64,000 nucleotides of DNA from a candidate division TA06 bacterium (lineage in GTDB: Bacteria > Edwardsbacteria > AC1 > EtOH8): the NCBI GenBank assembly GCA_016235665.1, contig JACRJI010000008.1, forward strand, positions 310,001 to 374,000, in the 5' to 3' direction. The stretch's first letter is position 1; each line of letters starts with the position of its first letter. The notes beneath the pieces were generated by a model. That model saw nothing but the letters and a program-made list of their open reading frames with translations, searched no databases and had not been told where the DNA came from. This document shows positions 1 through 64,000 of the stretch, one piece after another. A program made the position numbers and the translations under genes.

Positions 1-262
1 CCTTAAAAGTCTCGGGGTTGCGGTAAAAATTGGTGACGTTGATGGTCAGGGCATCCAGTAATTTTGGGTACTCGGACTTATCCTGAGCCAGCCTCCGGGC
101 ATATTCCGGATATGTGCTAAGCTGGCAGGCTCTCAGCCGGACGGCCAGCCGCCTTTTTAACGGCCGTTCCTTGTATTGCAAAATGTCAAAGCCGGTATCG
201 GCGTTTATCATTTTGGCCAGTTCCATCAACTGGGGATCAGTGATGGCGTCTTTGAACATCAT
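1..262 (-). CDS. cheR: CheR-type MCP methyltransferase, N-terminal part (truncated by window edge)
   Basis: The reverse strand from 262 is open to the window edge and encodes about 87 residues. They begin MMFKDAITDPQLMELAKMI and contain LTINVTNFYRNPETF, the conserved end of the CheR N-terminal helical domain just before the SAM-binding domain. CheR methylates glutamates of chemoreceptors. The start codon overlaps the stop of the upstream DUF4388-TPR gene in an ATGA arrangement, so the two are translationally coupled and cheR is the last visible gene of the chemosensory operon. The catalytic domain lies outside the window. Family assignment is firm; the choice between the two adjacent ATG codons (262 or 259) is open. 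Confidence 0.88.
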   Translation of the reverse strand, partial: MMFKDAITDPQLMELAKMINADTGFDILQYKERPLKRRLAVRLRACQLSTYPEYARRLAQDKSEYPKLLDALTINVTNFYRNPETFK

Positions 263-1866
263 CTTTTTTCGGCCAGATCAAGATTGCGCCTGATCATCTG
301 GTTTGATGGATCCAGCTCCAGAGCTTTTTTCCACCATTTCACCGCATTGTCCTTTTGCCCCTGTTTAAGGCAAAGATTTCCCAGCTTGTAAAGCTGCTGG
401 ACATCCGCCAGCCCCATGCCGGCCACCCGGGAAAGCACTTCCACCGCCTGGGCCCAGAGGCTGTTGCGGTAATAAAGCTCTGAAAGATTTTGAAGCAGAG
501 TTCTGTTTTCCGGGGAGACCTTGAGCGCGGCCTGGTAGTGGCGTTCCGCCTCTTCCACCTGGCCCCGGGCCTGCCAGAGAGCGGCAATATTGTTCTCGGA
601 TGACGGGTTGATCCGTCCGCCTTGGGAGCACTCCTGCCAGTGTTCTATGGCTTGATCCCATTGGCTGCTGCGATAGGCTGCCAGGCCCAGCAGAAAACTT
701 CCCAACAGGGTTTTCTTTCCCTGCTGTTCCAGCGACAACAACTGATCCCGGGCAGAGCTCCACTCTTTTTTGCGGCAGGCCAGATGGGCCAGATTGAGTT
801 TTGGGGTCAGGCTTCCCGGGTCCATCTCTAAAGCTTTTTTATACTGACGGACGGCATCATCGTATTCCCCCATGGCTTCCAGGGCCAGCCCCAGATTATT
901 GTAACTGCAGGCTTTTTGGGGTTCAATGGCAATGGTCTCCAGGAATTCGGTGGCGGCCTCGGCGTACTCCGCCTTACGGAAATGGATCAGGCCCAGATAG
1001 AAACGGGCATCGGCCTCATCTGGTTTGATCTCCACTATCCTCCGGTATTCCCGGTAAGCCTCTTCGTACATCTGGGTCTTGTAAAAGGCGATCCCCAGGT
1101 TGCGGTGTTCATCAACCGCCCCGCTCCCGGTTCCGGCAGCGGTCCGGGCCCTTTCGTTGCCCCGTTTGACCAGTCCCGCCCGCAGCAAACCGTAAATGAC
1201 CTTGGAGGTCAGGAATTCTCCCAGCGAAGAAGCCTCCATTACCTCGCCCATGGTGCGGCGGCCATCTATCAGCTGCATCACCTGGCGCTCTTCCTCGTTC
1301 AGCTCCATCTCCACCTGCTGGGAGCCTTCTAAAATAAGCCTTTCCAGAATTATCTGGGTCCCCGGCAGTTTGGCTTCCAGATTTTTCCATTCGTCGATCC
1401 GGCGGGCCTCTTCCAGCAGCAGATTCAGGACATCCAGTGATACTGTAATGGTCTCCTCGGTGGGCAGGGTGTCCGGTTCAAAAAAGAAATCCCCCTCTTC
1501 CCAGCGCAGCAGATAAAATATGGCATCAGCAATCTGCCGGGAAACATCGGATTCCAGGTCCTGTTTGGTCAGCAGCCCCAAATGGATCAGGATGCCGCCT
1601 AACCGGCGGCCATCCGTATCAGCTTGCTGATGTTTCAGGGCCTCCTCCAGCTGGGAATTGGTGATTAAACCCCGGGACAGCAAACGGTCGCCTAACCGGT
1701 CGGGCCGGTTCAACAGATTGCTGTAACATATCTTTCCGTCGTTGAAAAATATGCTTCCGAAATTCTTGCCGTCAGTGACCTTCAAACATCCGGTCTTGTG
1801 TCCCACCGACAGAAGCTGAAGCACATCGGGCAGGCTTATTTCCTTAAAGGATCCTTTAATGGCCAT
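259..1866 (-). CDS. DUF4388 (PATAN-like) and TPR-repeat protein
   Basis: The 535-residue protein starts MAIKGSFKEISLPDVLQLL, the typical opening of DUF4388, a PATAN-related domain. The domain with its helical extension covers about residues 1-160 and is followed by a winged-helix-like segment (about 180-235, with LIDGRRTMGEVME). From about residue 255 to the end it is tandem TPRs, for example NLGIAFYKTQMYEEAYREYRR and YNNLGLALEAMGEYDDAVRQ. There is no signal peptide or membrane segment, so it is cytoplasmic. PATAN proteins in cyanobacteria link CheY-type regulators to pilus motors. A similar adaptor role between CheY and a polar machine is inferred here from the cheR and mglA neighbours. A paralogue lies at 6197-7447. 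Confidence 0.8.
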   Translation of the reverse strand: MAIKGSFKEISLPDVLQLLSVGHKTGCLKVTDGKNFGSIFFNDGKICYSNLLNRPDRLGDRLLSRGLITNSQLEEALKHQQADTDGRRLGGILIHLGLLTKQDLESDVSRQIADAIFYLLRWEEGDFFFEPDTLPTEETITVSLDVLNLLLEEARRIDEWKNLEAKLPGTQIILERLILEGSQQVEMELNEEERQVMQLIDGRRTMGEVMEASSLGEFLTSKVIYGLLRAGLVKRGNERARTAAGTGSGAVDEHRNLGIAFYKTQMYEEAYREYRRIVEIKPDEADARFYLGLIHFRKAEYAEAATEFLETIAIEPQKACSYNNLGLALEAMGEYDDAVRQYKKALEMDPGSLTPKLNLAHLACRKKEWSSARDQLLSLEQQGKKTLLGSFLLGLAAYRSSQWDQAIEHWQECSQGGRINPSSENNIAALWQARGQVEEAERHYQAALKVSPENRTLLQNLSELYYRNSLWAQAVEVLSRVAGMGLADVQQLYKLGNLCLKQGQKDNAVKWWKKALELDPSNQMIRRNLDLAEKR

Positions 1867-1888
1867 TTGTCAGATCAAAAATAATGAA

Positions 1889-3283
1889 TTAAAATTCTTC
1901 CATTAGCCTGTCTTCAACCCAGGGCCAGTTTTCTTCAATGGTTCCAGTCTTTTCCGCCAGTATGTCATCAGATTTTGCTTGGATTGCTGGTTCCGGCAGG
2001 TTTACGTTCGGGGATTCTGTTTTGATCTCCGGAGCGGTAAGCAACTGGGTTTCTGGTTCCGCTGACAAGGCCGGCATTACCGGAATTTCTGGCAAGGGGA
2101 TATCCGGGGCCGGAGTTTCCTGGACAGTTTCCATAGGCGCCGTTGTTGCGGTCTTTCCGCCGCTTAACCTTTGGGAAAGGCTTTTAACCAGTTGTTCAAG
2201 TTTATCAGTCTGTTCCGGATCAAACAACACCGACTCTATCCGGGTCATTTCTTCGGTAGTGGACTGGCCCGCCATCTGCCCGAACTGCTGCTGCAGGTCT
2301 ATCAGCTTTTCCACATTGGCGGTATATTTATCGTATTCCAAAGATAAGATCGAAATATCCTGATCCAATGATAGTTCCACCGAAGCGGTATTAAATCCCT
2401 TCATCTTCCAGATGTAGATCTTCTCCTTGTATTCCCGCCGGATCTTTTCGGTATCCTGCTGTTCTGACAACATAATCAGCATCCGGTCATCCAGCCCGGA
2501 AACAAAGGCCCCGAACTCTCCTTCCGGCTTGGCTGACGACGGATCCGGGATCGCTTCCGCTGCCGGCTCCGGGTGAACCTCGGCAGCAACCGCCTGAGGC
2601 AAAGCTTCATCCACCGTCTCTTTGGTGACCGGACCCTCCATCAGCGAGGAATACAGCAGCACCCGGTTCAGGGCACCCTCTAGCTCACGGACGTTGGAAG
2701 AGACCCGGGAAGCGATCAACTGCAGGACGTCCTCCGGTAGTTTTTGCCCCCGGGCTTCGGCCTTCTTGAAAAGGATCAGCCCTTTTTCCCGGAGCTCGAT
2801 CTCCTTTAATGCCGCAAACACTCCGCCCAGCATCCGGGACAGCAGTTTGGGATCCAGCGCCTCAATTTTCTGGGGATGAGTGTCGGTGGTGATGATGATC
2901 TGACGGCCCGAACCGATCATCCGGTCGAACAGCGGCAGCAGCCGCACCTGGACATCGCGCTGGTGCAGTCCCAGATGGAGATCGTCAAACAGCAGCAGGT
3001 CTGCCTTTTCGGCCCGGGCCAGGTCACCCACCACCAGCTGGCTTCCGGCCAGCATCTCGATCTTGTATTCCGGGTGGGAAAGGGCCACGGCATTGCCCAC
3101 CGCATGCAGCAGATGGGTCTTTCCCAACCCCACCCCGCCGTAGATCACCAGGGGATTGTATATCCTTCCCGGCTCCTCGGATACCTTAAGGGCAGCCGAA
3201 AACGCCAGGCGGTTGTTGGGCCCGGTAAAGAAGTTGTGAAAGACGTAGTTGGTCTTTACTATTTCAGGGGTGTTTTGTTCCAT
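1889..3283 (-). CDS. DnaA-like AAA+ ATPase lacking the DnaA DNA-binding domain
   Basis: The first 230 of 464 residues match the DnaA AAA+ domain. The protein opens with the DnaA-like NYVFHNFFTGPNNRLAFSAA. Walker A is GGVGLGKT (49-56), Walker B is LLLFDD (96-101), sensor 1 is ITTDTHP, LLSRM is at the arginine-finger position, and the sensor 2 region is SNVRELEGALNR (about 197-207). Where DnaA carries domain IV, the HTH that binds DnaA boxes, this protein has a low-complexity linker, a segment with IYIWKMKGFN (about residue 290), a helical stretch and a Pro/Glu-rich tail. It therefore cannot be the replication initiator in the usual way. It lies between mglA and a PATAN-TPR gene, so a role as a switch or scaffold in the chemosensory/polarity system is inferred. 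Confidence 0.82.
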   Translation of the reverse strand: MEQNTPEIVKTNYVFHNFFTGPNNRLAFSAALKVSEEPGRIYNPLVIYGGVGLGKTHLLHAVGNAVALSHPEYKIEMLAGSQLVVGDLARAEKADLLLFDDLHLGLHQRDVQVRLLPLFDRMIGSGRQIIITTDTHPQKIEALDPKLLSRMLGGVFAALKEIELREKGLILFKKAEARGQKLPEDVLQLIASRVSSNVRELEGALNRVLLYSSLMEGPVTKETVDEALPQAVAAEVHPEPAAEAIPDPSSAKPEGEFGAFVSGLDDRMLIMLSEQQDTEKIRREYKEKIYIWKMKGFNTASVELSLDQDISILSLEYDKYTANVEKLIDLQQQFGQMAGQSTTEEMTRIESVLFDPEQTDKLEQLVKSLSQRLSGGKTATTAPMETVQETPAPDIPLPEIPVMPALSAEPETQLLTAPEIKTESPNVNLPEPAIQAKSDDILAEKTGTIEENWPWVEDRLMEEF

Positions 3284-3433
3284 TGGGTTTTTTATTGTCG
3301 GATTTCAATTTAAGCGGTCACTGGTTTAACATTATGCGGACGTATTTCTTGGTGTTTCCTGGATTCATGCCTGCCTGCCGTAGCTTCAGCAAAGGCGGGG
3401 GTTCATAATAGTTGATAGTTCCGGAAACCTTGT
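3284..3433. repeat. Intergenic spacer with decayed dispersed repeat
   Basis: This 150-base gap between the MglA-type GTPase and the DnaA-like gene has no credible ORF. It carries GCCTGCCGTAGCTTCAGCAA (3371-3390) followed by AGGCGGG. A related string, GCCGTAACTTTAGCGAAGGC, occurs in the 10251-10504 gap. Both look like degraded copies of one short interspersed repeat. No terminator or promoter is evident. Confidence 0.4.
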
Positions 3434-4027
3434 CTACTTTTTGTATTTGGCCGAAAGCGACTGCAACACCAAAGCGCTGACGGTCTTTAAAGTATCAAAA
3501 ACCCCCACCCCGGTGGTGGCGACGGCTTCAAAGTAATGGGCCCGCCTGAAGTTCAGCCCGGTGTTCAGGTCGGCCACCGACATGATGTTGGGCAGGTCCC
3601 GTTTATTGTACTGCATCACCATCGGTATCTTGTAAAGGTCCATGCCCAGGCCGGCCAGGTTGTCCCTCAGGTTCTGCAGGCTGTCCTGGTTCTCCTGCCA
3701 CTGATCGACCTGGGAATCGGCTACGAACACCACACCGTCCGAGCCCTGCAGCACTAATTTGCGGGTGGAGTTGTAAAACACCTGCCCGGGTACGGTGTAA
3801 AGCTGGACCCTGGTCTTATACCCGGCGATGGTCCCCAGTTCCAGCGGCAGGAAATCAAAGAACAGGGTGCGGTCCTTTTCAGTGGCCAGACTGACCATGG
3901 AACTCCGCTTCTCGTCCGGGATCTTCCCGTAGATATACTGGAGATTGGAGGTCTTGCCGCAGCGTCCCGGCCCGTAATAGACGATCTTGCAGGTGATCTC
4001 TTTGGATGAATAGTTGATTAAAGACAT
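3434..4027 (-). CDS. mglA: MglA-type small Ras-like GTPase
   Basis: The 197-residue protein has the P-loop GPGRCGKT (19-26), a G3 motif TVPGQ (78-82) instead of the usual DxxGQ, and the G4 motif NKRD (141-144). TVPGQ with the FFDFLPL strand ahead of it is diagnostic of the MglA family. MglA cycles between GDP and GTP under control of the roadblock protein MglB and marks the leading pole in Myxococcus, where it drives type IV pili and gliding. Two roadblock genes lie immediately upstream (4084-4964), as in mglBA pairs, which supports a polarity-switch role. The protein is soluble. Confidence 0.93.
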   Translation of the reverse strand: MSLINYSSKEITCKIVYYGPGRCGKTSNLQYIYGKIPDEKRSSMVSLATEKDRTLFFDFLPLELGTIAGYKTRVQLYTVPGQVFYNSTRKLVLQGSDGVVFVADSQVDQWQENQDSLQNLRDNLAGLGMDLYKIPMVMQYNKRDLPNIMSVADLNTGLNFRRAHYFEAVATTGVGVFDTLKTVSALVLQSLSAKYKK

Positions 4028-4083
4028 GGATTGCTATGAATGATTTGATTTATTTTTCTGATTACAGCGCATTAATATCCGGG

Positions 4084-4626
4084 TTACGAAAACAGCTTGG
4101 ACAGGGCATCTTCCACTTCCTGATTCAGATCGGGCAGCTCTATCCCCTGGCTTTCCCGGGCCTGGATGGACGGCATTCCCGGGGACTCTTCTTCCGCCAG
4201 CGGGGTGCTGTCGCCTTCGCCGCTCAGGGTCTTTTCCAGATGAGGAGCCAGCGCTTTTTCGGTTTCGGCGGCGGCATGGCGGATCATACCCACCACCGTT
4301 GATTTATCAAAGATGGTGGCCAGGATGAAATGTTCGGCCACCAGGCAGAAATATACGTTCCACTTGGATCCCTCCTGAAACATCACTTTGAACTTTTCCT
4401 CCTTCACCAGACGGGCCAGGGCCTGAGTGGAGGAAAAGATGCCGCCGATCAGGGCCGAGATAGACTGCAGGTTAAAATCTGTCACGTAGCCCGACTGGCT
4501 GATCAGGTGGCCGTTCTTGGACAACAGAACGGCGCATTTGGCCCGGGAAGCTTTGATGTACAGGGCCATCTCCCGTTCCACTGCCACGGTGATCTCTTCC
4601 GATATAACGAACTGGAGATTGGTCAT
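4084..4626 (-). CDS. Roadblock/LC7-like protein, possible MglA regulator
   Basis: The 180-residue protein has a roadblock-like fold in its first 125 residues: a helix, then CAVLLSKNGHLISQSGY, then a helix with SISALIGGIFSSTQALARL, then paired strands (KWNVYFCLVAEHFILATIF). It ends in an acidic, proline-containing tail. Roadblock proteins act as GTPase activators or scaffolds for small GTPases. The start codon overlaps the stop of the upstream 113-residue roadblock gene by 4 bases, and mglA follows 56 bases downstream. The two roadblock proteins may form a heterodimer acting on MglA, which is inference. The domain call rests on pattern and context. Confidence 0.72.
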   Translation of the reverse strand: MTNLQFVISEEITVAVEREMALYIKASRAKCAVLLSKNGHLISQSGYVTDFNLQSISALIGGIFSSTQALARLVKEEKFKVMFQEGSKWNVYFCLVAEHFILATIFDKSTVVGMIRHAAAETEKALAPHLEKTLSGEGDSTPLAEEESPGMPSIQARESQGIELPDLNQEVEDALSKLFS

Positions 4627-4964
4627 AATATCTTCATCAAACGTTCCAGGCTGGCTTTCATCTTAATGGACACCAGTCCGATGTTGGCCCCGGGCTCGGT
4701 TATCACCGTCAGGATGCATTCCGGAGCGCAAAGGAATATGATGCTGCCTTCGCTGGCCGAAAGCTGCACCCCGGAAAGCTCCGATCCCTGCTCCGGCCGG
4801 AGGGCCTTGATTATCTCCTGATAGATCCCGGCCACCATGGCGCTGATGGTCCGCTCCTCCATTCCCGACATCAGGTTGGAGACCACTACCAGACCTTCGT
4901 TATCCACCACCAGGCTGCCTTTGACCCCTGAGATCTCGTTTATTTGATTGAGTATTTCTTTCAT
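4623..4964 (-). CDS. Roadblock/LC7 domain protein, MglB-like
   Basis: This 113-residue single-domain protein has the classic roadblock order. A first helix (LNQINEISGVKGSLVVDNEG) leads into a strand pair, then the long helix EERTISAMVAGIYQEIIKAL, then strands ending in ILTVITEPGANIGLVSIKM. Length and layout fit MglB, the GTPase-activating partner of MglA. It is translationally coupled to the second roadblock gene and lies two genes upstream of mglA. Three roadblock proteins in one operon (with 5004-6014) suggest specialised rather than redundant partners. Confidence 0.82.
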   Translation of the reverse strand: MKEILNQINEISGVKGSLVVDNEGLVVVSNLMSGMEERTISAMVAGIYQEIIKALRPEQGSELSGVQLSASEGSIIFLCAPECILTVITEPGANIGLVSIKMKASLERLMKIL

Positions 4965-5003
4965 GATTTCTTTTGCTTTGAATTTACCGGCAGTTTTATA
5001 CGA

Positions 5004-6014
5004 TCATCTGTTGGGTTCTTTTTTTGCCAGATTCTCTGCCTGTTCCGCAGCCCGCTTGCTGTTGACCATCACCAATCCCACCTTGGCTGAGGAGTCGGCT
5101 GAGATCATTAGCACCATCCGCCCTGCCTGGCGCAGGAATATTTTCTCATCGCCAGTCTCTATAACTATCCTCTCCAACTCTCCCAGCTTTATCTTTTTCA
5201 GGGCTTCAAAAGCGGTCTTGAAGATATTGGCGGAAAGCGCGGCGCTGTCCTCGGAAAGGCTTTGTCCAGAACGGGAGACGGAATCAGCCACCGCATAGCC
5301 GTTCTCATCCACCAGCATGCAGGCTTTGACCTGCGGGGTCTGCACCAGATCATTCATGATCTTGCCGAACCCGGCCTGCCATTCGGTGGTTTCCTCGGCC
5401 GCAAATTTCTGCGGTTTATCTGATGCAGCCGGCGGGGCCTTGGGTTCAGGCGGGATTTCCGCCGGCTGGTCCTCTGTTTTCTGGACAGGAACAGAATTTG
5501 GGTCCGTGCGCCCGGCCATCAACGGCAACGGACTGGAAGGAATTTCCCTGGCCGGCGGCTCCGATATTTTCACCGGTTCAGGAAGAGGCTCTTCCTTCTT
5601 GACGACCGCCTCTGGAAGAGCTGATTCTTCCGGCGGTTTGGCTTTAGGAGGAATTTCCGTAATGGCAGCCGTTTCAACTTTTACTGGAGCAGGTGCGGGT
5701 GCCTCCGCTTCCGGCACTGCGGAATCGGCCTGGGCCAGGACTTTCTTGGCTTCAGAATGTTCGGATTGTACCGAGAGCACTTTGGCCGCCTCGGCCCGGG
5801 CCAAGGAATATTGTTTAGTGGCCAGCAGGCACTTGGACAGCACCAGCCGGCCTTCTATGTTGTCGGGCTGGGACTCCAGCCCGGCCTGGCAGATGGCGAT
5901 GGCTTCGGAATAAAGGCCGTTCTCCCGGTAAAAATCGGCCAGGGAGGCGAACAGCTGGGACGAAGGGTCGTTCACCATCTGTTCCGGGATATTATTATCT
6001 AATGGATCGGACAT
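5004..6014 (-). CDS. TPR protein with C-terminal roadblock/LC7 domain
   Basis: The protein has 336 residues in three parts. Residues about 15-95 are TPRs (SLADFYRENGLYSEAIAIC and following). Residues about 100-205 are a Pro/Ala/Glu-rich linker. Residues about 210-325 are a roadblock domain (IMNDLVQTPQVKACMLVDEN, then DSAALSANIFKTAFEALKKI, then MVLMISADSSAKVGLVMVN). The architecture suggests an adaptor that docks through the TPRs and meets MglA or the other roadblock proteins through its C-terminus. It lies just upstream of the two single roadblock genes on the same strand. No signal peptide is visible. Confidence 0.82.
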   Translation of the reverse strand: MSDPLDNNIPEQMVNDPSSQLFASLADFYRENGLYSEAIAICQAGLESQPDNIEGRLVLSKCLLATKQYSLARAEAAKVLSVQSEHSEAKKVLAQADSAVPEAEAPAPAPVKVETAAITEIPPKAKPPEESALPEAVVKKEEPLPEPVKISEPPAREIPSSPLPLMAGRTDPNSVPVQKTEDQPAEIPPEPKAPPAASDKPQKFAAEETTEWQAGFGKIMNDLVQTPQVKACMLVDENGYAVADSVSRSGQSLSEDSAALSANIFKTAFEALKKIKLGELERIVIETGDEKIFLRQAGRMVLMISADSSAKVGLVMVNSKRAAEQAENLAKKEPNR

Positions 6015-6196
6015 GGATTTGGACTATTTGTTTTAAATGTTTTCTTTTGATCGGAATATTTTTTGCAGGATTTGCAGGATTTATTTATATTAACGACTGA
6101 TATACCCAGGGGCATTGTAAAACGATAAGTTTTTGGCAATACCGAATTATATATAACCTCCGTGAAAAAAATCATGCGAATCCTGTCTGTTCCGGT

Positions 6197-7447
6197 TTAC
6201 CGGGTTTCCCTGGCCATCTTCATCTTCTCCAGCCAGGACTTAACCTCAGGTGAAAGCTCCGCCGGCACTCCCTCGGGCCGGGCGGATTCAGATCTTGATT
6301 CCGCCGATCCCGCCTGGATCCGGGCCTTGCCCTCCAGCCCTTCGGCCCAGCGCACCGCCAAGGTCACCAGGTCCCGCACCTTCTCCGCCCTTTTGTCGCC
6401 GCCGGCGAATCGCAGGAATTTCTCCCAGCGCTCCACCGCCAGTTCCAGCCGGCCCAGACGGGCGTAGGTGAACCCCAGGCAGTAATTGATCTCCGGATTG
6501 TTCTCCTCGCCCTTGCTGGCCAGCTTGTATTCCATCACGGCCTCATCATAGGATTCGGCCAGATAGTAGGCCTCGCCCAGATACAGATGGGCATAGGCCT
6601 GTTCCGGATCTTTTTGGACCAGCTTGGTGAAGGCGTCGATGGCCTCTTCAATTTTTCCGCTGTTCAGGTCGGATAGGCCCTGATTGATGGGGTCCTGTTC
6701 GGGTTCCTGCAGATCCAGTTTCAGGTCGGTCTTTTTCCCCGTGGCCCTCACCAGACCGGTGACGCAAAGCCCGTAAATGACCTTGGCGGTCTCGAACTCC
6801 CGTCCGCCCACGGTCTCTATCACCTGGCGGGCTGTCCGCTTGCCGTCGATGGTGGCCATGATCAGCCATTCTTCGGGCTTCAGGTCCAGCCGGCCCGAGG
6901 CCAGCTCGCTGCCGGGGGAAAGTGAAAGCACCAGGTCCAGGTCGGGGAGCTTGGAATGGATCTTGGACCATTCATCCAGCCGGCGCGAGACCTCCATCAT
7001 CACATTCTCGGTCACCAGCAGCAGATCGGTGTCGGAATCGGCCGAGAGGTCCATTTCCTCAAAGCGGAAATATCCGTCCTGCCAGCCCATGATGGCGAAG
7101 ACCACTTCCTCCACCTGTGTCTTGAGCGCTTCCTTGACCGCCGGTTTGGTTACAAAGCCGCTGTCGGAGGCCAGGGCCCCCAACCGCTTGCGTTCCTTGG
7201 ATTCCGACTGGTCCTTCAGCAGCCTCTCCAACTGATGAGTGGTCACCTTTCCGGCCTTGAGCATTATCTGCCCGATCCGCTCGTGGCTCTGCTGCAGGGT
7301 GGCCCGGATGATGTTGCCGTTGGAGAAGAACACCTGTCCGACGTCATGGGCCGAGTCCAGGGTCAGCACCCCGGATTTCCGGGACATGGCCAGCAGCTGG
7401 AACAGGTCCATCAGGCTGAGTTCTTTTATGGGTCCTTCGATCGCCAT
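6197..7447 (-). CDS. DUF4388 (PATAN-like) and TPR-repeat protein, paralogue
   Basis: An in-frame reading from 7504 exists, but the ATG at 7447 is preferred because it gives MAIEGPIKELSLMDLFQLL, matching the start of the paralogue at 259-1866. The 416-residue protein has DUF4388 plus helical extension (1-150), a winged-helix-like part with MATIDGKRTARQVIE (about 200-235), and two or three TPRs (about 260-345). The tail is charged. It probably serves as a second adaptor in the same signalling system. Having two PATAN-TPR proteins with different repeat numbers suggests two outputs or two poles, which is inference. Confidence 0.8.
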   Translation of the reverse strand: MAIEGPIKELSLMDLFQLLAMSRKSGVLTLDSAHDVGQVFFSNGNIIRATLQQSHERIGQIMLKAGKVTTHQLERLLKDQSESKERKRLGALASDSGFVTKPAVKEALKTQVEEVVFAIMGWQDGYFRFEEMDLSADSDTDLLLVTENVMMEVSRRLDEWSKIHSKLPDLDLVLSLSPGSELASGRLDLKPEEWLIMATIDGKRTARQVIETVGGREFETAKVIYGLCVTGLVRATGKKTDLKLDLQEPEQDPINQGLSDLNSGKIEEAIDAFTKLVQKDPEQAYAHLYLGEAYYLAESYDEAVMEYKLASKGEENNPEINYCLGFTYARLGRLELAVERWEKFLRFAGGDKRAEKVRDLVTLAVRWAEGLEGKARIQAGSAESRSESARPEGVPAELSPEVKSWLEKMKMARETR

Positions 7448-7568
7448 CTTAATAATATCAAAAGTTAAATATAAAAAATAAAATATCAGTAATGTTAAAA
7501 GCAAAAAGAGTGGTATTCTGCAACCTGATTTTTGATATTTTATCTTTTATTTTTTTGATTAGGTTTTC

Positions 7569-10250
7569 CTACCCCGCCACTTCCTGCCATTGCAGGGCCG
7601 CATCAATGGCCTTGGTGGCCTGCTGCCGCAGGCCTTCATCGTGGGTGAAATTGACCGCCTTCTGCCAGGCCTCCACCGCATCCCGTGTCTTACCCCGATG
7701 AGCCAGAAGTTTACCTAACAGCAGGTACAACTCGGCCCGGTCGCCGTGGGAGGTCATCAGATCCTGGCAGACGGCATAGGCCTGGTCGGCCTTGTCGGTT
7801 CGGGCGAACATGGAAGCCTGGCCCAGCCGGGCCTCAAAACTTTTGGGGGCGATCTTTACCGCTATGGCAAACTCCACCGCCGCCTTGTCCAGAATGTTCT
7901 GTTTCAAGTAAATCTCACCCAAAGCCAAATGGGATTCCAGATGCGCGGGGTTGTTGACCACCGCCTTCTTAAGTTCCTCGACCGCGGACTCTGTTTTGCC
8001 GGCTGCCAAAAAAAGCAGCCCCAGCCGGTGATAGCCGAAGGGAAGCTTGGGTGAGATATTGATGGCCTGACGGTAAGCCATCACCGCTTCTTCGGGCTGC
8101 CCCTGCCCTTCAAAGGCCTGTCCCAGGCCCAGGTACAGGTGGATGTTCTGGGTGTCGTCCTTTAAGGCTTTTTCAAAGCTTTGCTGGGCCTGCTTATGCT
8201 GTCCCAGGTTCAAATAGAGCCGTCCCAGTTCCAGTTGCAGTTCGGAAGTGTGGGAGGAGTTTTTAAGACCGTTCTCCAGCGCCCTGACCGCCTGATCCGG
8301 GAGATTTTGCATCAAGTATGATCTGCTTAATCCCGTGATATATTCGGGCTGGCCGGGGAAAAGTTTCAGCAGCACTTCGTAACGCACCGCCGCCTCGGCC
8401 CCCTGTTTTTCATCCAAGGCAATTTCGGCCAGGGCCTTCAGGGCATCCGGGTTCTGGGGCTGCTGTTCGATGATGGCCTTGGCCTGCTTCTTGGCTTCGG
8501 CGTTGTTTCCCTGGGCCTGAAGGTCCTTGAGCTTCTGCAGGTCGGACTGTAGTTCCCGTTCCTCCCACCTGGTGGATTTGGCCCGTAGGGAGGCATCCTC
8601 CAGCACCCCGCCGAAGATGTCGGCCGAGACCGTGGTCCCTTTTTCCTGGCCCGAACCCTGCCATTGCTCCAGTATCAGCAGGTCGGGGTTCTCTACAAAA
8701 AAATCTATCCCCAGTTTAAAGGAGCCCCCGGTGTAGAAGGATTTCAGTTCCATGGCCTTTTTGGAAGCAGCCACCGATTCCTGATAATGCTCGGTGGCGG
8801 CCAGGGCAAAACTTAGGTTGTAATGGGCCTCGGCGAACCCGCTGTCCAACTGAATGGCTTTTTGCAGTTCTTCAATGGCTAAAGTATAGTTTTTCTTTTT
8901 CAGATGCAGCAGGCCGATATTGTTGTGAGCCAGCACAGACTGGGGGTTCAGATTTAAGACCTCAAGATATTCCTTCATGGCCATCTCATCATTGCCGGCC
9001 TTGGCATATAAAAGACCCAGATTAAAATGGGCGTCGCTGTACTGCGGGTTCGAGGCCACCGCCTGTTTGACCTTATCCACCGCCTGTTCCGGCTGGTTCT
9101 GGTAAAAATAAGCGATGCCAAGATTGTTCAGGCTGATGGCGTATTCCGGGTCCAGGTCCAAAGCCCCCTGATACCAGCGGATGGCATCGTCCGACATCCC
9201 CAGCCGGTGGCAGGCCAGGCCGATATCGTTGTATATCTTTTGATTTCTGGGTTCAAACTCCAAAGCCTTTTTATAAGCTTCTATGGCCGGCTGGTTCTGG
9301 CCCGTCAAAAGATAGACCTCGCCTAATTCCTTGTGGACCAATCCCGACTCCTGCCCCATTCCCATGGCCTTTTCAAATTCGGCCAGGGCCTGCTTAAAAA
9401 GCCCCTTGCGTTTGAAACCGACGCCAAGGTTGTAGTGGGTCATGAAACCGTCCGGGGCCACCTGAGGCTGGTCCTCGGAGTGGCGTTTGATCTCGGACAG
9501 CAGGTCCTGGTTGTAATAATCTATTCCCAGGTTGGCCTGGGCCCGGGCATAGTTGGGATTCAGAGCGATGGCCTTGCGTGATTCTTCGATAGCCTTTTCC
9601 AGCAGTCCCTTTTCGCCGTAGGTAAAACCCAGCAGGAAATGCGCCTCGGCGCCGTCGGGATTTATCTTCACCGCCTCCTGCAGTTCGGAAATGGACTGCT
9701 CCAGCAGGCCCAGATTATAAAAGATCTCCCCCAACGCAGTATGCGCCACGTATGACTGGGGATCAACTTTTAGCGCCGCCTGATAGACCTTGACCGCTGA
9801 CTCGAACTCGCCCTGCTGTTTAAGGGTCAAGCCCAGGTAGATGTGGGTCAGAAAGTCATCGGACTTTAGTTTAAGGGCCTGGTGGTAGTGCTCTATGGCC
9901 GACTTATACTGGCCGGTATTGCGCAGGGCCTCGGCCAGCCGGAAGTGCGCAGAAAAGTCTTCTGACTGATCTATGTTCTTTTTGGCCTGTTCTATCTCCC
10001 GGTCATAATATCCGCTTTTGCGGTAGACCACTTCCAGGTTGTGGCGGGCCAGCACATTCTTGGGATCCAGCTCGATGGCCTTCTGCAATACTTCGATGGC
10101 CTCGGTGTACATGGCCTTGTGGTGAAATACCACCCCCAGATTATTGTGGGCCGCCGAGTCCTTGGCATCCAGCCGGGACCGGAAGCTGCGCAGGATGCCC
10201 TGTTCTTCGGGGCTGATCACGGCGGTTGTATTTTGAGCGTTGGAATCCAT
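7569..10250 (-). CDS. Giant TPR-repeat protein in chemosensory operon
   Basis: The 893-residue protein is nearly all TPRs. One block runs from about 35 to 535, beginning NNLGVVFHHKAMYTEAIEVL. A non-TPR linker (about 540-575) contains GGSFKLGIDFFVENPDLL. A second block runs from about 590 to 885. Many units keep the TPR consensus (AHNNLGV, AHYNLSFAL, GYHRLGLLFL). There is no signal peptide or membrane segment, so a cytoplasmic scaffold is likely. It sits between the CheC-type phosphatase gene and the PATAN-TPR gene on the same strand. A specific partner cannot be named from sequence. Confidence 0.85.
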   Translation of the reverse strand: MDSNAQNTTAVISPEEQGILRSFRSRLDAKDSAAHNNLGVVFHHKAMYTEAIEVLQKAIELDPKNVLARHNLEVVYRKSGYYDREIEQAKKNIDQSEDFSAHFRLAEALRNTGQYKSAIEHYHQALKLKSDDFLTHIYLGLTLKQQGEFESAVKVYQAALKVDPQSYVAHTALGEIFYNLGLLEQSISELQEAVKINPDGAEAHFLLGFTYGEKGLLEKAIEESRKAIALNPNYARAQANLGIDYYNQDLLSEIKRHSEDQPQVAPDGFMTHYNLGVGFKRKGLFKQALAEFEKAMGMGQESGLVHKELGEVYLLTGQNQPAIEAYKKALEFEPRNQKIYNDIGLACHRLGMSDDAIRWYQGALDLDPEYAISLNNLGIAYFYQNQPEQAVDKVKQAVASNPQYSDAHFNLGLLYAKAGNDEMAMKEYLEVLNLNPQSVLAHNNIGLLHLKKKNYTLAIEELQKAIQLDSGFAEAHYNLSFALAATEHYQESVAASKKAMELKSFYTGGSFKLGIDFFVENPDLLILEQWQGSGQEKGTTVSADIFGGVLEDASLRAKSTRWEERELQSDLQKLKDLQAQGNNAEAKKQAKAIIEQQPQNPDALKALAEIALDEKQGAEAAVRYEVLLKLFPGQPEYITGLSRSYLMQNLPDQAVRALENGLKNSSHTSELQLELGRLYLNLGQHKQAQQSFEKALKDDTQNIHLYLGLGQAFEGQGQPEEAVMAYRQAINISPKLPFGYHRLGLLFLAAGKTESAVEELKKAVVNNPAHLESHLALGEIYLKQNILDKAAVEFAIAVKIAPKSFEARLGQASMFARTDKADQAYAVCQDLMTSHGDRAELYLLLGKLLAHRGKTRDAVEAWQKAVNFTHDEGLRQQATKAIDAALQWQEVAG

Positions 10251-10504
10251 ATGGAAAATTGATTTGAAACTTGAAGTTTGTAATGAGAGACATTTACTGA
10301 ATGCTTAGCCAGATGCTGAATACCTGGGAAAGTTCAAACCACTGAAAACGATCCCGTAAATCATGTTAATCCGCTTACGCTTCAATGCAGGATTTCTTCA
10401 AGCGCCAAAGCTTTCGCTTACTCTACATACTTGCCTTCCCTTGGGGGCCGTAACTTTAGCGAAGGCCTCAGCGGTGGAGCTCCTGTCTGCTCAGGGAAAA
10501 TATA
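10251..10504. repeat. Intergenic spacer with dispersed repeat fragments
   Basis: This gap of 254 bases has no convincing ORF on either strand. It holds AAATCATGTTAATCCG (about 10358-10373), a fragment of the ATCATGTTAATCCTGTC family seen elsewhere in the window. It also holds GCCGTAACTTTAGCGAAGGC (about 10448-10467), related to the string in the 3284-3433 gap. No clear promoter or terminator is seen. Confidence 0.45.
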
Positions 10505-11122
10505 TTACCCCAGGTGGATGGCCTTCAGGATCACCTCCAGCGATGCCGGATCGGGCAGCAGCAGAAAATATCCGTAGAGGGTGGTGTTCTTTTCCACAAA
10601 ACGGAATTCGGTCTCGATGCAGACAACCATGTCCTTGTCGCTGGAAAATTCCAGGGAGACGGTCTGAAGCACCGCCGAGGCCATGTCCACCGCCATGTTG
10701 GGAACTGAAGGCACCACCACCAGGCCCAGCAGATCTCCCAGCGAGTTCATGTAAGCGCAGGTCAAAACATTGGAAACTTCCTTGAGGGCCGACTCCTCCA
10801 GTTCCCCGAATTTTTTGGTGGTTCCCAGCGGCTGGCGCATCAGGCAGTCGGTAAGGTGCCAGGCCGCTTCCTGGGGAAACAGCAGCAGGGTGCGGCCGGT
10901 CATGTCGCCCAGAAAATAGATCAGCACGCTGGCCACCACCTCGTTGGGCTTGGCCACTAAGCTGAACACTTCTTCTATGGGATTGATCCGGATCACCGGC
11001 ACGTTGACCATCACCTTTTCTCCGGTAAGCTCGGAGAGCGCGGTGGCGGCGTGGCAGGCCCCGATATTGGCCACTTCCTTGAGGGCATCCAGCTGAATGG
11101 CTTTTAACTGACTGACGTCCAT
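10505..11122 (-). CDS. cheC: CheC-type CheY-P phosphatase
   Basis: The 205-residue protein carries the CheC active-site pattern [D/S]-x3-E-x2-N-x22-P twice. The first copy is DALKEVANIG with the proline of NVPV 23 residues after the Asn. The second is SALKEVSNVL with the proline of PSVP at the same spacing. Two intact sites are typical of CheC (CheX has one). CheC removes phosphate from CheY-P and in some species works with CheD. No cheD is in the window. The gene lies directly downstream of cheA, so it is expected to reset the response regulator at 13261-13629. It is soluble with no extra domains. Confidence 0.85.
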   Translation of the reverse strand: MDVSQLKAIQLDALKEVANIGACHAATALSELTGEKVMVNVPVIRINPIEEVFSLVAKPNEVVASVLIYFLGDMTGRTLLLFPQEAAWHLTDCLMRQPLGTTKKFGELEESALKEVSNVLTCAYMNSLGDLLGLVVVPSVPNMAVDMASAVLQTVSLEFSSDKDMVVCIETEFRFVEKNTTLYGYFLLLPDPASLEVILKAIHLG

Positions 11123-11175
11123 ATTTATATCACCGTTACTCGTTAATTGTTATTCGTTAATCGTTGCCTGTGGTC

Positions 11176-11217
11176 TATTCAGTATTCAGTATTCAGTATT
11201 CAGTATTCAGTATTCGG
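11176..11217. repeat. Tandem heptamer repeat (TATTCAG)n
   Basis: Six 7-base units lie in tandem: five perfect TATTCAG copies and one TATTCGG, between cheC and cheA. Just before them is an imperfect TCGTTAAT repeat. Related CAGTATTCAGTATTC strings occur near 22240 and a degenerate version near 37785. The unit does not encode a peptide here. Confidence 0.85.
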
Positions 11218-11222
11218 TGATC

Positions 11223-13163
11223 TCAGGTTTCAAGGTTATTGACATCCACTATCAGCATCGGATAACCCTCCCGGCTGATGGCCACACCGCTAAAGGTCTT
11301 ATTGGCGTTAAGGAAACGGGAAAGCGGCTTGACCACTATCTCCTGCTGGCCCACCATCCGGTCTATGACATAGGCGGCAAACGAGCCCTGACGTTCCAGC
11401 ACCACGGTGGGACCGGATAGTATCCCTTCTTCGGTTTCCAGTTTTAAGACCCGGGAAAGCCTTTGCACCGGGATGGCCTGGCTGCGGTATACTATGGCAG
11501 TTTTGCCCTGGAGGGTCCTTACGTTTTCCGGTTTAAGCTCAAATGTTTCCATAACCTGGGACATGGGCAGGGCGTAGACCTGCTCCCTGGCCGAAACCAG
11601 CAGGGTGCGGATGATGGCCAGGCTAAGGGGAACATTCAGCAAAAAGCGCGATCCCTGGCCGGCGTTGCTTTCAATGGTCATACTTCCGCCCATGCTTTCG
11701 ATCCTGCTTTTGACCACATCCAACCCCACTCCGCGCCCCGAGACCTCGGTAACTTTCTCGGCGGTGGAAAATCCGGGGCGGGCCAAAAAATCGAAGACCT
11801 GCTTCTGGCTGAGACTGGAGGCCTGCTCCTTGGTGATCCAGCCTTTTTCCACGGCCTTCTGTTTTATTTTTTCGGAATCGATCCCCCGTCCGTCGTCCTC
11901 CACCACTATCAGGGCCTGGTCCTTGACCTTTTGGGCGGACAGGGTCACGGTGCCGATCTTTCTCTTGCCCAGGGCTTCCCGCTGGGCCATGGTCTCCATG
12001 CCGTGATCCACCGAATTGCGCAGCAGGTGCACCAGGGGCTCGGCCAGCATCTGGAGAATGGAGCGGTCCATTTCCAGTTCCCGGCCTTCCAGCTTAAAGT
12101 CTATGTCCTTGTTCAGCACCTTGGCGGCGTCCCGCACCACCCGGGGAAAGCGGTCGAAGATCTCGGACATGGCCACCAGCCGAGAGGCCAGCACCTGATG
12201 CTGCAGTTCGGAGGTGATCTGGGCCACTTGGTCCACGCTGTCCTGGATCAGTGTGTTTTGGGACATCTGGGCCAGTTGCTTAAGCCTCTCCCGCCAGACC
12301 ACCAGCTCGCCCACCAAGTTCATCAGCTTGTCCAGCCGGGCGGTGGAGACCTTGACCTCGCGGGGGCGCTCCTGGGCCAGCTGGGTAAAAGCGCTGACGG
12401 TGCGGCGTTCCACCGCCTGCTCCTCGGTCTCCTCCACCACTTCTTCGATCTCGATGTCCTCGATCTCGCTGTAACCGATGCGGGACTTGATCTCCTTTTC
12501 GCTGTGGAGATTGGTGACGAAGAACACCGAGAAGCCCCGGTCAAAGCGCTCGGCTTCCAGATCGCGCCGCTCGGGCACGGTATAGGCTATCTTCCCGAAC
12601 TGTTCCATGGTGTGCAGTACCAAAAAGGCCCGGGCCGATTTAAGCGCCACATCGGCTTCCAACAGCACCCGGACCTTATAAACGAAGGAATCGGCGGTCT
12701 TCAGAGGATTTATCCGGGAAAAATCGTTGCCGCCGGAAACGTTGGAGACAACCTCAGTTTTTGAACTTTGGGGAGCGGCTGCCAGCGATTCAATTTTCTT
12801 GGACAGCTCGGCCCCCTTTTCTTTGAGGCTTTTCTGGGGATCGCGCCCGGCGGCCAGCTCGGCCACCGCATTTTCCAGATAGTCGATGGATTCAAAGATG
12901 GCGTCCACCTGGGGCTGGGCCAGCTTAAGCTGGCGCTTGCGCAGCCGGTCCAGAAGATCTTCAGCCTTGTGGGCTAGCTCGGCGATCTGATCCTGCCCGA
13001 TGGACCCTGCCATGCCCTTGATGGTGTGCATAGAGCGGAAGATCTCGTCCAGCAGGGCCGGGTCGTCCGGGTTTTTCTCCAATGCCAAAAGAGCCCGGTT
13101 GAGACTGACCAGATGCTCCCGGGTTTCAGAGACAAAGAGATCTCTATACTTGGTAGTGTCCAT
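11223..13163 (-). CDS. cheA: Chemotaxis histidine kinase CheA
   Basis: The start is placed at 13163 (MDTTKYRDLFVSETREHL) because the longer reading to 13328 runs through the cheY gene in another frame. The 646-residue protein has P1 with the phospho-accepting His46 in MHTIKGMAG and a P2-like domain (about 160-240). P3 dimerisation (about 272-340) contains KLMNLVGELVVWRERL. The P4 kinase domain has HLLRNSVDHGME (N box), EDDGRGID (G1) and SGRGVGLDVV (G2). P5 (about 515-646) is CheW-like. It phosphorylates CheY in response to receptor state through CheW. All catalytic motifs are intact. Confidence 0.96.
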   Translation of the reverse strand: MDTTKYRDLFVSETREHLVSLNRALLALEKNPDDPALLDEIFRSMHTIKGMAGSIGQDQIAELAHKAEDLLDRLRKRQLKLAQPQVDAIFESIDYLENAVAELAAGRDPQKSLKEKGAELSKKIESLAAAPQSSKTEVVSNVSGGNDFSRINPLKTADSFVYKVRVLLEADVALKSARAFLVLHTMEQFGKIAYTVPERRDLEAERFDRGFSVFFVTNLHSEKEIKSRIGYSEIEDIEIEEVVEETEEQAVERRTVSAFTQLAQERPREVKVSTARLDKLMNLVGELVVWRERLKQLAQMSQNTLIQDSVDQVAQITSELQHQVLASRLVAMSEIFDRFPRVVRDAAKVLNKDIDFKLEGRELEMDRSILQMLAEPLVHLLRNSVDHGMETMAQREALGKRKIGTVTLSAQKVKDQALIVVEDDGRGIDSEKIKQKAVEKGWITKEQASSLSQKQVFDFLARPGFSTAEKVTEVSGRGVGLDVVKSRIESMGGSMTIESNAGQGSRFLLNVPLSLAIIRTLLVSAREQVYALPMSQVMETFELKPENVRTLQGKTAIVYRSQAIPVQRLSRVLKLETEEGILSGPTVVLERQGSFAAYVIDRMVGQQEIVVKPLSRFLNANKTFSGVAISREGYPMLIVDVNNLET

Positions 13164-13260
13164 CTTTACTGCAGATTGTCTATATGACCATAAAATTCTC
13201 AAAAAGCCAAAACAAACGCTTGGTTTTAAGCCCCGTTCTTTTGACCTTTGATTTTGGTAA

Positions 13261-13629
13261 TCAGCTGATCTGCAGCACCCGGCGGGCGGCTTCCAGCACC
13301 CGGCTGGGCTGGAACGGCTTGACCACAAAATCCCGGGCCCCGGCCTGGATGGCTTCCACCACCAGGGCCTGCTGGCCCATGGCGCTGCACATCAAAACCC
13401 TGGCGTTGGGATCCAACTGCATGATGGCCTTGACCGCTTCGATGCCGCCCATGTCGGGCATGATGATATCCATGATCACCAGGTCGGGCTTGAGTTTCTT
13501 GTACTGTTCAACCGCCTCGGCCCCGGTCGCTCCCTCACCGCAGACCTCAAAGTCCCCTTTCTTGAGGATGTCCGAGATCATGGTGCGCATGAAGATGGCG
13601 TCATCAACCACTAAAACCCTGTGCCCCAT
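13261..13629 (-). CDS. cheY: CheY-like single-domain response regulator
   Basis: The 122-residue receiver has the acidic pair D9-D10, the phosphoacceptor D54 in VIMDIIMPDMGG, S82 in LMCSAMG and K104 in VVKPFQPSR. There is no output domain, so it acts by protein binding. In this operon likely targets are the PATAN-TPR proteins. Its ATG follows the cheW stop directly with no intervening base, and cheA starts about 97 bases downstream. Confidence 0.95.
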   Translation of the reverse strand: MGHRVLVVDDAIFMRTMISDILKKGDFEVCGEGATGAEAVEQYKKLKPDLVIMDIIMPDMGGIEAVKAIMQLDPNARVLMCSAMGQQALVVEAIQAGARDFVVKPFQPSRVLEAARRVLQIS

Positions 13630-14073
13630 TTATTTCTCCTCCAATGCTAAAATTTTATCTAAATTTAAAATTATTACTTTCTCGTCTTTGGCTCCCAGGA
13701 CAGACTGGTAGAACCTGCCTGATCTGGTCCTGGTAACGGCCTCCGGCACAGGCTGGGCCTTCATTTCAGAGGTTTCCACGCTCTGCACCCGGTCCACTAC
13801 CAGCCCCACGTCCTCACCGTTATGCTCTACTATCAGTATCACCATGTCCCGGCCGTTCTCAATGTTGGCCAGGCCCAGCCTTTGGCGAAGATCCACCACA
13901 GCCACTATGGCCCCGCGCAGGTTGATCAGGCCGGTTACATAGGGTGGAGCTAGGGGCACAGGAATGATGTCCTGCATCTCCTCAATGGACTTTACCTGTT
14001 CGGTGCCAAGTGCAAACTTTTCACTTCCCAGGTTAAATATGACCTTTTCTTCCGATGCATTTTTTTCAGTCAT
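13630..14073 (-). CDS. cheW: CheW-like coupling protein
   Basis: The 147-residue CheW-domain protein has KVIFNLGSEKFALGTEQVKS at the start, GLINLRGAIVAVVDLRQRLG in the middle and VGLVVDRVQSVE near the end, all typical. CheW bridges receptors and CheA. It is the first gene of the chemosensory operon, about 47 bases downstream of a good -10 element. No receptor gene is in the window, so receptors must be encoded elsewhere or the input is unusual. Confidence 0.93.
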   Translation of the reverse strand: MTEKNASEEKVIFNLGSEKFALGTEQVKSIEEMQDIIPVPLAPPYVTGLINLRGAIVAVVDLRQRLGLANIENGRDMVILIVEHNGEDVGLVVDRVQSVETSEMKAQPVPEAVTRTRSGRFYQSVLGAKDEKVIILNLDKILALEEK

Positions 14074-14119
14074 AGCGGTCTCAATTTTTTATAACTGGCT
14101 GGAATATATAATCCTTACC

Positions 14120-14148
14120 AGTTTATCGCTTTTTTGAAAAGAAGTCAA
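14120..14148 (-). promoter_or_regulatory. Sigma70-type promoter of the chemosensory operon
   Basis: On the reverse strand, TTGACT (14148-14143) and TAAACT (14125-14120) are separated by exactly 17 bases and lie about 47 bases upstream of the cheW ATG. The surrounding sequence is AT-rich. A housekeeping type of promoter, rather than sigma28 or sigma54, suggests the operon is not under flagellar control. Confidence 0.62.
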
Positions 14149-14225
14149 TAGTTAAATGGAAAAATGTTGTTGTTTCGCTGTTAAAAGATAAAATGTTTGG
14201 GTATTATCATTTCGGGTAAAATAAA

Positions 14226-14257
14226 AAACAGCTCCGGTTATATACCCGGAGCTGTTT
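14226..14257 (-). terminator. Rho-independent terminator of the Mla/RND operon
   Basis: A perfect 12-base stem (AAACAGCTCCGG at 14226-14237 with CCGGAGCTGTTT at 14246-14257) encloses an 8-base loop. On the reverse strand it is followed by a T run. It begins 17 bases after the stop of the RND pump gene, so it ends that transcript and separates it from the chemosensory operon. Confidence 0.85.
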
Positions 14258-14273
14258 AGGGTCTATCTGCTCT

Positions 14274-17200
14274 CTATTTGTCCCGGTGCTTTTTCAATCT
14301 TTCCTCAAATAACACATACAAAGTAGGAACAAAAACCAGCGTCAGCACCGTGGACGCTATCAGACCGCTGATCACCGAGATGGCCAACGGAGCGTATGTT
14401 TCAGAGCTTTCGCCTATTCCCAGCGCCATCGGGACCATGCCCACGATGGTGGTCAGGGTAGTCATCAATATCGGACGCAGCCTGGTATGCCCGGCCTTGA
14501 TCACCGCCTGGTAAAGAGCCAGGCCCTCTCTTCGCAGGACATTTGCATAGTCAACCAGCAGGATGGCGTTGGAGACCACGATCCCCACCAGCATGATGAT
14601 GCCGATGAAAACGATCACCGAGAAGTTGATCCCGGTCAGGAACAGGCCCCAGATCACTCCCACTATCCCCAGCGGCACCGAGAAAAGGATGACGAACGGG
14701 TCCAGCAGGGACTCGAACTGCGCGGCCAGCACCATGTAGACCAGCATGATGGCCAGCAGCATGGCGTAGAACAGGCTCTTGAAGCTGTCGGCCATGTCCT
14801 TGGCCGATCCGCCCACTTCGATGGTGAAGCCCTCGGGAATGCTGATCTTGGCAATTTCTTTGGCCAGGTCACCGTTGATGGCCCCGATGGCCCGCCCCTT
14901 GGCGTTGGCGGTGACCGAAACGATCCGCTGCTGGTTCTTGCGGCTGATGTCCACCGGGCCGAAGGCCTTTTCCACCCGGGCGATATTGGAGACCGGCACC
15001 AACTGCCCCATGGCGCTCATTACCTTCAGGTTCTTGATGTCCGGCATCTGGGAACGGTCCTTCTCCTGGAAACGCACCACCACGTCGTATTCCTTGCCGA
15101 ATTTGCTGTCGCGGAACCGGGTCACGGTCTTCCCCTTGAAGGCCGTCTCCACCGCCGAGGCCACCTGATAGACGCTGAGTCCCAGGGCCCCGGCCTTGTC
15201 ACGGTCCACGATTATCTGCAGTTCCGGCATGCCTTCGCTGCGGCTGACCGTGACATCCTTGGTGCCCGGCACCGAGGCCATTATCCCCTTGACCTGCTCA
15301 GCCAGTTTTTTGGAGGCCTCCAGGTCGTATCCCTGGATGTCCACCTGGATCGCTCCTCCGGAACCCATGCTCATGATCTGGGAGATCAGACTGCCGGAGG
15401 CGAAAACCGCCTTGGCATCCGGAATGGCGGCCACCTTGGCCCTCAGTTTGTCCATGATCTCGTCTATTCCCCGGCTCCGCTGGGAGCGGGGCCCGAGCTT
15501 GACCCTGATAGCGCCGATATTGGGCCCGGAATTGGCCATGGCCTTGCGCATCCCCTCGCCTTCGCCGAATTGGGTGTAGATGGTATTGGCCTCGGGGATG
15601 TCCGCCTTGATGATATCCTCTATCCGCTGCATGACAGAACCAGTCTGTTTGAAAGAGGTTCCCACCGGCATGGTGATGCTGACGGTGAACTCCCCCTCGT
15701 CGCTGGTGGGCATGAACTCGGAGTCGCTCAGCCCGAACAATGCTCCGCTGACTATCACCACTCCCAGTGTGATCGCCATCACCGCTTTTTTCCGGGACAA
15801 GGCCCAGGTTAAGATATTTTGATAGACGTCATCCAGGCCTTTAAGCCACTGTCCTATCTTGTCCAGCAGGTTTTTCCACCAGGAGGATCCGCTTCCGTCT
15901 ACCTGATGGCTTTCAATTTTCAGGAACCGGCTGGTCAACAGGGGCAAAAGCATCATGGAGACGAAATAGGATCCGATCAGGGAGAAGGAAACGGTATAGG
16001 CCATGGGCCGGAACAGCACCCCGGCTATCCCGGAGACGAAGGCGATTGGCAGAAAGACCACGATGGTGGTGATGGTGGCGGCCAGCACCGCCATGGCCAC
16101 CTGGTCGGATCCTTTCAGGGCAGCTTCCTCGGGACTCTGTCCGGACTCCCGGTGCCGGTAAATGTTCTCCAGCACCACGATGGAATCGTCCACCAGCCGC
16201 CCCACCCCCAGGGCCAGTCCGCCCAGGGTCATGATGTTGAGGGTCATGTTGCGGAAGTAAAGCAGGATGAAGGTAACGATGATGGAGAACGGTATGGAAA
16301 GGGAGATGATCAACGTGCTGGAGAAGTTGCGCAGGAACAGGATTATGATCAGCACCGCCAGCAGAGACCCGGTAATGGCCTCGGTTTCCAGGCTTTTAAT
16401 GGAGCCCCGGATGAATTCGGCGGAATCGAAGGCGGTCGAAAGCGCTATGTCGGAAGGCACCTGTTTCTGCAATTCCTTAAGCTTGGCCTGTATTTTGTTG
16501 CTGACCGCCACGGTATTGGAACCGGACTGTTTTTGAACGACCATGGCCACTGAGCGCTGCCCGTTGAGCTTGGTTTCCGAGTCCAGTTCATTGAAGCTGT
16601 CCTCAACCTTGGCTATGTCCCGCAGATAGACCGGGGTTCCGCCCTTGTTGCCGATCACCGTGGCCGATATCTGTTCCACAGTCTTGAATTCGCCCGGGAT
16701 CCTGATCAGAAAATCCAGCTGGCCGCTCTTGAGGTGGCCGCCGGGAAGATTGAGATTGGAGGCCATCAGCGCCATCCCCACCTGGTCAAAGGAAAGCCCC
16801 AGAGCCTCCATCCGGGTGCGGTCTATGTTGACGTGGATCTGCCGGTCCTGCCCCCCCTGCACCGTCACCGAGGCCACCCCGGGAATGCGGGCCAGACGGT
16901 CCTTGAGGTTATCGTCGGCGTATTGCCGCAGCTCGGAAACTCCCCGGGGGCTGGAGACGCCTATCACCATCACCGGCATCAGCGACGGATCGAACTTGAC
17001 GATGATCGGGTTTTGGACCTCGGCCGGCAGATACGACTTTACCAGGTCGATCTTTTCCCGGACGTCAATGGCGGCGGCGTCGATGTCGGTGCCCCAGTCA
17101 AACTCCACGATGACCATCGAGGAGCCTTCCTTGGATGTGGACCGCACGTTCTTGACGTCCCGCACCATGCTGACCGCGCTCTCGATGCGGCGGCTGACCA

Positions 17201-17384
17201 TGGCCTCCACCTCGGCCGGGCCTACCCCGGGGTAATCGGTCATCACCGCCACGATGGGAAATGACATATCGGGCAGCAGGTCTATGTTCAAGTTTACCAT
17301 GGCCACCAGCCCGATGATGGTGATGCCGATGAAGATCATGAAGACTGTGACCGGCCGCTTGATCCCAAATTCGGATAGAATCAT
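14274..17384 (-). CDS. RND-family efflux pump, inner-membrane subunit (HAE1/AcrB-like)
   Basis: The 1036-residue length and the twice-repeated layout of membrane bundle plus two periplasmic loops are typical of RND pumps. The start ILSEFGIKRPVTVFMIFIGI is the first membrane helix. GRLVDDSIVVLENI carries the paired aspartates of the proton relay in TM4. FIGIIMLVGIVVSNAILLVD is the TM10 region. The pump exports hydrophobic compounds with a fusion protein and an outer-membrane channel, both encoded just upstream. It lies 2 bases after the fusion protein gene and ends before a terminator. The substrate is unknown; co-transcription with mlaEFD hints at lipid or envelope stress. Confidence 0.93.
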   Translation of the reverse strand: MILSEFGIKRPVTVFMIFIGITIIGLVAMVNLNIDLLPDMSFPIVAVMTDYPGVGPAEVEAMVSRRIESAVSMVRDVKNVRSTSKEGSSMVIVEFDWGTDIDAAAIDVREKIDLVKSYLPAEVQNPIIVKFDPSLMPVMVIGVSSPRGVSELRQYADDNLKDRLARIPGVASVTVQGGQDRQIHVNIDRTRMEALGLSFDQVGMALMASNLNLPGGHLKSGQLDFLIRIPGEFKTVEQISATVIGNKGGTPVYLRDIAKVEDSFNELDSETKLNGQRSVAMVVQKQSGSNTVAVSNKIQAKLKELQKQVPSDIALSTAFDSAEFIRGSIKSLETEAITGSLLAVLIIILFLRNFSSTLIISLSIPFSIIVTFILLYFRNMTLNIMTLGGLALGVGRLVDDSIVVLENIYRHRESGQSPEEAALKGSDQVAMAVLAATITTIVVFLPIAFVSGIAGVLFRPMAYTVSFSLIGSYFVSMMLLPLLTSRFLKIESHQVDGSGSSWWKNLLDKIGQWLKGLDDVYQNILTWALSRKKAVMAITLGVVIVSGALFGLSDSEFMPTSDEGEFTVSITMPVGTSFKQTGSVMQRIEDIIKADIPEANTIYTQFGEGEGMRKAMANSGPNIGAIRVKLGPRSQRSRGIDEIMDKLRAKVAAIPDAKAVFASGSLISQIMSMGSGGAIQVDIQGYDLEASKKLAEQVKGIMASVPGTKDVTVSRSEGMPELQIIVDRDKAGALGLSVYQVASAVETAFKGKTVTRFRDSKFGKEYDVVVRFQEKDRSQMPDIKNLKVMSAMGQLVPVSNIARVEKAFGPVDISRKNQQRIVSVTANAKGRAIGAINGDLAKEIAKISIPEGFTIEVGGSAKDMADSFKSLFYAMLLAIMLVYMVLAAQFESLLDPFVILFSVPLGIVGVIWGLFLTGINFSVIVFIGIIMLVGIVVSNAILLVDYANVLRREGLALYQAVIKAGHTRLRPILMTTLTTIVGMVPMALGIGESSETYAPLAISVISGLIASTVLTLVFVPTLYVLFEERLKKHRDK

Positions 17385-17386
17385 GG

Positions 17387-18283
17387 TTATTTGCCTCCTA
17401 CTATCTCCACCGCCGAACCCTGGGCGACGGAATGCTGGCCGGCCACTATCAGTTTGTCGCCGAAGGACAGGCCCGACCTGATGGCGCTGGTCTCGCCCAT
17501 GTCCAGATCGACCGCTATCTGGCGGACCACGGCCTGCCCGTTCTCCGCCACAAACACCTGGGCCCCGGCATCGCGTTCAATGATGGCAGTGCTGGGAATG
17601 ACTATGCCCTTCAAATGACGCTTGATGTTGATGCTGGCCCGGGCATACATCCCGGGGCGGATCTTGAGCCCGGCATTGTTAATGGCGATCTCGGCCTTGG
17701 TGGTACGGCTCAGGTTGTCCACTGTGGGCGACAGCCGGGATATCCGGCCGATGAAGGTCTGGTCCGGCCAGGCATCTATGGAGACCCGGGCCGTAGCCCC
17801 CCGGTTGACCCTTGATATCTCGGCCTCGGGCACCTGGACCACCAGTTTTACCTGGTGATAGTCGGCTATCTGGAATAGCGGCATGCCCGGTGCCACATGG
17901 GCGCCGGTGTCAAAATACCTCTTGGTCAGCCAGCCCGAAATGGGGGCATCCAAAACTGCTTCCTTGAATTCTACCCCGATCTCGTCCCGGTCGATGCTTA
18001 CCACGTTCTGGCCCTTTTCCACCCAGTCCCCTTCCTCCAGCAGATATTTGATGATCTTGCCGGGGACCTTGGCCGGGACTTCGGTCTGGTTCTCGGCCAT
18101 CATGGTGCCAGAGAGATTGAGGGTTTCATCGTAGTCGGAAGGCGCGATGGTCAGCACCTCAACCGGGAATTTTGTGGCCGACTCCTTGGCGCCTTTTTTG
18201 CTTAAGGCCACTTTTACCAGCCGGAAGCCGATCAATGCAACTATGGCGGCCAGAATTACGATCAGGATGTTCTTGCCCTTCAT
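17387..18283 (-). CDS. RND efflux membrane fusion protein (HlyD/AcrA-like)
   Basis: The 298-residue protein has an N-terminal membrane anchor (NILIVILAAIVALIGFRLV). It is followed by the biotinyl-lipoyl halves (VPAKVPGKIIKYLLEEGDWV and ISGWLTKRYFDTGAHVAPGM) and the beta-barrel part. The alpha-hairpin between the lipoyl halves is very short, only a few residues around VVSIDRDEIGVEFKEAVLDA, so it may reach the outer-membrane channel differently from AcrA. It connects the RND pump (2 bases downstream) with the TolC-like protein. Confidence 0.88.
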   Translation of the reverse strand: MKGKNILIVILAAIVALIGFRLVKVALSKKGAKESATKFPVEVLTIAPSDYDETLNLSGTMMAENQTEVPAKVPGKIIKYLLEEGDWVEKGQNVVSIDRDEIGVEFKEAVLDAPISGWLTKRYFDTGAHVAPGMPLFQIADYHQVKLVVQVPEAEISRVNRGATARVSIDAWPDQTFIGRISRLSPTVDNLSRTTKAEIAINNAGLKIRPGMYARASINIKRHLKGIVIPSTAIIERDAGAQVFVAENGQAVVRQIAVDLDMGETSAIRSGLSFGDKLIVAGQHSVAQGSAVEIVGGK

Positions 18284-18459
18284 GAATGAACCTTGCTCCT
18301 TGTACAGTATATTCTTTGTTATGTGTTATTAACCAGATCGCTTAACAGGGGCCATTTTATCAGGAATCCATGAAACCAGAAATACTAACTTCACCATTCC
18401 CAATTCACCAAGTTTGTCATAGTGTCCTAATGCCCATGGAAAAGTTGCCCGGGAAGCCT
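18284..18459. other. Spacer inside the efflux operon, no feature seen
   Basis: A 176-base gap lies between the TolC-like gene and the fusion protein gene. It shows no convincing ORF, terminator or strong promoter, so read-through transcription is likely. Confidence 0.35.
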
Positions 18460-19818
18460 TTACCTAAGCGCCGCCCCCACCGCTTTCTCCAGCCTGGCCA
18501 GGGAAACCAGATAATCATGCACCGCCTGGATCCGGTTGGTCTGGGCCTGGGTCAGGGCCAGCTGGGCGTCCAGCACGTCAAGGTTGGTGGCCTGGCCGCT
18601 CTCGTAGCGGGCCTTGGCGATCTTCAGGGCCTCTTCGGCCTGGCCCACCGAAAGCTGCTGGGAGAATATTGTCTTTTCGCTGGCCTTCAGCGTCAGGTAT
18701 CCGGCCGAGACCTCCAGCCGGATCCAGTCTTCAACCTGCTGTTTTACCAAGCTCAGCTGCCGGGAATTAGCCCGGGCTTCCTTGATCTTTCCCAATCCGG
18801 AACCGCCGTCGAACAGGGACCAGCTGGCGGAGATCCCCAGGTCCCAGTTCTTGTTCCACTCGTCACTGCTGGAGAACCCTGAACCCTTGCTGTAGGAATA
18901 ATCGGAGAACAGGGCCACGGTGGGCTGATAGCTGGAGTATGATATTAATTTAGCCTTCTCTACCATTTTTTGCCGCAGTACTAGAGACCTGAATTCCGGC
19001 CGTAAGTCAAGGGCTTTGGCCGTTAATGAGGCACTGTCGATCTCCACCGTAAAATATTCCATGGAGTCGGATAATGTCACCGGGGCTTCCAGTTTGCGGT
19101 TCAAGGCCATATTAAAGGCCTGACGTGACAGATCCACCGCGTTCTGCATCCGGATCAGCTGGGGCTGGAGATTGGAAAGCTGTACCTCGGCCCTCAGCAG
19201 GTCATAGCGGGAAACCATGCCGTTCTGGTAAAGAGCCCTGACCCGCTCCACATGTTTTTCTATGGAGGAGACAGCTTCCTTTGTTACAGCCAGGGCGCTT
19301 TGGGCCAGCAGCAGATCGTAGTAGGCCTGTTTGGCGGTGAAAATCACAGCAGCTTTGGCGCTGTCGTAAGACTCGGCGGCCGCTTTCAGGTTAAGCCGGG
19401 TGATCTGAAAACCCTGCCAGATCCTGCCCCCGGTATAGATCGGCCAGCTGGCAGTGAGTTTGCCGGAATAAGTGTTTCCGATCTTGTCGGAAGTGATAGA
19501 AGCGCTGGACATCGGCACTACGTCGCCGGTGGGGACGTGGGTGCCGTCCAGCACCGGGAGATAATAGGTCTGCCCCATTTTCATGTCGATCAGGCTGTTG
19601 AGGCGCACCAGGCTGCCCGAGGCCGAGATCTGGGGAACCAGATTGCCTCGCACCGACTCCATCTGTCCCTGGGCGGCGGTGATCTTTTCCCGTGAGACCT
19701 GAATGGAAGGATTGTTCTTCAGTGCAATATCCACCGCCTGCTGTAGCGAATATTCCTCGGCCATGGCAGCCGTTAAGGATAATACCATCACCATTACAAG
19801 GAAAAACGTTTTTTTCAT
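18460..19818 (-). CDS. TolC-family outer-membrane efflux protein
   Basis: The 452-residue protein starts with a signal peptide (KKTFFLVMVMVLSLTAAMA, cleavage probably before EEYSLQQAVD). It has the two-fold TolC repeat of long helices: LKNNPSIQVSREKITAAQGQ opens the first half and LRPEFRSLVLRQKMVEKAKL the second. It ends ATNLDVLDAQLALTQAQTN, the usual last helix. It forms a trimeric channel through the outer membrane. It lies between tetR and the fusion protein gene on the same strand. The N-terminal insert around MGQTYYLPVLDGTHVP is longer than usual. Confidence 0.92.
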   Translation of the reverse strand: MKKTFFLVMVMVLSLTAAMAEEYSLQQAVDIALKNNPSIQVSREKITAAQGQMESVRGNLVPQISASGSLVRLNSLIDMKMGQTYYLPVLDGTHVPTGDVVPMSSASITSDKIGNTYSGKLTASWPIYTGGRIWQGFQITRLNLKAAAESYDSAKAAVIFTAKQAYYDLLLAQSALAVTKEAVSSIEKHVERVRALYQNGMVSRYDLLRAEVQLSNLQPQLIRMQNAVDLSRQAFNMALNRKLEAPVTLSDSMEYFTVEIDSASLTAKALDLRPEFRSLVLRQKMVEKAKLISYSSYQPTVALFSDYSYSKGSGFSSSDEWNKNWDLGISASWSLFDGGSGLGKIKEARANSRQLSLVKQQVEDWIRLEVSAGYLTLKASEKTIFSQQLSVGQAEEALKIAKARYESGQATNLDVLDAQLALTQAQTNRIQAVHDYLVSLARLEKAVGAALR

Positions 19819-19861
19819 TTTAAGCCCTTTGTCTTTGTTTCCAATATTTTTTTGTTATTAT

Positions 19862-20467
19862 CTATTGTGACTTTATCCCGTTGAAGAAAATCCCGGTTAT
19901 GAACTTGACTTCTTCTGGGTCGTTGATCTTTTTCTTGTTCAGTAGCGATCCCATGGCCGAGCCGTGGGTCAGATTGAACAGGGCCGCAGAGGTGCGGACC
20001 GGGTCCTTTGCGGAAAATACTCCCTCTTTGATGCCCTGTTTGATCATGCTGGCCACTATGGTGGTCAGGTTCCTGAAATGGACCATCATGTTCTCGGCCG
20101 TCGGTAATGAATTCATCCCCGGGCGTTCTTTGCTTAACAGCTGCAGGAAATCGACGTTCTGTTCAAAGATCAAAAGCATGGTCTTGATAACCTTCTCCAC
20201 TTTGGCTGGGGCTGGAAGGTCCTCCTGAGATACCTGTTCCAGGCTCTTTTCAAAATTTATGATCTCTTCTTCCAGCATGGTGGCAAAAAGGTCGTCCTTG
20301 TTCTGGAAATAGCCGTAAAGAGTGCCTTTGGCAAACTCGGCCTTCTCGGCGATCTCATCCAGGGTGGCTGCGTGCAAGCCTTTCTGGGCGAAGACCTGGC
20401 GGGCGGCCTTTAGTATCTCCTGGCGTTTAACCAGCCGTTCCCGTTCCTTGCGCGGTATGCTTTCCAT
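19862..20467 (-). CDS. TetR-family transcriptional regulator
   Basis: The 201-residue protein has an N-terminal TetR helix-turn-helix (ILKAARQVFAQKGLHAATLD, then EIAEKAEFAKGTLYGYFQNK). The helical C-terminal half is a ligand-binding and dimerisation domain. It is embedded between mlaD and the tolC-like gene. The promoter at 23133-23161 is overlapped by a palindrome of TetR type, so it most likely represses its own seven-gene operon and releases it when a ligand, perhaps a pump substrate or lipid, binds. That regulatory link is inference from position and operator shape. Confidence 0.9.
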   Translation of the reverse strand: MESIPRKERERLVKRQEILKAARQVFAQKGLHAATLDEIAEKAEFAKGTLYGYFQNKDDLFATMLEEEIINFEKSLEQVSQEDLPAPAKVEKVIKTMLLIFEQNVDFLQLLSKERPGMNSLPTAENMMVHFRNLTTIVASMIKQGIKEGVFSAKDPVRTSAALFNLTHGSAMGSLLNKKKINDPEEVKFITGIFFNGIKSQ

Positions 20468-20534
20468 AGTAACCTGTATTTTTGTTGGATTTGATGAATA
20501 ATTCCTTTGCCATAACCGGCCAGGGGAATTAAGG

Positions 20535-21494
20535 CTAAAACACGCTGATACCTAAATATTTTTTGGGATCCTTTTTTATATCCTTGATAAGCTTGTTCAG
20601 TTCTTCCGACGATTCCTTAAGGTTTTTATACAGATCTTCATCCTTTGACAGCTTGCCAAGGTTACCCTCGCCTTTTTCCATCCGGTTCAGAATGAGGTTC
20701 AACCGCCGGGAGGTGGAGTCCAGGGTATTGAATAGCTCCGGTTCCCTGATCATCCGGCCCAAAGTTCCCTGGCCCCGCTTCAGGCTGTCGGAGATGGTGT
20801 TGATGTTGGACATGGTCTGATTGAGGTTGTTGTACAGGGAAGGGTCGTTCATCAGTTTGCCCACAGTCCCCTTGTTATTCTTTACCAGTATTATCAAGTG
20901 GTTCAGGCTTACCAAAGCAGAATCCAAATTTGTGTAAAGCCTTGGATCATCTATCATCTTGCCCAGGGTGCCGGTGCCCTTTTCTATCTTCTTCATGATC
21001 ACATTGAGCGAGATGGCCGTGGAATTAAGGGTATCCGAGATCTCGGCCACTTTGCCCATTATCTCCTCGGGGGCCATCACCGCTATGGTAGACAGTTCCC
21101 CTCCGTTTTCCATCATCGGACGGTCCATCGAAGCCGGCACTATCTCCACCAATTTGTCGCCCAGCAGCCCCATGCTGCTGATCCTGGCCATGGAACCCTG
21201 CCGGATCCTGGGCTGGGCCTGCTTTTCAATCCTTAAGCGGGCCTCCACCTTTTGGCGACCGCCTATCTCCACCAGGGCAATGCTTTTGACCACTCCCACT
21301 TGGAACCCGGAGACCCTCACCGGGGCGCCTTCCTGCAGACCGCTGACGTCGTCGAACCTGGCGTTCAGATAATAACGCTGTTTCAACAGCCCTTGGCGTT
21401 CTCCCACCGAAAGCACGGCCACCAGGGCCACCGCCAGGCCCACGGTTATCAGCAGGCCGACCTTGAATTCGTGGGACAGTTTATTGATTGGCAT
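20535..21494 (-). CDS. mlaD: MCE/MlaD-type lipid-binding protein
   Basis: The 319-residue protein has one N-terminal membrane helix (EFKVGLLITVGLAVALVAVL) and a single MCE domain (about 38-115), including LNARFDDVSGLQEGAPVRVS. A long helical tail with repeated GTLGKMIDDPRLYTNLD-like units follows (GTVGKLMNDPSLYNNL, GTLGRMIREPELFNTL, GNLGKLSKDEDLYKNL). MCE proteins ring the lipid path of ABC importers that keep outer-membrane asymmetry. The start overlaps the mlaF stop by 14 bases. The four tail repeats probably form a coiled structure that spans or contacts the periplasm. Confidence 0.93.
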   Translation of the reverse strand: MPINKLSHEFKVGLLITVGLAVALVAVLSVGERQGLLKQRYYLNARFDDVSGLQEGAPVRVSGFQVGVVKSIALVEIGGRQKVEARLRIEKQAQPRIRQGSMARISSMGLLGDKLVEIVPASMDRPMMENGGELSTIAVMAPEEIMGKVAEISDTLNSTAISLNVIMKKIEKGTGTLGKMIDDPRLYTNLDSALVSLNHLIILVKNNKGTVGKLMNDPSLYNNLNQTMSNINTISDSLKRGQGTLGRMIREPELFNTLDSTSRRLNLILNRMEKGEGNLGKLSKDEDLYKNLKESSEELNKLIKDIKKDPKKYLGISVF

Positions 21495-22224
21495 TTTCGA
21501 TCGTTCCCCCTTTAATGAAGTCCTGGACGAATTTTAGTTTGGAACCCTTTAGTTCGTTGGAGGTGCCGGAGAAAAGTATCCCGCCGTCCTTGATCACCTC
21601 AAAGCGGTCGGCCACTTTAAAGGCGTTGGCTATTTCGTGGGTCACCACAATGGAGCCCACCTTGTGTTCATCTTTCAGCTTATTGATCAGCTCATTGATC
21701 TTGCGGGAGGTCAGCGGATCCAGACCGGTGGTGGGTTCGTCGTAGAACATATAGCGGGGATCAAGCACAATAGCCCGGGCCAGGGCCACCCTCTTCTTCA
21801 TGCCTCCGGAAAGTTCCGAGGGCATGGTCTGTTCGGTTCCGGATAGTTCCACAAAACTGAGGGCTTGGGCCACTTTTTCGGAGATCTCACCTTCAGATAG
21901 CTTCAAATGTTCCCGTAAGGGGTAGGCCACATTCTCCTTGACGTTCATGGAATCAAACAACGCCGCCCCCTGGAATAGCATCCCTATCTTTTTCCTCAGG
22001 GGCAGCATCTGCTCCTCGGTGTAACCGGTGGTATCCTCGCCGTCAATGATTATCCGTCCGTGTTCCTGTTTAAGCAGCCGGAGGATTATCTTCAGGGTCA
22101 CGCTCTTGCCGCATCCGGAGCGGCCCAGTATCACCAGGGTTTCGCCCTGGTCTATCCTGAGGTTGACCCCTTTTAAGACCGGCTTGCCTTCAAAGGATTT
22201 ATGGATGTCGTAAAGTTCGATCAT
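21481..22224 (-). CDS. mlaF: MlaF-type ABC transporter ATPase
   Basis: The 247-residue ATPase has Walker A GRSGCGKS, the Q-loop region GMLFQGAALFDSMNV, the signature SELSGGMKKRVALARAI, Walker B YMFYDEPTTGLDP, and the H-loop at VVTHE. GMLFQGAALFDSM and the SGGMKKR signature are typical of the MlaF/Ttg2A group. It powers lipid movement by the MlaE permease. It lies between mlaE and mlaD with the overlap noted there. All catalytic motifs are intact. Confidence 0.95.
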   Translation of the reverse strand: MIELYDIHKSFEGKPVLKGVNLRIDQGETLVILGRSGCGKSVTLKIILRLLKQEHGRIIIDGEDTTGYTEEQMLPLRKKIGMLFQGAALFDSMNVKENVAYPLREHLKLSEGEISEKVAQALSFVELSGTEQTMPSELSGGMKKRVALARAIVLDPRYMFYDEPTTGLDPLTSRKINELINKLKDEHKVGSIVVTHEIANAFKVADRFEVIKDGGILFSGTSNELKGSKLKFVQDFIKGGTIENANQ

Positions 22225-22319
22225 TTATTTCATTCTGTTCAGTATTCAGTATTCTCTATCCAGTATTCCCCAGTGGACATTGGATAGTGGCTACCGGATA
22301 GTGGTTAGTCATGTCAGGT

Positions 22320-23111
22320 TTACATTCCCATTAGGAACAGCACCTTGGTGATGAAGGCATCCAGCAAAAAGACCAGCACCGAGGAGACCACCACCGTACG
22401 GGTAACCGCGTCGCCCACCCCCTTGGTGCCGCCCCGGGCATTAAGACCGAAGTAGCAGGCCACGATGGCAACCATCCCCCCGAACACTATGGGTTTTACA
22501 AAACCGCTGATCAGATCGTTAAAGACCAGGGAATTGACCACCGAGGTCCGGTAAAAGTTGGCCGTCAGCCCCAGGTTCATCACACTGACCAGCATCCCGC
22601 CCAGTATCCCGATCAGGTCGCCCACCACCACCAGGATGGGCAGCATGATCACCGCCGCAAAGAACCTGGTCAACACCAGCTTCCGGATGGGATCTGTGGC
22701 TAGGGCCCGCATAGCGTCTATCTGCTCCGAGACCTGCATCGAGCCCAGTTCGGCGGTGATGCCCGCCCCCACCCGTCCGGCGAAGACCAGGGAGATCAGC
22801 ACCGGGCCCAGTTCCCGCACCAGCGAGACCGAGACGATACCGCCCACATAGAGCTTGGCCCCGAAACGCATTAGGGCATAGCCGATCTGAAAGGCCAGCA
22901 CGAAGCCGGTGAAGAACGAGGTCAGCACCACTATCGGCAAGGAATCCACCCCCACCCGGTCCATCTGCTCCCAGATCAGTTTGGGGTAATAGGGCGGCCG
23001 GACCAGCCTTTTGGCCACTTCCCAGTGAAAGGCAAAAAAGCGGTATAGAGCTTCCACGGTGAAAGCGGCGGTGTTTATGATATAATCTTTCATTTTGCCC
23101 GTTTGGTTCAT
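22320..23111 (-). CDS. mlaE: MlaE-family ABC transporter permease
   Basis: The 263-residue permease has five or six membrane segments and the MlaE core (GVDSLPIVVLTSFFTGFVLA, VRELGPVLISLVFAGRVGAG, EQIDAMRALATDPIRKLV). It is the first gene of the operon. The ATG at 23111 lies only 22 bases from the end of the -10 hexamer and has no Shine-Dalgarno. An in-frame ATG at 23093 (MKDYIINTAAF) would leave a longer leader and is a reasonable alternative. It moves phospholipid between the membranes with MlaF and MlaD. Confidence 0.92.
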   Translation of the reverse strand: MNQTGKMKDYIINTAAFTVEALYRFFAFHWEVAKRLVRPPYYPKLIWEQMDRVGVDSLPIVVLTSFFTGFVLAFQIGYALMRFGAKLYVGGIVSVSLVRELGPVLISLVFAGRVGAGITAELGSMQVSEQIDAMRALATDPIRKLVLTRFFAAVIMLPILVVVGDLIGILGGMLVSVMNLGLTANFYRTSVVNSLVFNDLISGFVKPIVFGGMVAIVACYFGLNARGGTKGVGDAVTRTVVVSSVLVFLLDAFITKVLFLMGM

Positions 23112-23114
23112 AAT

Positions 23115-23134
23115 ATGACTGACTGGTCGGTCAT
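23115..23134. promoter_or_regulatory. Palindromic TetR-type operator
   Basis: ATGACTGACTGGTCGGTCAT is a 20-base palindrome with two mismatched pairs. The GACYGAC/GTCRGTC half-sites resemble operators of TetR regulators of efflux genes. It begins at the last base of the -10 element and covers the expected transcription start, an ideal place to block initiation. The tetR gene in the same operon is the likely ligand-responsive repressor. Confidence 0.7.
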
Positions 23135-23161
23135 TATACTATTAATTTGCTATTTTGTCAA
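23133..23161 (-). promoter_or_regulatory. Strong sigma70-type promoter of the mla-tetR-efflux operon
   Basis: The reverse strand reads TTGACA (23161-23156), 17 bases, then TATAAT (23138-23133): both consensus hexamers with perfect spacing. Such a strong core makes sense for a tightly repressed operon. The start site would fall near 23126, inside the palindrome. Confidence 0.85.
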
Positions 23162-23178
23162 GTATGTTCGCTAAATTT

Positions 23179-23207
23179 AAAAAGCCGCCTTTAACAGGCG
23201 GCTTTTT
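23179..23207 (-). terminator. Bidirectional rho-independent terminator
   Basis: A perfect 12-base stem (AAAAAGCCGCCT with AGGCGGCTTTTT) has a 5-base loop and A/T flanks on both sides. It begins 15 bases after the stop of the PorV-like gene and ends that transcript just ahead of the mlaE promoter. Confidence 0.9.
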
Positions 23208-23222
23208 AAGACCTTCCAAATA

Positions 23223-24233
23223 TTATTCCATGTACAAACTGACCGCGCCCACAAATGACTGCTGCCATTTATTGGTAGGCAGATCCAGGGTGTTGACCAC
23301 CGCACCGTCTATCAAGAACCTCTTATACAAATAACCCACTCCCCCGGTCCAGACATAGTCCTCCTTGGCGGCTTTGAATATCCGGCTGTAACCCAAACGT
23401 CCGGAAACTGCGCCATAGCCTGGTATCACATACTTGTATTCCCCTGCCAGGGAGTAGCGGAACTGGGGGGTTCCGCTGCCCAAATATTTTTCCAGGGAAC
23501 CGGATATTTTCGGCAGTTTGTCGGTGACGATGGCCCCGCCCAGCCACAGCTTGGGCTTAAGTTTGTCATCTTCAACGTTCTTCCAGTATACTTTTCCCAG
23601 TATGTTCTGCCCGGCCGCTCCGATCTTCAAATTGCGGTAATTCCCGTAAAAACCCAGGTCTATCCCGTAGCCGATGCTGTTCTCCTCAAAGGTTTGGGCC
23701 TTGGTCCATAAACTATCACGCTTGGTCTGGGTGATCTCCAGCATCCGGCCCCACAGAACCTTGGCCGTCAAGCCCATGGCGGTGTTGGGATTCAAATCGT
23801 CCCTTTGGCCCAAAACCAGGGCAAACTCATCTACTCCGTAACGCAGGTAATTGCTGACTGAATCCGTTCCGTTATACGCCACCGATTCCCCGGCGTGCCG
23901 GACCAATGAGCGCCAAGACAAGCCCATTCCCTTGGTAGCCATGGCCAGATAATTGAGCCGTTTGTGCCCTGAGGTCAGCGGGTCGGATAAAAGACCGGAT
24001 GAGTGGGTGTAGTTAAGGGTGAACATCGGCCAAAGCAGGGAAGAAAGCTGGGCCGGGTTCCAGTGTATCACCGACGGATCGTTGTCTATACCCGCTACGC
24101 AGCCGGAAAGCGACAGGGCCCTGGCCCCCACCATCGGTCCCTGGTAGCTTTGCCAGTCGATGACCGAAGCGTTGAGTGCCGCTGTGCTAAGCTTCAGCAA
24201 GGCCAGGATGAGCATTGATTTTCTATTCATCAT
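23223..24233 (-). CDS. PorV/PorQ-like outer-membrane barrel protein
   Basis: The 336-residue protein starts with a signal peptide (NRKSMLILALLKLSTAALNA) and then has GARALSLSGCVAGIDNDPSV followed by IHWNPAQL. That is the signature near the N-terminus of the PorV/UPF0164 family, usually ending in WNPA. The rest is alternating beta strands with aromatic ends, as in a 14-strand barrel. In FCB bacteria such proteins are shuttle or porin parts of the type IX secretion system, or related uncharacterised barrels. An AAGGA ribosome site precedes the start. It may serve the protein with a C-terminal sorting domain at 41290-42777, which is inference only. Confidence 0.72.
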   Translation of the reverse strand: MMNRKSMLILALLKLSTAALNASVIDWQSYQGPMVGARALSLSGCVAGIDNDPSVIHWNPAQLSSLLWPMFTLNYTHSSGLLSDPLTSGHKRLNYLAMATKGMGLSWRSLVRHAGESVAYNGTDSVSNYLRYGVDEFALVLGQRDDLNPNTAMGLTAKVLWGRMLEITQTKRDSLWTKAQTFEENSIGYGIDLGFYGNYRNLKIGAAGQNILGKVYWKNVEDDKLKPKLWLGGAIVTDKLPKISGSLEKYLGSGTPQFRYSLAGEYKYVIPGYGAVSGRLGYSRIFKAAKEDYVWTGGVGYLYKRFLIDGAVVNTLDLPTNKWQQSFVGAVSLYME

Positions 24234-24413
24234 TTTTCCTTTATACTTTTAATATTCAGCCGCAAAACGCACAAAGCTTGCCCTGAGTGCTATACTGAGC
24301 GATGCACTGAGCTAGGCCGAAGTGTTTATCGCAGTGCCAATCGAATGAAACACAAAATGGAGGAGTTTGTGATTTATGTGCTTTCTGTGGTTAATTTCAG
24401 CAAGCAACTACGT
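24234..24413. repeat. Intergenic spacer with degenerate repeat
   Basis: The 180-base gap between tamB and the PorV-like gene has no ORF or clear terminator. It holds GATGCACTGAGCTAGGCCGA (about 24301-24320), which resembles GTGCACTGAGCCTGTCGAA in the 48391-48499 repeat and its partner at 38294-38404. It looks like a decayed member of that family. Confidence 0.4.
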
Positions 24414-27400
24414 TCAGTATTTGAATTTCATCCTTAGACCCAGGTTGAACTTCCCCTTATCATCCTTTTTGGCCACGATGGCGCTGCGGGCGCCGAACAG
24501 GTATTCGGCGGTGAACTCGGTCGACAGGTTGGCGGAAAGCCCCTGGGAATAGCTGACGAATACGTTGCGGGTGACATATTTTCCCAAAGTGACCTGAGCA
24601 CCCTTGTCCTCACCACTCATGAAGGTTTTCATCCGCACCACGTCTACCAGCCCTGTGTTCTTCTGGATGATTCCGGAAAGCATATTGCTCAAATACTGGG
24701 TGCCCCGGGTTACGGCCTGATCATAGATGTCTATTTTGCCGCCTTCCTCGCCCAGATTGGTTATTCCGGCTGAGACCAGTGTCAGGATATCCTTTTCGGA
24801 CATGGTGGGCTCGGAAGTAAAACTGAGCTTTGGCTGCAGAGCCGTACCCTGTATCTTCAGATATATGTCCACTTTGCTGGTGCCCCCTTCCGGGGTCGGT
24901 TTGTCCATGGTCGTCTGGGCCGACAGATTGAGCTCGGGATTGATGATGGCCGAGTTGGTAAAGGTTAACTCCCCGCCGGAGGTGATGTCGAACTGGCGGT
25001 CGGTAAAGCGGTACGTGCCCCGGATTGTCTCCAGCCTCCCCGACAGGAAAAGAAGATTCTGCTGCATCCGCACATTCAGATTGTCTATCTTCAACTCGAT
25101 GTCGGCATCGGCATTGCGCAGCCAAATTCCCTGGGGACCGGTGATAGCCAGGTCCAGGTCCATGGGCTTGGGTTCTTTATCGGGCGGGGGCGGCTCCTCT
25201 ACCGGGGCAAAGGGCATGGTGATCAGCGCGGTGTTGACCATGACATCGCCTGATATCTTGGGATGGTTGACCGTTCCGTTGATCTCTATCCGGGCGTCCA
25301 CATTGGCTTCTATGAACGGAATGTTACGGATGGGTGCCTCCCGGGTGGTGATCAGGAAATACATCTTGCTGGGGATGAACCTTTCCAACAGGATCTCGCC
25401 CCGCTTAATCTCCACCCTGCCCTGATTTTCGGTGGTGGCGGAAATATTGTCTATCACCAGGCTGTCGGCATTGAAATGAGCCCGGGCTGTCACGTCCCGC
25501 AGATACATGCCGAAAGGCCTCAGCACCATCTTGGCCCTGTCAATGGTAAGGCCGCCGTTGAGCAGCGGTTTAAAGGGCGTCCCGGAAAGGCCGACCGAAA
25601 GGTCTATCCGGCCTTCGTAAACGCTTAAAAAATCAGCCATGGGGAAAAAGGCCCAGGTGCCGATGTCCCTTAAGCTGACCTGGCCTTCCATCGGTTGATC
25701 CAGCAGTTTTCCCATCTCCGGGCCCACCGCCAGATTTACCGGGACCCTGGCAGATATTTCAGAGATACTGCCGTAACGGGTTATGGCCAGGCGGTTCAAC
25801 CGGACAATTTGATCGGCATAAGCCACATCCAAGGAAAGATTGTCAGCGGTGAACTGCTCAAACCGGAGATTTCCCACGTTCAGTTTTAAAGAGTAACGGG
25901 GCGAGGCCAGGCTGCCGGAACCGTCGAGCTCAAAATCCAGAAGACCGTGGACGGTCTTGTCCATCTGCATCAGTTCCAGGATCCTCCGGCTGTCTATGTC
26001 CTGCCCCTTGACGCTTACCTGAAAATCCTTGTTATTCTTGTAATTCCCCGAGAAAAGCAGGCTGCCCCGGCCCACTATCAGTTTGCCAGGTTTAAGATCA
26101 ATAAATCCTGACTTGATATCCAGCACCAGGGGCTGGCTGTTGGCGATGATCTGGTAACCGGAATTGAAGAAAAGTTTGCTGACCACCAATGACATGTTCT
26201 TCCCGGCCAGTTCCAGCCGCCCGGTCAAAAGCCCTTCGGTCAGGCTGTCCTTGACGATGTGAACTGAAAATCCACCCCAGTCCAGGCCCCGTAATTCAGC
26301 CAGCATCTCGATCTTCTCGATGCTTTGCTTGCCCACCTCGATCCCGGTCAGGGTAAATTTCCCGTCCCCCAAAGGGCTTTTAACGATGGACTTTACCGAC
26401 ATATTTCCGTCGAAGTACAGACAGCTGATCCCGGCCAGCCCGGCTTCCTTCAAGCGGAATGACCCGATGATGTCCGGGTCTTTGGTGGCCCCGGATACCA
26501 GTCCGTTGAAACGCAGGCGGCCGGACAGATCCTTGAGCCCGAACAAAGGTCCGAATTGGGACAGATCGATCTCGTCGGTCTCCAGTTCCAGACTGAGAGC
26601 TTCCTTGTAAATATCGCCTTTTATCTCCAGCTGGGCCTGTCCGCTTCGCAGCCGGATCTGGTCAATGGCAATGTCGGTTCCCTCCGCCCTTACAAAACAA
26701 CGGAGATCGTCCACCGGAATGTCATTCACCGAGCTGCGGTTCAAGACCAGATCGGCCCGGACCTTGATTTTTTGGATTTCCAGCCCCTGCCCCTGGAGTT
26801 TAAAACTGCCGTTGATGTTTGTTTTCAAGGTTTTACCGGCTTCCGGCAGCATTGTTCCCAGATCAATCCGGCTCAAAGAAAGCTGCAGTCCGTAGTCCCT
26901 GGCGCTCAGATCCAGCTGGCCGTCGCCTTTGACCGTTCCCGGTCCGGAGGCCAGTTCAATGCCGTTCAATGACAGTATCTGATCTTTGAGACTCAGCCTG
27001 GTGTCCAGGTGGTCCAAACGCACGCCGCCCAAACAGCAGGCATCAGAACGAAGTTCCAGTTTTGCTGATGGATTCTCCAGGTCCCCCTTACCGCTGGCAA
27101 TGACTGTTATCCGGCCCTTAAAAGCAACGTTCTGCAGCCGGGCTAATTGGGCCGCATCTGCCAGGTTCAGGTCAAGCCTGGCCTGGGACAGGTCATATTT
27201 CTTGCTTTTTCCGTCCAGCCATAAACTAAGCTCCAGGCGGCTGGATCCCAAGTCAAGCCCAAAACCTTCCAGTTTGACCGTATCCCCTTTGACGGCCAGC
27301 AGGCCTTTTCCCTTGTTCAGGGCAAACCTGCGGTCTGGGATGTAAGCGCTGAAATCCTTTAAGTCAAGAGATAATTTGGGACCGCCCATCTTTAAGACAG

Positions 27401-27935
27401 CCGTCAGATTTACTTTTTTCACCAATTGTGAATCCGAACCGGGGCTGATCATTACCTTTAGGTTGCCGATCTCGATATTGGATATTTCCAAAGGCGGGAA
27501 ATTGGTCTTTCCCTTGGGTTTGGTGGTATCTGGCTTGAAAAGGCCGGAAAAATTCCAGCTGCCGTCAGGATGACGGACCAGCCTGGCCCGGGCGTCGTAT
27601 ACTCCCACCTGTTTGATGGTGATCTTCCTTTTGGTAAGGGAAACCCAGGGATGAATTACCACTTTGATCCTTGGAACTTCCAGCATCATTCCGTTCTTCA
27701 GCGAGTCGTCCGAGGCCAGCTTCAATCCGTGGAGCACTATGTTCATCGGCAGTTGAACGCTGGCGCTGTCTATGGTGAACTCCCTTCCCAGGACATCGGA
27801 CAGGGTCAGATCTGTCTTGGCTTTAAGCTTGCCCTTAAAGGTACGGCTGTTAAAATACACTGACAAGCCGGCCAGGGAAAGCAGCAACACGGCGGCAACC
27901 GAAATGATTATTATGTTTCTGGTTTTATGCGGCAT
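24414..27935 (-). CDS. tamB: TamB-family translocation and assembly protein
   Basis: The start is placed at 27935 (MPHKTRNIIIISVAAVLLLS), which gives an N-terminal membrane anchor and a TGATG overlap with the upstream tamA stop. The longer reading adds residues from inside tamA. The 1173-residue protein is a long repetitive beta structure, as in AsmA-like lipid-transfer bridges. It ends with a DUF490/TamB domain (GIWLRNADADIELKIDNLNV, then FTNSAIINPELNLSAQTTM). TamB spans the periplasm and is thought to move phospholipids or assist TamA. Operon order tamA-tamB is conserved. Confidence 0.93.
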   Translation of the reverse strand: MPHKTRNIIIISVAAVLLLSLAGLSVYFNSRTFKGKLKAKTDLTLSDVLGREFTIDSASVQLPMNIVLHGLKLASDDSLKNGMMLEVPRIKVVIHPWVSLTKRKITIKQVGVYDARARLVRHPDGSWNFSGLFKPDTTKPKGKTNFPPLEISNIEIGNLKVMISPGSDSQLVKKVNLTAVLKMGGPKLSLDLKDFSAYIPDRRFALNKGKGLLAVKGDTVKLEGFGLDLGSSRLELSLWLDGKSKKYDLSQARLDLNLADAAQLARLQNVAFKGRITVIASGKGDLENPSAKLELRSDACCLGGVRLDHLDTRLSLKDQILSLNGIELASGPGTVKGDGQLDLSARDYGLQLSLSRIDLGTMLPEAGKTLKTNINGSFKLQGQGLEIQKIKVRADLVLNRSSVNDIPVDDLRCFVRAEGTDIAIDQIRLRSGQAQLEIKGDIYKEALSLELETDEIDLSQFGPLFGLKDLSGRLRFNGLVSGATKDPDIIGSFRLKEAGLAGISCLYFDGNMSVKSIVKSPLGDGKFTLTGIEVGKQSIEKIEMLAELRGLDWGGFSVHIVKDSLTEGLLTGRLELAGKNMSLVVSKLFFNSGYQIIANSQPLVLDIKSGFIDLKPGKLIVGRGSLLFSGNYKNNKDFQVSVKGQDIDSRRILELMQMDKTVHGLLDFELDGSGSLASPRYSLKLNVGNLRFEQFTADNLSLDVAYADQIVRLNRLAITRYGSISEISARVPVNLAVGPEMGKLLDQPMEGQVSLRDIGTWAFFPMADFLSVYEGRIDLSVGLSGTPFKPLLNGGLTIDRAKMVLRPFGMYLRDVTARAHFNADSLVIDNISATTENQGRVEIKRGEILLERFIPSKMYFLITTREAPIRNIPFIEANVDARIEINGTVNHPKISGDVMVNTALITMPFAPVEEPPPPDKEPKPMDLDLAITGPQGIWLRNADADIELKIDNLNVRMQQNLLFLSGRLETIRGTYRFTDRQFDITSGGELTFTNSAIINPELNLSAQTTMDKPTPEGGTSKVDIYLKIQGTALQPKLSFTSEPTMSEKDILTLVSAGITNLGEEGGKIDIYDQAVTRGTQYLSNMLSGIIQKNTGLVDVVRMKTFMSGEDKGAQVTLGKYVTRNVFVSYSQGLSANLSTEFTAEYLFGARSAIVAKKDDKGKFNLGLRMKFKY

Positions 27936-29728
27936 CAGAAGGCGTGCCCCAGGTTGATGTATATCAGACCGCCGTAAATTTCCATCCGTCCCTCGGTCTT
28001 GATGGCGTAGTCCAGCCGGACCGGGCCGATCGGAGTGTAGAATCTTAAGCCCAGTCCCGTGCCCCCATGGTAGTGTTTCCATTTTACCGATTCGAAATCA
28101 GCCCAGACGTTTCCGGCGTCCACAAAAAGACAGGCTCCTAACATCTTATATACCGGAACCCTAAGTTCCAGGTTGCCGTTGACCAGCATGTTGACGGTGC
28201 TGAATGTGTCGGCTGATATTTCGTCCTGAGCATAGCCCCTCAGGTTCATGGCCCCGCCCAGTTTCAGTCTTTCCTGGATGGGCACCGGGCCCGCCCGGTT
28301 GAAGGTGTAGATCCCCGAGGCCTTGGCGTGCCAGGCCAGGATAAAATTGCGGCCCAAATTGTGAAAAAAAGCCGTCTCCCCGGTGCTCTTGCGGTAATCG
28401 TTGGAACCTCCCAGCACCGAACCGGCCTGGTCCAGCCTGGCGCTGATATTATATCCCCGGGTGGGATTGAAAATATCGTCCCGGTTATCGGCCGTGGTGC
28501 TAACGAATACATCGCTGGTGGTATTGTTGGTCTCTTCCAGAAATTCGTATTTGTAGCCCAAATAGACCTGTATTATCCGGGTGATGGATTTACCTACTTT
28601 GGCTTCACCACCCAAACGGCTTAAGGGAGACCAGTAGGATGCGTCATCACGCTGTCTTTTGTAATAAATGCTCCCGCTGGCTTTCAAGGGCAGCGACAAG
28701 AAATAGGGTTCCAGGTAATCCAGATAATAATCATTGGTATAGGGATGCAGGCCGTCGGTCTTTCCCAGCCCGTATCCGATATCGGTCTTCAATGTTATCT
28801 TCTGCAGGTTGCCGAAGATATTGTTGCTTCCCCATTCCAGCCCCAGCTGTATCCGGTCCGGCTGCTGGTATCCGAAATTGAAACCATACCAGTTGTTTTT
28901 ATCCTCTTTGACAAAGAGCAGCAGGTTGACGGTGTCGGATTTTTCCGCCAGCCCCTCCATCTCAAACCGGACCTCGTTAAAAAGCCCCAGGGAATAAACC
29001 CTCTGCTGGTTTTGATAGACACGGGAAGGCAGCAGCAGGTCGCCGGAGGAAAGATTCATTTCCCGCTTGATGACTTTTTGGGACACTCCTTTGTTGCCGG
29101 CTATCCGGATCAGCCCGATGTAGACTGGACTTCCCTCATTTATCCGGTAGACGATGTTGGAAACATGGCTGTCCTCTGTTTTGATGATGGTGTCCTTGAC
29201 CGAGGCATAAAGGTACCCTTTTTCGGCGTATAATGCTACGATCCCGGAAGAGGTCTGCTTGACTGCCGCCAGGTTCAGGGCGTCTCCGGTCTTGACCTTT
29301 AACAGCGACAGCAGCACGGTATCGGAGTAAAGAACATTGCCCTGGAACTGGATCTGACCGATGGCCGAAAGCTGTCCTTCGCTGATGGCCAGATTATAAT
29401 CAATTTCCTGGGTCTCCAGGTTCACCTTCTGTTCCCGGTTCTGGAACTTGGCTTCCAGAAAACCTTTCTTCTGGTACATATAAACTATTTTGCGCAGATC
29501 CTGCTGAAAGGTAAAATCGTCGAATCGCTGACCCCGCTGGCTGGTCATCTTGCCAATCAGCTGACCCTGGGTGAATACGGTGTTGCCGGTGAAAGTGACC
29601 TTGCCCAGCTTAAGCCGCGGGCCGGTCTCCTCCACCGGCTCCTTGAGCTCGGTCTGGACCTTTTTGGCGCAGCCCCATAGAGCCAGAAATCCGGCTAAAA
29701 ACAATATGTTGAGTTTTTTAAAGTGCAA
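27935..29728 (-). CDS. tamA: TamA/BamA-family (Omp85) outer-membrane protein
   Basis: The 597-residue Omp85 protein has three POTRA-like repeats (about 38-270), for example LGKVTFTGNTVFTQGQLIGK and PVYIGLIRIAGNKGVSQKVI. A 16-strand barrel follows, with GGAMNLRGYAQDEIS and a C-terminal strand LIYINLGHAF. The N-terminus has a hydrophobic stretch ending LALWGC, so it may be a lipoprotein, which is unusual for TamA. The start is a TTG at 29728. The pairing with tamB makes TamA the best name, although BamA-like function cannot be excluded. A possible promoter (TTGATA at 29766-29761, 17 bases, TATTAT at 29743-29738) would give an almost leaderless mRNA. Confidence 0.87.
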   Translation of the reverse strand: MHFKKLNILFLAGFLALWGCAKKVQTELKEPVEETGPRLKLGKVTFTGNTVFTQGQLIGKMTSQRGQRFDDFTFQQDLRKIVYMYQKKGFLEAKFQNREQKVNLETQEIDYNLAISEGQLSAIGQIQFQGNVLYSDTVLLSLLKVKTGDALNLAAVKQTSSGIVALYAEKGYLYASVKDTIIKTEDSHVSNIVYRINEGSPVYIGLIRIAGNKGVSQKVIKREMNLSSGDLLLPSRVYQNQQRVYSLGLFNEVRFEMEGLAEKSDTVNLLLFVKEDKNNWYGFNFGYQQPDRIQLGLEWGSNNIFGNLQKITLKTDIGYGLGKTDGLHPYTNDYYLDYLEPYFLSLPLKASGSIYYKRQRDDASYWSPLSRLGGEAKVGKSITRIIQVYLGYKYEFLEETNNTTSDVFVSTTADNRDDIFNPTRGYNISARLDQAGSVLGGSNDYRKSTGETAFFHNLGRNFILAWHAKASGIYTFNRAGPVPIQERLKLGGAMNLRGYAQDEISADTFSTVNMLVNGNLELRVPVYKMLGACLFVDAGNVWADFESVKWKHYHGGTGLGLRFYTPIGPVRLDYAIKTEGRMEIYGGLIYINLGHAF

Positions 29729-29852
29729 TTCTTGGAAATAATAAATTGAACGTCATAATTTATCAATACTCTTGATGAACAATGAAAAATACTTTTGAAA
29801 TCAGTCCAGGGAAATCATGTTAATCCTGTCTGTTTCGGGAAAGCCAGGTTTC

Positions 29853-30806
29853 TCAAATCAAAAGCCTTCCGTTCTTCATCAGTTGCTTCCCGTCCAGCCA
29901 GACATCGGGATTTTTCACGATACCGTCCTGGTGGCTGGGCACTTTGATTTTACCGCCGAATCCAGAATTGTCGCCGAAGGCGATGTGGATGGTTCCCAGG
30001 ACCTTTTCGTCCTCCAGTACATTTCCGGTTATTTTGGCCTTGGGATTAATGCCGATGCCAAACTCAGCCACGTTCAGTCCGTTCCGGCCGTGGGCCGAAA
30101 TGGTGTCCCACAACTCCTCCGCCTGCCGGCCTTTTTCCGCTCCCTCTGCAAAACCATTGACAATGGCTATTTTGATTGGTTTTTTAATTGGCCAGAGATC
30201 CGCTATGGAACCGTCAATGACCAAAAGGCCGTTGGCGCTGCCTTCCACCGGAGCAATGTAGACCTCGCCCGCCGGCAGGTTGGTGAACCCGCCCTTGAAA
30301 TGAATGATGCCGTGATCGGGAAGGGCCAGGCGGTCTTTGATGGAAAAACTTAGGTCGGTGCCTGCTTTGGCTGTGATCCGGACCTGGCTGGCCCGGCTGA
30401 CGATCCGGGAGAGCTTTTCCCCGACCCTTTTAATGGCCTGGTGATCGGCACAAAGGGTCCTGACGATCATATCCCTGGTCGCCCCGGGCATGCTGGCTAT
30501 CCGGGCCCCTTTGGCTGAAGCCCGGCGCCGGGCCTGGGTGTGGGATAATGATTTTGATGTCAGCATGAAGATCACATCCGAACTCAGCATCATTTGAGCA
30601 ATTGCCGGCGGCGGCTCCTGGCCGTTGTTTTGCCTTGGTGGCATGCAGGCCAAAACGGCCTCTCGGGCATAACCCTGGGCTTGCTTATAGAAAAGACCGG
30701 CCGTCTCTATCATCTGGTCGTCGGTGATGATCAGCACGGTTTCCTGAGGTTTGACACCCAGACAATCGGTCAGGGCTATTTTAATGGATCTTTCGAGGTT
30801 GTTCAT
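29853..30806 (-). CDS. M29-like metal-dependent aminopeptidase
   Basis: The 317-residue protein resembles M29 (thermophilic) aminopeptidases and short archaeal or clostridial relatives. Two glutamates lie in NLPAGEVYIAPVEGSANG, a histidine in LGTIHIAFGDN and the His/Asp pair in PSHQDGIV, in the order of the M29 dinuclear metal site. The N-terminal half is a Rossmann-like domain (KPQETVLIITDDQMIETAGL). It is shorter than classic M29 enzymes (about 400 residues). The likely job is trimming N-terminal residues of peptides in the cytoplasm. It stands alone between tamA and murA. Confidence 0.78.
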   Translation of the reverse strand: MNNLERSIKIALTDCLGVKPQETVLIITDDQMIETAGLFYKQAQGYAREAVLACMPPRQNNGQEPPPAIAQMMLSSDVIFMLTSKSLSHTQARRRASAKGARIASMPGATRDMIVRTLCADHQAIKRVGEKLSRIVSRASQVRITAKAGTDLSFSIKDRLALPDHGIIHFKGGFTNLPAGEVYIAPVEGSANGLLVIDGSIADLWPIKKPIKIAIVNGFAEGAEKGRQAEELWDTISAHGRNGLNVAEFGIGINPKAKITGNVLEDEKVLGTIHIAFGDNSGFGGKIKVPSHQDGIVKNPDVWLDGKQLMKNGRLLI

Positions 30807-30932
30807 TACATCCCGTTTAGAATTTTTGTTATAGATAGTATTTGGTTTCTCATATAGCCACTGTCTTATCTGTCCGCCGAAGGATTATCGAAGGTGGAAG
30901 GACGCGGCTAATGCAAGTCAATTTGATTTCGC

Positions 30933-32201
30933 TCACATCGGCACATGCACCCTTCTGATCTTGGCTCCCAGTTTCTTCAGTTTCCTCTCCCAATTCTCGT
31001 AACCCCGGTCCAGATGGTATATCCGGTTGATCTCGGTCCGGCCCTCGGCCGCCAGGGCCGCTATCACCAATGCCGCCGAGGCCCGCAGGTCTGAGCCCAT
31101 CACCGGGGCCGCTGTCAGCCGGGGCACGCCTTTGACTATGGCGGTGTTGCCCTCTATCTTGATGTCGGCTCCCAGCCTGTGCAATTCCGGGACATGCATG
31201 AAGCGGTTCTCGAAGATGGTCTCAGTGACGGTCGAAAGGCCGGAACAAACCGTGGTCAGGGCCATCACCTGGGGCTGCATGTCGGTGGGGAAGCCGGGAT
31301 AGGGAGCCACCAGTATCTCCATCGGTTTCAGACGGCGCCTGGCCTCCACCGTCACCATTTCGTCGCCCTGGGCTATCTTGACCCCGGCCTTTCTCAAGGT
31401 CTCGATCACCTCAGTCAGGTGGTCGGGACGGCAATCCTCGATTGTCACACACCCTCCGGTAATGGCGGCGGCGGCCATCAGCGAGCCGGCCTCTATCCGG
31501 TCGGGTATCATTTTGAACTGGCAGGGATGAAGTTCATCCACCCCTTCGATGGTGATCACCGGTGTGCCTGCGCCGGTGATCACTGCCCCCATGCTGTTGA
31601 GCATCTCGGCGGTGGATACTACCTCCGGCTCGCAAGCCGCCGACTCGATCACAGTGCGGCCCTGGGCCAGCACGGCGGCCATCATCACATTGATGGTGGC
31701 TCCCACCGAGACCCCGTGGCTCCCGGCCAGCTGGAACCTGGCACCCTTGAGCTTTGGCGACTGGGCCTGAACGTAGCCGTGTACAATATCGATCTTGGCA
31801 CCCAGGGACTCCATCCCCTTCAGGTGGAGGTCCATCGGCCGGGACCCTATGGCGCAGCCACCGGGCAGCGAGACCCGGGCCTTGCCGAATCTGGCCAGCA
31901 GTGGTCCCAGCACATAGTAGGAAGCCCTCATCTGCTTTACGATCTCGTACTCGGCCTCGCATTTCAGCTTTTGGGGAACATCTATCTCCATGGCGCCGCC
32001 CGAGAATTCCACCTTAGCCCCCAGCCGCAGCAGCAGCCTCCGCATGGTCCGGACATCCATCACGTTGGGCACGTTGGTCAGCACCGTTTTTCCGCAGGCC
32101 AACAGCGCGGCCGCCAAAGCCGGCAGGGTGGCGTTCTTGGCCCCGGAAACTTTGACGGTTCCCTTGAGCTCACGTCCGCCGTCTATTACAAACTTGTCCA
32201 T
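30933..32201 (-). CDS. murA: UDP-N-acetylglucosamine 1-carboxyvinyltransferase MurA
   Basis: The 422-residue enzyme has the full MurA pattern: ELKGTVKVSGAKNATLPALA at the start with the substrate Lys-Asn pair, the catalytic cysteine in GGCAIGSRPMDLHL (the residue targeted by fosfomycin), and YPGFPTDMQPQ. It transfers enolpyruvate from PEP to UDP-GlcNAc, the first step to peptidoglycan. It lies 216 bases downstream of the Trm112-family gene and is probably co-transcribed with it. Length and motifs are normal. Confidence 0.97.
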   Translation of the reverse strand: MDKFVIDGGRELKGTVKVSGAKNATLPALAAALLACGKTVLTNVPNVMDVRTMRRLLLRLGAKVEFSGGAMEIDVPQKLKCEAEYEIVKQMRASYYVLGPLLARFGKARVSLPGGCAIGSRPMDLHLKGMESLGAKIDIVHGYVQAQSPKLKGARFQLAGSHGVSVGATINVMMAAVLAQGRTVIESAACEPEVVSTAEMLNSMGAVITGAGTPVITIEGVDELHPCQFKMIPDRIEAGSLMAAAAITGGCVTIEDCRPDHLTEVIETLRKAGVKIAQGDEMVTVEARRRLKPMEILVAPYPGFPTDMQPQVMALTTVCSGLSTVTETIFENRFMHVPELHRLGADIKIEGNTAIVKGVPRLTAAPVMGSDLRASAALVIAALAAEGRTEINRIYHLDRGYENWERKLKKLGAKIRRVHVPM

Positions 32202-32280
32202 CTTTTTCCTTACACACGATTGAGGAGTTAAGCAAGAAGTCCGTCAATATTGGAGATGTCCTGATATACTGTCCGACGAT

Positions 32281-32399
32281 GTTTGAGATGTCAAATAACT
32301 TGCCCCGCACTGATTGATCGTTCATACGTTCAATCATCATCGCAGCACCCTGCCGGGCATTTCCAACGTTGAATTGCTGTCAGGCCGGACATCTCAAAC
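32281..32399. ncRNA. Possible structured leader between Trm112-like gene and murA
   Basis: A perfect 12-base inverted repeat (GTTTGAGATGTC at 32281-32292, GACATCTCAAAC at 32388-32399) encloses a smaller one (GATTGA at 32312-32317, TCAATC at 32330-32335). Together they could fold into a long hairpin with internal branches in the spacer before murA. It could be an attenuator, a small RNA or a passive repeat. No known riboswitch family is recognised. Confidence 0.3.
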
Positions 32400-32417
32400 T
32401 GGCCTGCGTGCTTCGCC

Positions 32418-32597
32418 CTATTTTTTGTTCCCGGTCAGCGGTTCTGCCTCGTCGATCAGCATGATCGGAATATCGTCCTTGATATTGTAGCCCAGCTTGC
32501 AGCTCCAGCATAAAAGTTTTTGTTCCTTGGGCCGGTATTCCAGCTCGCCCTTGCATTTGGGGCAGGCCAGTATTTCCAGTAATTTGGGATCCAGCAT
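32418..32597 (-). CDS. Trm112-family zinc-ribbon protein (YcaR-like)
   Basis: The 59-codon gene starts with ATG at 32597, preceded by the strong ribosome site GGAGGT. The protein begins MLDPKLLEILACPKCKGELE and has CPKC and CWSC pairs for one zinc. It then has DDIPIMLIDEAEPL, the typical C-terminus. Trm112-family proteins in bacteria are small partners of unknown methyltransferases and often sit next to LPS or cell-wall genes. Here it leads into murA from its own promoter. The family call is firm, the partner unknown. Confidence 0.92.
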   Translation of the reverse strand: MLDPKLLEILACPKCKGELEYRPKEQKLLCWSCKLGYNIKDDIPIMLIDEAEPLTGNKK

Positions 32598-32629
32598 TTG
32601 ACCTCCGTTTTTTTAGCGTTTAATCTAAA

Positions 32630-32658
32630 ATTATACTAATAAGACAGTTACAAGTCAA
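32630..32658 (-). promoter_or_regulatory. Sigma70-type promoter of the Trm112-like/murA unit
   Basis: The reverse strand reads TTGACT (32658-32653), 17 bases, TATAAT (32635-32630). The start site would lie about 26 bases upstream of the ATG at 32597. It lies in the short gap after the GT39 gene, so the hydrogenase transcript may read into it. Confidence 0.78.
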
Positions 32659-32667
32659 TATCATTCA

Positions 32668-34107
32668 TCATTTGATCCGCTTCCGTGGTATATACCGCAA
32701 TAAAGAGATGCCTGCAAATTTCTGTTCCTCCATCAAACGGTATTTTTTTGCCAGCTGGCCCTTGATCAATTCCACCGAATCCGGATTCTGGACATGAGTA
32801 ACTATCAACCAAAGCCCGGCCTTGGACCTTTTGAGGGCTTTAATGTCGTCCACCCCCTCCACTTCCGTTACTTTGGATGAATCTGGGGCATAATAGTAGG
32901 ACAGGGCCAGCGACATGTCGTCGTAATCGTTCTCCTGGTAGATCAGCACCATGTCCTTGGGCGCTTGCCTGGACTTGATATAATTGACGGTCCCCCGCCA
33001 TTCCTCTATCTTCGGTTTCCGGTAATACTCCAGCAGGGGCTGGACCGAAGAGGCTGCTATCAGCAGGACCATTATTATCCTGGCCGTCCGGTGCTCCAGC
33101 TTGGCAATGCCCTCGGCCGCCAGCAGATACAGGGGAATGGAGGCGAAGATCAGGTATTTTATCTGGTAGACCGAGAAGGCCAGCGAAGAAAAGGCAAAGG
33201 CCGCCAGGATCGGGAGCCACCACCAGGCCAGATAGATCTTGGCCCGGAACCTGTGCTCCCCCTCGTATGTCAGCATAGAGACGGCGCCCAGCAAAACCGT
33301 CAAACCCAGCGATACCAGGCTCCACCGGCTTTGTCCCAGAAAATATTTCAACGTATTCCAGATGTCCCAATAGTCCGGGCGCCGGATCCAGAAATTCCGG
33401 CTGACCTCACCCGCCGCCCGCAGGAATACCGGCAGGACCGGCAGAAACAGCAGGGCTATGGCCGAACCCATGGCCAGCCACCATAAAAGCTCTTTTCCAG
33501 GATGTTTCTTTTCTTCAATCAGGTGAAATATCCAGATCAGGCTCTGGGACAAGGGGATCAAAAAGCCGTAGGGATGGGTATAAAGACACATCGCGGTGAA
33601 GGCCACATAAGCTGTTCCGGTTATCCATTTATGTTCATCCAGCCACAACAGCAACAGGTCGTAAGAAAGCAGCGACAGGAGGACCAGCAGGGAATAGCCC
33701 CGGGCCTCCTGGGAATATTCCACGTGAAAGGGCGAGGCCGCCAGGATCAGAGCCGCCACCAGGGCGGTGCGGCGGCCGGATATTCTGACGGTCAGGTTGT
33801 AAAGGGCCGCCACCGAGGCTATGCCAAAGACTGCCGACAGCGAGCGGGCGGCCGTCTCGGAGGTTCCGAACAATAACATCCAGAAGTGCAGCAGGATCTG
33901 ATACAACGGCGGGTAGATCTGGCCTTTGACCAGCATCACCGCGGTTTTCAGATCGACTGCCGCCAGGGCTACGCTCCAGGCCTCATCATACCAAAGGCTT
34001 TTGCTGCCGATCCCCAGGAAACGCAGCCAGGCGGCCAGGCCCAGCGCCAGCCAGAACATCACCTTCTGGCCGCGTTCTTTCCAGATATTATTGAGAATAA
34101 CGGCCAT
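32668..34107 (-). CDS. GT39-type (ArnT/PMT-like) membrane glycosyltransferase
   Basis: The 479-residue polytopic protein has about ten membrane helices and the GT-C motif SKSLWYDEAWSVAL, with the catalytic Asp-Glu pair in the first extracytoplasmic loop. IYPPLYQILLHFWMLLFG and SPFHVEYSQEARGYSL follow, as in this family. These enzymes move a sugar from a polyprenyl-phosphate carrier to protein, lipid A or polysaccharide on the outer face of the inner membrane. It follows the hydrogenase maturation protease by 6 bases, so it is physically in that operon although a functional link is not obvious. The acceptor is unknown. Confidence 0.83.
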   Translation of the reverse strand: MAVILNNIWKERGQKVMFWLALGLAAWLRFLGIGSKSLWYDEAWSVALAAVDLKTAVMLVKGQIYPPLYQILLHFWMLLFGTSETAARSLSAVFGIASVAALYNLTVRISGRRTALVAALILAASPFHVEYSQEARGYSLLVLLSLLSYDLLLLWLDEHKWITGTAYVAFTAMCLYTHPYGFLIPLSQSLIWIFHLIEEKKHPGKELLWWLAMGSAIALLFLPVLPVFLRAAGEVSRNFWIRRPDYWDIWNTLKYFLGQSRWSLVSLGLTVLLGAVSMLTYEGEHRFRAKIYLAWWWLPILAAFAFSSLAFSVYQIKYLIFASIPLYLLAAEGIAKLEHRTARIIMVLLIAASSVQPLLEYYRKPKIEEWRGTVNYIKSRQAPKDMVLIYQENDYDDMSLALSYYYAPDSSKVTEVEGVDDIKALKRSKAGLWLIVTHVQNPDSVELIKGQLAKKYRLMEEQKFAGISLLRYIPRKRIK

Positions 34108-34113
34108 TAATAT

Positions 34114-34614
34114 CTATCTGCTCCCGCACAGAACATCGGTAAAGATTTTGACTATCAGCTTGACCGATCCGGCCACTTCCCGGGTTATGGGCTGGTCCAG
34201 CTTGATATGCCCGGCCTGGATCCCCAGGGCTATCACCTTGGCCGTTCCCATCTGCTCCAGATAACCAGCCAGGAACGAAAGCGGCAGGGTATGGGTGGAA
34301 TGCATCATGGTATGCATCTGCTTGGTGTCCAAAAAGGCCACCGCTCCCGGTTCCAGGTTCATGTCGGCCGCGTCCACCATCACCACCAGATCCGGCTGAA
34401 GCTTGCGAATGGCCCCGGTGAAATTCTCCGGAGTGGTGCTGGTTTCCATTATTTCAATTCTGCATTTTACATTCTGCATTTTGCATTTCTTGAGCTCCCG
34501 GGCCAGCAGCGCTCCGGCCGCATCGTCCCCCATCATCTCGTTGCCGATGCCCAGCACCGCTATGTTCCTGGCCCCGGCCAAATGTTCGGTGAGTTTTAAC
34601 TGCCATTCTTCCAT
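34114..34614 (-). CDS. Hydrogenase maturation protease (HycI-type)
   Basis: The 166-residue protease has the nickel-sensing aspartate in GIGNEMMGDDAAG, a second Asp in VMVDAADMN and the His in STHTLPLSFL, the layout of HycI/HybD. It cuts the C-terminal peptide from the [NiFe] large subunit once nickel is in place. The large subunit at 36117-37307 ends with SCTDR followed by M, the same cut context as HycE. It lies just downstream of the ferredoxin-like subunit gene. A stretch coding KCKMQNVKCRIEI comes from a simple repeat and is atypical for the family. Confidence 0.9.
   Translation of the reverse strand: MEEWQLKLTEHLAGARNIAVLGIGNEMMGDDAAGALLARELKKCKMQNVKCRIEIMETSTTPENFTGAIRKLQPDLVVMVDAADMNLEPGAVAFLDTKQMHTMMHSTHTLPLSFLAGYLEQMGTAKVIALGIQAGHIKLDQPITREVAGSVKLIVKIFTDVLCGSR
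34451..34490. repeat. Low-complexity repeat inside the maturation protease gene
   Basis: The plus strand reads TTTCAATTCTGCATTTTACA then TTCTGCATTTTGCATTTC, a near-tandem of the TGCATTTT type. Very similar AT-rich strings lie in the non-coding gap near 39730-39765 (ATTTTGCCTTTTGCATTTTC). Here it is read in frame as Lys, Cys, Met, Gln, Asn, Val and so on. Confidence 0.55.
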
Positions 34615-34752
34615 AATCAGAATCCTTTATCGTTTTCTGTTGCAGCGCCGGGATCCGGCCACCGTGCAAAATGGCCGGACAATCATTGTGCCCGGCCATC
34701 CGTTAAATGCATTTATTATCAGCCCCCAGCGCCCTGGCGCCGATCCCCGGCG

Positions 34753-35133
34753 TTACTTGTAGATTATCTTAAGCGCCCCCCGGTCAAAGGCCCCGTCCTC
34801 GAACTCGGAATTCAGGTGAATGGCCTTCTTGGGACAGATCTCCTCGCACTGGGCACAGTGGGAGCAGCGGTCCAGGTAAAAGGTCATGGAGAACTTCTTG
34901 GAAACCTTGCCCTGGTCGTCGGTGGTCTCCGATTCCTTGTGGATCTCCAAAGCTTCGGAAGGGCAATCCTTGACGCACATCTGGCAGCCAATGCAAAGCT
35001 TTGGGTCCATCACCGGATGGCCCCGGAAACCTTTGGGAACTGAGAGTTTTTGGAAGGGATAGGGAATGGTGGCCACTTTCTTAAAGAGGTGCTTCATCAC
35101 CTCGGGCAGCATGGCGCCTAATTTTAAACTCAT
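34753..35133 (-). CDS. 2[4Fe-4S] ferredoxin-type hydrogenase subunit (NuoI/EchF-like)
   Basis: The 126-residue protein has two [4Fe-4S] motifs: CIGCQMCVKDCP and CSHCAQCEEICP. An N-terminal amphipathic helix resembles NuoI. In group 4 hydrogenases it passes electrons from ferredoxin to the small subunit. The start overlaps the NuoH-like gene stop by 4 bases. No separate electron-input module (NuoEFG-like) is in the operon, so ferredoxin is the likely donor or acceptor. Confidence 0.9.
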   Translation of the reverse strand: MSLKLGAMLPEVMKHLFKKVATIPYPFQKLSVPKGFRGHPVMDPKLCIGCQMCVKDCPSEALEIHKESETTDDQGKVSKKFSMTFYLDRCSHCAQCEEICPKKAIHLNSEFEDGAFDRGALKIIYK

Positions 35134-36101
35134 GGCATATACCCTTTAATAAAGATGACGATGACTAATTGCAGCAGGGCCAGCGGGGCCAGATACTGCC
35201 AGCTGAAGGCCACCATCTGGTCTATCCTGATCCTGGCGGTGACCGCCCTCATGGCCGAAAGGATGAAAACGACGACCAATGTCTTGATGATGAACCAGAT
35301 GAAACCCGGGATCAACCCGCCCGGGAAACCGCCCAGAAACAGAGCGGACAGGAAACCGGCCCCCACTACCATCTGGACATCGGCCAACAGGCGGAACATG
35401 GCCAGCTTGCGGCCGGAATATTCGGTAAAGGCCCCGCCCACCACCTCGGTCTCGGCGTGGGGGATGTCGAACGGCACCCGTTCCAGCTTGGCCTGCAGGG
35501 CTATCACCCCGACCCCGAAGCCGATCAGGTTGAACAGCATGTACAGGGGATGGGCCTGAAAGTAGGCCGCAATGTCGGCCAGCCGCCAGCTGCCGGCCAT
35601 GACGGCCGGCGACAGGATAGCCAGGAACATCGGGACCTCGTAGGCGAAAAGCAGGGTCAGCACCCGAACCCCGCCCAGAGCTGCGTACATACTGGTGGAG
35701 GTCCACCCCGCCAGAAAATAGGCAAAGGTGGGCAGCGCCAGCAGATAAGCCATAACAATGATGTCGCCCTGGAACGAGGTGGCCGATTCCAGCCCGTTGG
35801 TAAAATGCCATACCGGAAGCAGAAGGCCCGAGGTCAGCACCGCAGCCAGGGCAAAGACCGGCACTGCGTTGTACAGCCCCTTGTCGGCCGACTCGGGCAC
35901 GATGTCTTCCTTGGCCATCAGCTTGACAAAATCGGCGATGGGCTGCAGCAGGCCGTGGCTGCCGGTGTGCATCGGCCCCATCCGGTTCTGGAACTTGGCG
36001 TACAGCTTCCGGTCCACCCATTCCACGAAGGTGGAATAGACGAACAGGAACAGCAGGCCGGGATAGACCAGGATATACAGGAATACTTTTAAGATGTCCA
36101 T
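35130..36101 (-). CDS. NuoH-like membrane subunit of group 4 hydrogenase
   Basis: The 323-residue protein has about eight membrane helices. It contains EWVDRKLYAKFQNRMGPMHT and VPFDIPHAETEVVGGAFTEY, the hallmarks of NuoH/EchB/HycD. It docks the hydrogenase module to the ion-pumping arm. It lies between the large subunit and the ferredoxin-type subunit with short or overlapping junctions. No odd features were seen. Confidence 0.93.
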   Translation of the reverse strand: MDILKVFLYILVYPGLLFLFVYSTFVEWVDRKLYAKFQNRMGPMHTGSHGLLQPIADFVKLMAKEDIVPESADKGLYNAVPVFALAAVLTSGLLLPVWHFTNGLESATSFQGDIIVMAYLLALPTFAYFLAGWTSTSMYAALGGVRVLTLLFAYEVPMFLAILSPAVMAGSWRLADIAAYFQAHPLYMLFNLIGFGVGVIALQAKLERVPFDIPHAETEVVGGAFTEYSGRKLAMFRLLADVQMVVGAGFLSALFLGGFPGGLIPGFIWFIIKTLVVVFILSAMRAVTARIRIDQMVAFSWQYLAPLALLQLVIVIFIKGYMP

Positions 36102-36116
36102 TTGCTACCTCAATGT

Positions 36117-37307
36117 TTACAACTTGATCCCGCGTTTGCGGTAAAATTCAATTCCGTGCTGCCGCAGCGTCTCCCAGTCCATCACCTTTTCCGAGCCGCG
36201 CTTGACGTCGGTGATGATCGCCATCCGGTCGGTGCAGGACAGGCAGGGGTCGATGGCCGCCATCACGATCGGAATGTCGGCCACATAACCGCCCCTCAGC
36301 ATGTACAGGGTGGAAGGCCAGTTGGCCAGGGTTGGGGCCCGCACCTTGACCCGGTCCGGCTTGTCGGTGCCGTTGGAACGGACATAGTGGACATCCTCAC
36401 CCCGCTGGGCCTCCACCCGGCTGACCACTTCGCCCTCGGGCACCTTGCGGGGAGCCTTGACCCGGATCTCGCCGGCCGGCAGGTTCTTTAAGATGTATTC
36501 GCAGATGTTATAGGTCTCCATCAGTTCCTTGGCCCGCACCACCACCCGGGCCAGCACGTCGCCGCCGTTGTCGGTGACGATGTTGAAGGGAATGAATTCC
36601 CCGAAGCCGGCATAGGGATCGTCCTGGCGGACGTCGCTCTTCCAGCCGGAGGCCCGGGCGGTCGGGCCCACCGCGTTCAGCTCCACCGCCTTCTCCAGCG
36701 GCAGCCTGCCCACTCCGGAGATCCTGGCCACCAGGGTCGGTTCCGAAGCGCCCAGGTTCAGGTAATATGGGGTCCGGGCCTTAAGGGCGGCGATGCCTTC
36801 CAGCAGGTTCTTGATCTGCATTTCGTCCAGATCGCGGCGCACCCCGCCGAAGGTCTGCATTCCGTAGTTGACCCGGTTGCCGGAGATCATCTCCAGCATG
36901 TCCTGGACCACCTCGCGGTCGCGCCAGGTGTACATGAAGAAGGTGTCGAAGCCCACTTCGTGCCCGGCCACCCCCAGCCATAACAGGTGGGAGTGCACCC
37001 TCTCCAGCTCGCCCATAAGACAGCGGATGAACAGGCCGCGCTTGGGCGGCTCCAGACCCATCAGTTTTTCCACCCCCTGGGCAAAGCAGGTCATATGGGC
37101 GTTGGAGCAGATCCCGCAGACCCTCTCCAGCAGATACAAATTCTGGATGTAGGTCCGGCTCTCGGCGCCCTTTTCGATCCCCCGGTGGTTGTAGCCCAAG
37201 CGGAGATCGGCATCCACCACGGTCTCGCCGTCCACCAAAAAGCGGAAAGAGGTTGGTTCCTTTAAGGCCGGATGTTGCGGCCCCACCGGCAAAATAAATG
37301 TACCCAT
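36117..37307 (-). CDS. Group 4 [NiFe] hydrogenase large subunit
   Basis: The 396-residue protein is NuoD-like but keeps both metal-binding CxxC pairs: ERVCGICSNAH near residue 60-70 and DPCLSCTDR near the end. This distinguishes a catalytic hydrogenase from complex I NuoD. About 35 residues follow CTDR, starting MAII, a removable tail matched by the HycI-type protease gene at 34114-34614. It makes or oxidises H2 in the cytoplasm. Its ATG overlaps the stop of the NuoC-like gene (TAATG). Confidence 0.94.
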   Translation of the reverse strand: MGTFILPVGPQHPALKEPTSFRFLVDGETVVDADLRLGYNHRGIEKGAESRTYIQNLYLLERVCGICSNAHMTCFAQGVEKLMGLEPPKRGLFIRCLMGELERVHSHLLWLGVAGHEVGFDTFFMYTWRDREVVQDMLEMISGNRVNYGMQTFGGVRRDLDEMQIKNLLEGIAALKARTPYYLNLGASEPTLVARISGVGRLPLEKAVELNAVGPTARASGWKSDVRQDDPYAGFGEFIPFNIVTDNGGDVLARVVVRAKELMETYNICEYILKNLPAGEIRVKAPRKVPEGEVVSRVEAQRGEDVHYVRSNGTDKPDRVKVRAPTLANWPSTLYMLRGGYVADIPIVMAAIDPCLSCTDRMAIITDVKRGSEKVMDWETLRQHGIEFYRKRGIKL

Positions 37308-37768
37308 TATTCTATCACTCCTTTCTCCCGGTTATACTGCCAATCCTTGCGCAGCGGGAATACGTTGGCCGGCCAGTCCTCGGGCAGCACCAGGGGACGC
37401 AGGTCGGGGTGCCCCTCTATGCCGATGCCCAGCAGGTCGTGAACCTCCCTCTCGTAAAACACAGCCCCGGGATAGACCGGGATCACAGTGGGAAGCATGG
37501 GATTATTGCGGTCGGTCTGGGCCCTGATGGTCAGAACCATCCCGGCCTGGGCCACGTGATACAGGGCCTCCAGCTTGTCCCCGGTATCCCGCGGGGTGAT
37601 GGTGGAAATGTGGTAGAACCCGGCCTTTTCCTTGGCCACCCGGCAAGCTTCCACCAGGTTCTCCTTGTCCACCCAAAGGAACATCCTCCTGGGAGCCGGA
37701 GCGGTGAGCTCCTTGATCTTGGAACCCAGGCTGTCCTCTAATATTTTTTTGATCTCTTCAGCGGTCAT
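37307..37768 (-). CDS. NuoC-like hydrogenase subunit (EchD-like)
   Basis: The 153-residue protein has the NuoC fold and signature: YHISTITPRDTGDKLEALYH in the middle, YPGAVFYEREVHDLLGIGIE, then PEDWPANVFPLRKDW at the end. It binds the large subunit peripherally and has no cofactor. The downstream large-subunit ATG overlaps its stop. Length is normal for a stand-alone NuoC domain. Confidence 0.92.
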   Translation of the reverse strand: MTAEEIKKILEDSLGSKIKELTAPAPRRMFLWVDKENLVEACRVAKEKAGFYHISTITPRDTGDKLEALYHVAQAGMVLTIRAQTDRNNPMLPTVIPVYPGAVFYEREVHDLLGIGIEGHPDLRPLVLPEDWPANVFPLRKDWQYNREKGVIE

Positions 37769-37827
37769 TTTCTCTCCTGTATTCTGTATACGGTATACTG
37801 TATCCAGTATCCGGTAATTGTTTCCTA

Positions 37828-38259
37828 TCAGCCTTTTTTTAGGGCGCCCAAAAGCTTGGCCACTCCGTCTATCACCGCATCGGGACGCACCGCGCAGCCG
37901 GGGATGTAGGCGTTGACCGGGATCACCTTGTCGACCCCCTCCAGCACGCTGTAACAGTCCCGGAACACGTTGCCGGAACAGGCGCAGGCCCCCACCGCCA
38001 CCACGAACTTGGGCTCGGGCATCTGTTCGTAGATCCGCTTCAAGCGGTCGGCCTGCTGGCGGGTCACCGCCCCGGTGCAGACCAGCACATCGGCATGGCG
38101 GGGAGTGGACTTCAGGATCACCCCGAAGCGCTCCAGGTCAAAGCGCGGCATCAGGGCCGCCAAAGTTTCGATGTCGCAGCCGTTGCAGGCCCCGCTGTTG
38201 AAATGCAGTATCCAGGGCGACGAGACCCGGGACCACTTGACCAGTTTTTCTAAAGCCAT
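37828..38259 (-). CDS. Group 4 [NiFe] hydrogenase small subunit (NuoB-like)
   Basis: The 143-residue protein has the proximal-cluster cysteines in SGACNGCDIE, GACACSGNVF and YIPGCAVRPDAV, as in NuoB, EchC and HycG. It carries the single [4Fe-4S] cluster (N2 equivalent) facing the NiFe site. It lies directly upstream of the NuoC-like gene. No signal peptide is present, as expected for the cytoplasm-facing group 4 enzymes. Confidence 0.94.
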   Translation of the reverse strand: MALEKLVKWSRVSSPWILHFNSGACNGCDIETLAALMPRFDLERFGVILKSTPRHADVLVCTGAVTRQQADRLKRIYEQMPEPKFVVAVGACACSGNVFRDCYSVLEGVDKVIPVNAYIPGCAVRPDAVIDGVAKLLGALKKG

Positions 38260-38293
38260 AAATATATCCTTAATATAATATTTCTTTTTATCA

Positions 38294-38404
38294 CCGCCAA
38301 GGCACTAAGACACCAAACTAACCAAAATAGGAAATAGAAAATTGGAAATTGTTTTGTGTCTTCTGTGCACATTCTATAGGCTCAGTGCACGTTTTTTGTG
38401 GCAA
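38294..38404 (-). repeat. Dispersed 110-base repeat, copy A
   Basis: The reverse strand reads TGCCACAAAAAACGTGCACT, then GAGCC, and ends near TTGGTGTCTTAGTGCCTTGG. It matches the plus-strand sequence at 48391-48499 over nearly its whole length with scattered differences. It fills the gap between the NuoA-like and NuoB-like genes. No transposase or clear ORF is present. Confidence 0.8.
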
Positions 38405-38409
38405 AAAAT

Positions 38410-38769
38410 TCACTTGAGGAGAAGGGCCACCACCGAAAGGGTGATCATCAGCAGATAGACGATCCCCAGCATGGCGTAGGCCAGGCTGCCCCCGGGAATG
38501 GTGGCGATCACCAGGGCCGCCACGTGCATCATGGTAAAGAACAGCGCGGCGTAGAAGAACAGTTTGTATCCTACTTGTATCTTCTTGGCCTCGAACACCT
38601 CGCCGCAGGCATACTGGGAAAGCTTGGCGCCCTGGCTCTTGAGCTTGGGGGCCATCACGTCGCCCATCCGGTAGATGAAGTAAGAAATGGCCAGGAAGGC
38701 GAAGAAACCCACAAAGGGGGTTAGGATCATGTTCCAGGGATTCAGCAGGGTTATATTCATATTGTTCAC
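38410..38769 (-). CDS. NuoA-like small membrane subunit
   Basis: The 119-residue protein has three membrane helices and YACGEVFEAKKIQVGYKLFF, comparable to the YECG...F segment of NuoA. The acidic FDxE pattern of the following helix is replaced by THMHVAA-like residues (seen as FFTMMHVAALVIA). NuoA-type subunits are not found in Ech or Hyf but occur in some Mbh/Fpo-like hydrogenases. It lies between the NuoK-like and NuoB-like genes. The call rests on length, topology and position, and a second ATG three codons in is possible. Confidence 0.7.
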   Translation of the reverse strand: MNNMNITLLNPWNMILTPFVGFFAFLAISYFIYRMGDVMAPKLKSQGAKLSQYACGEVFEAKKIQVGYKLFFYAALFFTMMHVAALVIATIPGGSLAYAMLGIVYLLMITLSVVALLLK

Positions 38770-38808
38770 CAGATTGAAGTATTGGTTTGTTTGATTAGGG
38801 TGATTATC

Positions 38809-39108
38809 TTATCCCTTTAGTTTGGCCAGATTGCGGATGTCCAGACTGCCGGTGTTCTTGAAGACATTTATCACCAGGGCCAGGGCCACCGCCACGATGG
38901 AGACCTCGATAACTATGAAGGTAATGACCACGCTCTGGGAGACGAAACTTTCGCCCCGGGCCCATCCGGCCACGATGAATGACAGCACCGCCGACTTGGC
39001 CATGATCTCCAGCCCGATCAAGAGCTTGATCAGGTTACGGCTGGTCAGCAGGCAGTACAGCCCTATGAAGAACAGCAGGCCCACGAAGATAAAATAGGTG
39101 ACTACCAT
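38809..39108 (-). CDS. NuoK/MnhC-like small membrane subunit
   Basis: The start is placed at 39108 (MVVTYFIFVGLLFFIGLYCL). The longer reading to 39258 adds residues from the neighbouring gene in another frame. The 99-residue protein has three helices and LLIGLEIMAKSAVLSFIVAG with the conserved glutamate of NuoK/MrpC. VVITFIVIEVSIVAVALAL holds a second one. It forms part of the ion path. It overlaps the stop of the upstream 178-residue subunit by 7 bases. Confidence 0.88.
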   Translation of the reverse strand: MVVTYFIFVGLLFFIGLYCLLTSRNLIKLLIGLEIMAKSAVLSFIVAGWARGESFVSQSVVITFIVIEVSIVAVALALVINVFKNTGSLDIRNLAKLKG

Positions 39109-39638
39109 AATTTCTCCTTTCCGCCGTCCTTGGCGATGATGGCATCTTCCTTTTGCTTGACGGTCAGGGGCTTTTCCCTGAGCAGGGCCAGCACCCCGAA
39201 CACCCCGCCGAAGATCACCGCGATCTGGCCCAGGATGTCCAGCGAGCGCACGCCCCACAGTGTGGCCCCGAAACTGGCCTCGGGATTGCCGAAGCCCTGG
39301 GGAGTATTGGCGAAGAGGGAGTGCATCACTTTGATGTCTATCAGGCCGAACACCACCAGCACCAGGGGAAAGACATAAGCCGGCCAGCGGGCTTCCTTGG
39401 CCTGCTCCTCTTCCTTGGTCATGGCTATCACCGATACGAACAGCACCGTGATCAGCCCGGCCACCACTGATAGTTCGAACACCGCGGCGAACGGCGAGTT
39501 CAAGCGGTACAACAGCACCGCCAGCAGGGCGCTCATGAAAGCCAGGGAGATGGCCGCCTTAAGCAGGTCCTTAAGAAACACCGCCATCATGGCGAACCCG
39601 GCCAGCATCAGCAGTAATATGAGGTTTAGGAGATCCAT
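39102..39638 (-). CDS. NuoJ/MbhD-like subunit with an MbhE-like C-terminal part
   Basis: The 178-residue membrane protein begins like MbhD or NuoJ (DLLKAAISLAFMSALLAVLL and FELSVVAGLITVLFVSVIAM). After a short loop and another helix it ends like MbhE or the MrpA C-terminus (LWGVRSLDILGQIAVIFGGV). It thus looks like a fusion of two small Mrp/Mbh subunits that are separate in archaeal Mbh. It lies between the MrpD-like and NuoK-like genes. Confidence 0.72.
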   Translation of the reverse strand: MDLLNLILLLMLAGFAMMAVFLKDLLKAAISLAFMSALLAVLLYRLNSPFAAVFELSVVAGLITVLFVSVIAMTKEEEQAKEARWPAYVFPLVLVVFGLIDIKVMHSLFANTPQGFGNPEASFGATLWGVRSLDILGQIAVIFGGVFGVLALLREKPLTVKQKEDAIIAKDGGKEKLW

Positions 39639-39768
39639 CTTTGTATCCTTAAAGTTTATAATAACTAAGTAGTAAAGTAGTAACGTAGAAAAGTATTAGA
39701 GTAATCTGGAATTAGCACTTTAGAAATATGCAATTTACAATTTAAATTTTGCCTTTTGCATTTTCAGA
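39639..39768. repeat. Short spacer with low-complexity strings
   Basis: The 130-base gap is AT-rich. It has near-tandem AAGTAGTAAAGTAGTAACGT (about 39665-39684) followed by AATTTACAATTTAAATTTTG-like strings. No ORF or promoter is seen. Similar simple repeats lie in other gaps of the window. Confidence 0.45.
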
Positions 39769-41250
39769 TTATTGTCCCAGGTTGATGAAGCTGTTCACCC
39801 CGATGGCGTTGGATAGCGAAGTGACACCCGGCTGGATCAGATTGGCGGTGATCCAGGGGTAGAACAGCCCGCCCAGCAGACACAGGGCCGCCAGGCAGAT
39901 GGTGGCCAAAGCCATGTAGAACGGCACTTCCTTGACCTTCTCCAGGCCAACCGCCAGCTTGCCGAAAAAGGCCTGGCGCTGCATCTGCAAAAAGTACCAC
40001 AGGGTGATGATGCTGGTGGCCACCGCGATGGCCGCCACTCCGATATACTTGGCTTCCACCAGGGCCACGATGATGATCAGCTTGCTCCAGAATCCGTTGA
40101 AGGGCGGCACTCCGGCGATGGAGAAGGTGCCGATGGTGTTGGTGAACCCGGTGATGGGCAGTTTGTTGTTGACCCCTCCCAGCTTGGTCAGGTCCCTGGT
40201 GCCGGTGGCGTATTCGGTGGCCCCGGCGTTAAGGAACAGCAGGCTCTTGAAAGTGGCGTGATTGAACAGGTGGAACAGGGCGCCCATGATCCCCAGGGGC
40301 GAACCGATGGCCAGCCCCACCACTATGTAGCCGATCTGAGAAATTGAGGAATAGGCCAGCATCCTCTTGTAATCGTGCTGTCCCAAGGCCACCACCGCGC
40401 CGATGACCATGGAGAGCACGCCCAGCACCATCAGGGCCGAGGAGACCTGGGCCGGCAGGCCGAAGATGTTGTAAATGACCCTGACCAGGGCGTAGATGCC
40501 GGAGACCTTGATCAGCACCCCGGACAGCATGGCCGAGATCGGGGCCGGGGCCGAGGGATGGGCGTCCGGCAGCCAGGCATGGAACGGCACCATGGCCGAT
40601 TTCAGGCCGAAGCCCATCAGGAACAGGGCCAGGCACAGGCCGATCAGCTGGGCGTTCATACCGTTCTTGACCGCGTAGGCCAGGTCGGTGATGCCGAAGG
40701 TGCCGGTCATCAAATAGACGAAGGACATTGCTAAAAGAATGCCGGTGGTGGCGACAACCGAGAGCATCAGGTATTTGAAGGCCGCCTCCACCTCATCGTG
40801 TTTCTGGCCGAAGGCCACCAGGGCGTAACTGGCCACCGCCGCCACTTCCAGAAAAACGTACATGTTGAACAGGTCGGTGGTCAGCACCAGGCCGTTCATC
40901 CCGGCCACCATCAGCATGAACAGGGCGTAGTATGAGCCTTTGGCCCCGTAGTGCTCCATGTAGTTGACCGAGTAGATGCAGGCGAACAGCGAGATCAGGC
41001 TGATGATGATCAGCAGCAGCAGCGAGAACCCGTCCATGGCCAGGCTGAGCTTAAGGGGCAGGCCCAGCGAGCCGGTGTCCCAGAAATAGCGGTGCCCGGC
41101 GGCCACCATCCGGATGTGATACAGCCCCAGCCCCAGGGTAAAGGCCATGGTCACCGTGCCCAGCACATCGGGCAGGCCTTTCCAGATCCGGGCCAGCAGC
41201 GGCATCAGGGCGGCCACCGCCAGGGGAACGATGATGAATAAAAGCAGCAT
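39769..41250 (-). CDS. MrpD/NuoN-like antiporter-type subunit (third copy)
   Basis: The 493-residue protein has about 14 membrane helices and the antiporter signature: TTDLFNMYVFLEVAAVASYA with the conserved glutamate, MVPFHAWLPDAHPSAPAPIS with the lysine and histidine region, and MLAYSSISQIGYIVVG. It belongs to the MrpD/NuoN group of cation/proton antiporter modules. It lies downstream of the AT-rich cassette at 41290-43562 and upstream of the small membrane subunits. Confidence 0.92.
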   Translation of the reverse strand: MLLLFIIVPLAVAALMPLLARIWKGLPDVLGTVTMAFTLGLGLYHIRMVAAGHRYFWDTGSLGLPLKLSLAMDGFSLLLLIIISLISLFACIYSVNYMEHYGAKGSYYALFMLMVAGMNGLVLTTDLFNMYVFLEVAAVASYALVAFGQKHDEVEAAFKYLMLSVVATTGILLAMSFVYLMTGTFGITDLAYAVKNGMNAQLIGLCLALFLMGFGLKSAMVPFHAWLPDAHPSAPAPISAMLSGVLIKVSGIYALVRVIYNIFGLPAQVSSALMVLGVLSMVIGAVVALGQHDYKRMLAYSSISQIGYIVVGLAIGSPLGIMGALFHLFNHATFKSLLFLNAGATEYATGTRDLTKLGGVNNKLPITGFTNTIGTFSIAGVPPFNGFWSKLIIIVALVEAKYIGVAAIAVATSIITLWYFLQMQRQAFFGKLAVGLEKVKEVPFYMALATICLAALCLLGGLFYPWITANLIQPGVTSLSNAIGVNSFINLGQ

Positions 41251-41289
41251 TTTTATGATTGCTCCAAAGTATTATTACCGATTATGCGA

Positions 41290-42777
41290 CTATTTTAAAA
41301 TTACTATCTTTTTAGTATATGAATTTTCTCCTATCTGCAACCGGCAGATATAAATTCCATTACCAGCTAATTCGCCTTTATCTGTTAACCTATCCCATAC
41401 TACTATGTGTTTACCATGCAGTTTATTCCCATCAATGATAGTTTTCACCTTTTGGCCTAATACATTGTAAATGTTCAATAGCACACTGTTTACACTTTGT
41501 GAACTAGGCAAGTAATACGAGAATTCAGTTTTACTATAAAATGGATTAGGGTAATTTATAAAATTGATTTCCTCTTCTTCAGTTATTTTGCTATCAGTTT
41601 CCTTTGAACTAAAGAACTGATCACTTGCATTTACTATCTTACTGTCCAAAACGGTTGGGTTATAATTTATCAATTTTGAACGGCAAAATACATTTAAAGG
41701 ATGGTAACATTCCGTATGGTAGTGTAAATCTTGTTGCACTGATATAAGCGATAAAGTAGTGTCCCCTGAAGGTATCTGATATGGCCATGTAGGCGCAATC
41801 CACTTTACTATTACTTCTTGTGGGTAATTCGGTAGTTTTAAGTTAGTTAAAGATGCTTGTGGTGTTTCGACTATGTTGTAGTAATGGTCACCACCAATAG
41901 GAGTATATCTATATGAATAGATACCCTGTGCGGTAAAAACAATAGAACCGTCAACTGCAATTTGCACAGAACCAACAGAAAGAGGTGTAACTGACGGTAT
42001 ACCTACAAGACCATACCATGGGTGTGAATCAAACATCCCCATATAAAGCGAGGTCAATTCAGGAACATCATATAATTTGCCGTTCCATAGCCACGTACTG
42101 CCATTGCTGACAGGACCAAGCAAATATGAGCCGCCAGTGACTACTTCATAGGGTAAGTCAGTACCTACTACGTTGGCTGAACAACTCACCCAAGCACTGA
42201 AAGGGTAAATCCATTTAATGCCTAAACTATCATCGGCAGAAAGATCGCGGCGTATAGAATCTGGGAAAGTTTCATAATACATTCTATTTGTGACAACTAC
42301 GCTGTCGTCCAATAATTTCAACCAGTGACCAAATTCATGTAACGCTATGGATTGAACATCTATCTCACCTGATCTCGGATTTGTTGAAAAAGTGTAGACG
42401 CAAGCCAAATTAAAAGTTGTTGTCGCCATAACTAGTATATTAGGGTAACCCACCATGGAATCGACTTGGACAAACGCTGCTAAGTCAGGATTACCCCATA
42501 AATGCCCAGTTTGTACCATACCTTCGGTGGTATACCTGTTAAATTCAAATTTAAAATTCGCGTTTGCTTCATTCCATGTTTTTGCGGCAGATTTAATATG
42601 GCTCCACCATTGTTTTTTAACGCCTGACTCTGGAAAACTACGCTGATCTTTAATATTAAAGAATACCGGATGCTCCAAATCCCTTTCCCAATATTTACCA
42701 GACCAAATATATGAATAAGCGTTGCATACCAGTAAAACAAAGGCAATGAGGGCTATAATAATAGGCTTGGTTTTCAT
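41290..42777 (-). CDS. Secreted metzincin-like metalloprotease with C-terminal sorting domain
   Basis: The 495-residue protein starts with a signal peptide (PIIIALIAFVLLVCNAYS). A matrixin-like catalytic part follows, with VQSIALHEFGHWLKLLDD (about 150-167). The zinc motif HEFGHxxKxxD has the two histidines and catalytic Glu, but Asp instead of His as third ligand, as in snapalysin-type enzymes. The C-terminus (about 405-495) has FINYPNPF, LLNIYNVLGQKVKTI and GNGIYICRLQIG, a T9SS type A sorting or FlgD-like domain. It is much more AT-rich than its hydrogenase neighbours and overlaps the stop of the upstream gene (ATGA). Confidence 0.82.
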   Translation of the reverse strand: MKTKPIIIALIAFVLLVCNAYSYIWSGKYWERDLEHPVFFNIKDQRSFPESGVKKQWWSHIKSAAKTWNEANANFKFEFNRYTTEGMVQTGHLWGNPDLAAFVQVDSMVGYPNILVMATTTFNLACVYTFSTNPRSGEIDVQSIALHEFGHWLKLLDDSVVVTNRMYYETFPDSIRRDLSADDSLGIKWIYPFSAWVSCSANVVGTDLPYEVVTGGSYLLGPVSNGSTWLWNGKLYDVPELTSLYMGMFDSHPWYGLVGIPSVTPLSVGSVQIAVDGSIVFTAQGIYSYRYTPIGGDHYYNIVETPQASLTNLKLPNYPQEVIVKWIAPTWPYQIPSGDTTLSLISVQQDLHYHTECYHPLNVFCRSKLINYNPTVLDSKIVNASDQFFSSKETDSKITEEEEINFINYPNPFYSKTEFSYYLPSSQSVNSVLLNIYNVLGQKVKTIIDGNKLHGKHIVVWDRLTDKGELAGNGIYICRLQIGENSYTKKIVILK

Positions 42778-43562
42778 CTTATCCCCCTATTATTGTTATC
42801 TTTCACCTTTTTTACAATGGTTTTTATAACGCTATCTAATGGCGCCGCATCTTTTCGTGGGACATAATCCCTATGAACTAGGTTACCCTCTGTAATGCGA
42901 TACTTGGACACCTCATAATATCCATCACAATGTTGCAATTCATAAAATTTTTCTTCTGTATAAGGGAAAAAATCTGCCAACCCCCAATATAATCCTGTTA
43001 CATCATCATATGTTCCGTCATAAAATGAATGTATGTTAGCAGGAATATCCGAGAGATACAGCAGAACTCTCTCGCTTTTTGTGAAACTAAAGTTTGGCTC
43101 AATCGACTGACCAGGAACACCTAATTCACCTTTGTTCAGTTTAATTAAATATTCCTGTGGATCCATTTTTACTACTTTTCTAATGTAATTTTCCCAATTC
43201 CGGCTGCGCAAGAATCTTTCTTTTGACATCCCGACTGGGTATATGTATTTAACAATAATTTCTTTTTCGGTTGTATCGCCCATTAAAGTCCTTTCAACTT
43301 TAATGGTGGCTTGATGGAAGTAATAATCGTCATCCGGTGTGTCTTTAACGTCAATCACAGTGCCAATAACTATTTTGCATGATCTATCAATAATATCGCC
43401 AGTATATACTTTTTTCCACGATTCTTTTAGTAACCGGTGTCCGCTTTTTTCTTTTAACCCTTCATCAGCATATTTATATTGCTTTTTCTCTTGCCCGTTT
43501 AACCCTGCAATTGAGATAAAAGCAAAAAATGATATTAGTATGATAGTAATTCTTTTTATCAT
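42774..43562 (-). CDS. Secreted protein of unknown function, partner of the metalloprotease
   Basis: The start is placed at 43562 (MIKRITIILISFFAFISIAG) because GGAGG lies 8 bases upstream; the reading to 43577 starts inside that site. The 262-residue protein has a signal peptide. A segment (about 55-105) with SCKIVIGTVIDVKDTPDDDY and TIKVERTLMGDTTEKEIIVK resembles OB/NTR-like domains common in secreted bacterial proteins. It overlaps the metalloprotease start by 4 bases and shares its AT-rich composition. It may be an inhibitor, chaperone or co-secreted partner. The family is not recognised with confidence. Confidence 0.6.
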   Translation of the reverse strand: MIKRITIILISFFAFISIAGLNGQEKKQYKYADEGLKEKSGHRLLKESWKKVYTGDIIDRSCKIVIGTVIDVKDTPDDDYYFHQATIKVERTLMGDTTEKEIIVKYIYPVGMSKERFLRSRNWENYIRKVVKMDPQEYLIKLNKGELGVPGQSIEPNFSFTKSERVLLYLSDIPANIHSFYDGTYDDVTGLYWGLADFFPYTEEKFYELQHCDGYYEVSKYRITEGNLVHRDYVPRKDAAPLDSVIKTIVKKVKDNNNRGIR

Positions 43563-43620
43563 TTTTGTATCCTCCAATTTTAGAGTTTAACAGCAACGAA
43601 AATAGCGGCAATAAATAAAG

Positions 43621-45507
43621 TTACTTGACCAGGACCGCCAAGTAGATCACCAGCAACGCGAATCCGCCCACCACCCAGCTAAGGTAGTTGGCATAGACCC
43701 CGTTGTGGTATTCCTTGAGGACCTTGATGGAGAAGTTGCCGGCAAAGGTCAGCAGGTTCTCGTAAACAGCATCGATGCCCCGGTCTATCACCTTCCACAC
43801 TGCCCAGGCCCCGCCCTTGACCAGCCCGTTGACGAACCAGTGGTAGAGGTCGAACACCCGGGCCTCGGCAAGATCGTAGAGGGTGTTCAGCACCGGCAGG
43901 TGATGGATGGGCTCGGAGGCCAGATAGGCCTTGCCCTGCCCTTTTTTGACGCCGTACTGGTGGATCAGGAAGGCGATCACCAGACAGGCCATGGACACGC
44001 CCACGATCCAGTTCATGGCGAACGAATGGTGCCAGAATTCCAGGTTGGCCCCCTCCTCCACTATGGGCTTGCCCTCCAGGATGGGGGTGATCAGGTATTT
44101 CAACGGCAGCTTGTTGAACACCCCGAACACCACGCAACCCAGGGCAATGGTGGCCATCGGGATGATCATGGCCCAGTTGGTCTCCTTGACGTTCTGGACG
44201 GGGGCCTCCGGGCTGCGTTTACCGAAGTAGGTGGAGTGCCCGAGTTTGAGGAACGAAGCAAAGGTGAAGATGGCCCCGATCCAGGCGGCTATGGGGAAGA
44301 TGATGTGCCCGGTCTCAAAAGCCCCGTGGAACACCATTTCCTTGGAGACGAAGCCGTTGAAGGGCGGCACGCCGGAGATGGAGAAGGCCGCGATCCAGAA
44401 GGCCACGCTGGTGATGGGCATCAGCTTGAACAGCCCGCCCAGCTTCTTCAGTTCGGTGGTGCCGGCCTCCTTCTCCACCGCCCCGCCGGTTAAAAACAGG
44501 GTGCACTTGTACATGGCGTGGTTCAGCATGTGGAAGATGCCTCCGGCGATGCCGATGGGCACCCCGGTGCCGATCCCCAGGATCATGTAGCCCACCTGGC
44601 TGATGGCGTGGAACGAAAGCAGTTTTTTATAGTCCTTCTGCACCAGGGCCATCATCACCGCCAGGACTATGGTTACGGCTCCGATGGTCATCAGGAAGAT
44701 GGACATGGCGCTGTTCATGTGGATGGTGAAGAACTCCAGCGAGATCCTGGCCAGCAGGTAGATCCCCAGCAGTTTCTCCAGGGCCGCCGGCAGATAGGCC
44801 ATGAAGGGCAGCGGGGCGTCGATGGCGGCGTCCGGGATCCAGGTGTGGAAGGGCATGGCGCCGGCCTTGGCCATGGCGCCCAGGGCCATCAATATGAAGG
44901 CCGCCCCGGCCAGACCGGCGGGCTCCAGGTAGCGGACCTCGGACATGGTCATGGTCCCGGTGATGGACCACAGGAAGATGATGCCCAGGATCATGGCGAA
45001 GTCGGCCAGTCCGGAAATGATCAGGGCCTTGGTGGCGGTGATGTGCGACTGCTTGTGGCCCAGGGTGATCATGCCGTAGAGGGTTACCAGCAGGCCCTCC
45101 CAGAAGAACAGCAGCACCATGAAATTGTTGGCCAGAATGGCCCCGTTGGCCAGCCCGGCGGTGATCAGGAAATAGGCGAAGTATTCCCGGGCCCGCCATT
45201 TGTCGTGCATGAAGGCGGCCGAGTACAGGGCCAGCAGGACCTCGAACCCGGCGGCGGCCAGCAGTATGAAGCGCGGCAGATGATAGGCGTAAAGGTCAAA
45301 GTTTATGCCGAAAGAGGTCCAGGGCACGAACAGCCTTAAGCCCTCTCCCCCGCTTTTAAAGATCAGGGCCGCATAATACAGGGCCACGGCGGCCACCGCC
45401 ACGGCCAGCCCTTCCTTGAGCCATTTGAGGCCCTTGGGCAGTATCAATACTGCCAGCCCGGCCAGCACCGGCAGCAGGATCGGTATTAAAAGAATGTTGG
45501 GATTCAT
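43621..45507 (-). CDS. NuoL/MrpA-like antiporter-type subunit (second copy)
   Basis: The 628-residue membrane protein has LLFFWEGLLVTLYGMITLGH (conserved Glu), AKAGAMPFHTWIPDAAIDAP, LLSFHAISQVGYMILG and a long C-terminal extension (about 480-628) with further helices, as in NuoL-type subunits with a lateral helix. It belongs to the ion-translocating arm of the hydrogenase. It is separated from the third antiporter subunit by the AT-rich cassette. Motifs are intact. Confidence 0.92.
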   Translation of the reverse strand: MNPNILLIPILLPVLAGLAVLILPKGLKWLKEGLAVAVAAVALYYAALIFKSGGEGLRLFVPWTSFGINFDLYAYHLPRFILLAAAGFEVLLALYSAAFMHDKWRAREYFAYFLITAGLANGAILANNFMVLLFFWEGLLVTLYGMITLGHKQSHITATKALIISGLADFAMILGIIFLWSITGTMTMSEVRYLEPAGLAGAAFILMALGAMAKAGAMPFHTWIPDAAIDAPLPFMAYLPAALEKLLGIYLLARISLEFFTIHMNSAMSIFLMTIGAVTIVLAVMMALVQKDYKKLLSFHAISQVGYMILGIGTGVPIGIAGGIFHMLNHAMYKCTLFLTGGAVEKEAGTTELKKLGGLFKLMPITSVAFWIAAFSISGVPPFNGFVSKEMVFHGAFETGHIIFPIAAWIGAIFTFASFLKLGHSTYFGKRSPEAPVQNVKETNWAMIIPMATIALGCVVFGVFNKLPLKYLITPILEGKPIVEEGANLEFWHHSFAMNWIVGVSMACLVIAFLIHQYGVKKGQGKAYLASEPIHHLPVLNTLYDLAEARVFDLYHWFVNGLVKGGAWAVWKVIDRGIDAVYENLLTFAGNFSIKVLKEYHNGVYANYLSWVVGGFALLVIYLAVLVK

Positions 45508-45751
45508 CTTTAAACTCGGTATTTAAAATTGTATTTGGGTTTTACCGGGGAAAGACAGGATTTACATGATTTACTGGATTAACTTATAATGCCTGAGTAT
45601 TTAAGAAATCCTGTTAATCCTGTCAAGGGTCCCTATTAGATAAATATTTTCTGGTGCGAAAAGACTAGAGCTACAAGATTAACCTGGTTAAAATTTATTG
45701 CCTGAATAATGAAAAAATCATGTAAATCCTGTCAAAAATAATACTCGGTGG
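45508..45751. repeat. Intergenic repeat cluster of the ATCATGTTAATCCTGTC family
   Basis: The 244-base gap has GACAGGATTTACATGATTT (45554-45572) and its perfect 19-base complement AAATCATGTAAATCCTGTC (45715-45733). Between them is AAATCCTGTTAATCCTGTCA. The two right-hand copies are each preceded by TGCCTGA and form direct repeats of about 40 bases. Such strings also occur near 6170, 10360 and 29815. No ORF is seen, and the operon probably reads through. Confidence 0.78.
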
Positions 45752-47221
45752 CTAGCGCACCAGGCCGATGATGTCGTGGATGGCCGGGTTGCCCATGATG
45801 TCCCGCACCGCGATGTTGATCAGGTCCATCGGGTATTTCACCAGGATCCCGGCGGCCAGCGACAGGAAGGCCAGCGAAGCCACCACCCAGACCATGGTGG
45901 GGGTGCCCTCCTTATGGGCGTGGATGCTGTGGTCCCGGGCCTCACCCAAAAAGACCAGGTTGAAAAGCCGCAGCAGGTAGACCAGGGTTAAAACCGCAGT
46001 GAAGATGGCCAGCGAGCCGATGACCACGTTGCCCGACTTGATGATGCCCTGAATGACCATGAACTTGGAGAAGAATCCGCCGAAGGGCGGGATCCCCACG
46101 ATGGAGAAGATGCACATGATGAAGGCCACCGCAGTGATGGGCATGGCCTTGAACAGCCCTCCCATCTTGGTGATGTCCTTGGTGCCGGTGCCGTGTTCTA
46201 TCACCCCGGCCGCCAGGAACAGCCCGCCCTTGGCCAGGCCGTGCATCAGGATGAAGAGCAGCGCCCCGGCCACCCCGATGGTATTGAAGGCCGCCAGGCC
46301 CATGAAGATGTATCCGATCTGGCTGACGGTGGAATAGGCCAGGATCCGCTTGATGTTGGTGTCCCAGAGGGCGGCCGCGGCCGAGACCATGGCCGAAAGC
46401 AGGCCCACGGTCATTAAAATGGTCTGCCAGTCAACCGGGACGGCGAAGGTGAAGTTGAATATCCGGGCGAAGGCGTAGACGCCGATCTTGACCAGCACCG
46501 CCGCATGCAGCAGGGCCGTGACCGGGGTGGGGGCCACGCCGGCATCGGGCAGCCAGGTGTGGAAAGGCAAAGTGGCCGATTTGGCGAAGATGCCCATGGT
46601 GATCAGGGCGATGGCCAGCCCGGAGATCGGCAGGCCGCGCATCTCCAGCATGTTAAAGGTGCCGCTCTGGGCGTAGACCAGGGCAAAGCCCAGCAGCATG
46701 AACACCGCGCCGCCGAAGGTCATCAAAAAGGCCTTGTCGGCCTTGAGCACGGTGGGCCGGTCGCGGAAGAAGCCGATCAGGCGCCAGGAGCAGATGCCGG
46801 TGATCTCCCAGAAGACGTACATGAAGATCAGGTTGGCCGAGAAGACCAGCCCCATCATAGCGCCAAGGAAAAGGACCACCATCATGAAGTATTCCTGCTG
46901 ATAATGGTAGTCCTTGATGTATCCCAGCGAGTAGACGATGATCAGGGTGCTGATCAGCGAGGCGGCGATGGCCATGAAGACCGACAGCCCGTCCACCACC
47001 AGTGTGGCGTTGACCCCCAGCCCCAGCGCCAGGTTAAAGACGTGAACTTCACCCGAAAAGGCGGCCGGCAGCAGGTTCAGCGCAAAAAAAGTGGCCGCCA
47101 GACCCAGCAACACCGCCACCGCGTTGCGCAAGGGCTTGGAGACCAGGCCGAAAAGGGGAAGGGTAAAGCTCCCCAAAAGCGGGATCAGCACCGTGGCCCA
47201 AACCGAAAATTCCCAGCCCAT
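45752..47221 (-). CDS. NuoL/MrpD-like antiporter-type subunit, first gene of hydrogenase operon
   Basis: The 489-residue protein has about 14 helices with MYVFWEITGICSWRLIGFFR, AKSATLPFHTWLPDAGVAPT and ILAYSTVSQIGYIFMG, the conserved charged residues of the antiporter family. It is read from a promoter at 47268-47296 with an AGGAG ribosome site at 8 bases. With the two other large subunits it gives three potential ion channels, as in complex I. Confidence 0.93.
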   Translation of the reverse strand: MGWEFSVWATVLIPLLGSFTLPLFGLVSKPLRNAVAVLLGLAATFFALNLLPAAFSGEVHVFNLALGLGVNATLVVDGLSVFMAIAASLISTLIIVYSLGYIKDYHYQQEYFMMVVLFLGAMMGLVFSANLIFMYVFWEITGICSWRLIGFFRDRPTVLKADKAFLMTFGGAVFMLLGFALVYAQSGTFNMLEMRGLPISGLAIALITMGIFAKSATLPFHTWLPDAGVAPTPVTALLHAAVLVKIGVYAFARIFNFTFAVPVDWQTILMTVGLLSAMVSAAAALWDTNIKRILAYSTVSQIGYIFMGLAAFNTIGVAGALLFILMHGLAKGGLFLAAGVIEHGTGTKDITKMGGLFKAMPITAVAFIMCIFSIVGIPPFGGFFSKFMVIQGIIKSGNVVIGSLAIFTAVLTLVYLLRLFNLVFLGEARDHSIHAHKEGTPTMVWVVASLAFLSLAAGILVKYPMDLINIAVRDIMGNPAIHDIIGLVR

Positions 47222-47267
47222 ATGAACTCCTATATATTTTGTAAAAAATTTTAAGTAAAGACGTTTT

Positions 47268-47296
47268 ATTTTACACCAAAACGTTTTTTATGTCAA
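47268..47296 (-). promoter_or_regulatory. Sigma70-type promoter of the hydrogenase operon
   Basis: The reverse strand reads TTGACA (47296-47291), 17 bases, TAAAAT (47273-47268), about 47 bases upstream of the first gene. The spacer contains AAAACGTTTT, a 10-base palindrome, and AAAACGT is repeated just downstream of the -10, which could bind a regulator. No known operator is recognised. Confidence 0.75.
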
Positions 47297-47319
47297 GGGT
47301 AAACCGGATATAAAAACAA

Positions 47320-47359
47320 TTATCCATAGCCTCGCCCTTAAGGACGTGGCTATGGATAA
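47320..47359 (-). terminator. Terminator of the LPS heptosyltransferase operon
   Basis: A perfect 12-base stem (TTATCCATAGCC at 47320-47331, GGCTATGGATAA at 47348-47359) encloses a 16-base loop that can pair further. A T-rich tract follows on the reverse strand. It begins 24 bases after the stop of the 47384 gene. Confidence 0.75.
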
Positions 47360-47383
47360 AACCAACCAATATTCACAAACAAT

Positions 47384-48385
47384 TTATTGGCAGCGATCAG
47401 TGTCCAATATATCTTTGACCGATATCTTCTCCAAACAATCATAATGCCCGTACCGGCACTCCCTTTGGTAGCAGGGGCTGCAGGGTTCACCATTATATAT
47501 CACCCGGTGCTTTTCCCCCCAGGGTTTTGTCCAGACCGGATTGGTGGAGCCGAAGATGGCCGTTACCCTTGTTCCCGCCGCCGCTGCCAGGTGCATCACC
47601 CCGGTATCATTTGTGATGAAGTTTGAGCAAAGCGAAAGCAGGGCCGCGCTCTGCCGCAGGGTTGCCGTTCCTGCCAGACTCAGCGCTTTTGGGCCGATGT
47701 CCCGGGCTATCTGTCCGCAGAGTTCTATCTCCTCGCCAGATCCGAAGATCAGGATCTGGTGCCCCCTATTTACCAGTTCTTTCCCCAGTTCCACCCAGTT
47801 CTCCTGGGGCCAGCGCTTGGCCGGGCCGAAGGTGGCGCCCGGGCCAAAGCCGGTGATATTTCCGGTCTGAAGATTGTTGGAAGCCAGGAATTCCCCGGCC
47901 CACTTCATCTCTTCCGGTGATAGGAATATCCCGGGCGCATTGACGGCCTCCTCCCTGCCCAGCAGTTTCATGAATCCCAGGATTATATGCCGGCTGCGGA
48001 AATCCTTTTGACTGTATCTGAGTTTTTGGGTCAGCATAAAGCCCCGGGCCTCGGTGCTGTAGCCGATGCGCCGGGGGATGCCGGCTAAGAAAGTCATCAG
48101 GGCCGAGGAAAAAGAGATCGGCAGGATGTAAGCAATGTCAAACTTTTCTTTTTTCAGTTCCCGGGCGGTCTTCCAGAGGAATCTTTCGGGAGAAAGTTTG
48201 ATGATGCTTTGGATATCGGGATCGTTCTCGAACAGCGCCGACACCCGGGGATGGGCCAGCACGGTGATTGACGCCCCGGGATGCGCCTTGGCGCAGGCCG
48301 CCACGAAAGCGGTGGAGACCACGGCGTCGCCTATCCAGTTGGGTACGCGGATAAGTATCTTAGTATTTTCAGTATTCATGTTCAT
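47384..48385 (-). CDS. waaF: LPS heptosyltransferase (WaaF-like, GT9)
   Basis: The start is placed at 48385 (MNMNTENTKILIRVPNWIGD; the ATG at 48379 is equally possible). The longer reading to 48586 adds residues from the repeat at 48391-48499 and the end of the upstream gene. The protein of about 333 residues has the GT9 pattern: VPNWIGDAVVSTAF, TGFGPGATFGPAKRWPQENW and TNDTGVMHLAAAAGT. It ends with EPCSPCYQRECRYGHYDCLE, the cysteine-rich end common in heptosyltransferase II. It adds heptose to the LPS inner core in the cytoplasm. Confidence 0.87.
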   Translation of the reverse strand: MNMNTENTKILIRVPNWIGDAVVSTAFVAACAKAHPGASITVLAHPRVSALFENDPDIQSIIKLSPERFLWKTARELKKEKFDIAYILPISFSSALMTFLAGIPRRIGYSTEARGFMLTQKLRYSQKDFRSRHIILGFMKLLGREEAVNAPGIFLSPEEMKWAGEFLASNNLQTGNITGFGPGATFGPAKRWPQENWVELGKELVNRGHQILIFGSGEEIELCGQIARDIGPKALSLAGTATLRQSAALLSLCSNFITNDTGVMHLAAAAGTRVTAIFGSTNPVWTKPWGEKHRVIYNGEPCSPCYQRECRYGHYDCLEKISVKDILDTDRCQ

Positions 48386-48390
48386 TTTCT

Positions 48391-48499
48391 TGCCACAAAG
48401 AACGTGCACTGAGCCTGTCGAATGTGCACAAAGACACAAAACCATTTCCGATTTCCCATTTCCAATTTGGTCATTTTGGTGCCTTGGTGTCTTGGTGGC
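48391..48499 (+). repeat. Dispersed 110-base repeat, copy B
   Basis: The plus strand reads TGCCACAAAGAACGTGCACT to about CTTGGTGGC and matches the reverse strand of 38294-38404 over most of its length. It contains GTGCAC twice, about 14 bases apart. It fills the gap just upstream of waaF. The short string GGAAATGGGAAAT found in it also occurs inside the 48505-49494 gene. Confidence 0.8.
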
Positions 48500-48504
48500 T
48501 AATA

Positions 48505-49494
48505 TTATCCTATATGTTCTTTGATTTCTGTAAGCACTTGGTCGGCAGTGATAAGTTTCATGCAGTTGAAATGGCCCTTGGGGCATTTCTTTGAACCGTG
48601 CAGGGCGCAGGGCCGGCAGTCCAATTCGGTTTCAATGATCCTGCTTTCCTTGCGCCAGGGCGCAAAGCCGAATTGTCTGACCGTGGGCCCGAAGATGGCC
48701 GCCACCGGCGTGCCCGCCGCCTCGGCTATGTGCATGGCCCCGGTATCGTTGGTGACCAGCAGTTTTGCTTTGGACAGAACGTAAGTCAATTGTGCCAGGT
48801 CCAACTGCCCGCAAAGGTTGGTGGCATTTGCTCCCGATGTTTTTACGATCTCTTCAGCGACTGCCCTGTCGTTCTTATCCCCTACAATAACTATTTCCCA
48901 TTTCCCATTTCCTATTTTAGTGATCAGCTCCGAGTATCCCGACCAGCGCTTGGTCGGCCAATGTGCCCCCGGCGCTATAGCAATAAATTCTCCCTGCGGC
49001 AGTTTGATGGATGGATCGGCCACCGGATACAGCTTGGGCTTGGATTCGGGCTGTTTGACCCCGGCCTTCTCCACCGCAGCCAGATATCGTTGGATCACAG
49101 TTTTGAAAGTTTTGCCCCTGCCCTGCCCCCAGACCAGCATCCGGCGGCGCCAGGTGTCCTTGGGCCAGTGGATCTTTTTTCCGCCGTTAAGGCAAAGGGT
49201 GATCATCCGGCTGCGCGGGTTGTTCTGCAGGTCTATGATGAAGCTGTATTTCTTGGTACTGAGTTCGTGAATGAACAACAGCAAACCCCGCAGGCCCTTG
49301 TGCCGGCCAGTTTCGTCGAAGCCGTGAACGTTGGCCAGTTTGGGGTGGCGCTTTAAAAGCCCGGCAAACCTGGCTTTGCAGGCGAGGTCTATCTGCGAGT
49401 CGGGCTCGGCTTGTGAGATGGCCTCTATGGCGGCGGTGGCCAGCACAATGTCGCCGATGGCGCCCAGACGAATGAGAAGGTATTTATTCTTCAT
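48505..49494 (-). CDS. LPS heptosyltransferase (GT9), second copy
   Basis: The 329-residue protein has KYLLIRLGAIGDIVLATAAI, FIAIAPGAHWPTKRWSGYSE, TNDTGAMHIAEAAGTPVAAI and the cysteine-rich end LDCRPCALHGSKKCPKGHFN. The second domain contains TKIGNGKWEIVIVGD, whose codons come from the simple repeat GGAAATGGGAAATGGGAAAT (positions about 48890-48920). The stop of the HEAT gene upstream overlaps its start by 4 bases. The exact acceptor sugar cannot be read from sequence. Confidence 0.88.
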   Translation of the reverse strand: MKNKYLLIRLGAIGDIVLATAAIEAISQAEPDSQIDLACKARFAGLLKRHPKLANVHGFDETGRHKGLRGLLLFIHELSTKKYSFIIDLQNNPRSRMITLCLNGGKKIHWPKDTWRRRMLVWGQGRGKTFKTVIQRYLAAVEKAGVKQPESKPKLYPVADPSIKLPQGEFIAIAPGAHWPTKRWSGYSELITKIGNGKWEIVIVGDKNDRAVAEEIVKTSGANATNLCGQLDLAQLTYVLSKAKLLVTNDTGAMHIAEAAGTPVAAIFGPTVRQFGFAPWRKESRIIETELDCRPCALHGSKKCPKGHFNCMKLITADQVLTEIKEHIG

Positions 49495-50564
49495 TTCTTG
49501 ACAAGAAAATCTTCTGCCATCTTTTTAATTTCTTCGTCCTTACTATTGTCGGCAGTATATTTAATGATTGAAAACGCTTCAACAGTGGCAGTTTTATTCA
49601 AGACGACAAGCGCATTAATGGCAGCATGATTTTTAATGTATTTTATATTATCATTAATTAATTGTTCTCGTTTTGGATCTACGCCATATTTACTTTCTAT
49701 GGCTTTGCGAATATCCCGCGTCCAAGAGGTACTATCGTCAGGGCATGCTATTTTTTTTAATACAACTAACACTTGTGGATTAATTTGTCCCCACTCAATT
49801 AACAGTAACGAAGCATTCCATCTTACAAACAGATTGATATCATTTAGGGCTTTAATTAATGTAGGCTCTGCTTTCCTGTCATTAATTACATGTAGGGCAT
49901 GTATGGCATCAATTCGAGCTTCGACTACGTCATATGTTTCAATTATTTTACATAGTACTGGTACTGCACGGCGGTCATTGGCACGGCACATATACATGAT
50001 TGTCATATCTTCATGATCCGGCGAGTATAATGTATGATCTGTTATGCCGTCTTCTGCTCTTCCAATTATCTCCGGTAAACGTTTACGTGCCTTTTCTCTT
50101 TCTTCATTCAACCATCTCTGCACTTCATCAGGGTTTTCAGTGGTTTTTCTTTGTTGGGCTCTAGTATATTTACCACTATGCTCAAGATTGGTTTTTCTTT
50201 TTGAAACATTTTCGTTCCCCACCAATCTTATAGACATTAGATCACCTTTAGCATCATTCCCCGTTACTTCATACCCTGTTTCAAGTTTCTTGAAAATAAC
50301 TTGACCGGGCTTATCTGAAAAGTTATCTACAACTACTGCTAATTTCGAATCAACCGGATTCTTAATGTTTGGAAATGTTGTCCAAAAATCAGTCACTTTT
50401 TTGGGATATAGACCATTATTGCGGCTTGCATAATCCTCCACAGCAAGCTGCACGGTATGCATATTATTTTTTATCGCCTTGGTCATAGAATCTGTCGGCG
50501 CTTTTTGGGCGTGCACGGCAACGTAAAACATTAAGCTTATCATCAACAATGATATCCGCTTCAT
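49491..50564 (-). CDS. AT-rich secreted protein with pilin-like N-terminal part and HEAT repeats
   Basis: The start is placed at 50564 (MKRISLLMISLMFYVAVHA, a signal peptide); a reading to 50579 adds five residues. Residues about 30-55 (NNMHTVQLAVEDYASRNNG then LYPKKV) resemble the segment after the membrane helix of GspG-type pseudopilins. From about residue 195 to the end there are HEAT-like helical repeats (RRAVPVLCKIIETYDVVEAR, HALHVINDRKAEPTLIKAL). The whole is AT-rich against its LPS neighbours. Function is unknown; a periplasmic scaffold is possible. Confidence 0.6.
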   Translation of the reverse strand: MKRISLLMISLMFYVAVHAQKAPTDSMTKAIKNNMHTVQLAVEDYASRNNGLYPKKVTDFWTTFPNIKNPVDSKLAVVVDNFSDKPGQVIFKKLETGYEVTGNDAKGDLMSIRLVGNENVSKRKTNLEHSGKYTRAQQRKTTENPDEVQRWLNEEREKARKRLPEIIGRAEDGITDHTLYSPDHEDMTIMYMCRANDRRAVPVLCKIIETYDVVEARIDAIHALHVINDRKAEPTLIKALNDINLFVRWNASLLLIEWGQINPQVLVVLKKIACPDDSTSWTRDIRKAIESKYGVDPKREQLINDNIKYIKNHAAINALVVLNKTATVEAFSIIKYTADNSKDEEIKKMAEDFLVKK

Positions 50565-50591
50565 TTTTCGTCTCCACAATTCTTATTTGTG

Positions 50592-51641
50592 TTACAGAAG
50601 ATGACTTAAAACTTTTTCCACTTCAATGCCCCCTAAAGAACACTTGGTGCTTGGTTGGCAGTTCCTACAGAATTCATCCTCCGGCACCAACTGAACATGC
50701 CCCTCCCCCAGCGGCCTCCAGCGTTCCGGGCGGCTGGCCGGCGCCGGGCAGAACAGCCCCACCGTTTTGGCCCCCGCCGCCGCGGCCAGGTGCAGGGTGC
50801 CGGTGCTGCTGCCCGCCACCTGCCGGCAATTTGCCAAAATTGCAGCCAGCAGCCGCAATGTCAGCTGTGGCCCGGCAATGGGCACATTGGTATCGCCTTT
50901 TACTTTATTCAGTATCTCTTCCTCCCCCGGCCCGCCCAGTATCAGCACTTCCTGTTTGGCTTTCACCAATTTCCGGACCAGTCCGCCCCATCTCTCCGGC
51001 GGCCAGTTGGCCGAGGAACCCCGGTTGGCGGGGAGAATGGCGATGGGGTTGTTGACATTGATGGACAAAAGGACATTTTTGGCTTCAGCAATTTCCTTGT
51101 CGTTCAAAAATATCTTCGGTGGCTCGATCTCTTCTGGGAGTTCAAACAAACTGCGGGCCACGGAAAAGTTGTATTCGGTCTCGTGAATGACCCGGCCGTC
51201 GTTTCGATACGCTCCGCCGTTGGCTGAGTTGCCGCAGGCAGTATCGAAGCCAGGCGGAGCACTCAACTTCCGGCCCCTGTGCGAATGCTTGAAGCCCGTC
51301 AAAACATAATAGGGCCTGAAGCCCAGTCCGGCCTTCTGTTTAACACCGGCAAACAGCGCCGCCCAGGCCAAAAGCTTTGAAGGATGCAGCATCAACAGGA
51401 CATCGTAACGTCCCCGGCGCAATGTTTTGATCAAAGGCCAAAGGCCGTTTGTCCAGATGATCACCTCGTCCAAAAAGGGCTGGTCAAAGAACAGCTCCGC
51501 CAAAGGCTTGGTCACCATAAAAGTGATGTGCGCCCCCGGCCTGGCCGCCTTAAGCGCTTTTAAAAGAGGCACGGCGCTGAGGGCATCGCCCAGCCGGTCC
51601 TGGCGGACCACTAATATTTTCTGTGGTTCAGACAACTTCAA
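50592..51641 (-). CDS. LPS heptosyltransferase (GT9), third copy, with in-frame repeat insert
   Basis: The 349-residue protein has ILVVRQDRLGDALSAVPLLK, LPANRGSSANWPPERWGGLV, GSSTGTLHLAAAAGAKTVGL and a CRNCQPSTKC end. Between HSHRGRKLS and HETEYNFSV, residues about 127-151 (PPGFDTACGNSANGGAYRND and flanks) are not typical of the family. They are encoded by a palindromic repeat (51203-51260) that keeps the frame. The gene overlaps the membrane protein stop upstream by 14 bases. It probably adds a core heptose. Confidence 0.87.
   Translation of the reverse strand: MKLSEPQKILVVRQDRLGDALSAVPLLKALKAARPGAHITFMVTKPLAELFFDQPFLDEVIIWTNGLWPLIKTLRRGRYDVLLMLHPSKLLAWAALFAGVKQKAGLGFRPYYVLTGFKHSHRGRKLSAPPGFDTACGNSANGGAYRNDGRVIHETEYNFSVARSLFELPEEIEPPKIFLNDKEIAEAKNVLLSINVNNPIAILPANRGSSANWPPERWGGLVRKLVKAKQEVLILGGPGEEEILNKVKGDTNVPIAGPQLTLRLLAAILANCRQVAGSSTGTLHLAAAAGAKTVGLFCPAPASRPERWRPLGEGHVQLVPEDEFCRNCQPSTKCSLGGIEVEKVLSHLL
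51203..51260. repeat. Palindromic repeat inserted in frame in a heptosyltransferase gene
   Basis: Two inverted repeats are present. TTCGATAC (51203-51210) pairs with GTATCGAA (51241-51248), and GCTCCGCC (51211-51218) pairs with GGCGGAGC (51253-51260). TGGCTGAGTTGCCGCAGGCA lies between them. Such compound palindromes normally lie between genes. Here the sequence is read as about 24 residues without breaking the frame. Confidence 0.75.
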
Positions 51642-52536
51642 CCGCCGGAATGACAGGAGTGACCACCTGGGGAGCGGGGGCGTTCTTGGCCTTGATCTGC
51701 AGGTAGCCCAGCGTCCAGTAGGCCGAGGTAAAGACCCCGTAAACGCAGGCCAGCAGCAGTATCAGAACAATGCCCACCAGCCCGCCGAGCACCAATCCCA
51801 GCCAGATATTTATCACCCCCAATATTATGAAGGGAATGGCCAGGGCTATCACCCCGACCGTTATGGCTATGGAGATCCCTATTCCCAAGGCGATTGCGAT
51901 TGCCCCCAACGTGGCCGATTCGGAGACATTAGTTTTGCTCATCTGCCAGGCCAGTTTTAAAGAATCCATGACCCCTTTGTCTTCCAGCACACAGATCCTG
52001 GCGGCCAGGGCCGCCACCAGCACCAGTACGAAGACGGCCAGTAATATTGGCAGGATGCACAGTATCAGCCAGATCACGGCCACAATTTTAAGGCCGTCGC
52101 CCCCGGCCACCAGCATCACGATGAACGGCAGCATGGCCAATGCGATCACTCCCAGCATCATCAGGCCGATCATCAGGGAGATCCCCACGTTGGGCCAAAA
52201 ATATTTAAGCCCGGCATTTAGGGCACTGTCGAAACTGCTTTTCCCCTCCTGCTCCACCTGGGCCGCGCCCTTGATCAGAGCCCCGTAGGAGACGAAGGCC
52301 AGGATGAAGTGGATCAAAAGCAGTATCCCAAGGCCTAACGCTATCATGACGGCTATGGCCGGGTGCTGCCACAGCCAGGACCAGCCGGCGGAAAAATATT
52401 CGTTATTTTGGGCCTCCTTCATGTCCCCGGGATACGACATCCCACCGCCCATCCCGGCAAACACCCCAAAAACCCACAGGTAGCGGTGCCTGATGGACAT
52501 GCTCCAGGAATCCTTGATTATCTTGGTGTAATCCAT
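51628..52536 (-). CDS. Integral membrane protein of unknown function
   Basis: The 302-residue protein has about six membrane helices, for example AIAVMIALGLGILLLIHFIL, AMLPFIVMLVAGGDGLKIVA and AITVGVIALAIPFIILGVIN. The N-terminal start YTKIIKDSWSMSIRHRYLWV and SLKLAWQMSKTNVSE resemble DUF-type glycerophosphoryl diesterase-like membrane domains seen in many bacteria. There is no catalytic motif. It heads the LPS gene string and overlaps the next gene. A transport or anchoring role would be guesswork. Confidence 0.65.
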   Translation of the reverse strand: MDYTKIIKDSWSMSIRHRYLWVFGVFAGMGGGMSYPGDMKEAQNNEYFSAGWSWLWQHPAIAVMIALGLGILLLIHFILAFVSYGALIKGAAQVEQEGKSSFDSALNAGLKYFWPNVGISLMIGLMMLGVIALAMLPFIVMLVAGGDGLKIVAVIWLILCILPILLAVFVLVLVAALAARICVLEDKGVMDSLKLAWQMSKTNVSESATLGAIAIALGIGISIAITVGVIALAIPFIILGVINIWLGLVLGGLVGIVLILLLACVYGVFTSAYWTLGYLQIKAKNAPAPQVVTPVIPAVEVV

Positions 52537-52772
52537 TTTGAAAGTCTCCTTGGGGTTTTGGATCGTACTTTTTTAACCTCTCCCTTCCCCTCCCCTCGAG
52601 GGGAGGGCAGGGTGGGGTTATGAGGCTGGGTTCAGAGCGATGCCATGAATGACATCGCTACTGATCATCAACCCCGATAAATCGGGCTGTTTTAGTAGGC
52701 CTCGCCAGAGGCACTTCGACACCGCTCAGCACAAGCCTTGATGGCTTGTAGCGATAGTCTTCAGGCTATCGC
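52537..52772. repeat. Mosaic of palindromic repeats between trmFO and the membrane protein gene
   Basis: The 236-base gap has no ORF but several hairpins in a row. They are CCCCTCCCCTCGAGGGGAGG (about 52584-52603), GCGATGCCATGAATGACATC (52638 onward, pairing GCGATG with CATCGC), CCCGATAAATCGGG, AAGCCTTGATGGCTT, and GCGATAG paired with CTATCGC near the end. It also has GCACTTCGACACCGCTCAGC, related to the 38294/48391 repeat family in reverse. It looks like nested insertions of small repeats. Confidence 0.7.
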
Positions 52773-54107
52773 TTAAAATTGGGTAACAAATTCCCCCATA
52801 GCCTCCAGCGCTCTCTGCGAATAAGCCTCATACCTCAGCTTCTTGGAGTGAACGGAATTCTCCAGCGGCGGCAGCAGGCCGAAATTGACGTTCATGGGCT
52901 GAAAGCTTTTCCCGGTCCCTCCTTCGGAAACATACTTGCACAAAGCGCCCAGCATGGTCAGCGGCGGGGGAACCAGCAGCGGCAGACCATCCAGCTGACG
53001 GCACATGTTGATGCCTGCCAGCAGCCCGGTAGCGATGGATTCCACGTAGCCCTCCACTCCGGTGATCTGTCCGGCAAAGAACAGGTCTTTCCTGATCTTG
53101 GACTGCATGCTGTTTTGGATGTGTTTTGGCCCGTTGAGATAGGTGTTGCGGTGCATGCTGCCGTAGCGCAGGAATTCCGCCTTCTCCAGGCCGGGGATCA
53201 TCCGGAACACCCTTTGCTGCTCGGAGATCTTAAGCTGGGTCTGAAAACCCACCAGGTTGAACATGGTGCCTTTCAGGTTCTCCTGCCTTAACTGGAGAAC
53301 TGCATAGGGCCGGCGCCCCTCATGGGGGTTGAAAAGCCCTACGGGCTTCATCATCCCAAAGCGCAGGGAATTGACATTCCTCTCGGCCATGGCCTCCACC
53401 GGCAGACAGCCTTCGTAGTAATGCCCGGCCTCAAAATCATGGGGCCTGTGGCGCTGGGCCTTTACCAGTTCGTCAACAAAACTTAAGTACTGGTCCTTGG
53501 TCAGCGGCGCGTTCCAGTACTGGCCTTCTTCGTCTGAATAGCGCGAAGCCTTGAACATTTTAGAATGGTCCAGCGACCCGGCTTCCACGATAGGGGCGAT
53601 GGCGTCGAAGAAAAACAGCCCCTGCTCGCCCAGCACACCGGCCAATGCCCGGGATAATTTATCCGAGGTCAGCGGCCCGGAGGCGATGATCACTGGGCCT
53701 TCCGGGATGGAAGACTGTTCCTGGGAAATCACCGTTATGTTGGTAAGGTTCGCGATCTCCCGGGTCACCGCCAAAGCGAACTGGTCCCGGTCCACCGCCA
53801 AAGCCTTGCCGGCGGGCACCGAAACTTTATTAGCGCATTTCAGCAGCAATGAATCAAGTAAAGCCAACTCAGCCTTAAGCAGTCCGTGGGCATTTCCCGG
53901 CTCGGTGGATTTAAGAGAATTGCTGCAGACCAGCTCGGCCAACAGTCCTGTCTGGTGGGCCGGGGTGGTTAGGGCCGGTTTCTCTGCTTTTCCGGTAAAA
54001 CGCATCTCGTACAAGTGGACCTGATGCCCGCGCTTGGCGGCCTGGTAGGCCGCCTCGCATCCGGCCAGCCCCCCGCCGATGATGGATATTGTCTTTAAGT
54101 CTGTCAT
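52773..54107 (-). CDS. trmFO: Folate/FAD-dependent tRNA uracil-54 methyltransferase TrmFO
   Basis: The 444-residue enzyme begins with the FAD-binding IIGGGLAGCEAAYQAAKRGH. It has the TrmFO signatures LAELVCSNSLKS, then NAHGLLKAEL and VPAGKALAVDRDQFA, with cysteines in positions like the catalytic ones. It methylates U54 in tRNA using methylenetetrahydrofolate, in lineages that lack TrmA. A possible promoter lies just upstream (54117-54145), only 10 bases from the ATG. Length is normal. Confidence 0.97.
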   Translation of the reverse strand: MTDLKTISIIGGGLAGCEAAYQAAKRGHQVHLYEMRFTGKAEKPALTTPAHQTGLLAELVCSNSLKSTEPGNAHGLLKAELALLDSLLLKCANKVSVPAGKALAVDRDQFALAVTREIANLTNITVISQEQSSIPEGPVIIASGPLTSDKLSRALAGVLGEQGLFFFDAIAPIVEAGSLDHSKMFKASRYSDEEGQYWNAPLTKDQYLSFVDELVKAQRHRPHDFEAGHYYEGCLPVEAMAERNVNSLRFGMMKPVGLFNPHEGRRPYAVLQLRQENLKGTMFNLVGFQTQLKISEQQRVFRMIPGLEKAEFLRYGSMHRNTYLNGPKHIQNSMQSKIRKDLFFAGQITGVEGYVESIATGLLAGINMCRQLDGLPLLVPPPLTMLGALCKYVSEGGTGKSFQPMNVNFGLLPPLENSVHSKKLRYEAYSQRALEAMGEFVTQF

Positions 54108-54116
54108 GTATTTTTA

Positions 54117-54145
54117 AGGATACACCAAAACTGTTATAAAATCAA
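54117..54145 (-). promoter_or_regulatory. Possible promoter of trmFO with nearly leaderless start
   Basis: The reverse strand reads TTGATT (54145-54140), 17 bases, TATCCT (54122-54117). The start codon at 54107 lies 10 bases past the -10, so the mRNA would have almost no leader, and no Shine-Dalgarno is present. The -10 is a weak match, so this is tentative. Confidence 0.4.
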
Positions 54146-54148
54146 GGC

Positions 54149-54181
54149 AAAATAAACCCCGCCGCTGGCGGGGTTTATTTT
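54149..54181 (-). terminator. Rho-independent terminator of rtcB
   Basis: A perfect 15-base stem (AAAATAAACCCCGCC with GGCGGGGTTTATTTT) has a 3-base loop and a T-rich end. It begins 32 bases after the stop of rtcB and lies upstream of trmFO. Confidence 0.9.
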
Positions 54182-54212
54182 GAGGCTGGGCTGCAACAGA
54201 CTGGAATAGTTC

Positions 54213-55370
54213 TTATCCTTTTACCACGGCCAGCGGTTCCAGCTTGATCACCGGCTGGATCAGGTCCAGTTGCTCCTTGATCACCCGCTCGATGTCCTTA
54301 TAGGCCCTGCTGGCCTCTTCCAGATCCTCTCTGGTCCTGAGGGAATGGAGGATCCCTTGCTTTTCAAGTTTTTCCCGTTCTTTTTCCAAATCAAGGCTGC
54401 GCCGGGCCTCATTCCTGCCCATCCGGCGCCCGGCTCCATGGGAGCAGCTGCTAAAACTGTCCCGGTTACCCAGCCCTTTCACTATGTAACTAGGAGTGCC
54501 CTGCGACCCGGGAATGATCCCGATCTCGCCGGCCCGGGCCGAGGTGGCCCCTTTGCGGTGAACCAGCACTTCCTTGCCAAAATGGTTCTCCATCCGGGCG
54601 TAATTGTGGGCGATGTTTATCATCGATTCGAAAGCGGCTCCGGTTGATCCCGATACTATTTCCTTTATCCTTTCCATCATCAGCCGCCGGTTGGCCAGAG
54701 CGAAGTCCACGCAGTACTGCATTTCCGAGAGATATTGACGCCCCTGGTCGCTGTCCACCGGCAAAAAGGCCAGTTCCCACTGTTTGGGTATCTTTCCGCC
54801 GCTTTTCTCATTCAGATTGATCGCAGCCTTGTTGTAATGGTCGGCCACCTGTTTGCCGATGTTCCTGGACCCGGAATGGATCATGATCCAGATGCGGCCG
54901 TCGTCGCCCTGCTGTATCTCAATGAAGTGGTTTCCCCCGCCCAACGTTCCGATCTGGCTTCTGGCCTTTTCGTATTCGCGGCCCACAATGAGCTGGCCGT
55001 CCTTAAGGCCGGGCAACAGGCCGGGGTCCTGTTTCTGTTTGTGGTGGGTAAAGCCCACCGGCACGGCCGTTCTGATCTGCCCTAATATGCTTTTCAATTT
55101 TTCCCGGTCGATCTCCGCCAGGGAGGTCCGGACCGCACACATCCCGCAGCCTATATCCACCCCCACCGCATTGGGAATGACGTTGTCCATCGTGGCCAGC
55201 ACTCCGCCGATGGGCATCCCGTAACCCTGATGGGCATCGGACATCAAACAGACATGTTTGAAGGCGAACGGCCGTCGGGCCAGGTTCTTGGCCTGCGATA
55301 ACACTCCCTCCTCGGGGTTCTGGCACCAGCTCTTTATGGCCAGCATGCCGCTTTCAGTTATTTCAAACAT
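54213..55370 (-). CDS. rtcB: RNA-splicing ligase RtcB
   Basis: The 385-residue enzyme has the RtcB metal-binding patterns: CLMSDAHQGYGMPIGGV, VGVDIGCGMCAVRT, GTLGGGNHFIE, MIHSGSRNIGK and the guanylylated histidine in SCSHGAGRRMGR. It joins 3'-phosphate or cyclic phosphate ends to 5'-OH RNA with GTP and Mn2+. Length is near the short bacterial form. A GAGG site precedes the ATG. It is followed by a strong terminator. No archease gene is nearby. Confidence 0.96.
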   Translation of the reverse strand: MFEITESGMLAIKSWCQNPEEGVLSQAKNLARRPFAFKHVCLMSDAHQGYGMPIGGVLATMDNVIPNAVGVDIGCGMCAVRTSLAEIDREKLKSILGQIRTAVPVGFTHHKQKQDPGLLPGLKDGQLIVGREYEKARSQIGTLGGGNHFIEIQQGDDGRIWIMIHSGSRNIGKQVADHYNKAAINLNEKSGGKIPKQWELAFLPVDSDQGRQYLSEMQYCVDFALANRRLMMERIKEIVSGSTGAAFESMINIAHNYARMENHFGKEVLVHRKGATSARAGEIGIIPGSQGTPSYIVKGLGNRDSFSSCSHGAGRRMGRNEARRSLDLEKEREKLEKQGILHSLRTREDLEEASRAYKDIERVIKEQLDLIQPVIKLEPLAVVKG

Positions 55371-55401
55371 GGATCCTCATTGTTAACTGGCCGCCACTGA
55401 T

Positions 55402-56013
55402 TTACACATCCCCTCCCTGGCCCCTCATTTTAAGATTACGGGAGACCCAAAGATAAAAGAACTCGCTCAGTTTTTGCTCCACCTCCGGCCCTTCTATTAT
55501 GCCCAGCGCCCGGCTCAACGCTTCGAAGGTGCAGATCCGGCCCTCCGCTTCCTGAGCGCTGCGCAGGCGGTAACGGGTCGGAGCTCCCGGCGGCAGGTGG
55601 ACCTTGATCGCCTCCTTCATCAGAGCCTCGCGCTTGACCATGTGCCCGGCCTGGTTCCAGTTGCCGTCGGCCAGGATCAAAGTTATGGGCCGGGGAATGG
55701 TTTTAAGAAACCCGGCATTCAATTCCTGCGAACCGGCTCCGGGGAAAAGCACCAAAGGGTTCGGGTATTTTTCCGAAGGTTCCGGAGTTGCCGGTCCTCC
55801 CTGCAATCCCCTTAAGAATATCCCGGAGTTCTTAAGCACCAGCCCGGCCAGGCGGCCGCTGTTGCTTTTGCGCCGTTCCTCGGCGTAATGCATTATCACC
55901 ACCGACTTGGTGGCCAGGTCAAAGAACGGGGCCACTCCGCAGATGCATAGTTCTATGTGCAGCCGGCATCTGGGACAGCGCGGTTTGGCATTAACGCCGG
56001 TGTTATGCTTCAT
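55402..56013 (-). CDS. DTW-domain protein (TapT/YfiP-like tRNA modification enzyme)
   Basis: The 203-residue protein has the zinc-like CPRCRLHIELCIC at the N-terminus and the SPOUT-related DTW domain. Its name-giving motif is altered: LADGNWNQA has Asn where most members have Thr (DxTW). The C-terminal part has RICTFEALSRALGIIEG, as in the family. Such enzymes put an aminocarboxypropyl group on uridine in tRNA. It lies 31 bases upstream of rtcB, both RNA-related. The substitution may change the active site or be tolerated. Confidence 0.83.
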   Translation of the reverse strand: MKHNTGVNAKPRCPRCRLHIELCICGVAPFFDLATKSVVIMHYAEERRKSNSGRLAGLVLKNSGIFLRGLQGGPATPEPSEKYPNPLVLFPGAGSQELNAGFLKTIPRPITLILADGNWNQAGHMVKREALMKEAIKVHLPPGAPTRYRLRSAQEAEGRICTFEALSRALGIIEGPEVEQKLSEFFYLWVSRNLKMRGQGGDV

Positions 56014-56224
56014 ACATATTCAGTGAAATTGACATTATATTTCTAACCGGCCATAAATGTGTAACCGATCATTTCTGCTTCAGAATTTAAAACCTCCCTG
56101 AATCTGCACTGTGACAGCTGGGAGGTTTTTGAAGACATTCAAACTTCTGAAGCCAGTTCTGCAATTCTTTTTGGAATAAGGAATCTTTTAAACCATTTCA
56201 TTCCTGGGGGGAATACGGTGATAT
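56014..56224. other. Spacer before the DTW gene, with one hairpin
   Basis: The 211-base gap has no ORF of note. It has the hairpin at 56089-56129 listed separately. A TATAAT on the reverse strand (56039-56034) lies 21 bases from the DTW start, without a clear -35. Confidence 0.4.
56089..56129 (-). terminator. Probable terminator of the CarboxypepD_reg/barrel gene
   Basis: AAAACCTCCC (56089-56098) pairs with GGGAGGTTTT (56120-56129) around a 21-base loop. A short T tract follows on the reverse strand. It lies about 95 bases after the stop of the 56225 gene. Confidence 0.55.
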
Positions 56225-57346
56225 TTAAAACTTATAACCCGCGCCCAGGGACCCTTCAGCTATCAGGTTGTCCTTGATCAGATAGCCGGTGGTGATCTTG
56301 TCACCTGTCAAGAACATCCCGCCCTTGCCCTGAGCCCACAGGAATATAGCCGGAGTGATCTGGTATTCCATCCCGGCGCCCCCGGCGATGATGGGACTGA
56401 CCGCGGTCTGGTCCACACCTGTTGCCGGGTCTTTGTACAAGGCCCCGTTATAAACATTCTCCCAGTAAAGTATCCCTCCTCCGGCCATCAGATACGGTGT
56501 GATCTTTTCCCAAAAATTGAACTTGTAGCGGGCATCGACTTCGGCGTCGATGTAATTCGTCTGGTAAAGCTGGTAATTGGGGTCCCATAATATACCCTTG
56601 ATCTTGTTGCTGCCGTATCCCCCATTGAAGCAAAAAGCGAATTTTTCATTCAGATTATAACCGGCCCCCAGTTTCATCATGTAACCGTAGCTGGCCTCCG
56701 GGAGCACCCCTCCCATTAGTTTGGTCACCCCGCCCCCCAGCATCGCCTGCCATTTTCCGGAAGCTGAAGATCCTGCCCTGGCCAGTTTGACATCAAGCTG
56801 GCTTTGGGCCTTGTCCTTCAGGCTGAGGTTCTTGACGTCTGACTTATAGCCCTGAGCGGCAAAACTGAACTGATAGGCTCCCGGCTTGACCGTTAATTGA
56901 AACTTTCCGGCGGCGTCGCTGTATAGGTCAATCGGTATTGATCCCAGGTTGGTTATATGAGCTTTGATGGGAACGGCCGTAGCCGAGTCCTGTACAGTTC
57001 CCGTAATCACCGCCTCCTTGCGTTTGAGGGTAAGGTCCCATTGTTCGGTCTTGCCGGAAGTTACCGTCAGTTTGCGCTCTATCCAGCGGTAGCCGTTGGC
57101 GTAGATATGCATCTTATACTCACCGGGCGCCAGATCCACCTTGTAATTTCCGGCGCTGTCGCTTACCAAAGCCGCCAGGTCCAGGCCGGGGAAAGTGATC
57201 ATCCCTTTCATGGGAGCTCCGGATTCCCGGTCCTTGATCACCCCCACAATCGTTCCCGGAACAGGGGTCTGGGCCCGGACGATCCCCGCCGCTGCCAGCC
57301 ATAGGCCCGCCGTTGTTAGAAATAACCGGACAGAGATTCTTCGCAT
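56225..57346 (-). CDS. Secreted protein with carboxypeptidase-regulatory-like repeats and an outer-membrane barrel
   Basis: The start is placed at 57346 (MRRISVRLFLTTAGLWLAAA), with AGGAGG upstream; the reading to 57478 runs back through the topA terminator. The 373-residue protein has a signal peptide and two Ig-like CarboxypepD_reg repeats (about 30-105 and 107-185: TIVGVIKDRESGAPMKGMIT and VITGTVQDSATAVPIKAHIT). A C-terminal beta-barrel of OmpA-like size follows (about 195-373), ending in GSLGAGYKF. It may bind carbohydrate or structure the surface. Function is unknown. Confidence 0.78.
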   Translation of the reverse strand: MRRISVRLFLTTAGLWLAAAGIVRAQTPVPGTIVGVIKDRESGAPMKGMITFPGLDLAALVSDSAGNYKVDLAPGEYKMHIYANGYRWIERKLTVTSGKTEQWDLTLKRKEAVITGTVQDSATAVPIKAHITNLGSIPIDLYSDAAGKFQLTVKPGAYQFSFAAQGYKSDVKNLSLKDKAQSQLDVKLARAGSSASGKWQAMLGGGVTKLMGGVLPEASYGYMMKLGAGYNLNEKFAFCFNGGYGSNKIKGILWDPNYQLYQTNYIDAEVDARYKFNFWEKITPYLMAGGGILYWENVYNGALYKDPATGVDQTAVSPIIAGGAGMEYQITPAIFLWAQGKGGMFLTGDKITTGYLIKDNLIAEGSLGAGYKF

Positions 57347-57420
57347 GACCAACCCTCCTAAATTATTCAGGTGGTATATCCTTGTATTTATAACAAAGCC
57401 GGTTACAAAAGTCAAGAAAA

Positions 57421-57450
57421 AAAGCGGCCCGCCTGACGGCGGGCCGCTTT
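57421..57450 (-). terminator. Rho-independent terminator of topA
   Basis: A perfect 13-base stem (AAAGCGGCCCGCC with GGCGGGCCGCTTT) has a 4-base loop and an A/T-rich edge. It begins 9 bases after the topA stop. Confidence 0.9.
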
Positions 57451-57458
57451 GAAACCGG

Positions 57459-59702
57459 CTATTCCTTGGACTCTCCATCTTTTTTCTCCTCCGGCTCGTA
57501 CTTGCACTTTGAACAGGCCACGAAATTGCCCTTGGCCTTGCTGTACTTCTGGGACAGGTGGCCGAAACCGCAGCTGGGGCAGGCCTGGTTCACCGGCTTG
57601 TTCCAGCTGGCGTACTTGCAGTCGGGATAGCGGCTGCAGGAGTAGAAATTTTTGCCCCGTTTGCTGCGGCGCTCAGTCAGCTCACCGGTGCAGCCCGGCT
57701 CGGGGCAGGGCACTCCGGTGGTGATGGATTTTATGTTCTCGCACTTGGGATAATTGGAGCAGGCTAAAAATTTCCCGAACCGGCCCCGCTTGACCGCCAT
57801 GGGACTGCCGCATTTGTCGCATGTCCCGGCGTCTATCTTCTGGTCATCATCCTCCTCCAGGGGTTTGGTGGTCTTGCACTCGGGATAATTGGAGCAGGCG
57901 TAAAACTTGCCGAACCGGCCCCATTTGATGATCATCGGCGCCTGGCAGTTGGGACATTTCATGTCCGTTTTTTCTTCCAGGGATTTCTTCATCTCGGCCT
58001 GGCCGGCCTCGGCCGCCTTCAGGTCCTTGGAGAACGGGGCGTAGAAATCCTTCAGCACCTGCAGGCGGTCCAGCTTGCCCTGCTCAATCTTGTCCAGCTC
58101 GGTCTCCATATCGGCGGTGAACTGGACCTCGAAGATGTCGGGGAACTTTTCGACCAGTATCCGGCTGACCACTCCTCCCAGCTCGGTGGGCGAGAACCGG
58201 CCCGATTCCTGCAGGATGTACTCCCGGTCCACCAGAGTGCTGACGATGGTGGCGTAAGTGGAAGGCCGCCCGATGCCCTGGGCTTCCAGCACCTTGATCA
58301 GGCTGCCCACGTTATAGCGCGGTGGCGGCTCGGTAAAATGCTGTTTGGGCAGAAGCTCGGCCAGCTTTAGGACCTCGCCCTTGGTCAGGGGCGGCAGGCT
58401 CTTGCTGTCGCCGTATTCTGCCGAGTCGTCCTCCTCTATCCCGTAGGCCGCCAAAAAGCCGTTGAACTTAAGGGTGTTGCCCGAGACCCGGAATAGGTAT
58501 TTGCCGCAGGCGATGTCGGCGGTGGAGGCCAGGTAGACGGCCGGGTTCATCTGGCAGGCCAGGAACCGGCTGTAGATCAGGCCGTAGACCTTGTGCTGTT
58601 CCGGGGTCAGGTAACCCTTGATCTTGTCGGGGTGGCGCTCCACCGCCGAGGGCCGGATAGCCTCGTGGCCCTCCTGGGCCCCCTTGCGCGATTTGTAGTG
58701 CAGCGGTTCCGCCGGCAGGTACCCGGCCCCGAATTTTTCCCTGATGTATTCCCGGGCGGCGGCGATGGCCTCCGGGGCCAGCCGCACCGCGTCGGTCCGC
58801 ATGTAAGTGATCAGTCCGGTGGCGCCCTCGTCTCCCAGCTCGATGCCCTCGTACAGTTGCTGGGCCAGCATCATGGTCTTCTTGGCCGAATAGCCGAAGG
58901 CCCTGAAGGCCGCCTGCTGCAAGGTGCTGGTGATGAAGGGCGGATAGGTGTTGCGTTTCTTGTCCTTGGACTCCAGGTTCTCCACCGTGAACTGGCCTGC
59001 CTTAAGCCCGGCCAGCACCTTGTCCATGGCGGCCTGGTCGTTGATGGCGGCCTTCTTGCCGTCGATTTTGAACAGCAGGGCCTCGAACGATCCGCCCTCC
59101 TTGCCTTGGAGTCGAGCGGCTAAAGACCAGTATTCCTGGGGTTTAAAGGCCTTGATCTCGTCCTCCCGTTCGCAGATCAGCCGCAAAGCCACGGTCTGCA
59201 CCCGCCCGGCCGAGAGCCCCCGCCTGACGGTGGTCCACAGATAGGGGCTGACCTTGTAGCCCACTATCCGGTCCAGTATCCGCCGGGCCTGTTGGGCCTC
59301 CACCTTGTTGTTGTCGATCTTGCCGGGATGGGCGATGCCGCTCTTGATGCTTTCCTTGGTGATCTCGTAGAACATGATCCGGTGGACCTTCTTCTTCTTG
59401 CCTTCCTTGATCTCGGCGGCGATGTGCCAGGCTATGGCCTCCCCCTCGCGGTCGGGATCGCAGGCCAGATATATGTTTTCGGCTTCCTTGGCCTTGGCCT
59501 TGATCTGGGCCACTAATTTGGCCTTGCCCTTGATGACCACGTACTGGGGCTCAAAGTCCTTGGCCAGGTCCACCCCCAGCTTGCTGGGCGGCAGGTCCCG
59601 GACGTGGCCCATGGAGGAGATGACGGCGTAATCGCGGCCCAGGTATTTGCCGATGGTCTTGGCCTTGGCCGGTGATTCAACGATGACGAGATTTTTTGCC
59701 AT
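57459..59702 (-). CDS. topA: DNA topoisomerase I
   Basis: The 747-residue type IA topoisomerase has the TOPRIM start (KNLVIVESPAKAKTIGKYLG), the acidic residues in ACDPDREGEAIAWHI and the active-site tyrosine in TGLITYMRTDAVRL. Four C-terminal zinc fingers follow, for example CPNCQAPMIIKWGRFGKFYA and CPSCGFGHLSQ. It relaxes negative supercoils. It is read from its own promoter at 59848-59877. The common YMRTDS is YMRTDA here, a mild change. Confidence 0.97.
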   Translation of the reverse strand: MAKNLVIVESPAKAKTIGKYLGRDYAVISSMGHVRDLPPSKLGVDLAKDFEPQYVVIKGKAKLVAQIKAKAKEAENIYLACDPDREGEAIAWHIAAEIKEGKKKKVHRIMFYEITKESIKSGIAHPGKIDNNKVEAQQARRILDRIVGYKVSPYLWTTVRRGLSAGRVQTVALRLICEREDEIKAFKPQEYWSLAARLQGKEGGSFEALLFKIDGKKAAINDQAAMDKVLAGLKAGQFTVENLESKDKKRNTYPPFITSTLQQAAFRAFGYSAKKTMMLAQQLYEGIELGDEGATGLITYMRTDAVRLAPEAIAAAREYIREKFGAGYLPAEPLHYKSRKGAQEGHEAIRPSAVERHPDKIKGYLTPEQHKVYGLIYSRFLACQMNPAVYLASTADIACGKYLFRVSGNTLKFNGFLAAYGIEEDDSAEYGDSKSLPPLTKGEVLKLAELLPKQHFTEPPPRYNVGSLIKVLEAQGIGRPSTYATIVSTLVDREYILQESGRFSPTELGGVVSRILVEKFPDIFEVQFTADMETELDKIEQGKLDRLQVLKDFYAPFSKDLKAAEAGQAEMKKSLEEKTDMKCPNCQAPMIIKWGRFGKFYACSNYPECKTTKPLEEDDDQKIDAGTCDKCGSPMAVKRGRFGKFLACSNYPKCENIKSITTGVPCPEPGCTGELTERRSKRGKNFYSCSRYPDCKYASWNKPVNQACPSCGFGHLSQKYSKAKGNFVACSKCKYEPEEKKDGESKE

Positions 59703-59847
59703 ACAAAATATTTTCTATTTACAATGCTGCAGTTTACTTTTGAGTGTTTGGCGTTTGACGTTCAGCGTTTGATTAATGACTGTCCCCTGCCATCCGTTCC
59801 TACGATCATTTCCCAAAAATCCGTTCCCTTTACGAACAAGGCCGACT

Positions 59848-59877
59848 ATCATACTAAAATAAAACCTGTCCTGTCAA
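59848..59877 (-). promoter_or_regulatory. Promoter of topA
   Basis: The reverse strand reads TTGACA (59877-59872), 18 bases, TATGAT (59853-59848). It is divergent to the rnf-like promoter at 59888-59916, with 10 bases between the -35 elements. The leader to the topA start at 59702 is about 140 bases, with no structure recognised. Confidence 0.7.
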
Positions 59878-59887
59878 GGCTTTTCTC

Positions 59888-59916
59888 TTGACTTTGTCCG
59901 TCAAAGAAATTATACT
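59888..59916 (+). promoter_or_regulatory. Promoter of the Rnf-like genes
   Basis: TTGACT (59888-59893), 17 bases, TATACT (59911-59916). The spacer has TTGAC-N7-GTCAA, and the junction with the topA promoter has GTCAAGGCTTTTCTCTTGAC, an inverted repeat over both -35 elements. Both could bind a shared regulator. Confidence 0.68.
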
Positions 59917-59984
59917 TAAGTTTTAATCCTTTGCCGGTTAGCCGATTGTGATTTTAATTACACAAAATTTAAAACTGATTTTCT

Positions 59985-60587
59985 ATGCGCCTTCCTTCAG
60001 AATCCAAACAACAGCTTTTCCTGAAAAATCTCTGGTCCGAGAATCCGGTGATGTTCTCCGGACTCGGCATATTTTTGGCTGTGGCCGGTACCGCCACTGT
60101 CAGCCAGGCATTTTTTCTGGGAGCCATCGTCCTTCTTTTACTGCTGTTCAACAGCCTGGTCTCATCGGCGGTGGGCGAGCTGTTCCAGAAAAAGGTCCCC
60201 CTCTGGCCCCAGGTGATCCTCTCCTCAATATTGCTGTCGGGCCTGGCGGTTTTTCTGTCCGGGGCCTTTGCCTCCCTGCCGGATAACACCCGGATATTGT
60301 ATGCCCTGCTGGCGGCCTCGCCTCTGGTGTACTCGCGGGCCCAGCTTCTGTCCTACAACACCACAATTGACAGGGCCATGTTTGATGCCGCCGGAACCGG
60401 GGTGGGAACCCTGGCCGTTATGCTGTTCATAGCCCTGATCCGGGAAACGATCGGACAGGGCCGCCTGGCCGGTTTCAGAGTTTTCCCCCCGGCCCCCTGG
60501 CCCCTGCTCAATACACTGTTCGGCGGGATCCTCTTGACCGGGATCCTGCTGGCGATCTTCAACCTGCTTGTTAAAAACAAAAAATGA
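59985..60587 (+). CDS. RnfE/NqrD-like membrane protein without cysteines
   Basis: The 200-residue protein has about six membrane helices and clear RnfE marks: FLKNLWSENPVMFSGLGIFL near the start and FIALIRETIGQGRLAGFRVF near the end, with SRAQLLSYNTTIDRAMFDAA between. In RnfE/NqrD a cysteine in each half (GLCP and VNCxxLGRAEAF) binds the membrane [2Fe-2S] cluster. Here the matching spots read GLGIFL and AASPLVYSRAQL, and the protein has no cysteine at all. It overlaps the next gene by 4 bases. It cannot hold the usual cluster, so an electron role is doubtful. Confidence 0.8.
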   Translation: MRLPSESKQQLFLKNLWSENPVMFSGLGIFLAVAGTATVSQAFFLGAIVLLLLLFNSLVSSAVGELFQKKVPLWPQVILSSILLSGLAVFLSGAFASLPDNTRILYALLAASPLVYSRAQLLSYNTTIDRAMFDAAGTGVGTLAVMLFIALIRETIGQGRLAGFRVFPPAPWPLLNTLFGGILLTGILLAIFNLLVKNKK

Positions 60588-61153
60588 CCGCACCTTTCGC
60601 CTTATCATTCCTGACCGGACTGCTGGCTCTTAATCCCTGGATCAGCCAGGGGCTGATCCCCACCGCCGCCCAGGGCGCCAGCCTGAACCACCGCCAGGCC
60701 TTTTACTACGGACTGCTGGGGGCCTTGACCATGCTGGCATACGGCCTGCTGGCCTGGCTGCTGCATTTCCGGGTTATCGCCCCGTTAAACATGGCGGCCT
60801 TTGAACTGCCTTTGCTGTTGCTGATGATGCCGGGGCTCAACTTGGCTTTAGCCAGATTGTTGAAACCCTGGCCCCGGCTGGAACAGAACCTGCCCGTGTT
60901 CCATTTGAATTTTCCGGCCCTGGCGGCGGCCCTGGTGCTGCTGCAATATCCGCCGGAATCGTTCGGATTGATGGCCCTGACCCTGCTGGGAATGTCGGCC
61001 AGTTTCCTGGTTTCCCTGGTGCTGGTTTCGCACTTGCGGACCCGGCTGGAGACCGGGCTGTTCCTAAAACCGTTGAAAGGCTGGCCCACCTTCCTGCTGG
61101 CGTCGGGCATCTTATGGATCGCCTTTCAAGGCCTTTTGATGCTGATCAAATAA
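60584..61153 (+). CDS. RnfA/NqrE-like membrane protein without cysteines
   Basis: The 189-residue protein has six membrane helices. It aligns by position with RnfA: LNPWISQGLIPTAAQGASLN stands where RnfA has VQFLGLCPFLGVS, and LPVFHLNFPALAAALVL stands where RnfA has LPLITTNCAVLGVALL. Both cluster cysteines are replaced (Ile and Phe) and no cysteine is present anywhere. It is translationally coupled to the RnfE-like gene. RnfA and RnfE form an inverted pair, so both lost the site together. The family call is less secure than for RnfE because similarity is weaker. Confidence 0.68.
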   Translation: MTAPFALSFLTGLLALNPWISQGLIPTAAQGASLNHRQAFYYGLLGALTMLAYGLLAWLLHFRVIAPLNMAAFELPLLLLMMPGLNLALARLLKPWPRLEQNLPVFHLNFPALAAALVLLQYPPESFGLMALTLLGMSASFLVSLVLVSHLRTRLETGLFLKPLKGWPTFLLASGILWIAFQGLLMLIK

Positions 61154-61392
61154 TATGAACTGATTATCCAACTTACTCAGGAACCTTTATCCGCAAACGT
61201 TGTAGTGAGTGGCAACCGAACTATTAACGCAGACGCTGTCGTGAGCATTAGCCGAATGATGGTAACGATTCTATTTGAATTTAAATATTAGCTTAAATAA
61301 ATAAATCTGTGAAAATCTGTGAAATCTGCGGATCGAATACTTTTGAGATGTTTACCTGAACAAAGTGGATAATCATTTAATGCACATTCAAC
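61154..61392. repeat. Spacer with simple repeat strings between rnfA-like and rnfB-like genes
   Basis: The 239-base gap has AAATCTGTGAAAATCTGTGA then AATCTGCGGAT (about 61302-61332), a partly tandem string often seen as an interspersed repeat in environmental genomes. It also has GTGAGTGGCAACCGAA and GTGAGCATTAGCCGAA, two related units. No ORF or clear promoter was identified. Confidence 0.5.
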
Positions 61393-62331
61393 ATGAACAC
61401 TGAGACCTCTAATATTTCTATGGGAACCTCCCAAATAATACTTGATCTCTTGCCAGGCTTGAACTGCGGGCTGTGCGGCTCTTACCAGGGCTGCCTGGGC
61501 TACGCCCGACGGCTGGAGCAGGGCGAGCCCGACCTGGGTCTGTGCCTTCCCGGCGGAGAGAGCCTGCGCTCAAAACTGCTGGAATTCTGGGCCGAGAAGA
61601 ACGCCGGGATGCAAGCCGAGGTCTCCTTCCTGATCTGCCAGGGCGATTCCCACAAGTCCGCCGACCGGTTTGAGCATCAAGGCATCTCCACCTGCCGGGC
61701 AGCCATGCTGACCTTCGGCGGTCCCCGCCAGTGCCTTTACGGCTGCCTTCGTTTCGGGGACTGCGTGGCCGCCTGCCCCTACGGGGCCATCTCGCTGGGC
61801 AAGCAGGGCCTGCCCAAGGTGGACTTCACCAAATGCCGGGGCTGCGGCCGCTGCGCCAAGGCCTGCCCCAAGCAGATATTCAAGCTGTCGCCCAAGAGCC
61901 AGCAGATATTTTTGGCCTGCAGCAACCAGTCCAAGCACGAAGGCTTCACCGGAGCCTGCCAGAGCGGCTGCACCACCTGCGGGGTCTGCCTGGAGGCCTG
62001 CCCCTACGGGGCCGTCAGCTGGGAGGGCTCGCTGCCCAAGATCGACTACCAGCGCTGCCGCTCCTGCTCCATCTGCGTCATCAAGTGCCCTCCCAAGAGC
62101 TACATCGACCGGATACCCATCCGGCCCACCGCCTTCATCGGACTGCAGTGCGACGGCTGCGGACAATGCAAACCGGTCTGCCCCACCGACTGCATCATCG
62201 GCAAAAAGAACGAGCACCACAAGGTGATCCGGGGCCAGTGCATCGGCTGCGGGCTGTGCTTCGAGGTCTGCCCCCAGAAGGCGGTGACCATGCTGGGAGC
62301 CTTGGGACACGTGGACCTGACCAGGTTCTAA
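61393..62331 (+). CDS. Soluble RnfB-like polyferredoxin
   Basis: The 312-residue protein begins with an RnfB Fe-S domain (LLPGLNCGLCGSYQGCLGYA and later CLPGG). The long-RnfB segment follows (GGPRQCLYGCLRFGDCVAAC). Further [4Fe-4S] motifs are CRGCGRCAKACP, CTTCGVCLEACP, CRSCSICVIKCP, CDGCGQCKPVCP and CIGCGLCFEVCP. That gives up to about seven clusters. The N-terminal membrane anchor of normal RnfB is absent, so it is probably cytoplasmic or peripheral. It lies 239 bases after the RnfA-like gene on the same strand and may be its partner. RnfC, RnfD and RnfG are not nearby. Confidence 0.82.
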   Translation: MNTETSNISMGTSQIILDLLPGLNCGLCGSYQGCLGYARRLEQGEPDLGLCLPGGESLRSKLLEFWAEKNAGMQAEVSFLICQGDSHKSADRFEHQGISTCRAAMLTFGGPRQCLYGCLRFGDCVAACPYGAISLGKQGLPKVDFTKCRGCGRCAKACPKQIFKLSPKSQQIFLACSNQSKHEGFTGACQSGCTTCGVCLEACPYGAVSWEGSLPKIDYQRCRSCSICVIKCPPKSYIDRIPIRPTAFIGLQCDGCGQCKPVCPTDCIIGKKNEHHKVIRGQCIGCGLCFEVCPQKAVTMLGALGHVDLTRF

Positions 62332-62341
62332 AAGATAAAAA

Positions 62342-62992
62342 ATGAAAAATAAAAAATCAAAGATAACAACAGTATCATTTTGCTTGTTGTTATTGCTTGT
62401 TTCTTCTGACCCCGGCATCGCCCAGAGCATAGACCAGAGGCTGTTCACCCAGATCCATGAACGCTGGCAGCGGGATTGGCTGGACAAACCGATGGAACTG
62501 TTGACCGATGCCGGCGAGGCCGAGATCGGCATTGCCCTCTGCGCCGGGGTGGGCCTGTTCGGCGGTGAGAAGGTCCGGCAGAGCGCCAAGCTGGCCCTGA
62601 CCGCTGACCTGGCCTCGGCCCTGCTAGTATATGGCATGAAGAACGCAGTCAACCGGCCGCGGCCCGAAGGGCCTACCGAGCGCTCCAATTCCTCCTTCCC
62701 CTCCGGACACTCCACCGGGGCCTTTGCCCTGGCCACGGTCTTTGCCCACCAGTATCCCAGGATAGCCATACCCTGTTACACTGCGGCCGCGGGAGTAGCC
62801 TTGTCCCGGGTTTATTTGGGAAGACACTATCCGTCTGATGTCCTGGCCGGCGCGGCCATAGGCTTTGCCACGGCCAAGCTGGTGCTGCATTTCAGGAAGG
62901 GGATATTGGATTTCGAGTTTGACACCTGGCTGCAAAAGAAGTTTAATAAGGATGAAAGTCCCGCCCCGCCCGACAGCAATACTGCACAGTAA
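62342..62992 (+). CDS. PAP2-family phosphatase, secreted or membrane-anchored
   Basis: The 216-residue protein has an N-terminal signal or anchor (ITTVSFCLLLLLVSSDPGIA). The three PAP2 motifs follow: KNAVNRPRP, SSFPSGHSTGA and SRVYLGRHYPSDVLAG, all with catalytic residues intact. It probably removes phosphate from lipid phosphates such as undecaprenyl pyrophosphate or phosphatidic acid at the periplasmic face. It follows the RnfB-like gene by 10 bases. It has fewer membrane helices than BacA or PgpB. Confidence 0.88.
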   Translation: MKNKKSKITTVSFCLLLLLVSSDPGIAQSIDQRLFTQIHERWQRDWLDKPMELLTDAGEAEIGIALCAGVGLFGGEKVRQSAKLALTADLASALLVYGMKNAVNRPRPEGPTERSNSSFPSGHSTGAFALATVFAHQYPRIAIPCYTAAAGVALSRVYLGRHYPSDVLAGAAIGFATAKLVLHFRKGILDFEFDTWLQKKFNKDESPAPPDSNTAQ

Positions 62993-63030
62993 TTCTAAAC
63001 TCAACCAATAACAGAACGCGGGTGTTTGGA

Positions 63031-64000
63031 ATGAAAAAATTGATTTATATAACGTCAGCAATATTGCTGCTTATTATTACATATTTTCTATATAAAACGA
63101 TTAAACCTGAAGAAAACTTTACACCGTATGTTTTCCAACCAGTTAAAAGGTTGACTTCGAATACAGGTACCTCAAATCAAAACTTGCCGTCAAATAATAC
63201 TGATTCAGATAACATCATATTTATTAGTGGAGGGAACAACAACTGGATTGGTAGTTTGCACATTGGTAAGCTATATTTCAGAGCTTCGGCATACATACCA
63301 TCCGATAAAATACCTTTAGATACAAACACTGCTGTTTTCTACCCCAATTTAATTGAACAATCACCCCTTTCAATTGGTGACACCGTGTGGACTTGTTTGC
63401 CTGAAGGATATTTTATCACCTCAATTGTTGATTCAATAATTTTCGTATTAAATGATGGTGACCCGGAAAGAAACTTTATTGAATATTCTGCGAAACCAGT
63501 AAACTTACCGGATAACTTTTCTAAAAAACAATATACCCCCGTTTTGATTTACAATACTCCACCAATAAAGAATATATACGCAATTCTATCTCAAGACTCT
63601 ATTAGCAATAGTGATTCTTTATTATTTGAGAATATTTCTAATGATCTATACCCGCGAATGAGTAAAATATGGATTGATACATTTCGTGTAAACCTTGATG
63701 AAGAATCCAAGCAACATTACCCTGATACTTTCAAGTTTACCTTTAACAAAGAAATTAATTATTATAAAATAAAAAATAGTAGCACAAACACCCAATTGAT
63801 ATTAGCTGATATGGCCTGGTTTTTTACTGTTTCAGGTATAAGATCTTTTGGTATGTTAATGTTTGGCAAAAATACTAATGGTAAGTATACCTCTCTATGG
63901 CTAAACGAGTGGTATAGCAAACCAGAAATGATGGGACACAATATTGAATGTGAAGGCCTTTATTACGATAATGCTGGGCATTTGGTGATGTTACTAACTC
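63031..64000 (+). CDS. AT-rich protein of unknown function (truncated by window edge)
   Basis: The reading frame from ATG 63031 stays open to the last base, giving at least 323 residues. It starts with a membrane anchor (KKLIYITSAILLLIITYFLY). The rest is an extracytoplasmic region rich in Asn, Ser, Thr and Tyr with beta-type patterns, for example SGGNNNWIGSLHIGKLYFRA and WFFTVSGIRSFGMLMFGKN. Base composition is clearly more AT-rich than upstream genes, as at 41290-43562 and 49491-50564. No family is recognised, and the C-terminus is unseen. Confidence 0.65.
   Translation, partial: MKKLIYITSAILLLIITYFLYKTIKPEENFTPYVFQPVKRLTSNTGTSNQNLPSNNTDSDNIIFISGGNNNWIGSLHIGKLYFRASAYIPSDKIPLDTNTAVFYPNLIEQSPLSIGDTVWTCLPEGYFITSIVDSIIFVLNDGDPERNFIEYSAKPVNLPDNFSKKQYTPVLIYNTPPIKNIYAILSQDSISNSDSLLFENISNDLYPRMSKIWIDTFRVNLDEESKQHYPDTFKFTFNKEINYYKIKNSSTNTQLILADMAWFFTVSGIRSFGMLMFGKNTNGKYTSLWLNEWYSKPEMMGHNIECEGLYYDNAGHLVMLLT

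Follow-up and report, generated by a model that had tools for sequence, protein, structure and literature searches.

The window, the whole 64,000-nt stretch of DNA analyzed here, carries on its minus strand a gene for a GT9 heptosyltransferase, recognized by both its PF01075 domain and its GT9 fold, whose reading frame stays open across a palindromic insert (Table 1). AlphaFold, run on nine orthologues, predicted a GT9 fold with a pTM of 0.85 (best PDB matches, 3tov, 1psw, and 2h1f). The pLDDT fell below 50 at insert residues 123-144, between helices 110-115 and 154-163, a dip that also reflects the thin, gapped alignment there, and the model fits a disordered surface loop within an otherwise confident fold. 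The insert adds a net 69 nt, or 23 amino acids, to the length found in insert-free orthologues. An earlier note, made from the sequence alone, had described about 24 residues encoded here without a break in the frame, and both the residue count and the open frame were borne out.

Table 1. Positions of the heptosyltransferase gene and of the parts of its palindromic insert in the window
Feature	Position	Strand	Evidence
GT9 heptosyltransferase gene, 349 aa, carrying the insert	50592..51641	minus	ORF; Pfam PF01075, E=6e-20; predicted fold matches GT9 structures 3tov, 1psw, 2gt1
Whole composite palindrome (82 nt); minus-strand translation, GRKLSAPPGFDTACGNSANGGAYRNDG	51194..51275		Orthologue comparison and coordinates
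Inverted-repeat part A, TTCGATAC	51203..51210		
Outer module, core half TCGATAC	51204..51210	+	Core common to the modules of the 18-module alignment
Outer module, stem2 left arm (inverted-repeat part B), GCTCCGCC	51211..51218	+	Pairs with 51253-51260
Inner module, GGCTTCGATAC-TGCC-TGC-GGCA-ACTCAGCC	51222..51251	minus, opposite to outer	Covariance model, E=6.0e-8 (training sequence); compensatory change in G001
Inverted-repeat part A', GTATCGAA	51241..51248		
Outer module, stem2 right arm (inverted-repeat part B'), GGCGGAGC	51253..51260	+	Pairs with 51211-51218
Outer module, core half ACTC	51261..51264	+	Core common to the modules of the 18-module alignment
Outer module, stem1 right arm, AACTTCCGGCC	51265..51275	+	Imperfect pairing with GGCCGTCGTT at 51194-51203; model hit G000:C8:361194-361274, E=5e-4; compensatory GTCCG/CGGAC in G005

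Two nested inverted repeats had been described at 51203-51260. Both are present there, but their arms follow the order A-B-A'-B' and are interleaved rather than nested as written, so that the two pairs cannot share one simple hairpin. A better reading is two modules of the same kind, each contributing halves to these repeats, with the inner one within the loop of an outer module that spans the whole composite. Both modules were recovered by a covariance model searched against the 2.7-Mb genome (inner, E=6e-8; outer, E=5e-4); these values are rough, and the inner score is favored by construction, as the inner module was among the 18 training sequences. A comparison with the curated RNA families of Rfam gave no match at E<=1. 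Elsewhere in the window, positions 38325-38408 and 48386-48468 hold inverted copies of about 83 nt that are 87-91% complementary, with the palindrome GTGCAC..CTGAGCCTGTCGAA..GTGCAC, and a 7-nt unit like TATTCAG forms short arrays at 11160-11222, 22220-22268, and 37778-37812.

The modules share the layout stem1-TCGATAC-stem2-loop-stem2'-(T)ACTC-stem1', in which two variable stems are joined by a fixed asymmetric internal loop. In an alignment of 18 modules from this genome (G000) and its relatives, stem covariation was 0.55, against 0.25 when shuffled (0 of 500) and at most 0.16 with the partners slid. Modules had been found by matching TTCGATAC..ACTCA, so part of the invariance of the core reflects this selection. 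The stem covariation does not, although copies with recognizable stems were chosen. The T-A pair adjoining the core is replaced by C-G (CTCGATAC/ACTCG) in some g4 copies and throughout genera g2 and g3, the kind of change expected of paired bases. Pattern and covariance-model searches, on which all copy counts given here rest, found modules recurring between genes in related genomes and in G000 itself, where the earlier note had proposed looking for further copies. The copy number in G000 is low, with nine model hits, compared with up to 372 copies in another phylum. As palindromes of 20-40 nt that are multicopy and mainly intergenic, the modules have the features by which REPs are recognized. 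The pattern GGTTTCGATAC..ACTCAACC occurred, among the matches listed, in Actinomycetota, Chloroflexota, Spirochaetota, Acidobacteria, and others, and in 12 genomes of other phyla, picked because they had a match, TTTCGATAC..ACTCAA was present 19-372 times each, against zero for the reversed control. In many of the copies from other phyla, GTAG adjoins stem2 (GAGTAG-stem, or CTACTC on the other strand), in an internal rather than a terminal position. At one locus of a related genome (L225, G002:C176:18852-19673), about eight modules stand mostly in a row at a spacing of about 75 nt with the shared spacer GATGGCTTATTGTTTTGGTGTTGG, forming an array of the same repeat.

In their size, their hairpin form, and their clean insertions without duplication, the modules resemble classical REPs, and they could be moved by a Y1/HUH REP-associated transposase (RAYT), possibly acting from a distance. 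The GTAG next to the stem in many copies from other phyla would agree with such an enzyme, as would the presence of a module about 1 kb from three Chloroflexota Y1 loci. We nevertheless consider RAYT mobilization unlikely: no module was detected within about 1.5 kb of any of the 26 Y1_Tnp genes of the bacterial family (4 in G000 and 22 in its relatives), and other palindromes flank two of the four in G000; a Y1_Tnp match is absent from 7 of the 12 module-carrying genomes of other phyla, including that of Treponema bryantii NK4A124, with 372 copies; and GTAG is missing from both modules of the window. Lacking a neighborhood link in the family and a Y1_Tnp match in those seven genomes, RAYT was rejected as the mover, and this analysis found no candidate for the mobilizing enzyme. 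The Y1_Tnp genes with flanking palindromes in G000 (L012, G000:C13:50685, and L013, G000:C8:156956; palindromes tagcccatacattaatgtatgggcta; aacccaggcattaatgcctgggtt) are perhaps true RAYT/REP pairs.

Direct comparison of a filled and an empty site is available between G000:C14 and the orthologous intergenic region of a sister species, G002:C55, whose flanks align closely. G000:C14 has gained two 23-nt units, CTTGGGCTGAGTTCATCGAAGCC and CTTGTGCTGAGTGTATCGAAGCA, each inserted cleanly into an older module, and because this filled/empty pair exhibits clean insertions, the comparison of the two sequences supports the view that such units move. A target site duplication, as expected of MITEs, was not found at these two insertions beyond 1 nt of alignment ambiguity. 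A small unit also interrupts the core between TCGAT and AC at seven sites in four genomes; since the search pattern fixed this position, the count demonstrates recurrence, not preference. A scanner requiring both stems, applied to loci of the bacterial family, identified 60 distinct modules. They formed 16 nested pairs, of which 14 had opposite orientations; the other two, with the same orientation, lie in loci with further insertions. The reversed-sequence control yielded three modules and no nested pair. By eye, the outer and middle modules point in the same direction in the heptosyltransferase inserts of G005 and G007 and at G000:C14/G002:C55. We infer that modules prefer their own kind as a target, although neither this preference nor the nesting figures can be read as a genome-wide rate, because the loci were chosen for containing a module. 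No convincing nesting was found among 156 modules in 120 module-bearing loci of other phyla, where the one apparent case consisted of side-by-side units.

Alternatively, nesting may have arisen by replication template-switching or hairpin extension rather than by insertion of mobile units. Such a process would give the alternating orientation of successive modules as well as loop inversion between arms, and the compensatory changes make the palindromes look corrected. It appears unlikely, in that the clean 23-nt gains inside the G000:C14 modules resemble units dispersed elsewhere, the interruption of the core recurs at its seven pattern-selected sites, and the same types of module are nested in a different order at different loci.

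At the heptosyltransferase locus itself, the upstream membrane-protein gene is the same across the orthologues compared. The insert is absent from the syntenic orthologues of G008 and G009 and of the more distant G003 and G006, which have a short loop, in agreement with the expectation that GT9 relatives would lack it; it is present, always in frame, in G000, G001, G002, G005, and G007, which fall in two genera and have 57-99 nt more than G008 and G009. Within the palindrome, the G001 insert differs from that of the window by two mutually compensating base changes (TGCC/GGCA to TTCC/GGAA), one of which changes an amino acid. The G002 insert has lost its left outer arm. In G005 and G007 the tip contains a third module and the middle module is in the opposite orientation, an arrangement that looks like an inversion of the loop content between the two arms. 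G000, G001, and G005 have the arms GCTCCGCC/GGCGGAGC and the tip stem TGCC/GGCA in common; these are decayed in G007, and G002 is without the left arm. The intergenic copies read carry other arms, mostly GCCCCGCC. Because these arms and the tip stem are shared by both genera and differ from those of the intergenic copies, the heptosyltransferase inserts of the two genera look homologous. Inside the two genera, the gene tree is compatible both with one gain followed by loss in G008 and G009 and with more than one gain. The loop of G008 and G009 has as many residues as that of the outgroup, and any loss would therefore need to be near-exact. At the empty site of G008 (L021), the insert-free loop forms a small palindrome of its own, ATCCCT CAAAACGAT AGGGAT, which may be a scar or chance.

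These comparisons also bear on whether the gene has kept the hairpin under selection, for a structure in RNA or DNA or for a functional loop of the peptide, rather than tolerating it as a mobile insert. Five orthologues from two genera retain it, compensatory changes keep its stems, and the G000 and G001 inserts agree at 73 of 78 positions, against 157 of 180 and 147 of 180 in the flanks. That identity is not clearly above that of the flanks, and extra constraint on the insert was rejected. Selection on the hairpin is further made improbable by the four syntenic orthologues that do without it, by a peptide that is not conserved (its content inverted in G005 and G007 and an arm lost in G002), by the amino acid replaced in the G001 compensatory change, and by the occurrence of the same modules between genes. 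A chance palindrome in coding DNA, for which one could cite a folding energy that is only moderately unusual (z=-2.16, with 11 of 200 shuffles equally stable), is refuted by the presence and absence of the insert among orthologues and by dozens of module relatives.

Across about 49 sites, the heptosyltransferase orthologues provide the only mid-gene copies within a recognized protein. Modules also overlap nine other ORFs. Six of these have no Pfam match; in the three with known domains, the module precedes the domain, close to the start and probably ahead of the true start codon. Mid-gene entry is thus rare, with one homologous insertion shared by orthologues, and because only the heptosyltransferase copies are mid-gene, this insertion has the look of a single, tolerated accident rather than of a Rickettsia-like habit. 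The earlier note had proposed a mobile palindrome that enters coding regions at loops tolerated by the protein. The mobile units and the position of the insert in a loop agree with this proposal, but entry is not habitual. Neither an insert conserved in distant homologues nor a genome without another copy, the two outcomes named as refuting it, was found. Rickettsia palindromic elements (RPEs) had been offered as the precedent, but an identity with them did not follow: although the frame is open in all five insert-carrying orthologues, as read at the sequence level, the modules are rarely intragenic and do not enter many unrelated genes, a comparison made by features and not by sequence.

The usual descriptions of REPs and RPEs are of single units or of pairs lying next to each other. 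REPs inside genes, RPEs included, some encoding 20-30 residues, have been documented (PMC3733652; review, PMC10969869). The modules share with RPEs a palindromic repeat read in frame at a tolerated place within a gene; compared by description only, RPEs are longer and enter many genes. Like the GTAG/CGTC-tagged REP superfamilies (PMC3733652), they are short, mainly intergenic palindromes with compensatory stem variation, of which some are intragenic and, in those superfamilies, read in frame as 20-30 residues, but they differ in the TCGATAC/ACTC internal loop between two stems, in module-in-module nesting, and in having no adjacent transposase gene in this family. REPINs and BIMEs with their RAYTs (PMC3116915; PMC2817692) are likewise nonautonomous hairpin repeats, often in opposite-oriented pairs, but those pairs lie side by side, whereas the modules here are nested in a loop, and a RAYT neighborhood link was looked for and not found. 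MITEs (review, PMC10969869) are also small nonautonomous mobile DNA able to give in-frame fusions, unlike the modules in that the two clean insertions here have no target duplication and no parent IS was identified. No description of the TCGATAC/ACTC motif or of nested REPs was found in the open literature, outside which most subscription journals lie; the best-ranked matches to the motif as DNA letters were unrelated by title, and searches by topic, on nested palindromes or on REPs of these phyla, returned nothing relevant. Judged against that literature, in-frame REPs inside genes are already known from RPEs and GTAG/CGTC REPs, and nesting and remodeling at the same site are new here.

Taken together, the insert is in our view a composite of two REP-like mobile palindromes in a GT9 gene, later remodeled in place, a reading to which we assign a probability of about 0.85. 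A module-in-module composite would have entered the heptosyltransferase gene before the two carrying genera diverged, or would have been exchanged between them, and would have landed in a surface loop with a net length that is a multiple of three and a frame without stops. The protein presumably survived with about 23 extra residues because of that length and stop-free frame and because the site is a surface loop; the enzyme appears to tolerate the insert. Remodeling in place may then have left the loop content opposite in the two genera, added a third module in one genus, allowed arms to decay, and resulted in two species without the insert, with nesting arising as existing modules take up new units with no duplication of the target. 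More tentatively, and at somewhat less than even odds, the modules may represent a widespread class of mobile palindromes with a TCGATAC/ACTC internal loop that is not moved by Y1/RAYT enzymes and that, in one bacterial family, targets itself, building nested hairpins whose contents can flip and yet stay readable either way within a gene.

The presence of hundreds of module copies in a genome without Y1 genes turns the identity of the mobilizing enzyme into a testable question. With stacked repeats and filled and empty states available in related species, the insertion rule becomes readable from sequence. The heptosyltransferase, with its several insertion states, both orientations of the content, and open frames throughout, offers a natural series for studying how a protein absorbs mobile DNA.
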